IMG/VR virus record: IMGVR_UViG_3300009425_000082
Span: 1 to 25,742 of that record
DNA length: 25,742 nt
From: a virus
Direction: 5' to 3' (one strand)
Shown here: one piece after another, positions 1 through 25,742 of the stretch
How the letters are laid out: every line of letters begins with the position of its first letter
Position numbering within the stretch: position 1 is the first letter of the stretch
Notes under the pieces: generated by a model
Told to the model about the DNA's origin: nothing
The model's input: only the letters and a program-made list of their open reading frames with translations
Databases searched by the model: none
Position numbers and translations under genes: made by a program

Positions 1-121
1 CTAGTTGTCGGTGTGCAGTGGACATAAGTTGTGCATATTCGACAATCATCTTGACTACATGTTTGTCGAAATGCCACTGGGCAGCCTGCTTGGGTTCTTG
101 ATCAAGATAAAATATGTTCAT
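1..121 (-). CDS. conserved T4-like phage protein, N-terminal part only
   Basis: An open frame starts with ATG at 121 and runs off the left edge of the window after 40 residues. It begins MNIFYLDQEP and continues through KHVVKMIVEYAQLMSTAHR. From memory, this start is shared by a conserved small protein of T4-like marine phages whose function I cannot name. The ATG overlaps the TGA of the upstream 61-residue gene (ATGA), which suggests translational coupling. The frame has no internal stop and is too short to appear as a complete gene. Function unknown. Confidence 0.7.
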   Translation of the reverse strand, partial: MNIFYLDQEPKQAAQWHFDKHVVKMIVEYAQLMSTAHRQL

Positions 122-303
122 ATACCGCCATCTCGTATATCTTGTAGAATGTCATACACCAATGTCTGATTACAATCGGTGATTTCCATGAGCGCATTGC
201 GTAACGCACCCCAATCTGGATGCTTTGGTGTTTCGATCCAATCTTGTACAGCAAATTCTACGTCAGTGCGTAGTTCTCCGTAATACCAGGGTTTAGATGT
301 CAT
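118..303 (-). CDS. small hypothetical protein, 61 residues
   Basis: The 61-residue protein starts MTSKPWYYGELRTDVEFAVQ. It is soluble and mildly acidic, with a tryptophan-rich N-terminal half and no motif I recognise. It sits directly below a strong sigma70-type promoter (338-366), and its stop overlaps the start of the next gene by ATGA, so the two are probably co-expressed early. A TATAAATA box lies only 3 bases upstream of its ATG. Phage genes of this size next to an early promoter are often host-takeover factors, but nothing in the sequence shows that here. Confidence 0.65.
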   Translation of the reverse strand: MTSKPWYYGELRTDVEFAVQDWIETPKHPDWGALRNALMEITDCNQTLVYDILQDIRDGGI

Positions 304-306
304 AGT

Positions 307-314
307 TATTTATA
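307..314 (-). promoter_or_regulatory. TATAAATA late-promoter-like box
   Basis: This is a perfect match on the minus strand to the T4 late promoter -10 element TATAAATA. It ends 3 bases before the ATG at 303, so transcription starting at the usual distance would begin at or just inside that start codon. It may give a leaderless message, serve the downstream gene at 121, or be chance. Confidence 0.35.
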
Positions 315-337
315 GCTCCGCGCTGATTGATATTACT

Positions 338-366
338 ATTATAACAGGAAAGGTTAGACAAGTCAA
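338..366 (-). promoter_or_regulatory. sigma70-type promoter
   Basis: On the minus strand, TTGACT (361-366) and TATAAT (338-343) are separated by exactly 17 bases. The -10 is preceded by TG one base away. It points at the 61-residue gene starting at 303 and would be read by unmodified host RNA polymerase, so early expression is likely. Confidence 0.8.
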
Positions 367-833
367 GCGGCTACTGTCTCTCCTCGCCAGTTCAGAACTT
401 CACCGGATTTAGTGAGAAACCGCAAAAGATAATCTGACTGCTCACCACCACTCTGAATCCATGTCTCCTCTTTTTGGATGATATTCTCATTCCTCCAGCC
501 AAAGGTTTTGCTTGTGCGAGTTGCATTGAATAAACCCTCAATGGCGGTTTCACTTAGGATGATAGGAGAATCCCACTCTTCACATGGTACTGGCTCTCCC
601 TCATCTAAGAGTTCATAGCCAACTGAGTACTCTTCCCAGGACTCATTATAAGTCGTGATAGCGGCACCAATAGACTTCCAGAAGTCGCGGTCTTGCGCCT
701 GGGCTATGGTCACATTCTCAGTGACGTATGTGTTACCGCCCTTGTACTTCCAGTGCTGAGGACATTCACCCTCACCGTTCCAATCATGTGCGCCATAGTT
801 CTCGCGGATTTGAGTTTGAGTTACAATCTTCAT
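363..833 (-). CDS. conserved phage hypothetical protein, 156 residues
   Basis: The 156-residue soluble, acidic protein starts MKIVTQTQIRENYGAHDWNG. The N-terminal stretch with ENYGAHDW, GEGECPQHWK and KGGNTYV resembles a conserved protein of T4-like phages that I have no function for. There is no membrane segment and no nucleotide-binding motif. Its ATG overlaps the TAA of the upstream 55-residue gene (TAATG), so it is read from the promoter at 1035-1062. Its stop lies within the -35 region of the next promoter (361-366), so the two units abut without a visible terminator. Confidence 0.75.
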   Translation of the reverse strand: MKIVTQTQIRENYGAHDWNGEGECPQHWKYKGGNTYVTENVTIAQAQDRDFWKSIGAAITTYNESWEEYSVGYELLDEGEPVPCEEWDSPIILSETAIEGLFNATRTSKTFGWRNENIIQKEETWIQSGGEQSDYLLRFLTKSGEVLNWRGETVAA

Positions 834-1000
834 TATACATTCTCCACAGTGAAGTATTCAGCAGTTAAACGAGTGACCTCGACTTGGGCAAACCCAGTTT
901 CAGTCTCGCTAGAAGGAGTTAACAGGCGACAAACCTGCCCAATCTCCATCATTTCTGCGTCACTGAACATGTTTGCTATAACACCTTTGCTTAAAGTCAT
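833..1000 (-). CDS. small hypothetical protein, 55 residues
   Basis: A short frame runs from ATG at 1000 to TAA at 833. It starts MTLSKGVIANMFSDAEMMEI and ends TAEYFTVENV. It is supported by a sigma70-type promoter (1035-1062), a purine-rich GA tract that can act as ribosome-binding site just before the ATG, and a TAATG overlap with the downstream 156-residue gene. Residues after 20 (GQVCRLL, TGFAQVEVTRLTAEYF) look like beta strands of a small barrel, but this is only a reading of the pattern. Function unknown. Confidence 0.65.
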   Translation of the reverse strand: MTLSKGVIANMFSDAEMMEIGQVCRLLTPSSETETGFAQVEVTRLTAEYFTVENV

Positions 1001-1075
1001 ATTCTCTCTCTCTCTTTACTCGATTTCAGATACTATTATAACACACTGGTAGGCTATGTCAACCTTTATTTTCAT
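1001..1075 (-). repeat. promoter-leader cassette, copy A
   Basis: This stretch upstream of the 55-residue gene resembles 1304-1380 upstream of the 74-residue gene. The two share, in order, AAAGGTTGAC, a CCTA core, TGTTATAATAGT and GAGTAAAGAGAGAGAGA. The likeness spans -35, -10, leader and ribosome-binding tract, so it looks like a duplicated promoter-leader unit placed before unrelated small genes. Confidence 0.65.
1035..1062 (-). promoter_or_regulatory. sigma70-type promoter
   Basis: On the minus strand, TTGACA (1057-1062) and TATAAT (1035-1040) are 16 bases apart. It drives the 55-residue gene at 1000 and, through the TAATG overlap, the 156-residue gene. Confidence 0.8.
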
Positions 1076-1078
1076 CTT

Positions 1079-1303
1079 TTATGCATTATCTCGTGCGGGG
1101 CAAAAAGACTTCTTTCGATCAACAAGGTACTTCTCCATCACTATATCCATAGCTTGGGCAGTAATGTTCTCATCAACTATGATAGTATCGTATGCAGAAG
1201 GGTTGTTCACCGCAGCCAAAGACGGAGCAAATACATCACGATTTGGCTGATAGAAGTAGTTTTTGGTGAAGGTAATTGAATCTGCGTAATTGTAAGTTGA
1301 CAT
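1079..1303 (-). CDS. small hypothetical protein, 74 residues
   Basis: The 74-residue protein starts MSTYNYADSITFTKNYFYQP. The N-terminal third is rich in Tyr, Phe and Asn; the rest (residues 40-65, with ITAQAMDIVMEKYLV) is probably helical, followed by a short basic tail containing one Cys. No family is recognised. It has its own sigma70-type promoter (1341-1368) and a GA-rich leader nearly the same as that of the next gene, so the two small genes are probably expressed at the same early time. It faces away from the plus-strand gene at 1441. Confidence 0.65.
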   Translation of the reverse strand: MSTYNYADSITFTKNYFYQPNRDVFAPSLAAVNNPSAYDTIIVDENITAQAMDIVMEKYLVDRKKSFCPARDNA

Positions 1304-1380
1304 ATCTATTTCTCTCTCTCTTTACTCAATTTGTACAACTATTATAACACATCCATAGGCAAAGTCAACCTTTATTTGCA
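1304..1380 (-). repeat. promoter-leader cassette, copy B
   Basis: This is the second copy of the promoter-leader unit described at 1001-1075. It differs mainly in the spacer between -35 and -10 and in the bases after the -10, while the TGTTATAATAGT and GAGTAAAGAGAGAGAGA blocks are kept. Confidence 0.65.
1341..1368 (-). promoter_or_regulatory. sigma70-type promoter
   Basis: On the minus strand, TTGACT (1363-1368) and TATAAT (1341-1346) are 16 bases apart. It drives the 74-residue gene at 1303. Confidence 0.8.
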
Positions 1381-1401
1381 TTTATTTGCATTTATTTTGC
1401 A
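1371..1401 (+). repeat. short tandem repeat TTTATTTGCA
   Basis: Two exact copies of TTTATTTGCA (1371-1380, 1381-1390) are followed by TTTATTTTGCA. The array lies between two divergent transcription units and directly before the late box of the plus-strand gene. It may be slippage, or an AT-rich upstream element for either promoter. Confidence 0.7.
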
Positions 1402-1409
1402 TATAAATA
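1402..1409 (+). promoter_or_regulatory. T4-type late promoter box on the plus strand
   Basis: A perfect TATAAATA on the plus strand lies 31 bases before the ATG of the NUMOD3 gene at 1441. It is the only late box on this strand and serves the only plus-strand gene, which argues that it is functional. Confidence 0.65.
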
Positions 1410-1440
1410 GTGCTATTATCACCTATTTTATGAGTATATC

Positions 1441-1977
1441 ATGGCTAGAGCCAGTCGATTCTTTCTATTCCAACGCCAATCCGAGTTCTGGATAGTGGAT
1501 GAGAATAGCCTCCAAGCAGTACCTAAGCCACGCGAGTTGATCATCAAGCTATCAACTGTCGAGGCTGTGCGCGATTATGTGATCCATTACAATAAGAAAG
1601 ACTTACCCATAGTGGACAAATGCCGAGATAGGACTGGATGGCATACTCCTGAAGGTCGCGAAAGAATCAAGAAAGCCAAGCTCGGCAATAAGCATCCATC
1701 CAGAAAGAAGGGATGGACCGAAGAGCATAAACAGAAAATCAGTGATACTATGACCGGTACCAGAGTAGGAGAGTTTAATCCTATGTATGGTCGTAAACAT
1801 AACGATGAGACAATCAAATTGATTAGGATGAAGGCTTTTCAACGTCCTAAAAGAAAATGGTGCGTTGAACCGAATGGCTCGCGGCACCTTGTATTACTTG
1901 AATTCAAACTTCCAGATGAATGGCAATGGGGCAGAGAATATGACCCATATCGCCCTAAGCCGCAGATTTCTTCTTAG
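1441..1977 (+). CDS. NUMOD3-motif protein, homing-endonuclease-like without nuclease domain
   Basis: This is the only plus-strand gene, 178 residues. Residues 66-127 carry repeated NUMOD3-type units: HTPEGRERIKKAKLGNKH, then WTEEHKQKISDTMTG, then NPMYGRKHNDETIKLIR. NUMOD3 is a DNA-binding module found in GIY-YIG and HNH homing endonucleases. I see no GIY-YIG, HNH or LAGLIDADG motif in the first 65 residues, so this may be a stand-alone DNA-binding relic or a protein with an unrecognised N-terminal domain. The C-terminal part (KRKWCVEPNG, then LPDEWQWGRE) looks folded. It has its own late box, no clear ribosome-binding site, and its 3' end overlaps the convergent DUF6433-like gene by 23 bases. 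Orientation and family suggest an inserted selfish element. Confidence 0.8.
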   Translation: MARASRFFLFQRQSEFWIVDENSLQAVPKPRELIIKLSTVEAVRDYVIHYNKKDLPIVDKCRDRTGWHTPEGRERIKKAKLGNKHPSRKKGWTEEHKQKISDTMTGTRVGEFNPMYGRKHNDETIKLIRMKAFQRPKRKWCVEPNGSRHLVLLEFKLPDEWQWGREYDPYRPKPQISS

Positions 1978-2458
1978 TAACTCTCTTCTTCTTAGCTTTC
2001 TTAGCAACTGGCTTGTTGTAGTCGGTGATACCTAATGTGCCAAGTACCGCTTCCAGTTGTGGATATTCAGCTAACAACGTGCCATCTTTCATAGCAGTGA
2101 GAATGCTTGCCTCGCTTGGATGTACTGCTTCAAGTATCTGAACCCATACTGTCTCTCGTTGAGGCTGTTTCAAGTTATGGATATTGGCAGTGGGATCAAA
2201 GAATCCCTTGATTCTACGCCACTCTAGTTGAATGGTAGAATTGGACATTCCAGCAGGGATATCTTTCTCTAGCTTGACTGTGTTTGGCATACCCTCTGGT
2301 ATGCCCCAATCGGCTTTGATAGCACCAACACCATGTCGTACCAATGGTACTAGTGACTGATTCGTACTTGCCCATTGCTTTAGCCGGTCGGCTTGTTCTG
2401 TAGAACTACTGACTGAGAACACCCAATCAAAACCCTCATTAGTTTGTCTAAATTTCAT
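1955..2458 (-). CDS. DUF6433-like conserved T4-like phage protein
   Basis: The protein has 167 residues if started at the second of two adjacent ATGs. GGAG lies 6 bases before that one but only 3 before the first (2461). The middle and C-terminal parts match my memory of DUF6433, a conserved protein of T4-like marine phages: IPEGMPN, IQLEWRRIKGF, then QILEAVHPSEASILTAMKDG. The tail ends in a lysine-rich stretch (KKAKKKRVTKKKSAA), which may bind nucleic acid. A perfect late box lies about 35 bases upstream, so late expression is likely. Function unknown. Its 3' end overlaps the convergent NUMOD3 gene. Confidence 0.8.
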   Translation of the reverse strand: MKFRQTNEGFDWVFSVSSSTEQADRLKQWASTNQSLVPLVRHGVGAIKADWGIPEGMPNTVKLEKDIPAGMSNSTIQLEWRRIKGFFDPTANIHNLKQPQRETVWVQILEAVHPSEASILTAMKDGTLLAEYPQLEAVLGTLGITDYNKPVAKKAKKKRVTKKKSAA

Positions 2459-2491
2459 CATTTACTCCATTATTTATTTGGCTTACCTCAG

Positions 2492-2499
2492 TATTTATA
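2492..2499 (-). promoter_or_regulatory. T4-type late promoter box
   Basis: A perfect minus-strand TATAAATA lies in the short gap after the RNase H gene. The expected start is near 2485, giving a leader of about 25 bases that contains GGAG before the DUF6433-like gene. Confidence 0.7.
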
Positions 2500-3390
2500 C
2501 TAGAAATCTTCAATGACATCCATCATACCAGTCAACTGCTTTGCCACGAAATAGCCAAATAAGTCTGCTCGACCCTTGCCTTGTTGTGCTTCATATGACT
2601 CAACAATGCCATCTTTGATCTCTTGAGGAGTCATTGACAGGTCTACCAGTCTTTTGTTGCGCTTGTAGCCATGAGCCATCTCACCAGTCACCCATTCAGA
2701 TGGTTGTTGCTTCTTCCACTCTTCTTTTAGAACAGTGCGAATAGGACGCTGTCTCTTAGACTCTGTAACAAAAGTGTCATCGTCTGACAACATGTTAGGC
2801 ACACCATCACCTCTGTCGCCAATAATGATATGCTCCATCAGTACATTGTGAGCCGGTTCGGTGATTTTAATCATCTTCTTCTTGCCGGGGCTATACTGTG
2901 ACACATTAGGAAACTTCTGCAACTGGGCAAAATCGTGATCACCAGATATAACTAGGAATGGTTCAGCAGATGCAAACAGCTTCCCTTCAGTACTTGCTGT
3001 CTGGCTATACTCTGCTAATGCACCAATCACATCATCAGCCTCAGCACCATGTATGTTAATCACAGGATAAGGCATGAACTCGTCAATCTCATCACGCACC
3101 ATGTTCAATGCGTCAAATATGGATGACCAGTCTAATCCACTATCATCACGGCTCTTCTTGCGACCCGCTTTGTAGTGTGGAAAGACTTCTCTGCGCCAAT
3201 AGTGTCTATTATCACACGCAATTACTATCTCACCGAACTCTTTGCCATATCTGTTCTTATAGCTACGAATTGAGTTGAGTATCATGTGACGGATGAGTGG
3301 GACATTGATATCCACTGAGTTATCTTTACGATGACCTATCTCTGCCATGAAATTAGAAATGGAGACTTGACTATAATCAATAACAATCAT
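2500..3390 (-). CDS. rnh: T4-type RNase H (5'-3' exonuclease, FEN family)
   Basis: The 296-residue protein is close in length to T4 RNase H, which removes RNA primers and adjacent DNA from lagging-strand fragments. The acidic residues that hold the two metal ions are all visible: D5 in MIVIDYS, D60 in IVIACD, the HGAEADD block (E117, D119, D120), SGDHDF (D151, D153) and GDRGDGVPN (D192, D195). The R/K-rich stretch after D60 (YWRREVFPHYKAGRKK) corresponds to the substrate-binding arch region. Its start overlaps the stop of the upstream basic protein by ATGA, so both are read from the promoter at 3954-3982. A late-driven gene follows. It acts at the replication fork in the cytoplasm. Confidence 0.93.
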   Translation of the reverse strand: MIVIDYSQVSISNFMAEIGHRKDNSVDINVPLIRHMILNSIRSYKNRYGKEFGEIVIACDNRHYWRREVFPHYKAGRKKSRDDSGLDWSSIFDALNMVRDEIDEFMPYPVINIHGAEADDVIGALAEYSQTASTEGKLFASAEPFLVISGDHDFAQLQKFPNVSQYSPGKKKMIKITEPAHNVLMEHIIIGDRGDGVPNMLSDDDTFVTESKRQRPIRTVLKEEWKKQQPSEWVTGEMAHGYKRNKRLVDLSMTPQEIKDGIVESYEAQQGKGRADLFGYFVAKQLTGMMDVIEDF

Positions 3391-3917
3391 ATCGGTAATA
3401 CTCCTGCTTCAACTTCGTCAGGATCAAAGCCCCAACGATATCCAAGATCGGGATAAAACACACCTTTAGAACGCTTGGGTACACCATCGGAGTCATAAGC
3501 TAGGGTTGTGCATGTCCACTGAGTTACGTTATCTGCATTGGCACCGTATCTGTCATCGATCCAGTCACCACTTCTGAGATACGCTTCCATGTGCCGAATG
3601 TAACCAGTGCATGATGCCGCTTTGGCTATTGCACCTTTATCACCAGCTTTAGCACCACGATTGAACTCGGTGAGGTATTCTTTCTGAGTCTTGATCCAGT
3701 CTCGGACGTTCTTCAGGCTGAATGTCTCATCGTCATCTAGGGCGACAACTTTGGGTGCTATACCAGCATAGGTGGGAGGATTATCTCGTTGGCGCTTTTC
3801 TCTAGCCAGTTTGAGTCGTTCGCCAGCTTCGGCTCTCTGCTCTTCTGTCATAGGCTTGCGCTTCTTGCGTACTTTCTTAGTTTCTGGGCGAAACTCTGCG
3901 TACTTGTCTTTAGCCAT
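3387..3917 (-). CDS. conserved T4-like phage protein upstream of RNase H
   Basis: The 176-residue protein has a very basic N-terminus (residues 14-46, with KKVRKKRKP and LKLAREKRQRDN). A mixed region follows with SLKNVRDWIKTQKEYLTEF and a C-terminal part rich in aromatic residues (FYPDLGYRWGFDPDEV). I recall a similar conserved protein of unknown function next to RNase H in T4-like marine phages. The basic start suggests nucleic acid contact, which is inference. It is the first gene behind a near-consensus promoter and is coupled to RNase H by ATGA, so a replication or repair role is plausible. Confidence 0.78.
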   Translation of the reverse strand: MAKDKYAEFRPETKKVRKKRKPMTEEQRAEAGERLKLAREKRQRDNPPTYAGIAPKVVALDDDETFSLKNVRDWIKTQKEYLTEFNRGAKAGDKGAIAKAASCTGYIRHMEAYLRSGDWIDDRYGANADNVTQWTCTTLAYDSDGVPKRSKGVFYPDLGYRWGFDPDEVEAGVLPI

Positions 3918-3953
3918 GGTGAAATTCCTATTAGTTATTTGTTTACAGTATCT

Positions 3954-3982
3954 ATGATAACAGGAATAACACCATTTGTCAA
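3954..3982 (-). promoter_or_regulatory. sigma70-type promoter for the RNase H unit
   Basis: On the minus strand, TTGACA (3977-3982) and TATCAT (3954-3959) are 17 bases apart. The expected start lies about 30 bases before the ATG at 3917. The -35 sits only 4 bases past the stop of the upstream gene, and no terminator is visible between them. Confidence 0.8.
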
Positions 3983-3986
3983 GAGG

Positions 3987-4223
3987 TTAAACTAAAGTTT
4001 TGATAGAGGATACTCTGATAGAACGCCAATCTTTCTTCTCAGTGTCAAATACAGTCAATGTGTCTTGATTGCGCTGAAGTGCCACTGCTTCATCTCCATA
4101 GATTTCTTTGAGGATACTGGGCTGTATCGTTGCTTCCATAACACGCTCTGTGCCATCGACTTTAGTGAATGTAACAGTGCGTACACCATTGCTTAGACTT
4201 TCAAGGTATGCTTCTTTACTCAT
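3987..4223 (-). CDS. DUF2693-like small beta-barrel protein
   Basis: The 78-residue protein resembles the DUF2693 family, predicted to have an SH3-like barrel fold and common in phages. The N-terminal signature is NGVRTVTFTKVDGTERVMEA, and the typical end is TEKKDWRSIRVSSI. The molecular role is unknown. A strong GGGGAA ribosome-binding site precedes the ATG. It lies 14 bases after the cytidylyltransferase gene and ends the accessory transcription unit, directly before the promoter of the RNase H unit. Confidence 0.78.
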   Translation of the reverse strand: MSKEAYLESLSNGVRTVTFTKVDGTERVMEATIQPSILKEIYGDEAVALQRNQDTLTVFDTEKKDWRSIRVSSIKTLV

Positions 4224-4237
4224 AATATAATTCCCCT

Positions 4238-4642
4238 TCAGGATTTAACGCGGGCTCTTAGGTCGCTGGTTGAAAAACGATGATCTCGTTTATTAAAATA
4301 TAGTGAGATACCTCTATCCTTACAGATTGTGGCACCGGTGAAGTCTTTTTCTCTATATTCTTCACCTAGTATTCTAACATTAATATCGTACATTGTCAAG
4401 ATATCTTCTAAATCAATTTCATTGCCATATGGTATAATCTCATCCACATAGCGAACGGCATTTAACTGAGTGTATCGCTCTACTACTGTCTGAATTGGCT
4501 TGTTCTTATTTTTTCTATCAGTAGATGGGTCTACCTGCAACCCACATATTAGATAATCACATTGCGATTTTGCATCTCTGAGCATTTGCACATGTCCAGC
4601 ATGAAGCAAATCAAAGGTACTGCATGTGAAGCCTGTAATCAC
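4238..4642 (-). CDS. TagD-like cytidylyltransferase (nucleotidyltransferase fold)
   Basis: The 134-residue protein is the length of glycerol-3-phosphate cytidylyltransferases. These join a phosphate-bearing substrate to CMP from CTP, releasing pyrophosphate. The HxGH nucleotide-binding motif is HAGH at residues 14-17, preceded by CSTFDLL. VERY (54-57) matches the family's conserved ER-containing helix, and HRFSTSDLRAR near the C-terminus corresponds to the RTEGISTT loop, with changes. The true substrate cannot be read from the sequence. The start is GTG, overlapping the stop of the upstream gene (GTGA). A second, cupin-fused nucleotidyltransferase occurs at 7554-8351. Both could serve polyol, heptose or surface-sugar chemistry. 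Confidence 0.85.
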   Translation of the reverse strand: MITGFTCSTFDLLHAGHVQMLRDAKSQCDYLICGLQVDPSTDRKNKNKPIQTVVERYTQLNAVRYVDEIIPYGNEIDLEDILTMYDINVRILGEEYREKDFTGATICKDRGISLYFNKRDHRFSTSDLRARVKS

Positions 4643-4920
4643 TTGAGTATCAGCCCGCTAGTAAACTCACGGTATGCAGTAACTACGTCCTTATGGGCTT
4701 CAGCTATGAATACCACATTAGTAATGTAAAAGGTGCATTCATCAGCCTCTTCACCACTTGCCATGCTCAAACCACGTGCGAATCCCATTCCGGTTGAACC
4801 ATGGACAACCATGCGTGGATCTTTTAGTATGACCACCTGAGTGTCTTCTCTTACGAATTTACCTATGAACTCACCGACGGTCGTTACTACCGATACTACA
4901 TCATTTACTTCTGTTGTCAT
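4639..4920 (-). CDS. small beta protein, possibly Sm-like
   Basis: The protein is 93 residues from ATG at 4920, which has AAGGAAG about 8 bases upstream and starts 2 bases after the previous stop. A longer frame from TTG at 4950 would overlap that gene and has no site. The pattern of short strands (VVSVVTTVGEFIGKFVRE, QVVILKDPRMVV, CTFYITNVVFIAEA) followed by TAYREFTSGLIL resembles a conserved protein of T4-like marine phages, and the strands suggest an Sm-like barrel. That fold is my inference. It sits between a membrane protein and a cytidylyltransferase, coupled to both. Confidence 0.7.
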   Translation of the reverse strand: MTTEVNDVVSVVTTVGEFIGKFVREDTQVVILKDPRMVVHGSTGMGFARGLSMASGEEADECTFYITNVVFIAEAHKDVVTAYREFTSGLILK

Positions 4921-4922
4921 TA

Positions 4923-5891
4923 TTATACTTCCTTCTTGTCTATTAGCCAACCTAGTTTATTTCTCAAATTCCGGTCGAGTCTCCCCAACTGGTCTATTTC
5001 CGTATCACTTAATACGGGTTCTGATTCAGCTACTACAACCTTCACCGGCTCGGGGCTTGGCACCGATGGTTCTGGTTTTGCGTCCATCATAAAATCTTCA
5101 ACAGCTTCAGTAGCATCATCACCGAGGAAAGTCATCGACTCACCTCGCCTTTCCATCAGGCTCATGTTAGCTGATATGACTAGCAGTATAGCTAACGGAT
5201 CAAACACTACTACAAGTAATAGTATCACGAATCGCACCGCTTTGTCAAGTAGTTCTTTGTCGGAATCACCATATATTAATTCAGCGATATATTTGATAGG
5301 TCCCACTTCAACTTCAATCACCAATTGTTCTGTCTCAAGCACTAATTTGCTTGACAGGAGCGTCTCCATTGCTTCACCAGCGTCATCAATAGATAAGTTG
5401 AGTGTCTGTCTCTCTAATGATTGTGACTGACGTACAGCCAGGGATCCTTCAGCCCCTCTTATTCTATCGTAGTTAATGAGCGTCTGTACAGCTTGGTCCA
5501 GCTGTCCGATAACTTGTTGAGCATCATCTACACGCCTTTGTTGTTGCGCTAGTCTGGCATCGATCCTAGCTATCTGGAGAGACTTATCACCCGTTATCAC
5601 TGAGTGTTCTAAGTGTGCTTTGGACAGATATCCGTAGATTCCCATAGAGGTGATGATTGAGAGAATAATGACCGATGCAGTGAAATAGGTTCTGAGGAGA
5701 AATCCAGCTTTCTTCCAGTTTCTATAGAGCCATGATGCTGTGACTAACTTAGCAAGTTCTAATACAATGCCCATAGCCATGATGGGTATTTTGACTGCGG
5801 GGAATATAGCCATCAATCCAATAATGGAAAAATAACCCGCTACAGCAGATACTGATAGTGCAGATACAATTAATAATACTAGGAATATCAT
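4923..5891 (-). CDS. conserved phage membrane protein with coiled coil
   Basis: The protein is 322 residues from ATG at 5891. That start overlaps the upstream TGA (ATGA) and has GGAG 6 bases before it; a GTG at 5903 is the less likely alternative. Hydrophobic helices lie at about residues 1-24, 33-55, 67-90 and 222-247. Between the third and fourth is a long Gln/Arg/Asp-rich coiled coil (LAQQQRRVDDAQQVIGQLDQ and on). A proline-rich acidic tail follows. The VLELAKLVTASWLYRNWKKA segment is typical of a membrane protein conserved in marine T4-like phages. Role unknown; it may be in lysis, superinfection control or inner-membrane remodelling. It is cotranscribed with the GIY-YIG-like gene, probably from the late box at 6281-6288. 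Confidence 0.8.
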   Translation of the reverse strand: MIFLVLLIVSALSVSAVAGYFSIIGLMAIFPAVKIPIMAMGIVLELAKLVTASWLYRNWKKAGFLLRTYFTASVIILSIITSMGIYGYLSKAHLEHSVITGDKSLQIARIDARLAQQQRRVDDAQQVIGQLDQAVQTLINYDRIRGAEGSLAVRQSQSLERQTLNLSIDDAGEAMETLLSSKLVLETEQLVIEVEVGPIKYIAELIYGDSDKELLDKAVRFVILLLVVVFDPLAILLVISANMSLMERRGESMTFLGDDATEAVEDFMMDAKPEPSVPSPEPVKVVVAESEPVLSDTEIDQLGRLDRNLRNKLGWLIDKKEV

Positions 5892-6247
5892 CTGGGACTC
5901 CACTTGATTGGTACGAATTCAGCGAGGTGACTTCTACGCAATCTGATATTCAACATATCATTCAGACATCGTGGATCTTCGCGGCACTGCCACTGTAGAA
6001 GAAGTTCCTGCATCTTAGCATAGGACTTCTTCTCATATTCCACCAGAGTATCTTTGATAAGATCACCTTCATATTCTAGTACGGCATTGCCACTACCAAA
6101 ATACTTTTCATATTGTTTAATAGGTTTACACGAGTATCCAATGTAGTATCTTCCATCTGGGAAGTATGTACAATATACCCTATGTACTTTCTTTTCCGCG
6201 GGTTTCTTCTTCCGCTTCTTCTTCACTACTTTCTTCACTGCTACCAT
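5888..6247 (-). CDS. GIY-YIG-like nuclease family protein
   Basis: The 119-residue protein opens with a lysine-rich stretch (KKVVKKKRKKK). A GIY-YIG-like core follows: RVYCTYFPDGRYYIGYS (residues 23-39), then YFGSG, as in phage GIY-YIG proteins of the YxGSG type, and a C-terminal NIRLRRSHL. The first motif is RVY rather than GIY, while the second, YIG, is intact. A catalytic Arg right after YIG is not evident, so activity is uncertain. The first 68 bases overlap the end of the 67-residue gene in another frame. A late box at 6281-6288 lies 34 bases upstream, inside that gene. It may be a homing-type or resolvase-type nuclease, or an inactive derivative. Confidence 0.7.
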   Translation of the reverse strand: MVAVKKVVKKKRKKKPAEKKVHRVYCTYFPDGRYYIGYSCKPIKQYEKYFGSGNAVLEYEGDLIKDTLVEYEKKSYAKMQELLLQWQCREDPRCLNDMLNIRLRRSHLAEFVPIKWSPR

Positions 6248-6383
6248 CTTTCAATACACCTGAATCATCATCTAGTGTACTATTTATATCCTTTTTTCCG
6301 AATATGAAATCCCAGTTATGGTCTATGTTTTGTTGATTTTCTCTACGTCTTCCACTTCCCTTACCACCATGCCAACCTTTCAT
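6180..6383 (-). CDS. small conserved phage protein, 67 residues, acidic tail
   Basis: The protein starts MKGWHGGKGSGRRREN and continues NWDFIFGKKD. I recall this glycine/arginine start followed by FIFGKK as a short conserved protein of T4-like marine phages, function unknown. Residues 49-61 are almost all Ser and Glu. The start overlaps the methyltransferase stop by ATGA. The last 68 bases are shared with the GIY-YIG-like gene in another frame, where the GAA-rich run is read as AAG and gives lysines. A late box lies inside the gene. Confidence 0.68.
   Translation of the reverse strand: MKGWHGGKGSGRRRENQQNIDHNWDFIFGKKDINSTLDDDSGVLKDGSSEESSEEEAEEETRGKEST
6281..6288 (-). promoter_or_regulatory. 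T4-type late promoter box inside a gene
   Basis: A perfect minus-strand TATAAATA lies within the 67-residue gene, 34 bases before the GIY-YIG-like start at 6247. It would allow late transcription of the GIY-YIG-like, membrane protein and cytidylyltransferase genes. Confidence 0.6.
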
Positions 6384-7039
6384 GCATTTCCTTTGTACAT
6401 ATAAAATGTCCAGAAGAGGCGATTTCGTTTCTCCACAACTGGATATTTACATGCTATCTCTTTGTTGTCGTATAGTTCCTTAGAGAACACTATCTGCTTT
6501 TCAAACAGTATCTCCCAGTCATCACCATACGTTTCGTTAAAGGCTTCATCTATCTTATCTCTGTCACTGAAACTCAGGACAGCAGAATAGAATTCACCAC
6601 CGGTATTGAGGTATTTCTTGGAGTCTTTGATAGCCGCAACTGTCAACTCCCATCCATTTTCTGGTGTAGGGACATTCTTAGGAAACCATGTAGTTATGTC
6701 TGCAATCTCTTTAGCACAACCACTGATATCACTAGCAATAATGTCGAATTTCTGATCTGTGAGGTTGGAGTATATGTCGCTTTGAAGGACTTGCATTTTA
6801 ACATCATTGGAAGTACAATTATCTTGCGCGTATTTCACATGACCATCATATATGTCCAATCCAATGCAACCATCTGCACCGTTTTTCATAAAGTGAATCC
6901 CTACTGCACCAACTCCGCACCCCAAATCCAATATAGTCTTCCCTACTGGATCAATGTTTTGAGCAAAGAGTTTTGTAACAGTATTTGGTTGAAAACATTC
7001 ATCATCTATAGCTAATTCCATGTCTAGGAATTTCAACAT
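6380..7039 (-). CDS. class I SAM-dependent methyltransferase
   Basis: The 219-residue protein has a Rossmann-type methyltransferase core. Motif I is TILDLGCGVGAVGI (residues 35-48), an acidic residue at the end of strand 2 is in GLDIYDG, and DVKMQVLQSD fits motif III. The position where DNA adenine and PrmC-type enzymes carry NPPY reads DIIASDISG, so a standard N6-adenine or glutamine methyltransferase is unlikely. The substrate could be protein, RNA or a small molecule. GAGAAGGGT before the ATG is a strong ribosome-binding site. It follows the nuclease gene after 17 bases and is coupled to the 67-residue gene. Confidence 0.85.
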   Translation of the reverse strand: MLKFLDMELAIDDECFQPNTVTKLFAQNIDPVGKTILDLGCGVGAVGIHFMKNGADGCIGLDIYDGHVKYAQDNCTSNDVKMQVLQSDIYSNLTDQKFDIIASDISGCAKEIADITTWFPKNVPTPENGWELTVAAIKDSKKYLNTGGEFYSAVLSFSDRDKIDEAFNETYGDDWEILFEKQIVFSKELYDNKEIACKYPVVEKRNRLFWTFYMYKGNA

Positions 7040-7056
7040 ACCCTTCTCACTTTATT

Positions 7057-7509
7057 TTATAAGCACCAACTAACTTTCTTGTCACCAAAGTATTCCCTGG
7101 CGTACCCATTTTCTAATAGCGCATACCGCAGACTAACTCCATCAACGATTACATCACCCAACACTCGACCACCGTATTTATCCCATGATTGAATAGCAAC
7201 TTCGATCTTTGTACCGGAAGCCAGCATGTCCTTGGTGAACTGAGATGCTTCTTCTCCCAATTTCTTTTCTACATCACAACTACCACGCCAGCTTTTCTCT
7301 GGGGTGTCTACGCCGAAAACTCGTATGCTCAGTTCTTGCTTGAGTGGTGCAGGTAGAAAGTTGGCTTCAAATGCAACAGTGTCACCGTCAATTACTCGGG
7401 TGATAGGAAAGTCATAGATTACCATCTCTTTCTCTTTGCCAACGGCAATAGCACTAAAGATAGCAAATAGAATTGCGGTGGTAAATATAAACGTCTTTTT
7501 TAAAGTCAT
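7057..7509 (-). CDS. exported staphylococcal-type (thermonuclease) nuclease
   Basis: The 150-residue SNase-family protein cleaves DNA and RNA using calcium. The first 23 residues (KKTFIFTTAILFAIFSAIA) form a signal peptide or membrane anchor. The core shows VIDGDTV (D41, D43), RVFGVDTPE (R63, D68, T69, E71) and WDKYGGRVLGDVIVDG (R115). These correspond to the calcium ligands and to Arg35, Glu43 and Arg87 of staphylococcal nuclease, so it should be active. Export implies action in the periplasm or outside the cell, for example on incoming DNA or debris. It has an AGAGAGA ribosome-binding site and a perfect late box at 7543-7550. Confidence 0.92.
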   Translation of the reverse strand: MTLKKTFIFTTAILFAIFSAIAVGKEKEMVIYDFPITRVIDGDTVAFEANFLPAPLKQELSIRVFGVDTPEKSWRGSCDVEKKLGEEASQFTKDMLASGTKIEVAIQSWDKYGGRVLGDVIVDGVSLRYALLENGYAREYFGDKKVSWCL

Positions 7510-7542
7510 TATCTCTCTTCTATATTGATTAGTAGGAACTCA

Positions 7543-7550
7543 TATTTATA
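7543..7550 (-). promoter_or_regulatory. T4-type late promoter box for the nuclease unit
   Basis: A perfect minus-strand TATAAATA lies in the 44-base gap after the nucleotidyltransferase-cupin gene. The expected leader is about 28 bases and includes AGAGAGA before the nuclease start. This separates late accessory genes from the nucleotide-metabolism run above. Confidence 0.7.
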
Positions 7551-7553
7551 CGA

Positions 7554-8351
7554 CTATTCGTCCCTCTGTATATCCTCTTCACTCGTATCAGACCCATACT
7601 GGATCTCTATGATGTGACATGGAGTTCGGTAAGGATTGCTTATTTGATGCCACTCGTTTGCTCTCACGGTGAATACATCATCCTCTCGGAGGTTGTGCAT
7701 GGTGTAATCTGTTCTCTTGCCTTTGCTATGCTTAACTGTGCATTGACCTTGACTAACGAACCAGATTTCACTACGCAAAAAATGCTTCTGATAACTGATA
7801 CATTTGTTAGGCTGAATCACCAATTCCTTGACTTTGATTCTGCTATCTTGGAGCAGAATTTTATATATACCCCAATCTCTGATGATATTATTGCCCTCTG
7901 ACCATTGAGCCAAGAGTTCACTACTGCTACTAGACTTTCCTCCACCAACACCATATCTAAACTTGATGTTGTCGGTGGAGATAGAGTTTTCTGGAGTAGT
8001 AGTTATGTCTCTGTCGCCACCATTAGCGAATATATACTCCACATTACCAGAGACTGGCATATTCATCACGCGAGATATCAGGTCAATAGCCGTATCGTCT
8101 GAATCATCAAATGATATAACATCATCTACACCTTCAGTAGCCATCAACATACACCAGCGATCATCAAAACACATGAATGCCCTGCCTTTCTTGCGAGTCA
8201 ACCACTCATCTGAATTTAGACCGACAATTAACCAGTCGCCCATGGCTCTAGCTTCTCGTATGTAATCTAAATGTCCAGGGTGTATTGGATCGAATCCACC
8301 AGAGATGATTACAACAGTCTTTTTAATTCCAGTCTTCTCTTTCTGCATCAT
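7554..8351 (-). CDS. nucleotidyltransferase-cupin fusion protein
   Basis: The protein is 265 residues from ATG at 8351, which has GAGG 6 bases upstream; GTG at 8375 is a weaker start. The N-terminal domain is a cytidylyltransferase/HldE-C-like nucleotidyltransferase: SGGFDPIHPGHLDYI holds the HxGH motif, followed by GLNSDEWLTRKKG, IFANGGDRD and GGGKSSSSSELL. From about residue 160 a mannose-6-phosphate isomerase type cupin follows: QPNKCISYQKHF, EIWFVSQGQ, then VRANEWHQISNP. Family knowledge suggests activation of a phosphorylated sugar or polyol in the first domain and isomerisation or sugar binding in the second. The substrate is unknown. It overlaps the zinc-ribbon gene by 29 bases and closes the nucleotide-metabolism run. 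Confidence 0.87.
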   Translation of the reverse strand: MMQKEKTGIKKTVVIISGGFDPIHPGHLDYIREARAMGDWLIVGLNSDEWLTRKKGRAFMCFDDRWCMLMATEGVDDVISFDDSDDTAIDLISRVMNMPVSGNVEYIFANGGDRDITTTPENSISTDNIKFRYGVGGGKSSSSSELLAQWSEGNNIIRDWGIYKILLQDSRIKVKELVIQPNKCISYQKHFLRSEIWFVSQGQCTVKHSKGKRTDYTMHNLREDDVFTVRANEWHQISNPYRTPCHIIEIQYGSDTSEEDIQRDE

Positions 8352-8517
8352 CAGCTTCCTCTTGTTCCCAGTCACTGAGTGGCATAGCTAACTCAATTTC
8401 TAGTTCACTGCCACAAAATACGCAATAGCTTTCACTGTAATGAGTTTCTGGCATATCATGTGCCATTCTAAAGGTTGACTCACATGATACACATTCAATT
8501 CTAATTGGTCTTGGCAT
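8323..8517 (-). CDS. small zinc-ribbon protein
   Basis: The 64-residue protein has two CxxC pairs (C9/C12 in ECVSCES and C32/C35 in YCVFCGS), a probable zinc ribbon. The C-terminal third is very acidic (DWEQEEADDAEREDWN). It overlaps the dCMP deaminase end by 17 bases and the nucleotidyltransferase start by 29, so it is translated as part of this run. Small zinc ribbons of phages often contact nucleic acid or polymerase, but that is not shown here. Confidence 0.8.
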   Translation of the reverse strand: MPRPIRIECVSCESTFRMAHDMPETHYSESYCVFCGSELEIELAMPLSDWEQEEADDAEREDWN

Positions 8518-8962
8518 ATAACTTTATTCCTGCCTCTTTTAAAAATAAGTGTCCACTTCCCTTGGAAGCATGATAATCGTTTATATAATATACTTCTTTT
8601 ATCCCTGCTTGATACACTAGTTTAGCGCATTCTATGCAAGGCAAATGTGTTACGAATAATACAGAGCCAACACTTGAGTCGGTTGATTGAACTAACTTCA
8701 TCAGTGCATTTGCTTCCGCATGTATGACTTCTGGCTTGGTTGTAAGTTTTCTGCCATAACCCGTGTTGCCAAACTTTGTTTCTTCTTCACACTCGTTATC
8801 CCAGCCAGCTGGTGTGCCATTGTATCCAATAGATAGTATTCTATTATCTTTTACAATGACACATCCAACTTGTAGCTTCTTGGCAGATGACAACTTAGCA
8901 GTCATATCGGCTATAGAGAAGAAATAGTCAGCAAACTTTGGTTTAATACTGCCTATTCCCAA
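8501..8962 (-). CDS. cd: dCMP deaminase
   Basis: The 153-residue protein belongs to the cytidine/deoxycytidylate deaminase zinc family, which converts dCMP to dUMP and so feeds ThyX. Zinc site and catalytic Glu: HAEANAL (H81, E83) and PCIECAK (C109, C112). The N-terminal part (KPKFADYFFSIADMTAKLS, then QVGCVIVKDNRI and GYNGTPAG) matches phage dCMP deaminases. The start appears to be TTG at 8962, inside the last codons of nrdB, with GGGG 6 bases upstream. No in-frame ATG occurs before residue 20. The overlap with nrdB is 10 bases, so translation is coupled. Confidence 0.92.
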   Translation of the reverse strand: MGIGSIKPKFADYFFSIADMTAKLSSAKKLQVGCVIVKDNRILSIGYNGTPAGWDNECEEETKFGNTGYGRKLTTKPEVIHAEANALMKLVQSTDSSVGSVLFVTHLPCIECAKLVYQAGIKEVYYINDYHASKGSGHLFLKEAGIKLYAKTN

Positions 8963-9936
8963 ACATCACCCCAATCTCCAGACAGCGCGCCTCGAGCATA
9001 GTCAGTACTTCTATTCTCAAAGAAGTTTGTGTGTGTTGGTGCATTCACCATCTCTTCTACCCATAACAAAGGATTCTTCTTAATTTTGAATATACCCTTC
9101 AACCCAAGACTAATCAATCTGCGGTCAGCAATGTATCTAATGTACTTCTTAACGTCTTCACTGGTCAAGTCTTCCATTGGACCCATTGAAAAAGCTAGGT
9201 CGATGAACTTATCTTCAAGTTCTACCATTTTCTCTGCTATTGTATATATGCGGTTCTTGAGATCATCATTCCAAATCTCTAGATTCTCTTCAATATACTC
9301 ACGGAACAATCTAATCATAGACTCGGCATGCATTGTCTCATCAACAATTGACCAAGTAACAATCTGCCCCATGCCCTTCATCTTACCATGTCGTGGGAAG
9401 TTCAGTAGCATAATGAATGAGGAGAACAACTGCATTCCTTCAGTAAACGCGGAGAACGCGGCTATGTTCGTTGCCAACGTCTTCTTGTCTACATTAGCAT
9501 TAGACATATCCATGAAATATTCATGCTTGTCTTTCATAGCTTCATACTCTAGAAACTCATTGTACGTTGACTCAGGCATACCAAGAGTCTCAATGAGGTG
9601 AGAGTAAGCCGCAACATGCAATGCTTCCCTAGCCGCAAATCCCATCAGCATCATACGAACTTCTGGCTGAGGAAAGTGTGGTAGGTAATTGTTAACATAC
9701 CCACCTGCTACATCAATATCTCCCTGCGTAAAGAATCGAAAGATGTTGGTCAAGAATGCTTTCTCCGCATCGGTACAGCGGTCACTCCAATCTTTGACAT
9801 CTTCGTTCATGGGTACTTCGGTGTGTAACCAGTGGCTTTGCTCATGTGCGAGCCATGCGTTATATGCCCATGGATAATTAAACGGCTTAAAGCAATCTCT
9901 TTCGTCTTGTAGAGTCAGTTTCTTTTTCGGTGACAT
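8953..9936 (-). CDS. nrdB: ribonucleotide reductase class I small subunit
   Basis: The 327-residue subunit generates the tyrosyl radical used by NrdA. The di-iron site can be followed: D73 (QGDIDVAGGY), E104 and H107 in REALHVAAY, E166 in FTEGMQLF, E200 and H203 in DETMHAE. The radical tyrosine is Y111, four residues after H107, so this is a tyrosyl-radical type and not a Phe-bearing Ic type. The C-terminal acidic, tryptophan-containing tail (GDWGDVWE) is the usual docking peptide for NrdA. It follows the glutaredoxin gene by 3 bases and overlaps the dCMP deaminase gene. Confidence 0.95.
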   Translation of the reverse strand: MSPKKKLTLQDERDCFKPFNYPWAYNAWLAHEQSHWLHTEVPMNEDVKDWSDRCTDAEKAFLTNIFRFFTQGDIDVAGGYVNNYLPHFPQPEVRMMLMGFAAREALHVAAYSHLIETLGMPESTYNEFLEYEAMKDKHEYFMDMSNANVDKKTLATNIAAFSAFTEGMQLFSSFIMLLNFPRHGKMKGMGQIVTWSIVDETMHAESMIRLFREYIEENLEIWNDDLKNRIYTIAEKMVELEDKFIDLAFSMGPMEDLTSEDVKKYIRYIADRRLISLGLKGIFKIKKNPLLWVEEMVNAPTHTNFFENRSTDYARGALSGDWGDVWE

Positions 9937-9939
9937 TTA

Positions 9940-10155
9940 TTAAGCGACCTTAAAATAGTTATTCCATTCGGAAGATGATGATAAAGCTACCAAATCTTGA
10001 TAGCCACCTATATTTGCACCGTCTACGATGATCTGTGGAACTGTACCAGTGTCTTGAGTTTCTTCCGTGAACTCTATCTCCATACCTACCAAGAATGATT
10101 TTGCATCATCACAAAATTGACAATCACTTCTCGATTTAATTACTACTTCAGTCAC
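9940..10155 (-). CDS. glutaredoxin-like redox protein
   Basis: The protein has 71 residues from a GTG at 10155. This start has GGGAG 7 bases upstream and overlaps the previous stop by one base (TAGTG). An ATG at 10200 would add 15 residues inside the upstream gene and has less support. The active-site pair is CQFC in KSRSDCQFCDDAK, and the TVPQIIVDG cis-proline segment followed by GGYQDLVAL is typical of glutaredoxins. It probably re-reduces the C-terminal cysteines of NrdA during turnover, as its place between nrdA and nrdB implies. Confidence 0.9.
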   Translation of the reverse strand: MTEVVIKSRSDCQFCDDAKSFLVGMEIEFTEETQDTGTVPQIIVDGANIGGYQDLVALSSSSEWNNYFKVA

Positions 10156-10784
10156 TAGTTTTCTCCCGTATCGATTTTTTTTATTTGGTTGAATCCCCAT
10201 TCACGCTCTTTGCACCACCAACAGTTATTACATCTTCCTCTGTTCTGTTCAGTGCAACTATGCGTTATGGGCATTATTATATTAGCGATTCCAATCTGAA
10301 ATGCTAACTCTATGGTCTGTGCCTTTGTCCAAGTGGCGAAAGGATGACCAACGTACTGCTTGTGTTCTTCTGGTGTTTCGTATCTATCATTTGGTAATGG
10401 GAAATCAGGCAACATCTCTTGCATGTTTGGTGGATACGCATTCTTAGCATTAAGTAAGTATTCTGCTTTCCCTGTCTCCAATATTTCCCATGCACCAGAT
10501 GTCACATAATCAGAAGGATTCTCGCTGTCTATTTTACCAACGATAGTCGTTTTCACTGGTGATATTCTCAGCCATCTGTTGACTGACTCTAGCACTAAGT
10601 TTGCATAATGTTCAGCCCCGTCTATCTTGGGTACTGTGAACGGAACACATTCTTGCCCACGTTCAATGCATATTCTCTTAGCCATACACCATAAGACTGC
10701 GCTATCCCATCCACCAGAGACAAGTACACCTATCTTTTTGTCTCTGGGAATGTATCTGCTTACAGAAAAGACACCACTCACCAT
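10155..10784 (-). CDS. PP-loop ATPase, QueC-like
   Basis: The protein has 209 residues from the ATG at 10784, which shares one base with the nrdA stop (TGATG). It carries the pyrophosphatase loop SGGWDS (23-28) of the adenine-nucleotide alpha-hydrolase fold. Its C-terminal cysteine set, C177-x7-C185-x2-C188-x2-C191 in SCTEQNRGRCNNCWWCKERE, mirrors the zinc site of QueC, which makes preQ0 from carboxydeazaguanine. The middle part lacks the FVPGRN-like segment I expect in QueC. The chemistry could therefore be preQ0 synthesis or another ATP-dependent amidation or thiolation. No FolE, QueD or QueE partner is in the window. It sits inside the ribonucleotide reductase operon. Confidence 0.75.
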   Translation of the reverse strand: MVSGVFSVSRYIPRDKKIGVLVSGGWDSAVLWCMAKRICIERGQECVPFTVPKIDGAEHYANLVLESVNRWLRISPVKTTIVGKIDSENPSDYVTSGAWEILETGKAEYLLNAKNAYPPNMQEMLPDFPLPNDRYETPEEHKQYVGHPFATWTKAQTIELAFQIGIANIIMPITHSCTEQNRGRCNNCWWCKEREWGFNQIKKIDTGEN

Positions 10785-12583
10785 CACCCTTCACACGCCA
10801 AACATTCATCGTCATTAACAAGTGCTGTCATATCTAACTCTTTGATAATCTGGCGCTCTATTCTATTGGAAACCTTATCTGCTTTACCCAGTTTCTCTGA
10901 GCGACAGTAGTATAATGTCTTCAGACCTTGCTTCCATGCTAGGTAATGTGCCGCATGTAAATACTTGATATTAACATCTGGACGGAAGAACAGATTGAGC
11001 GACTGTGCTTGATCTATGAACTTCTGCCTATCTGCGGCGTGTTCTATAACCCATCGCATGTCAATTTCCATTGCTGTCTTAAAGATAAGTTTCTCATAAT
11101 CTTCAAGGCATTTCAAGTGCTGAACTGACCCATCGTTTGCAATTATTGACGACCAAATCTCATCATAATCGAGTTTCGGATCACTCTCAATTTTACTCTT
11201 GAGAAGGACATCCAAATGCTTATTTTTGTTGAGATACGCACCGCTAAGTGTGTCTTGACGATATGCGTTTGCACGATATGGCTCAATGGAAGGGCTAGTG
11301 TTGCCCATAATGATACTGCTACTTGCGTTAGGAGCAATAGCCATAACATGACTAAACCGTCTTCCCGTCCCACGTGCATCGATTGCCTCGCCTCGCTCTT
11401 TACCAAGTCCCAAGTTTGCTTCATCTAGTTTGCTCCTTATCAGCCTAAACATTCTCATGTTTGTGCCTTTAGCTATAGCGCCCTCAAATGGAATTCCCTT
11501 TTTCTGTAAATATGCGTGGTAACCGAGGGCTCCGATACCAATACTTCTTTCTTGTGTTGCTGAGAATTTAGCCCGACTAACTGAATCGGGTGCGTTATCA
11601 ATAAAGTATTGTAACACATTATCTAGCATCTCTGCAACATCTTTTAAGAAATTATTATCCTTTGACCATGCATCATAGTACTCTAAGTTAACAGAGGACA
11701 GACAACATACAGCAGTTCGGTCTTTGCTAGTAGGTAGTATTATTTCTGAGCATAAATTGGATTGGTGTATCTTCAGCCCTAAATCTTTCTGAAACTGCGG
11801 CAGTCCACGGTTGCTCGTGTCAATGAAATGCATGTAAGGCTCTCCAGTCTCCATTCGCATTTCTAGTATCTTCTGCCACAACTCTTTAGCGGAAACAGTC
11901 TCCTTGATCTCTCCAGTGTGTGGATCACATAGGTTCCAACCATCATCCACAGTGGGATCTACCATACATCGCTCAATAATCTCCATAAAACGATCTGGGA
12001 TATTCACACCGTGATGTAGATTTAGGCACCGCATGTTCTGATCGCCAGTCGGCTTCCGCATGTCGAGGAACATAGTAATGTCTGGATGTGAGATATCTAA
12101 ATATGCCGCGTATGATCCACGTCTGGTTCTACCTTGACGGTAAGCAAGTGATGAACTGTCGTAGGTTTTGAGATGAGGCATAACACCAACAGACTTATCA
12201 TCAGTGGAGCGGATCCCAAAACCAATACCGACACCACCACCAAGCATAGATAGCCAATTTGTTTCAGATAAGTTTTCAACTAATCCCTCCGCGGTGTCGT
12301 TAATGTAATTTAGAAAACATGAAATTGGCATGCCGCGCTTACTTCGACCATAAGAAAGAATGGGAGTAGAGTAAGACAACCAATGTTTACTGGAGTAGTC
12401 ATATAGACGTTGGGAATGCTCTGGATTAGATCCAAATGCATGACTAACGTGTGCGAATCTTTCTTGTGGTGAAGTCTCATCATCACGCATGTATGATTCT
12501 GAGAGTCGCTGTAGACCTAACTTATCAAATAATTCATCCCTTGAGAGGTCAATCTGTAACCCCAAGTATTCTTTCTTCGCCAT
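10784..12583 (-). CDS. nrdA: ribonucleotide reductase class I large subunit
   Basis: The 599-residue subunit reduces ribonucleotides to deoxyribonucleotides. Key residues are present: C89 (ISCFLNY) and C293 (AVCCLSS) for the redox pair, N276-C278-E280 in NLCSE for the active site, Y558-Y559 (LKTLYYCRS) for the radical path, and C594/C597 (ECLACEG) as the C-terminal shuttle pair. E. coli NrdA has 761 residues and T4 NrdA about 750. The missing part is N-terminal, and no ATP-cone is seen, so overall activity inhibition by dATP is probably absent; specificity control may remain. Its ATG overlaps the upstream TAA (TAATG). Confidence 0.96.
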   Translation of the reverse strand: MAKKEYLGLQIDLSRDELFDKLGLQRLSESYMRDDETSPQERFAHVSHAFGSNPEHSQRLYDYSSKHWLSYSTPILSYGRSKRGMPISCFLNYINDTAEGLVENLSETNWLSMLGGGVGIGFGIRSTDDKSVGVMPHLKTYDSSSLAYRQGRTRRGSYAAYLDISHPDITMFLDMRKPTGDQNMRCLNLHHGVNIPDRFMEIIERCMVDPTVDDGWNLCDPHTGEIKETVSAKELWQKILEMRMETGEPYMHFIDTSNRGLPQFQKDLGLKIHQSNLCSEIILPTSKDRTAVCCLSSVNLEYYDAWSKDNNFLKDVAEMLDNVLQYFIDNAPDSVSRAKFSATQERSIGIGALGYHAYLQKKGIPFEGAIAKGTNMRMFRLIRSKLDEANLGLGKERGEAIDARGTGRRFSHVMAIAPNASSSIIMGNTSPSIEPYRANAYRQDTLSGAYLNKNKHLDVLLKSKIESDPKLDYDEIWSSIIANDGSVQHLKCLEDYEKLIFKTAMEIDMRWVIEHAADRQKFIDQAQSLNLFFRPDVNIKYLHAAHYLAWKQGLKTLYYCRSEKLGKADKVSNRIERQIIKELDMTALVNDDECLACEG

Positions 12584-13407
12584 TATTTACTAACCCCAAT
12601 AATCTGTTTAAATTCCTGCATGACTGCCTCATGGAAATGCTTGCCTGGATGCATCAAGTCTCTTCCCACACATTTTGGTTCGTGTTTATACTTATCATAT
12701 GTAGAATTGCCAATTCTATTTCTGGCGGCAGTGTCCACGACATGTAGAGTTACATCGTGCATATCACACCACGCTTTAATGGCTAACATGTTTTTCTGTC
12801 TGGAAATGTATCTCTCGTTCCTATTGGCTACTAAATCTATTCGCCAGTCTTCTAGTGACCAATGTCCAATGGAACAGCTTTCATTGCCTAGGAAGATTTC
12901 CCTAGCTAGTCCACTGCTCTCAAATAAAAGAACGGTCTTTGATTTCAACACCGGCAGCCAATAGTACAATATTCTGAACGCTTGGTCTAATCCTGAAATC
13001 GGTCTACTCAAATTAAATATCTTGGTGTTAATCTCGGCTTCAAGGAGACTCGGCCATGTCATCTCTCTAGGTAACCCTGTACCAAAGGTGAAACACTCAC
13101 CAATGGTTATGATTGAATTCTCATCAGGGCAATCAAATTCTTTATCTCTGAACCCATGTGAGTTTAAATCATATGTTACTGAGGTATCGTCCCATCCATA
13201 CAAATCTAATTTATCTTGTGATTTTCTTTGATTCTTTTCGTATTGCTCTTCGCTGTCAGTTGAGATCCAATTAAGTACACATGGATACGGCACATCATCG
13301 TGTATCTCAGAGTACTTAATTCTATCATGGACAGCGGCTACGACTTCAGGTTCATCTTCCGATGTACCCCAGACCTTCATAAACGCATCGTAGCGAGACT
13401 TACGCAT
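12583..13407 (-). CDS. SGNH-hydrolase-like protein with Cys at the nucleophile position
   Basis: The 274-residue protein has the layout of an SGNH/GDSL hydrolase in its second two thirds. Block I reads IGECFTFGTGLP (residues 102-113), NLSRPISGLDQA fits block II, and DLMHPG gives the D250-x-x-H253 pair. In block I the usual GDSFTFG is GECFTFG: the Asp is Glu and the nucleophilic Ser is Cys105. The protein might be a thiol esterase or acyltransferase, or a non-catalytic binder. It lies between thyX and nrdA, linked to both by TAATG overlaps, so it is expressed with DNA-precursor enzymes although its family usually acts on esters, lipids or glycans. Substrate unknown. Confidence 0.72.
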   Translation of the reverse strand: MRKSRYDAFMKVWGTSEDEPEVVAAVHDRIKYSEIHDDVPYPCVLNWISTDSEEQYEKNQRKSQDKLDLYGWDDTSVTYDLNSHGFRDKEFDCPDENSIITIGECFTFGTGLPREMTWPSLLEAEINTKIFNLSRPISGLDQAFRILYYWLPVLKSKTVLLFESSGLAREIFLGNESCSIGHWSLEDWRIDLVANRNERYISRQKNMLAIKAWCDMHDVTLHVVDTAARNRIGNSTYDKYKHEPKCVGRDLMHPGKHFHEAVMQEFKQIIGVSK

Positions 13408-14081
13408 TAGCGTGACTTAGCCGCGTCAATTTCATTCATCGTTTTTACGACAGATGGAAAATGAGCATGTACGATGTTCCAACACTGCCGAGCAACAACC
13501 ATATGCTCTTTCTGAGTACCATTAGTCATTCTCAATTGACAATAGTGTATCCAGCTCCGCAGAGAACCCGCCATATAAAGCGTGGTTTCTGTGTTTCCTT
13601 CTGGGAGAACTGCTCGGGCTTGCTCTTTGGCGATGCCATTATCTAGTGCCCATTCATATGCACTATTGGCATCAAAGATGACTTTAGCTTGCTTCATATT
13701 CCAATCTTCAGCCAACGCTTTGTCTGTATTCTCTACACTGTTTTGGCGATTCGACTTGTCTTGAAGCCGAGCCTCTCTTTGTGAAAAGGATGTACTGACA
13801 GCATAGCGTTGGCTGAATTCTTGAAATGCGAAAGACCGATGGCGTAATATTTGTCTTGATATATCACGGGTTGTAACAATTTCCATCGTCATTGACACCA
13901 TTTCAAACGGTGACCAATGATCGTTCTTAGCTAAATAACCAAGAAGTTTTGGTGCAGTCTTAGGATTGCTCTGATTCTCAGGATTACTAACTCTGGCGGC
14001 ATATGCAACTAACTCTTCAGCAGATGTACACCCCGTCATAGCACTTGGCTTTGAAACAGCAATTAAATTCACTTCACTCAT
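13407..14081 (-). CDS. thyX: flavin-dependent thymidylate synthase
   Basis: The 224-residue enzyme makes dTMP from dUMP with methylene-tetrahydrofolate and FAD/NADPH. The signature RHRx7S is at residues 80-90 (RHRSFAFQEFS), followed by QRY, and an arginine-rich C-terminal part (AGSLRSWIHYCQLR) holds substrate-contacting residues. Length is usual for ThyX. It supplies dTTP together with the dCMP deaminase and ribonucleotide reductase downstream, and is coupled to the next gene by TAATG. GAGAA before the ATG is a modest ribosome-binding site. It is read from the promoter at 14491-14519. Confidence 0.96.
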   Translation of the reverse strand: MSEVNLIAVSKPSAMTGCTSAEELVAYAARVSNPENQSNPKTAPKLLGYLAKNDHWSPFEMVSMTMEIVTTRDISRQILRHRSFAFQEFSQRYAVSTSFSQREARLQDKSNRQNSVENTDKALAEDWNMKQAKVIFDANSAYEWALDNGIAKEQARAVLPEGNTETTLYMAGSLRSWIHYCQLRMTNGTQKEHMVVARQCWNIVHAHFPSVVKTMNEIDAAKSR

Positions 14082-14108
14082 AATATATTCTCTAAAACTG
14101 GATTGATT

Positions 14109-14417
14109 TTACTTCTTAGTTGGTGCCTTTTTTGCTTTGGGCTTGCGTCCTTTGCGGGGCTTGCCTTTAACAGCATCTACAATATCGCCTGCCTGTGACG
14201 CGGTATCTTTTGCGGCATCAAGAACATCTTGTACTTCTTCCTTGACTCGCTTGACTCGGCGTTTTGTTTCAGTCTTAACGGCTTGTGTTGCTTCGTTTAT
14301 TGTATCAATGGTATCTTCAGCCTTTTCTCTAGCGTCATTTACATTGACAATACCGTCTTGATTGTAATCAAAGATGCTTAGAAACCAAGCCTTAAATCTT
14401 ATCCATAGTGCATTCAT
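14109..14417 (-). CDS. small EF-hand-type protein with helical basic tail
   Basis: The 102-residue protein starts with an amphipathic or weakly membrane-binding helix (MNALWIRFKAWFLSIF). A single EF-hand/dockerin-type loop follows, DYNQDGIVNVNDA, with D17, N19, D21, N25 and D28 at the calcium-ligand positions. Residues 29-80 are a long charged helix (KAEDTIDTINEATQAVKTE and on), and the end is lysine-rich (KGRKPKAKKAPTKK). I recall similar one-loop proteins in marine T4-like phages, without function. It is the first gene after the promoter hidden in the primase gene, ahead of thyX. A calcium-sensing or anchoring role is inference. Confidence 0.75.
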   Translation of the reverse strand: MNALWIRFKAWFLSIFDYNQDGIVNVNDAREKAEDTIDTINEATQAVKTETKRRVKRVKEEVQDVLDAAKDTASQAGDIVDAVKGKPRKGRKPKAKKAPTKK

Positions 14418-14426
14418 TCTATTCTC

Positions 14427-15446
14427 CTAACATTTTTTCCAAGTGGTAAATTTCATCTGAGCGCGTAAACCAACAAATGTATTTCTATTTATTATACTAG
14501 AAACTTCACTCTTTGTCAAGCCACTCAGCACCATTTCGTTTATATCTTTACCTTCTCCGGTACTCGGCCAGATACAAATCGAATACTTTAAGTCAATATA
14601 TTTACTCATCAACTTACATATTTCTTTGTTCTTTGGCTGATTATCAAACACGATTGTCAGCTTTTCTTTGGGCAGGCACAACTCTTCTATCTTACCAAAT
14701 GATGTGCCCGATACAGCCAATGCATTCTCCAGGAACAGACTGTCTAATTGACCTTCTACAATTGGTATTTGAAAGCTATCATTCACTGCGTCTAGACCAA
14801 ATACAGTAGGCGCATCTTCGTTGACTTTCACTACTATATATCTAAGTGCCTCGTCCCGCATACCACGCAATGCTACAGATTGTAGCTGACCATCTTTGGA
14901 GAAACATGGTATTGCCAAGCGAGGCTCATCAGTTACTATGCTGTCTTTGTACTTCTTATTGAGTTGGACGATATCCTTTATATTGTGGATATAGTACAGT
15001 CTATCATACTTATTCTTGGGGATAGCGCGGGATTCGCAGTATTTGACTGCTTCATGGTCATGTGGCAAGGTATCTAGTCTGTCCATGATACTATCTAAAA
15101 GACTCTTGGGTCTGAAATCTGGCTTGAAATCAGGTAAGACCGGCTTAGTGTGTGCCTTGAATTTTGACTGCCCATCTTTATATCTCTCAACGAGATATTC
15201 TTTGTATTCTAATGGGGCTACTTGCTTGAGGATGTTGCCGAAGTTCGTACCAGCATCACAATTGTGGCACTTGTAGAACATGTCATTACCTTTCTTGTAG
15301 AAGTATCCACGCATTTTGCGCTTGTTCTTCTGGGAGTCACCACAGATGGGACACCGTACATTGAAAAGATAATCGTCTTTGCGCTTGAACATCTCAAATC
15401 TATGAGAGATCATGGAAAGATACTTGACATCTAGGTATAAACTCAT
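14427..15446 (-). CDS. T4 gp61-type DNA primase
   Basis: The 339-residue primase synthesises RNA primers for lagging-strand replication, usually with a gp41-type helicase that is not in this window. The N-terminal zinc ribbon is CPICGD (C32, C35) and CHNCDAG (C60, C63). The TOPRIM core follows in the second half: IPIVEGQLDSLF (the Glu-containing strand), TSFGKIEEL, then TIVFDNQPKN with the acidic residue. It is preceded by a strong promoter (15472-15500). Its last codons contain another promoter (14491-14519). The protein ends MKFTTWKKC. Confidence 0.93.
   Translation of the reverse strand: MSLYLDVKYLSMISHRFEMFKRKDDYLFNVRCPICGDSQKNKRKMRGYFYKKGNDMFYKCHNCDAGTNFGNILKQVAPLEYKEYLVERYKDGQSKFKAHTKPVLPDFKPDFRPKSLLDSIMDRLDTLPHDHEAVKYCESRAIPKNKYDRLYYIHNIKDIVQLNKKYKDSIVTDEPRLAIPCFSKDGQLQSVALRGMRDEALRYIVVKVNEDAPTVFGLDAVNDSFQIPIVEGQLDSLFLENALAVSGTSFGKIEELCLPKEKLTIVFDNQPKNKEICKLMSKYIDLKYSICIWPSTGEGKDINEMVLSGLTKSEVSSIINRNTFVGLRAQMKFTTWKKC
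14491..14519 (-). promoter_or_regulatory. sigma70-type promoter inside the primase gene
   Basis: On the minus strand, TTGACA (14514-14519) and TATAAT (14491-14496) are 17 bases apart, both consensus. They lie within the primase 3' coding end. The expected start is near 14484, about 65 bases before the EF-hand gene, and this promoter can drive the thyX-nrdA-nrdB run. Confidence 0.8.
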
Positions 15447-15471
15447 TATATAATCCTGTCATTAAGTAGTT

Positions 15472-15500
15472 ATTATACTACAATGGCAGGGCTAAGTCAA
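15472..15500 (-). promoter_or_regulatory. sigma70-type promoter for the primase
   Basis: On the minus strand, TTGACT (15495-15500) and TATAAT (15472-15477) are 17 bases apart. They sit in the 60-base gap after the coiled-coil membrane-anchor gene, about 25 bases before the primase ATG. Confidence 0.82.
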
Positions 15501-15506
15501 TAGAAT

Positions 15507-15998
15507 TTAGTTGAAAATAGTGGCTAGTACTTCCATATTGCCGAGAATGATACCAGCTAGGGTGGCACCACCGATCAATATCCACTGCTTCTTCTCTAGA
15601 TTACGGATTCTTTCTTCAATCTTGTCGATTTCGTTATCCGTACTCATCTTATTGGAGCCCAACATTACCTTTATCTCGGAAATATGATCTTCCAATCTTT
15701 TATAGTCCTCACGAATCTCTTCTTTAATCTCTCGATTACCAGTAGATATTCGACTATGAAGCTCCTTATCGGATGCTTCTTGATCCTTACGTCTTTGTTC
15801 GACCAATTTGAAAAGGTCTCCAGTATCTTCTTGCGTTTGAGCGATCTTTTGCTCATGGACTGCTAACATCTTATTGATACTGTTTGAAACATCGCCCATC
15901 TTCTCTATTGCAAGATCGAGCCTAGAAAATAAGTCTGTCATAGACTGTACATTTTGTTCTAGAACAGCAATCTTAGTGTCAAGATTTGTTAAGGGCAT
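15507..15998 (-). CDS. coiled-coil protein with C-terminal membrane anchor
   Basis: The protein is 163 residues from ATG at 15998, where GGAAG lies 7 bases upstream. A further ATG at 16079 would add 27 residues inside the upstream gene. From the start (MPLTNLDTKIAVLEQNVQSM) nearly the whole protein is heptad-like coiled coil, with Lys/Glu-rich stretches. Near the end QWILIGGATLAGIILGNMEV forms a membrane segment. Comparable proteins occur in T4-like marine phages; the tail-anchored coil suggests a membrane-facing late role such as lysis or virion-membrane contact, but this is not shown. It overlaps the upstream gene by 20 bases. Confidence 0.75.
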   Translation of the reverse strand: MPLTNLDTKIAVLEQNVQSMTDLFSRLDLAIEKMGDVSNSINKMLAVHEQKIAQTQEDTGDLFKLVEQRRKDQEASDKELHSRISTGNREIKEEIREDYKRLEDHISEIKVMLGSNKMSTDNEIDKIEERIRNLEKKQWILIGGATLAGIILGNMEVLATIFN

Positions 15999-16506
15999 TA
16001 CGTTTCTTCCTACGATAGAGTGGTCTAAGTACCTGTTTGGTACCACCGGGTTCGCCTTTAGGTCCTGCACCAATCCCATCTATCGCACCGCCGCCTGCAT
16101 TATTTACAGCGACATCATCAGTGAGAAACATTCTAAAAGATACCATACCATGTTCTTCCAGTACAGATGCTTCTTTTATAACGTCCTCATCAGCCATGTA
16201 TAGTTCTAGTAAATTAAGATTATCCTCTGCTTCTTCACCGTGTTCTCTTAGTATAGCAATTGCGGCAGCGAATGTCAATAGTCTTCTGGCTTTATAATCC
16301 GGGGATTTTAAGAGTGCCTGTTTTACTTTTATAGTGAATCGAGTCAATAGAGTCCAAGCATTACGCTCTTCCTCAGAATTGGGGTTCTTTAGTTTTTTAC
16401 CATCTGCGTCAATGATGCCTAATTTATATGCATCAGTATCTTCTATCTTAGTTGCGAACAACCGAAGAATACGATATACGATCAATGCATCAATTGTTCT
16501 AGACAT
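15979..16506 (-). CDS. conserved T4-like phage protein (SRTIDA family)
   Basis: The protein is 175 residues from the ATG at 16506, which shares one base with the upstream stop (TGATG); AGGAAG lies 5 bases before it. It starts MSRTIDALIVYRILRL and continues TDAYKLGIIDADGKKL, a pattern I recall from a conserved protein of marine T4-like phages, always short and without assigned function. Helical residues 50-115 precede a glycine-rich linker (GGGAIDGIGAGPKGEPGG) and a basic end (RPLYRRKKRN). Its neighbours suggest a virion or assembly role. Confidence 0.78.
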   Translation of the reverse strand: MSRTIDALIVYRILRLFATKIEDTDAYKLGIIDADGKKLKNPNSEEERNAWTLLTRFTIKVKQALLKSPDYKARRLLTFAAAIAILREHGEEAEDNLNLLELYMADEDVIKEASVLEEHGMVSFRMFLTDDVAVNNAGGGAIDGIGAGPKGEPGGTKQVLRPLYRRKKRNALNKS

Positions 16507-16883
16507 CAAATCTTCCTAAGAATATTTATTATTTTAAAGTCGAGTGGGATGTCAGTATCTTTGACTCCGCCCGTTACTATCTGTTCCATTGGCATCCTAT
16601 TAAGGAATACCAAAAATGTTTTCAGTATGGGCCAGTGTCGCTCTTCAGTCTTGTAGAACAGCATTGTGGTAGCCGCCACGTCAAACACGTTGTACAAAAC
16701 GATTAAGTGATTGATTATTAGTCTATCACTTAAAACTTCAGAAGTCTCATATCTGTTGAATAGTCTCTTCAGATATTTAAATCGTTTTACATCGTCTTCA
16801 AAATCACTCATCCCAGTACATTCTGGGTTGTTGTAATTCTTTATTGCATATACTAAAAATGTGTCATCAGTCAATGTTATCAT
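16506..16883 (-). CDS. conserved T4-like phage protein, 125 residues
   Basis: The protein starts MITLTDDTFLVYAIKNYNNP. A basic helix follows (DDVKRFKYLKRLFNRYE), then a hydrophobic helical part (LIINHLIVLYNVFDVAATTM) and KTFLVFLNRMP. This arrangement matches my memory of a conserved hypothetical protein of marine T4-like phages that accompanies the SRTIDA-type gene, as it does here. The hydrophobic part contains polar residues and looks like a helical bundle, not a membrane segment. Function unknown. It follows the small structural gene after 17 bases, with only a weak ribosome-binding site. Confidence 0.75.
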   Translation of the reverse strand: MITLTDDTFLVYAIKNYNNPECTGMSDFEDDVKRFKYLKRLFNRYETSEVLSDRLIINHLIVLYNVFDVAATTMLFYKTEERHWPILKTFLVFLNRMPMEQIVTGGVKDTDIPLDFKIINILRKI

Positions 16884-16900
16884 TATTTAAAGATTCTTTT

Positions 16901-17344
16901 TTACACTACGGTTGCAGTACCACCTATAAAGTACCATTTACTACTAGTATATATGAGGGTTGCAGTATCACCATAGCCGTCAAAAGTGATTGACGAATGT
17001 GCCAACTGTGAATCTATCAATGCTAAAGTGCGACTTCCACTGTTGCCTGACATAATGATATGTTTAATCTGTCCCTCAACTCCAGCGACAATAGTTAAAT
17101 TGCCACTGTTGTCGGGATTATTGATTAAGGATGTTGAGTAAGCAACGGATACAGGACCCGCTCCAGTGAGAGTTTCTGAACTCGCTATTGCAAATGTTCC
17201 AGTGAAACTAGCAGGAGTAGCCACAGTAGCGAATACTTGCGCTACCGTGGCTTTCTTACTTTCTGAGCCTTGAACAACATATAACGAGTCAGTTCCATTA
17301 ACGGCTGTCACTGCTGGTAATTCGGATACTTTTGAATCAGCCAT
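16901..17344 (-). CDS. small virion structural or fibre-like protein
   Basis: The 147-residue protein starts MADSKVSELPAVTAVNGTDS and continues LYVVQGSESKKATVAQV. This KxSELPxxT...DxLYVV pattern is common at the N-terminus of phage tail-fibre, neck or decoration proteins. The rest is beta-rich, with many Thr, Ser and Gly and few charges, ending SSKWYFIGGTATVV, typical of a carbohydrate-free beta-sandwich. It follows the modular structural protein by 16 bases with an AAGGA ribosome-binding site. Virion location is inferred from family and neighbours. Confidence 0.78.
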   Translation of the reverse strand: MADSKVSELPAVTAVNGTDSLYVVQGSESKKATVAQVFATVATPASFTGTFAIASSETLTGAGPVSVAYSTSLINNPDNSGNLTIVAGVEGQIKHIIMSGNSGSRTLALIDSQLAHSSITFDGYGDTATLIYTSSKWYFIGGTATVV

Positions 17345-17360
17345 TTAAGTTTCGTCCTTA

Positions 17361-19172
17361 TTAATCAGGGATTTCAGTGTCATCAGCGGCATCGCCAGTA
17401 ATTCCGTTCTTGCTCATAGCACATAGAACTTCATACTGTACTCGTCCTGCTCGGGCACCCGTACCGACTGTACGCTTGATCCAACCAGTGTGAGATGCGG
17501 CTGAACTATTACCGCCACCAGCACCAAGTCCGATACTAGCAGTAGCAGTTGCAAGAGTCTCTGAGTCAAGTTCAAAATACTGTGCGTTGTTACCAGTACC
17601 AGTAAGATTGACAAGAGTTGCTTGTAACAGTGTGATACCAGTAGGTGTGCCAACAACAGTAGTCAACGCGCCACCGGCTTCAGTAGTCAATGTAAATCCA
17701 CTTACATTAGGTGAAGTACCAGTCACCGCAGATACTTTATAAATTGTACCAGTTGCGTATGAGTTGATTGATCCAGTTCCAGCGAAAGTGCCAGAAATCT
17801 GAACACGATCACCAACCGCGGCTGTGGCTGCGGCACAAGTGAATGCACCAGATGTGCTTGAAATTACAGGAGCAGTGATGTTAGTACCAGCAGACAATGC
17901 AAGAGTAGTAGCAAGACGGAATGCATCAGCAGTTGCACCAAGAGCAGACTTAAAGTATACAGTGTTATCAACAAGACCGGCAAGTGCAGTACCGCCACCA
18001 TCTTGATAACGTAACTTCTCGCCAGATGCTACAGCGTGGGCTGTGTATGCAATGCTTTCAGTTGCGATAGTTACACCGGAAGTCGGTATAGTGATGGTTG
18101 GCTTCTCAATAGTAACAGTAGGTACTGTGCCTGTGTAGCCAGAACCAACATCAGTAACAGTGATAGCTGAAACAACACTACCGGCAACAGCGGCTGTAGC
18201 AGTCGCAGTATCACCAGTAAATGTCTGTGCGTTGTTACCTTGTCCAGTTAATGCAACATTTGTACCGGCAACAGCATTGCTTACAGAGGAAGCAACTTTG
18301 ATCGTATCATTAGTGACTTTGATTACATAGTATGCGGTGCCATCAGTAAGACCAGCAAGTGCAGTACCACTACCGTCACCATAAGTCAGTTTGTCACCAG
18401 TAGTGAGTCCATGACTAGCAATTTCGATGATATTAGTAGCAATAGTAACTTTAGCGGCTGCTACAGTAATTGCGGCAGGTGCAGTAAGTGTAGCAGTCGG
18501 CACTTCTTGATAGTTTGTTCCAGCGTTTGCAACAGCAATAGAAACTACGTTGTCAGAACCGGCTACTAATTCACCAGAGTTGACACCGAAAATACTAGCG
18601 GCAGAAGTATTACTATCGAAACCACCAATTGTAGGCTTCTCACTGTAAGTATATTGTGCGGCAGTGAATGCTGTGATTGCAGTACCAGCATCTAGTGACT
18701 GTACAGTTGCTTTAGTAGTAGATTCAACACTAAGAATTTGAAATTGTTGTGTGAGTACAGTGATAACATCACCAACATTTGCTTCTGTTGAGAAGTTTGC
18801 CGAGCTTGCTCCAGTAGCAATTGCGCGAGTACCGGCAACTAATGCGAGAGTAAGTTTGTGTGAAGCACCAGAACCATCAGCTAATGTGATAACATCAGGT
18901 ACATTCTGAGTTGCCTTAGCTTCTGTGAGTGCTAATTGAACACTGTTAGTTGTTACGTTAGTTATAAAGTAGTTAGTAGTATCTACAATTCCTACTACTT
19001 GAGTACCACCGCCATCAACGTAATTGACTTTATCGCCTGTGCGAAAGCCATGTGCAGTTAAAGTAATGACGGAAGACGCCACTCCAGTTGCACCGTTGAA
19101 GGTAGCTGATACTGGCTGTATTGCTACAGTACCAGTACTTGTTTTATCGTCTGCTTTACCCCAGCCTGACAT
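17361..19172 (-). CDS. modular beta-repeat virion structural protein
   Basis: The 603-residue protein is rich in Ala, Thr, Gly and Val and very poor in Cys, Met and Trp. Three related modules occur at about residues 37-83, 248-295 and 373-421, each with an SHGLTTGDKL-type strand, a GGGTALAGLVD-type turn and a TxYFxxxVT-type strand. A second repeat (VSIAVANAGTNY at about 210 and VSAITVTDVGSGY at about 334) and a third (LTGQGNNAQTF, LTGTGNNAQYF) are interspersed. The C-terminal part (HTGWIKRTVGTGARAGRVQY, then DDTEIPD) is a conserved ending I recall from marine phage structural proteins. It is likely a capsid decoration, neck or fibre component. AGGAG precedes the ATG. Confidence 0.82.
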   Translation of the reverse strand: MSGWGKADDKTSTGTVAIQPVSATFNGATGVASSVITLTAHGFRTGDKVNYVDGGGTQVVGIVDTTNYFITNVTTNSVQLALTEAKATQNVPDVITLADGSGASHKLTLALVAGTRAIATGASSANFSTEANVGDVITVLTQQFQILSVESTTKATVQSLDAGTAITAFTAAQYTYSEKPTIGGFDSNTSAASIFGVNSGELVAGSDNVVSIAVANAGTNYQEVPTATLTAPAAITVAAAKVTIATNIIEIASHGLTTGDKLTYGDGSGTALAGLTDGTAYYVIKVTNDTIKVASSVSNAVAGTNVALTGQGNNAQTFTGDTATATAAVAGSVVSAITVTDVGSGYTGTVPTVTIEKPTITIPTSGVTIATESIAYTAHAVASGEKLRYQDGGGTALAGLVDNTVYFKSALGATADAFRLATTLALSAGTNITAPVISSTSGAFTCAAATAAVGDRVQISGTFAGTGSINSYATGTIYKVSAVTGTSPNVSGFTLTTEAGGALTTVVGTPTGITLLQATLVNLTGTGNNAQYFELDSETLATATASIGLGAGGGNSSAASHTGWIKRTVGTGARAGRVQYEVLCAMSKNGITGDAADDTEIPD

Positions 19173-19194
19173 ATTATTCTCCTAAGTTTTATTG

Positions 19195-21321
19195 TTAGAT
19201 GTGTTTTTTAAAGTGATCGTGTGATTGGTGAGCATGATCTTGCATCGCTTGTTTCTCGTGTGGCTTTCCATTTAGATATTTATTCAAGAATTTGGCAGCA
19301 TGTCCCTTAGGAATCTCATGTGATTTGCCATTCTGGAAAGTTACATGTTTACCGATACTAATGGCTTTTCGTAATTGAGGAACAATATGTTCTACTCCCT
19401 TATCTTTTTTGCCATCATGCTTCACATCAGGCTTGTCTTGCTTTGTAGGCGCTAATCCTTTAGAATCAGCGCGAGCATCAGCGGCAGCATCAGACGCCGC
19501 AGATTCTTTCATTGATTTTTTCTTATGATTCAGGTGACCTTCTGACATGAGAATTTTTACGTCACTGTCAGCAGTGTTAACCACATGAATGCCACTTTCA
19601 AACATAGTCTTGTACCAAGCAATATTTCCGTCTGCATCGGGTATAGAATGTTCACCGAGTAGAGGAGTTCCCTCACCAAAGCCTTCTTTGAATATTTTAG
19701 TTGCACATTGATGCTTGTCGCCTTCAAGTGCGCCATCAGCTACTCCATCCATTTTCTCTTCAGCGTAGACATGTCCACCAGCAACAGCTTTCTTAGCATC
19801 ACTCGTTGAACTGCGAGTGACTTTGCCAGTTTTAGGATCAGCAGTCATTGCAGTTTTAATGGGTGCTTTTCTGCCGGGTGCATTTCCTTTTTCTTTTGCT
19901 GCCTTTCGTCTAGCTTCGTTTTCAAGAAATCCTTCAAGCTGAGGATGAGTTGATTCGTTCTTAGCATCGTGATTGGCATCTACCTTGGCAAAGAATGCTT
20001 TCTTCTCTTCATTGGACATATCTGCCAATGTCTTGCCAGTAGCCTTTAACATTGCATCAAATTTATCTTTATAAGATTGCTTCTCTTTATCTGGAGCATC
20101 ATTATTTGCCATGTCATCGACTGATTCTTTTTTCATTGGTTTGACCTTATCCGGTTGCATGCCATCAGGATGTGCATTTTTAGTTCCTGCAGGTGGCTTG
20201 ACTCTCCACTTTATCGCTGTCTTACGCGGAGGTGAAGTATCATATGATTCATTATTCGTTCTTGACGCATTAAATTCGTCTTGGCGTGACTTAGCCAGTT
20301 TTGCAGCCGCGGCTTTCTTTGCATCGACTGGCTTAGCGAATCGATCTTTAGATACAGATAGTCCACTCTTCTTAGCATCAGTAGCCGAGATAGATGTGCC
20401 TTTAGGATAGTCTGTACTCTTCACACTTCTACTCTTCGCCTGATAGTCATTATACTCTTTACGTCTGCTATTATTGGCAGACTTTTCAGAAGGAGTCATT
20501 TGTGACACCGGCTTGTTGTATTCAGCAATATGCTCAACTTCTTCATTCTTAGACTTTGGTCCTGATTTCTTAGGAGTCTTAGAAGAGTATGTGTTCAATT
20601 CGTATGGATGGGTTCCACCTTTATTATACACTTGAGTGTGTATAGTATGTGAGTCACCAGTTTTGTGATGACTTGCAGGAACATTGACTGAAGTAGTCTT
20701 ACCGCTACCTGGCTTTTTGCTTCCAGTTCCAATGTGAGTCATTCTATCATCATCAGATACTTTTAAACCACTCTTAGCGTGGTGAGCATGTGCAGTGTTG
20801 ATTGCATCGGTGTAGCTTTTGTGATACAACTTATACGCTTCTTCAAGTTCGCCTTCTTCTTGCTCTGTGCATTCACAAGGATCGCACTCGCAATTTTCGC
20901 ACTCGCAATCGGTGCCTTCAGCTAAGTCTTCGTCATACACGAAATCATCTTCGCCGAAAAGATTCTCTACTTCTTCATCAGTGAGAAATTCATCTTCTGG
21001 ATCACCAAAAAGAGGATGCTCATTGTCTTCGTGCATTCCCTTATTTTTGTTCATCTGAGTCTTGGCGCGATTGAATACAGTATCGTCTCCAAGTACAATA
21101 AACATGAATGAATTCATTAAAGAGTTTACGGAGTCCCGTTCTTGAGGTGCTAACGCCTTTCCGCCATTTAATTTAGCAAGACCGCGTTTTAATATGGGTA
21201 ACTTGGATGCGGGCATTAGACCCTGACGGACAAGCATGTCAAGACGTTTGTCCATGTTTGCGTTTTCCATGATGGCACCGGTGCCATTTATGATATCTTT
21301 AATCGATCTTTCAATTGACAT
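19195..21321 (-). CDS. large hydrophilic virion-like protein with Cys cluster
   Basis: The 708-residue protein is mostly low-complexity and hydrophilic. Residues 1-95 are helical and ordered (RSIKDIINGTGAIM and on). An acidic stretch (about 98-160) contains six cysteines spaced CxC-xx-CxC-xx-CxC (C139 to C151). Long Lys/Ser/Asp-rich disordered segments follow, and the C-terminal end (SIGKHVTFQNGKSHEIPKGH, then AAKFLNKYLNGKPHEKQ) looks like a small folded module known to me from phage internal virion proteins. A late box (21356-21363) and GGAG precede the ATG. It may be an internal virion or scaffold protein; cleavage by a prohead protease is possible. The radical SAM gene lies directly upstream. 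Confidence 0.7.
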   Translation of the reverse strand: MSIERSIKDIINGTGAIMENANMDKRLDMLVRQGLMPASKLPILKRGLAKLNGGKALAPQERDSVNSLMNSFMFIVLGDDTVFNRAKTQMNKNKGMHEDNEHPLFGDPEDEFLTDEEVENLFGEDDFVYDEDLAEGTDCECENCECDPCECTEQEEGELEEAYKLYHKSYTDAINTAHAHHAKSGLKVSDDDRMTHIGTGSKKPGSGKTTSVNVPASHHKTGDSHTIHTQVYNKGGTHPYELNTYSSKTPKKSGPKSKNEEVEHIAEYNKPVSQMTPSEKSANNSRRKEYNDYQAKSRSVKSTDYPKGTSISATDAKKSGLSVSKDRFAKPVDAKKAAAAKLAKSRQDEFNASRTNNESYDTSPPRKTAIKWRVKPPAGTKNAHPDGMQPDKVKPMKKESVDDMANNDAPDKEKQSYKDKFDAMLKATGKTLADMSNEEKKAFFAKVDANHDAKNESTHPQLEGFLENEARRKAAKEKGNAPGRKAPIKTAMTADPKTGKVTRSSTSDAKKAVAGGHVYAEEKMDGVADGALEGDKHQCATKIFKEGFGEGTPLLGEHSIPDADGNIAWYKTMFESGIHVVNTADSDVKILMSEGHLNHKKKSMKESAASDAAADARADSKGLAPTKQDKPDVKHDGKKDKGVEHIVPQLRKAISIGKHVTFQNGKSHEIPKGHAAKFLNKYLNGKPHEKQAMQDHAHQSHDHFKKHI

Positions 21322-21355
21322 TACTTGTCTCCAAGAATTTGTTGTTTACTGTTAT

Positions 21356-21363
21356 TATTTATA
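21356..21363 (-). promoter_or_regulatory. T4-type late promoter box
   Basis: A perfect minus-strand TATAAATA lies in the 53-base gap after the radical SAM gene. The leader of about 30 bases carries GGAG before the ATG at 21321, as expected for a late structural gene. Confidence 0.72.
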
Positions 21364-21374
21364 AGAAATAAAGA

Positions 21375-22982
21375 TTATGATTTCCATGCCAGCTTCTTCG
21401 CCTTGTAGCTTTCTAGAAATTCTACTTGCTTATGCCGAGGTGGATGCATCATTTCACCCAGTTCTCTGAAAGATTTCATCATATCCTCTTTTGAGTACCC
21501 ACATGATAGCCAATTTGCTTGCCAGTATACGGGTATACCTCTGTCCCAGTATCTCTTGTGACCAAGAAGATTCGTCCATACTCCTACCCACGCATCGATA
21601 TAGTCCCAATGCTCGTTCTTCCACAATACAACTCCAAGTATGAATTCATGGCTATTGACATCGGGTATTGTCTGCCGCAGTCTATCTTTAAAATATGGGT
21701 CTATATTTGGGTCAGCCAAAATATGATCAACTCTATCTCCCACGGGCGCAATTTCAACTGGTTGCATCTCCCTATACCCATATTTTTGTATGTTTGCAGT
21801 CATCTTATTTGGGCGAGCCAATCCACCATTTTTTGGAATCATCAGAGGAAATTGTTGTACCGCTTCGGCATGCCAATTCTCATCTATCCAATCAAATGTC
21901 TTTTGTTGAGTTTCAGGTGTCTCATATGGCAGTCCCCAAATAAAACTCATCTCACCTGCATAGAAACCATTCTCTTTCAAGAATATCTGTTTTGCTTCCA
22001 AAATGCCATTCAGTATTTTCTCGGTGTTCCCACCCTTACCCATAGCTTTTGCAGATTCCTGATTAGTAGACTCTATGCCATATAGATGGCTATTGAATCG
22101 CATTCTAACGAGTTCTTTAATATCATCGGGTCTTTGTGTCATCAAATCGGCGCGAATGTATCCAGAGAAGTTTGGCTCAAAGTCTAAACTCTCTACCACA
22201 TCAGCATACTTGCGAATCTTTTCTATGTAATCATTGAAGGTGTCATCAGTGATTGTGTACTCTGTCGTGCCCCATTTCTTATAGTTTCGTCTTAAATCTA
22301 ATTCAAAATTCTCGGCTGATCTCGTGTGATCGTCTTTCACACCCAAGATAGGAAAGTTGCAGTAGGAGCAAGCAAATCTACAGCCGCGGGATGTCTCCAT
22401 GTTTAGTGTTTCAAATGACTGTATGAAGTCTCTTTCCTCATAATCAATAGACAGATCCATCATAGGATATGCTTGTAGTTCTTTGGTGTGAATGCAGTCC
22501 AACACCTTAACGACTGGTGCACCAGGCATAATTTGCCAATCGTTATATTTTGGATTGCCATCCAGAATAGAACTTATTCCAAGTTCGCCGTAACCAGTGA
22601 CGCACCAGTCCACACCTATTTGTGAGATAGACCAGATATCTTGACTTCCGGCAACAGTGATTATGTCTGGGTATGTGTCTTTGATATATTTAAATAATCG
22701 TTTGACGTTTGGTGATGCCAGCCAGAATATGCCGCCTATTCCTACCATTCTTGTGGATTCATCCACACGAGAATCCACTATGGCAACTAACTCTTCATAT
22801 GTAAACGAGAACACAAAATCAACTACTTCAACATCAAGGTGGCGATTTTCTCTTAGATGCGTGGCTATTCGATACGTGCCAGAAGCCCTACTACAAACAT
22901 CGTAGATGGGATCGGTTGTATCACCTTGATTAGTGTTTACGTAGGAGGAAAATCCAGTAAATAATAAAACTTCTACAGCCAT
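21375..22982 (-). CDS. radical SAM enzyme, B12-binding-domain type layout
   Basis: The 535-residue protein starts at the ATG at 22982; a GTG one codon earlier is less likely. The first 190 residues form a Rossmann-like domain of the sort that binds cobalamin in class B radical SAM enzymes (GIGGIFWLASPNVKRLFKYI, TVAGSQDIW, DWCVTGYGELGI). The usual DxHxxG cobalamin motif is not visible. The radical SAM core follows with ETSRGCRFACSYCNF, the CxxxCxxC iron-sulfur site, then TITDDTFND, FSGYIRADL and YGIESTNQES. A roughly 170-residue C-terminal part is rich in Trp and Pro. The substrate is unknown. It lies between virion-like genes and directly before the Cys-cluster protein, so modification of a phage protein is a fair guess. 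Confidence 0.88.
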   Translation of the reverse strand: MAVEVLLFTGFSSYVNTNQGDTTDPIYDVCSRASGTYRIATHLRENRHLDVEVVDFVFSFTYEELVAIVDSRVDESTRMVGIGGIFWLASPNVKRLFKYIKDTYPDIITVAGSQDIWSISQIGVDWCVTGYGELGISSILDGNPKYNDWQIMPGAPVVKVLDCIHTKELQAYPMMDLSIDYEERDFIQSFETLNMETSRGCRFACSYCNFPILGVKDDHTRSAENFELDLRRNYKKWGTTEYTITDDTFNDYIEKIRKYADVVESLDFEPNFSGYIRADLMTQRPDDIKELVRMRFNSHLYGIESTNQESAKAMGKGGNTEKILNGILEAKQIFLKENGFYAGEMSFIWGLPYETPETQQKTFDWIDENWHAEAVQQFPLMIPKNGGLARPNKMTANIQKYGYREMQPVEIAPVGDRVDHILADPNIDPYFKDRLRQTIPDVNSHEFILGVVLWKNEHWDYIDAWVGVWTNLLGHKRYWDRGIPVYWQANWLSCGYSKEDMMKSFRELGEMMHPPRHKQVEFLESYKAKKLAWKS

Positions 22983-22997
22983 CACTTTTATCCATGA

Positions 22998-23327
22998 TTA
23001 ATATATTTTCTTTAGTGAGTATCCAACAGGAGTAGTCACTTTAATAACGTGCCGAATGTTAGCAGTATCTATAAAGATAATGTTCTTATCTGACAGCTTT
23101 TTAATTTTCTTAGCATAGTACTTCTTAGGTGCGAATGTCTCTACCCTAGTACCGTCAAACTGAATATGCACTTCACCCGGAAAGAATATCGTCAACTCGT
23201 ACTGCTCAAAGAAAAACTCTTTGAACCAGCGAACTATGCTCGGGCGTTGTGCACCATCGTCAATGAGTGGCTTATCTTGAGGAACAGACTTGACAATATC
23301 TACTAACTCTTCTTTCTTTTTAGCCAT
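22998..23327 (-). CDS. small conserved phage protein
   Basis: The 109-residue protein has a charged N-terminus (MAKKKEELVDIVKSV). The body is beta-rich, with WFKEFFFEQYELTIFFPGEV, FAPKKYYAKKIKKLSDKNII and the end VTTPVGYSLKKIY. I recall the same body and ending in a conserved protein of marine T4-like phages, placed near virion genes and of unknown function. It starts 2 bases after the kinase-fusion gene and ends 15 bases before the radical SAM start, so it is cotranscribed with both. Confidence 0.78.
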   Translation of the reverse strand: MAKKKEELVDIVKSVPQDKPLIDDGAQRPSIVRWFKEFFFEQYELTIFFPGEVHIQFDGTRVETFAPKKYYAKKIKKLSDKNIIFIDTANIRHVIKVTTPVGYSLKKIY

Positions 23328-23329
23328 AG

Positions 23330-25408
23330 TTATTTCTTCTTTTTTGGCTTGGCTATCTTAAACTTCTTAGCTTTATATTTACTAGATGAGCCGCCTTTTT
23401 TAACTTTGAACTTCTTAGATGCCTGCTTCTTCATGCCGCCACCTTTCTTAATCCTAGTCAATTCGTTCTTGCGAACAATTGGTACCATACGAACAGCCAA
23501 ACGACTCACAAGTCCAGAGAACTTCTGGGTCATCTTCTCAAGCCTAGCTTTCTCTGCTGGCGGCAATGTTTTAATATCACGACCTCTAGCAAAACGCTTT
23601 TTGATTACTGACATTGCGCCACGTTGGGCACGCTTCTTAATTCTTGCAGGATCACCAGCTCTTCTTGAGGCTCTCATCCTAGCGACTTTCAACTTCTGTC
23701 GATTGCGTCTTGCATGGAACCTGCGCTTCATTCTACCTTGAACAGATAGCTCCTCATCAAGAGCATGGTCAGCCGTAAGTTCTTCTTCTTCCGCTTCTTC
23801 AACATCCGCTTCAAAGTCTTCAATCTTATCGAACTCATCGAGTTCTGAATCATCGTACATGTCCAGATCAACCATGTCATCAAATGACATGTGTTCTATA
23901 TCTGATTCCATTTCCAGAATTTCTACTTCAGAAAATTCATAGTCTTGTGGGAGAAGTAATGCTTCTTCTGCGTTGTCTGCGGCATATTTAGCTTTAGTCT
24001 TTGCACCTGCAGGTTCGTCATCTTCATGTGGTTGATCATAATCTTCTTTGATAGGCTTGTTCATCACATTCAACTTGATCAACTCTTCACGAGTTAATGG
24101 ACGGGCATGATGCTCATGCGGCACTCCCTGCCCAGGAGTCATATCTTTGTAATGTTTAGTACCTGCTGGAGTTCCCCATTCATGCTTCTGTGCGGTGTAT
24201 TCTTCAGTATAGTATTTGGCTAATGTTCTAGCATCAACCTTATTTCTATGGAACTGCGAGGCAACTTGTTGGGCATAGTATTCCACGCCATGTCGCATTC
24301 TGCCACCAGTTTCTTTCTTCTTGCGATCCACAATCTTCTTCAAAATGCCAGCCGCAACTTCGTATTCTTTCTTATTCCACGTGAATGCCAGAATTGGTTT
24401 AATAATAGACTGTGCTTCAGCTAACTTAGCTTCCTCTACACTCTTGGCATATGCGTCTTCTGCTATCTTCTTAATAGGAGGAAGTTTGTTTGACAGTGCT
24501 TGCTTACGCTTTTCTTGTTTGCGTTGCATTGATGACTTGCCAAGACGATCTCTCATTATCAACTTATTTCTACCAATATCACCACCTTCTTCTTTAACAG
24601 TATCAGATGCGTACTGTGCTTTCAGTTTTTCATGTTCTGCGGCTCGTTCTTTTGCGCGTTTTGCTAAATCAACTCCGCTAGACTTTAAACGATTAGCTAT
24701 TCGTTGACTTGCAGGTACAGCCTCTTTAAGACCTCGCGCTTTCTTTTGATCTTTGATCCATCGAGTAGCTTTGTAATTTGATACTGGTGATTTCACCCAT
24801 GCACCAATTTTACGATACGCGCCAAGAGTAGCACCTTTCCAGTCAGCGTCTGTGCCGTTGTCAACAATGTGTAGATTAGCACCAAATAAGTTTTGGAACT
24901 TACCTATGTTATCTTGAACTGCGCCCCACATCTTTTTGACTTGGGCAGCGGGCATTGTCCTGTCACGATTCATGTTCCTAGACTGGGCAGTCTCTTCATT
25001 AGTATTAACAAAGATCATAGCGCAATCATAGCCAATTTTTTCTAACGCTTTCTTTTGAGTTTGAATCTTCTGGTAATCCTTTCCAGTACCATCAATGACA
25101 AGACCAAGCCTGCCATTCAGTAGACCATCTTTCTTCAAAGATGTCAGTTTCTTTGCTCTGTCTCTGAGTGATTGTCCCTTAACCGTGTAGATATTCTCGG
25201 GTGTTGCATCCATGCCAGCCTTCTTCAGTGCTGTTTCAAATGCAATATCTGAGTTTATAAGTTTTAATCCAAACGAGGTTAGTGCAGTCTGACCAACAAC
25301 AAATGACTTACCACTGCCTGGTCCGCCTGCAAGAAACACAGCTTTGAAGATGCCCGGGTCATTGATACCCTCATCTAACTCTACGAAATCTAAGAATTTT
25401 TTGTCCAT
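23330..25408 (-). CDS. P-loop kinase fused to acidic and basic virion-like tail
   Basis: The protein has 692 residues. Residues 20-200 are a zeta-toxin/polynucleotide-kinase-like P-loop domain: Walker A GGPGSGKS (28-35), LINSDIAFE, a second-strand acidic site LGLVIDGTG, then MIFVNTNEETAQSRNMNRDR with probable lid arginines. Residues 200-450 are basic and helical. Residues 457-555 are very acidic (EEAEEEELTADHALDEE at the end). Residues 558-692 are extremely basic (RMKRRFHARRNRQKLKVARM, ending KPKKKK). I recall the basic end from conserved large proteins of marine T4-like phages. The layout fits a protein packaged with DNA whose charge is masked until processing. Substrate of the kinase is unknown. 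A late box directly precedes the ATG. Confidence 0.8.
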   Translation of the reverse strand: MDKKFLDFVELDEGINDPGIFKAVFLAGGPGSGKSFVVGQTALTSFGLKLINSDIAFETALKKAGMDATPENIYTVKGQSLRDRAKKLTSLKKDGLLNGRLGLVIDGTGKDYQKIQTQKKALEKIGYDCAMIFVNTNEETAQSRNMNRDRTMPAAQVKKMWGAVQDNIGKFQNLFGANLHIVDNGTDADWKGATLGAYRKIGAWVKSPVSNYKATRWIKDQKKARGLKEAVPASQRIANRLKSSGVDLAKRAKERAAEHEKLKAQYASDTVKEEGGDIGRNKLIMRDRLGKSSMQRKQEKRKQALSNKLPPIKKIAEDAYAKSVEEAKLAEAQSIIKPILAFTWNKKEYEVAAGILKKIVDRKKKETGGRMRHGVEYYAQQVASQFHRNKVDARTLAKYYTEEYTAQKHEWGTPAGTKHYKDMTPGQGVPHEHHARPLTREELIKLNVMNKPIKEDYDQPHEDDEPAGAKTKAKYAADNAEEALLLPQDYEFSEVEILEMESDIEHMSFDDMVDLDMYDDSELDEFDKIEDFEADVEEAEEEELTADHALDEELSVQGRMKRRFHARRNRQKLKVARMRASRRAGDPARIKKRAQRGAMSVIKKRFARGRDIKTLPPAEKARLEKMTQKFSGLVSRLAVRMVPIVRKNELTRIKKGGGMKKQASKKFKVKKGGSSSKYKAKKFKIAKPKKKK

Positions 25409-25413
25409 AATGG

Positions 25414-25421
25414 TATTTATA
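25414..25421 (-). promoter_or_regulatory. T4-type late promoter box next to a start codon
   Basis: A perfect minus-strand TATAAATA ends 5 bases before the ATG of the kinase-fusion gene. No purine-rich ribosome-binding site is visible before that ATG, so the late message may be nearly leaderless. Confidence 0.55.
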
Positions 25422-25422
25422 C

Positions 25423-25644
25423 TTAAATGATAGTTAATAGTTTAGAAAGGTGTGTTACAACCATTTCCGCATGTATCTTCATCTTCTCATCTTTGATGTC
25501 TTTTCGTATTGCATCGACATCTGCAAAATCTTTGATTAGTTCATCGTATTCTGATTGAGATATTTCATTACATTCGAGATAGCTTTGTAGCTCCATGACT
25601 TTTACTTCATAGTCGAATAATAATTTCTCTTCTGCATCACTCAT
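25423..25644 (-). CDS. small helical hypothetical protein, 73 residues
   Basis: The 73-residue protein starts MSDAEEKLLFDYEVKVMELQ. It is probably an antiparallel helical hairpin (first helix to about residue 26, then SQSEYDELIKDF, then IRKDIKDEKMKIHAEMVV). GGAGAG lies 5 bases before the ATG. It sits between the partial gene at the right edge and the kinase-fusion gene, in the virion-like block. It may be a chaperone or small assembly factor, but no family is recognised. Confidence 0.7.
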   Translation of the reverse strand: MSDAEEKLLFDYEVKVMELQSYLECNEISQSEYDELIKDFADVDAIRKDIKDEKMKIHAEMVVTHLSKLLTII

Positions 25645-25656
25645 TGTTGCTCTCCA

Positions 25657-25742
25657 TTATTTCTTAATTCTTTTGCCAGACAAAACTATTGCGGCGTCAG
25701 TTGCTTCTATCACATTTTTCCATTTGAGTTTACAATAGACCA
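25657..25742 (-). CDS. C-terminal end of an unidentified gene
   Basis: A frame enters from the right edge and ends at TAA (25659-25657). The visible 27 residues include KLKWKNVIEATDAAIVLSGK and a basic end (KRIKK). The other two minus-strand frames have early stops here, and the stop lies 12 bases before the next start with a ribosome-binding site, so this is a real gene end. Too little is visible to name it. Confidence 0.6.
   Translation of the reverse strand, partial: VYCKLKWKNVIEATDAAIVLSGKRIKK

Follow-up and report, generated by a model that had tools for sequence, protein, structure and literature searches.

A probable cobalamin-type radical SAM enzyme of phages, carried as an exchangeable cassette beside a gene for a cysteine-cluster protein

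Introduction

The known substrates of cobalamin-type radical SAM enzymes range from small molecules to peptides and proteins, and two of these enzymes, Mmp10 and MgmA, act on methyl-coenzyme M reductase (PMC8828468, PMC11796369). Radical SAM genes are also found in T4-like and virulent phages, and those of pelagimyophages (PMC7029224) and of the Campylobacter phages CP220 and CPt10 (PMC2853527) belong to modules that are partly interchangeable.

Here we analyse such a gene of a marine T4-like phage, in a virus record of 25,742 bases (the whole stretch studied, hereafter the window). The gene and that of a 708-residue neighbour protein both lie on the minus strand (Table 1). A first-pass annotation had paired the two, proposing that the enzyme modifies a phage structural protein, perhaps this neighbour with its clustered cysteines.

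Results

The enzyme gene has an alternative GTG start at 22985, giving an open reading frame of 536 residues (22985..21375); the next codon is the ATG at 22982, from which 535 residues are translated. Pfam Radical_SAM matches residues 196-367 of the product, numbered from the GTG, at 1.7e-16 and, scoring 61.3 bits against a curated cut-off of 29.5, places it in the radical SAM superfamily, in agreement with the 535-residue radical SAM protein with CxxxCxxC of the first-pass annotation. The three cysteines of this motif, whose context is SRGC-RFA-C-SY-C-NF, are invariant in 48/48 members of a family alignment (A6). For four gene pairs dN/dS lies at 0.05-0.19, so that the enzyme gene is under purifying selection.

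Table 1. Features of the locus (positions in the window)
Feature	Position	Strand	Basis
Baseplate-wedge-like protein, 603 aa	17361..19172	-	phrog_2885 3.7e-22, partial
Neighbour gene, 708 aa: conserved N-terminal domain (about 95 aa) and hydrophilic tail variable among relatives	19195..21321	-	80 loci with the domain
Cysteine cluster CECENCECDPCEC, neighbour residues 139-151, in a variable segment	20869..20907	-	among fetched loci, window and L001 only
TATAAATA, 42 bp before neighbour gene start	21356..21363	-	sequence motif
Cobalamin-type radical SAM enzyme gene (type assigned by predicted fold), 535 aa	21375..22982	-	Pfam, 48-member alignment A6, AF2, Foldseek
CX3CX2C motif, Cys 201, 205 and 208	22359..22382	-	sequence; [4Fe-4S] binding expected
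Predicted N-terminal Rossmann / B12-binding-like domain, residues 1-145	22548..22982	-	strand/helix alternation in model
g109, small conserved gene directly upstream of enzyme, 109 aa	22998..23327	-	order kept in window group
Protein with N-terminal zeta-toxin-like/AAA kinase domain, 692 aa	23330..25408	-	Pfam AAA_33 6.6e-8, Zeta_toxin 1.4e-6
TATAAATA just before kinase gene; likely late promoter for kinase, g109 and enzyme	25414..25421	-	sequence motif

With A6 as input, AlphaFold (AF2) gave a confident model of the enzyme (pLDDT 92.1, pTM 0.91), in which a Rossmann domain comes first, then the radical SAM core and last a C-terminal part made up mostly of helices; the predicted placing of a Rossmann domain ahead of the core is that of cobalamin-dependent radical SAM enzymes. 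The best solved structures found by Foldseek were TsrM (2.3e-13), MgmA (1.4e-12) and OxsB (2.5e-12), all cobalamin-dependent, with MiaB and AprD4 ranking behind them; TM-scores against known enzymes were only about 0.5-0.6 (0.53/0.62 for AprD4). At E<=0.01, Pfam B12-binding is detected in 21 relatives out of 48, with 8.2e-9 as the best value; in the window enzyme itself it stays below threshold, at 14 bits with a curated cut-off of 32.1. NCBIfam B12/radical SAM models, TIGR04072 and PhpK among them, match all 48 members tested, the window enzyme lying far under the cut-offs (60 of 360 bits for rSAM_ladder_B12, TIGR04072; 73.2 of 600 bits for PhpK, TIGR04479), so that membership of the PhpK family is ruled out. 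No PHROG family was matched. Of the auxiliary cluster domains that mark thioether-type maturases, SPASM was found, at E<=0.01, neither in the enzyme nor in its 47 relatives. Taken together, the AlphaFold model, the Foldseek matches and the profiles support well the assignment of a cobalamin-type radical SAM protein at the level of predicted fold, and in the model the N-terminal cobalamin-type domain of the first-pass annotation is upheld.

The enzyme gene occupies a defined slot. In the window group, wherever a contig spans the site (17/17 loci), the enzyme gene is flanked by g109, or a homologue of g109, on its upstream side and by the neighbour gene downstream, the kinase-like gene lying beyond g109. 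In a diverged group (L122, L126 and L148, with enzymes 33-35% identical in A6) the enzyme gene stands 32-48 bp before the neighbour gene; the slot is therefore real. Pelagibacter phage HTVC008M and Methylophilales phage Melnitz have kinase N-terminal domains that are 47-50% identical to that of the window. An enzyme match is present at 26 of the 80 loci that carry the N-terminal domain of the neighbour. In L086-L088, the nearest relatives whose slot lacks the enzyme, 83% of the neighbour-domain residues are shared and g109 stands directly upstream of the neighbour gene; from the end of the neighbour onward, L087 is 84% identical to the window DNA over 4.7 kb. Co-occurrence of the two genes had been put forward as a check on their pairing: many homologues of the neighbour have no enzyme in the slot, though in some of these phages a paralogue lies elsewhere. 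A phage without the slot copy may thus still have an enzyme of this family, as do G008, G009 and G015, the contigs of the slot-negative loci L102, L118 and L129, each with a paralogue at another place. Two slot-positive contigs, G001 and G002, have two enzyme copies each, and in G001, G002, G008 and G009 the second copy adjoins a gp32-like gene (gp32 is confirmed by Pfam in G008). When paralogues L168-L172 are added to the enzyme tree, the label of the slot rows has to change at least twice on starred branches, which suggests, with modest support, more than one arrival at the slot, or one arrival and a move away.

Between the window and L001, the DNA of the enzyme gene is 78-89% identical and that of the kinase, g109 and neighbour genes mostly 91-99%, and the step in identity falls close to the ends of the enzyme gene. 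The enzyme proteins of the two loci are only 81% identical; their neighbour and g109 proteins are nearly identical. An allele swap at the enzyme gene is the simplest reading of these sequences, faster evolution being the alternative. This divergence of the enzyme alone, together with the slot-negative close relatives, indicates that the gene behaves as a swappable cassette, which some close relatives do not have at this place.

Seven copies of TATAAATA, the late promoter motif of T4 type, are present in the window, where 1.55 would be expected. In the wider group, 22/22 loci checked have a copy 37-45 bp ahead of the neighbour gene, with or without the enzyme. As is typical of T4-like late genes, the motif heads both the kinase and the neighbour gene, and none was found between g109 and the enzyme in the window. 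From this arrangement we infer that kinase, g109 and enzyme form one late unit and that the neighbour has a separate start.

The neighbour's reading frame (21321..19195) starts 53 bp downstream of the enzyme gene, and the protein has cysteines at residues 139, 141, 144, 146, 149 and 151, in the pattern CxCxxCxCxxCxC, and at 539; six of seven cysteines inside 13 residues are clearly non-random. The hydrophilic protein with six clustered cysteines directly downstream of the enzyme is thus as first described, and its cluster recurs in L001. The protein matched nothing above threshold in Pfam, PHROG or NCBIfam; its N-terminal domain gave weak PHROG matches and a poor structure model (pLDDT 56, pTM 0.30), and neither the window segment with the cluster nor the L007-type cysteine segment had a match in phage records. 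The virion-like block of the first-pass annotation is supported in part only: the next gene downstream has its partial match to baseplate-wedge PHROGs, but the 708-residue protein has no such family match. Module sharing between the kinase tail and the neighbour of the same locus found no support, with one weak match in eight pairs. Neither the N-terminal domain of the neighbour nor g109 has residues that track the enzyme beyond clade differences; a C-terminal comparison of the 708-residue protein had a single enzyme-bearing row and was uninformative.

Cysteine patches of differing sequence occur in the neighbours of L007/L008, L013/L018, L014, L092 and L148, and in the neighbour-domain tree set the enzyme is present at 14 of 16 loci that bear a patch. 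The presence of the enzyme does not depend on these cysteines. In the L009 group the neighbour, of 706 residues, has none at all beside a 62%-identical enzyme, the L002/L003 neighbours have no cluster, and L098/L099 retain a patch although their slot lacks the enzyme; at about 60 loci of the enzyme family the N-terminal domain of the neighbour has no homologue. Four changes of state are counted for the enzyme and seven for the patch on the neighbour-domain tree, with just one starred (supported) independent contrast, so that a statistical link between patch and enzyme can be neither demonstrated nor excluded. Most homologues of the enzyme occur without the CxCxxCxCxxCxC cluster, an outcome that the first-pass annotation had named as counting against the pairing, and the cluster was rejected as the enzyme's conserved partner, as was, from the L009 group and L002/L003, a cysteine-rich partner conserved in the manner of thioether-type maturases. 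There is thus support for a fixed place of the enzyme beside the neighbour gene, but not for the proposed action on the cluster; modification of the neighbour's cysteines as the general function of the enzyme is not supported in view of these counter-examples.

Family profiles were seeded from two conserved peptide patterns, with which more distant members may be missed. They found 98 relatives in IMG/VR (80 fetched) and two in a genome set of 84,980 species, both on Parcubacteria MAG contigs. Among 50,697 phage records there was a single match, from human faeces and 24% identical. One of the Parcubacteria contigs, of 9,736 bases, is equal in length to a viral contig in the IMG/VR list.

Discussion

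Given the numbers of relatives in IMG/VR, in species genomes and in phage records, the enzyme family is almost virus-only in the collections scanned. Its B12-type radical SAM enzymes occupy conserved positions in T4-like phages, one member in the slot and another beside the gp32 gene of large marine phages, and score below the cut-offs of the curated families compared. We give an even chance to the reading in which the gene encodes a cobalamin-dependent radical SAM enzyme of a phage family, probably a C-methyltransferase, made late from an exchangeable cassette, with the cysteine cluster not its general target. In such an enzyme, cobalamin would be bound in the N-terminal Rossmann domain and the [4Fe-4S]/SAM centre would lie in the core. 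Methylation of cob(I)alamin would use one SAM; another would be the source of the 5'-deoxyadenosyl radical, by which an unreactive substrate carbon would be activated, and this carbon would then take the methyl group from methylcobalamin; the chemistry of the families matched makes methyl transfer of this kind likely. As the last gene of the kinase-g109-enzyme unit, the enzyme would be made late in infection. The rival that touches the cofactor itself is a degenerate B12-like domain with no use of cobalamin, as in AprD4, which has a similar domain and is not known to bind cobalamin. AprD4 is indeed among the structural matches, and the B12-binding profile is sub-threshold in the window enzyme, but TsrM, MgmA and OxsB are better by E-value and the profile is found in many of the relatives, and we regard this rival as fairly unlikely.

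For the substrate of a C-methyltransferase there are two leading guesses, comparably possible: a phage assembly or virion protein, to which the slot and the late motif point, and a component of the host envelope, to which the gene clusters of relatives point. That the enzyme modifies a phage virion protein, as first proposed, is therefore possible. Narrowed to a virion or assembly protein from the same locus (the conserved part of the 708-residue protein, g109 or the kinase fusion), C-methylated for instance as by MgmA or Mmp10, the guess is a tentative one. The position beside these genes is conserved in two enzyme groups, the tree with the gp32-side paralogues needs its slot-label changes on starred branches, a late promoter motif heads the unit, and methyl marks (on Lys/Arg) can occur on phage structural proteins (PMC13288928). 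Yet L086-L088 and L098-L099 keep the neighbour genes and lack the slot enzyme (for L087 and L098 the search covered fragmentary contigs), the window and L001 differ in the enzyme while their neighbour and g109 proteins barely do, and no residue of the neighbour's N-terminal domain or of g109 is unique to enzyme-bearing phages beyond clade differences. Only slightly less possible is an action on small molecules of host or phage, glycans and lipids included, serving a surface change or superinfection exclusion: relatives 31-37% identical in A6 share gene clusters with a fatty-acid desaturase, an Asp/Asn hydroxylase and further radical SAM genes, one member (L172) has a glycosyltransferase and a Coq4-like gene close by, and radical SAM cassettes occur in pelagimyophage host-recognition clusters (PMC7029224), although the window copy sits in its conserved slot, outside any such cluster.

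Two further targets are much less probable. Hypermodification of DNA bases is brought to mind by distant relatives (L060, L066, L074 and L079) that adjoin one gene family, recognised on L060 as the amino acid:DNA transferase PF18724, and by a P-loop kinase-like gene that also stands beside distant relatives. However, those relatives form a separate branch (L060 is 24% identical in A6) and PF18724 is missing from two 165-kb relatives of the window, whose contigs are possibly incomplete; a DNA role is unlikely for the branch of the window enzyme, and we think it very improbable. Least probable of all is an action on the neighbour's cysteine cluster, for example thioether formation, which as a general function is largely refuted. 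The genes are adjacent, and differing patches do recur beside the enzyme at most patch-bearing loci, but the cysteine-free and cluster-free neighbours and the patches without a slot enzyme tell against it, co-occurrence is not demonstrable from one supported contrast, and the nearest solved folds are B12-type enzymes.

One may go further and speculate that T4-like marine phages have their own B12-dependent radical SAM methyltransferases, which would C-methylate a virion or assembly protein late in infection, the slot copy and the gp32-side paralogue having different substrates; this we hold to be rather improbable. A substrate, once identified, would reveal the unusual carbon chemistry that phages impose during infection and whether they need vitamin B12 from the host for it.

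Set against the known systems, the enzyme shares with TsrM, MgmA, OxsB and TokK the CX3CX2C motif, a Rossmann domain before the core and a helical C-terminal part; TokK is its top profile match and the other three are its top solved-structure matches. It differs from these four in an identity of about 14% in structural alignments and in its phage origin. PhpK (TIGR04479) and rSAM_ladder_B12 (TIGR04072) are its best curated profiles, yet by score they are not its families, and the radical SAM diol-dehydratase AprD4 has a similar overall fold but a different context. The cassettes of the pelagimyophages and of CP220/CPt10 are likewise radical SAM genes of T4-like or virulent phages, in part interchangeable; those lie in host-recognition or central modules, whereas the window enzyme has its conserved slot with the kinase, g109 and the neighbour.

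Genomic surroundings of the enzyme family

In large T4-like contigs (L168-L171), a second member of the radical SAM family adjoins a gp32-like gene, and in two of these contigs the copy in the slot between g109 and the gene for the 708-aa neighbour protein is missing. The kinase-like protein encoded upstream of g109 contains a Cys-rich segment in the L015/L017 group of loci. The short cassette of L129, a slot-negative locus, was found again in many marine phage records, ribonucleotide reductase-annotated genes among them.

Coordinates of features in loci related to the window
Feature	Location	Remark
Second family member beside gp32-like gene	L168 5999-7498	
Second family member beside gp32-like gene	L169 6560-8065	
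Second family member beside gp32-like gene	L170 6288-7817	
Second family member beside gp32-like gene	L171 6031-7560	
Cys-rich segment (CGCGQDPCITYGKQAVKEHCGC)	L015 6158-8494, residues about 553-575	Kinase-like protein
Short cassette (GLWDNIHAKRKRIKGG...)	L129 6001-7689 (ORF), residues 325-363	Within neighbour homologue
QueC-like gene	Window 10155-10787	Gene type common to window and L172

Near the family member of L172, QueC-like, Coq4-like and glycosyltransferase genes are found (5268-9550). On long viral contigs such as L024-L031, multiple radical SAM genes occur close to fatty-acid desaturase and Asp/Asn hydroxylase genes. Distant family members (L060, L066, L074, L079) have as neighbours a P-loop kinase-like gene and a second gene, identified on L060 by a match to amino acid:DNA transferase (PF18724); the gene set resembles a DNA hypermodification operon.
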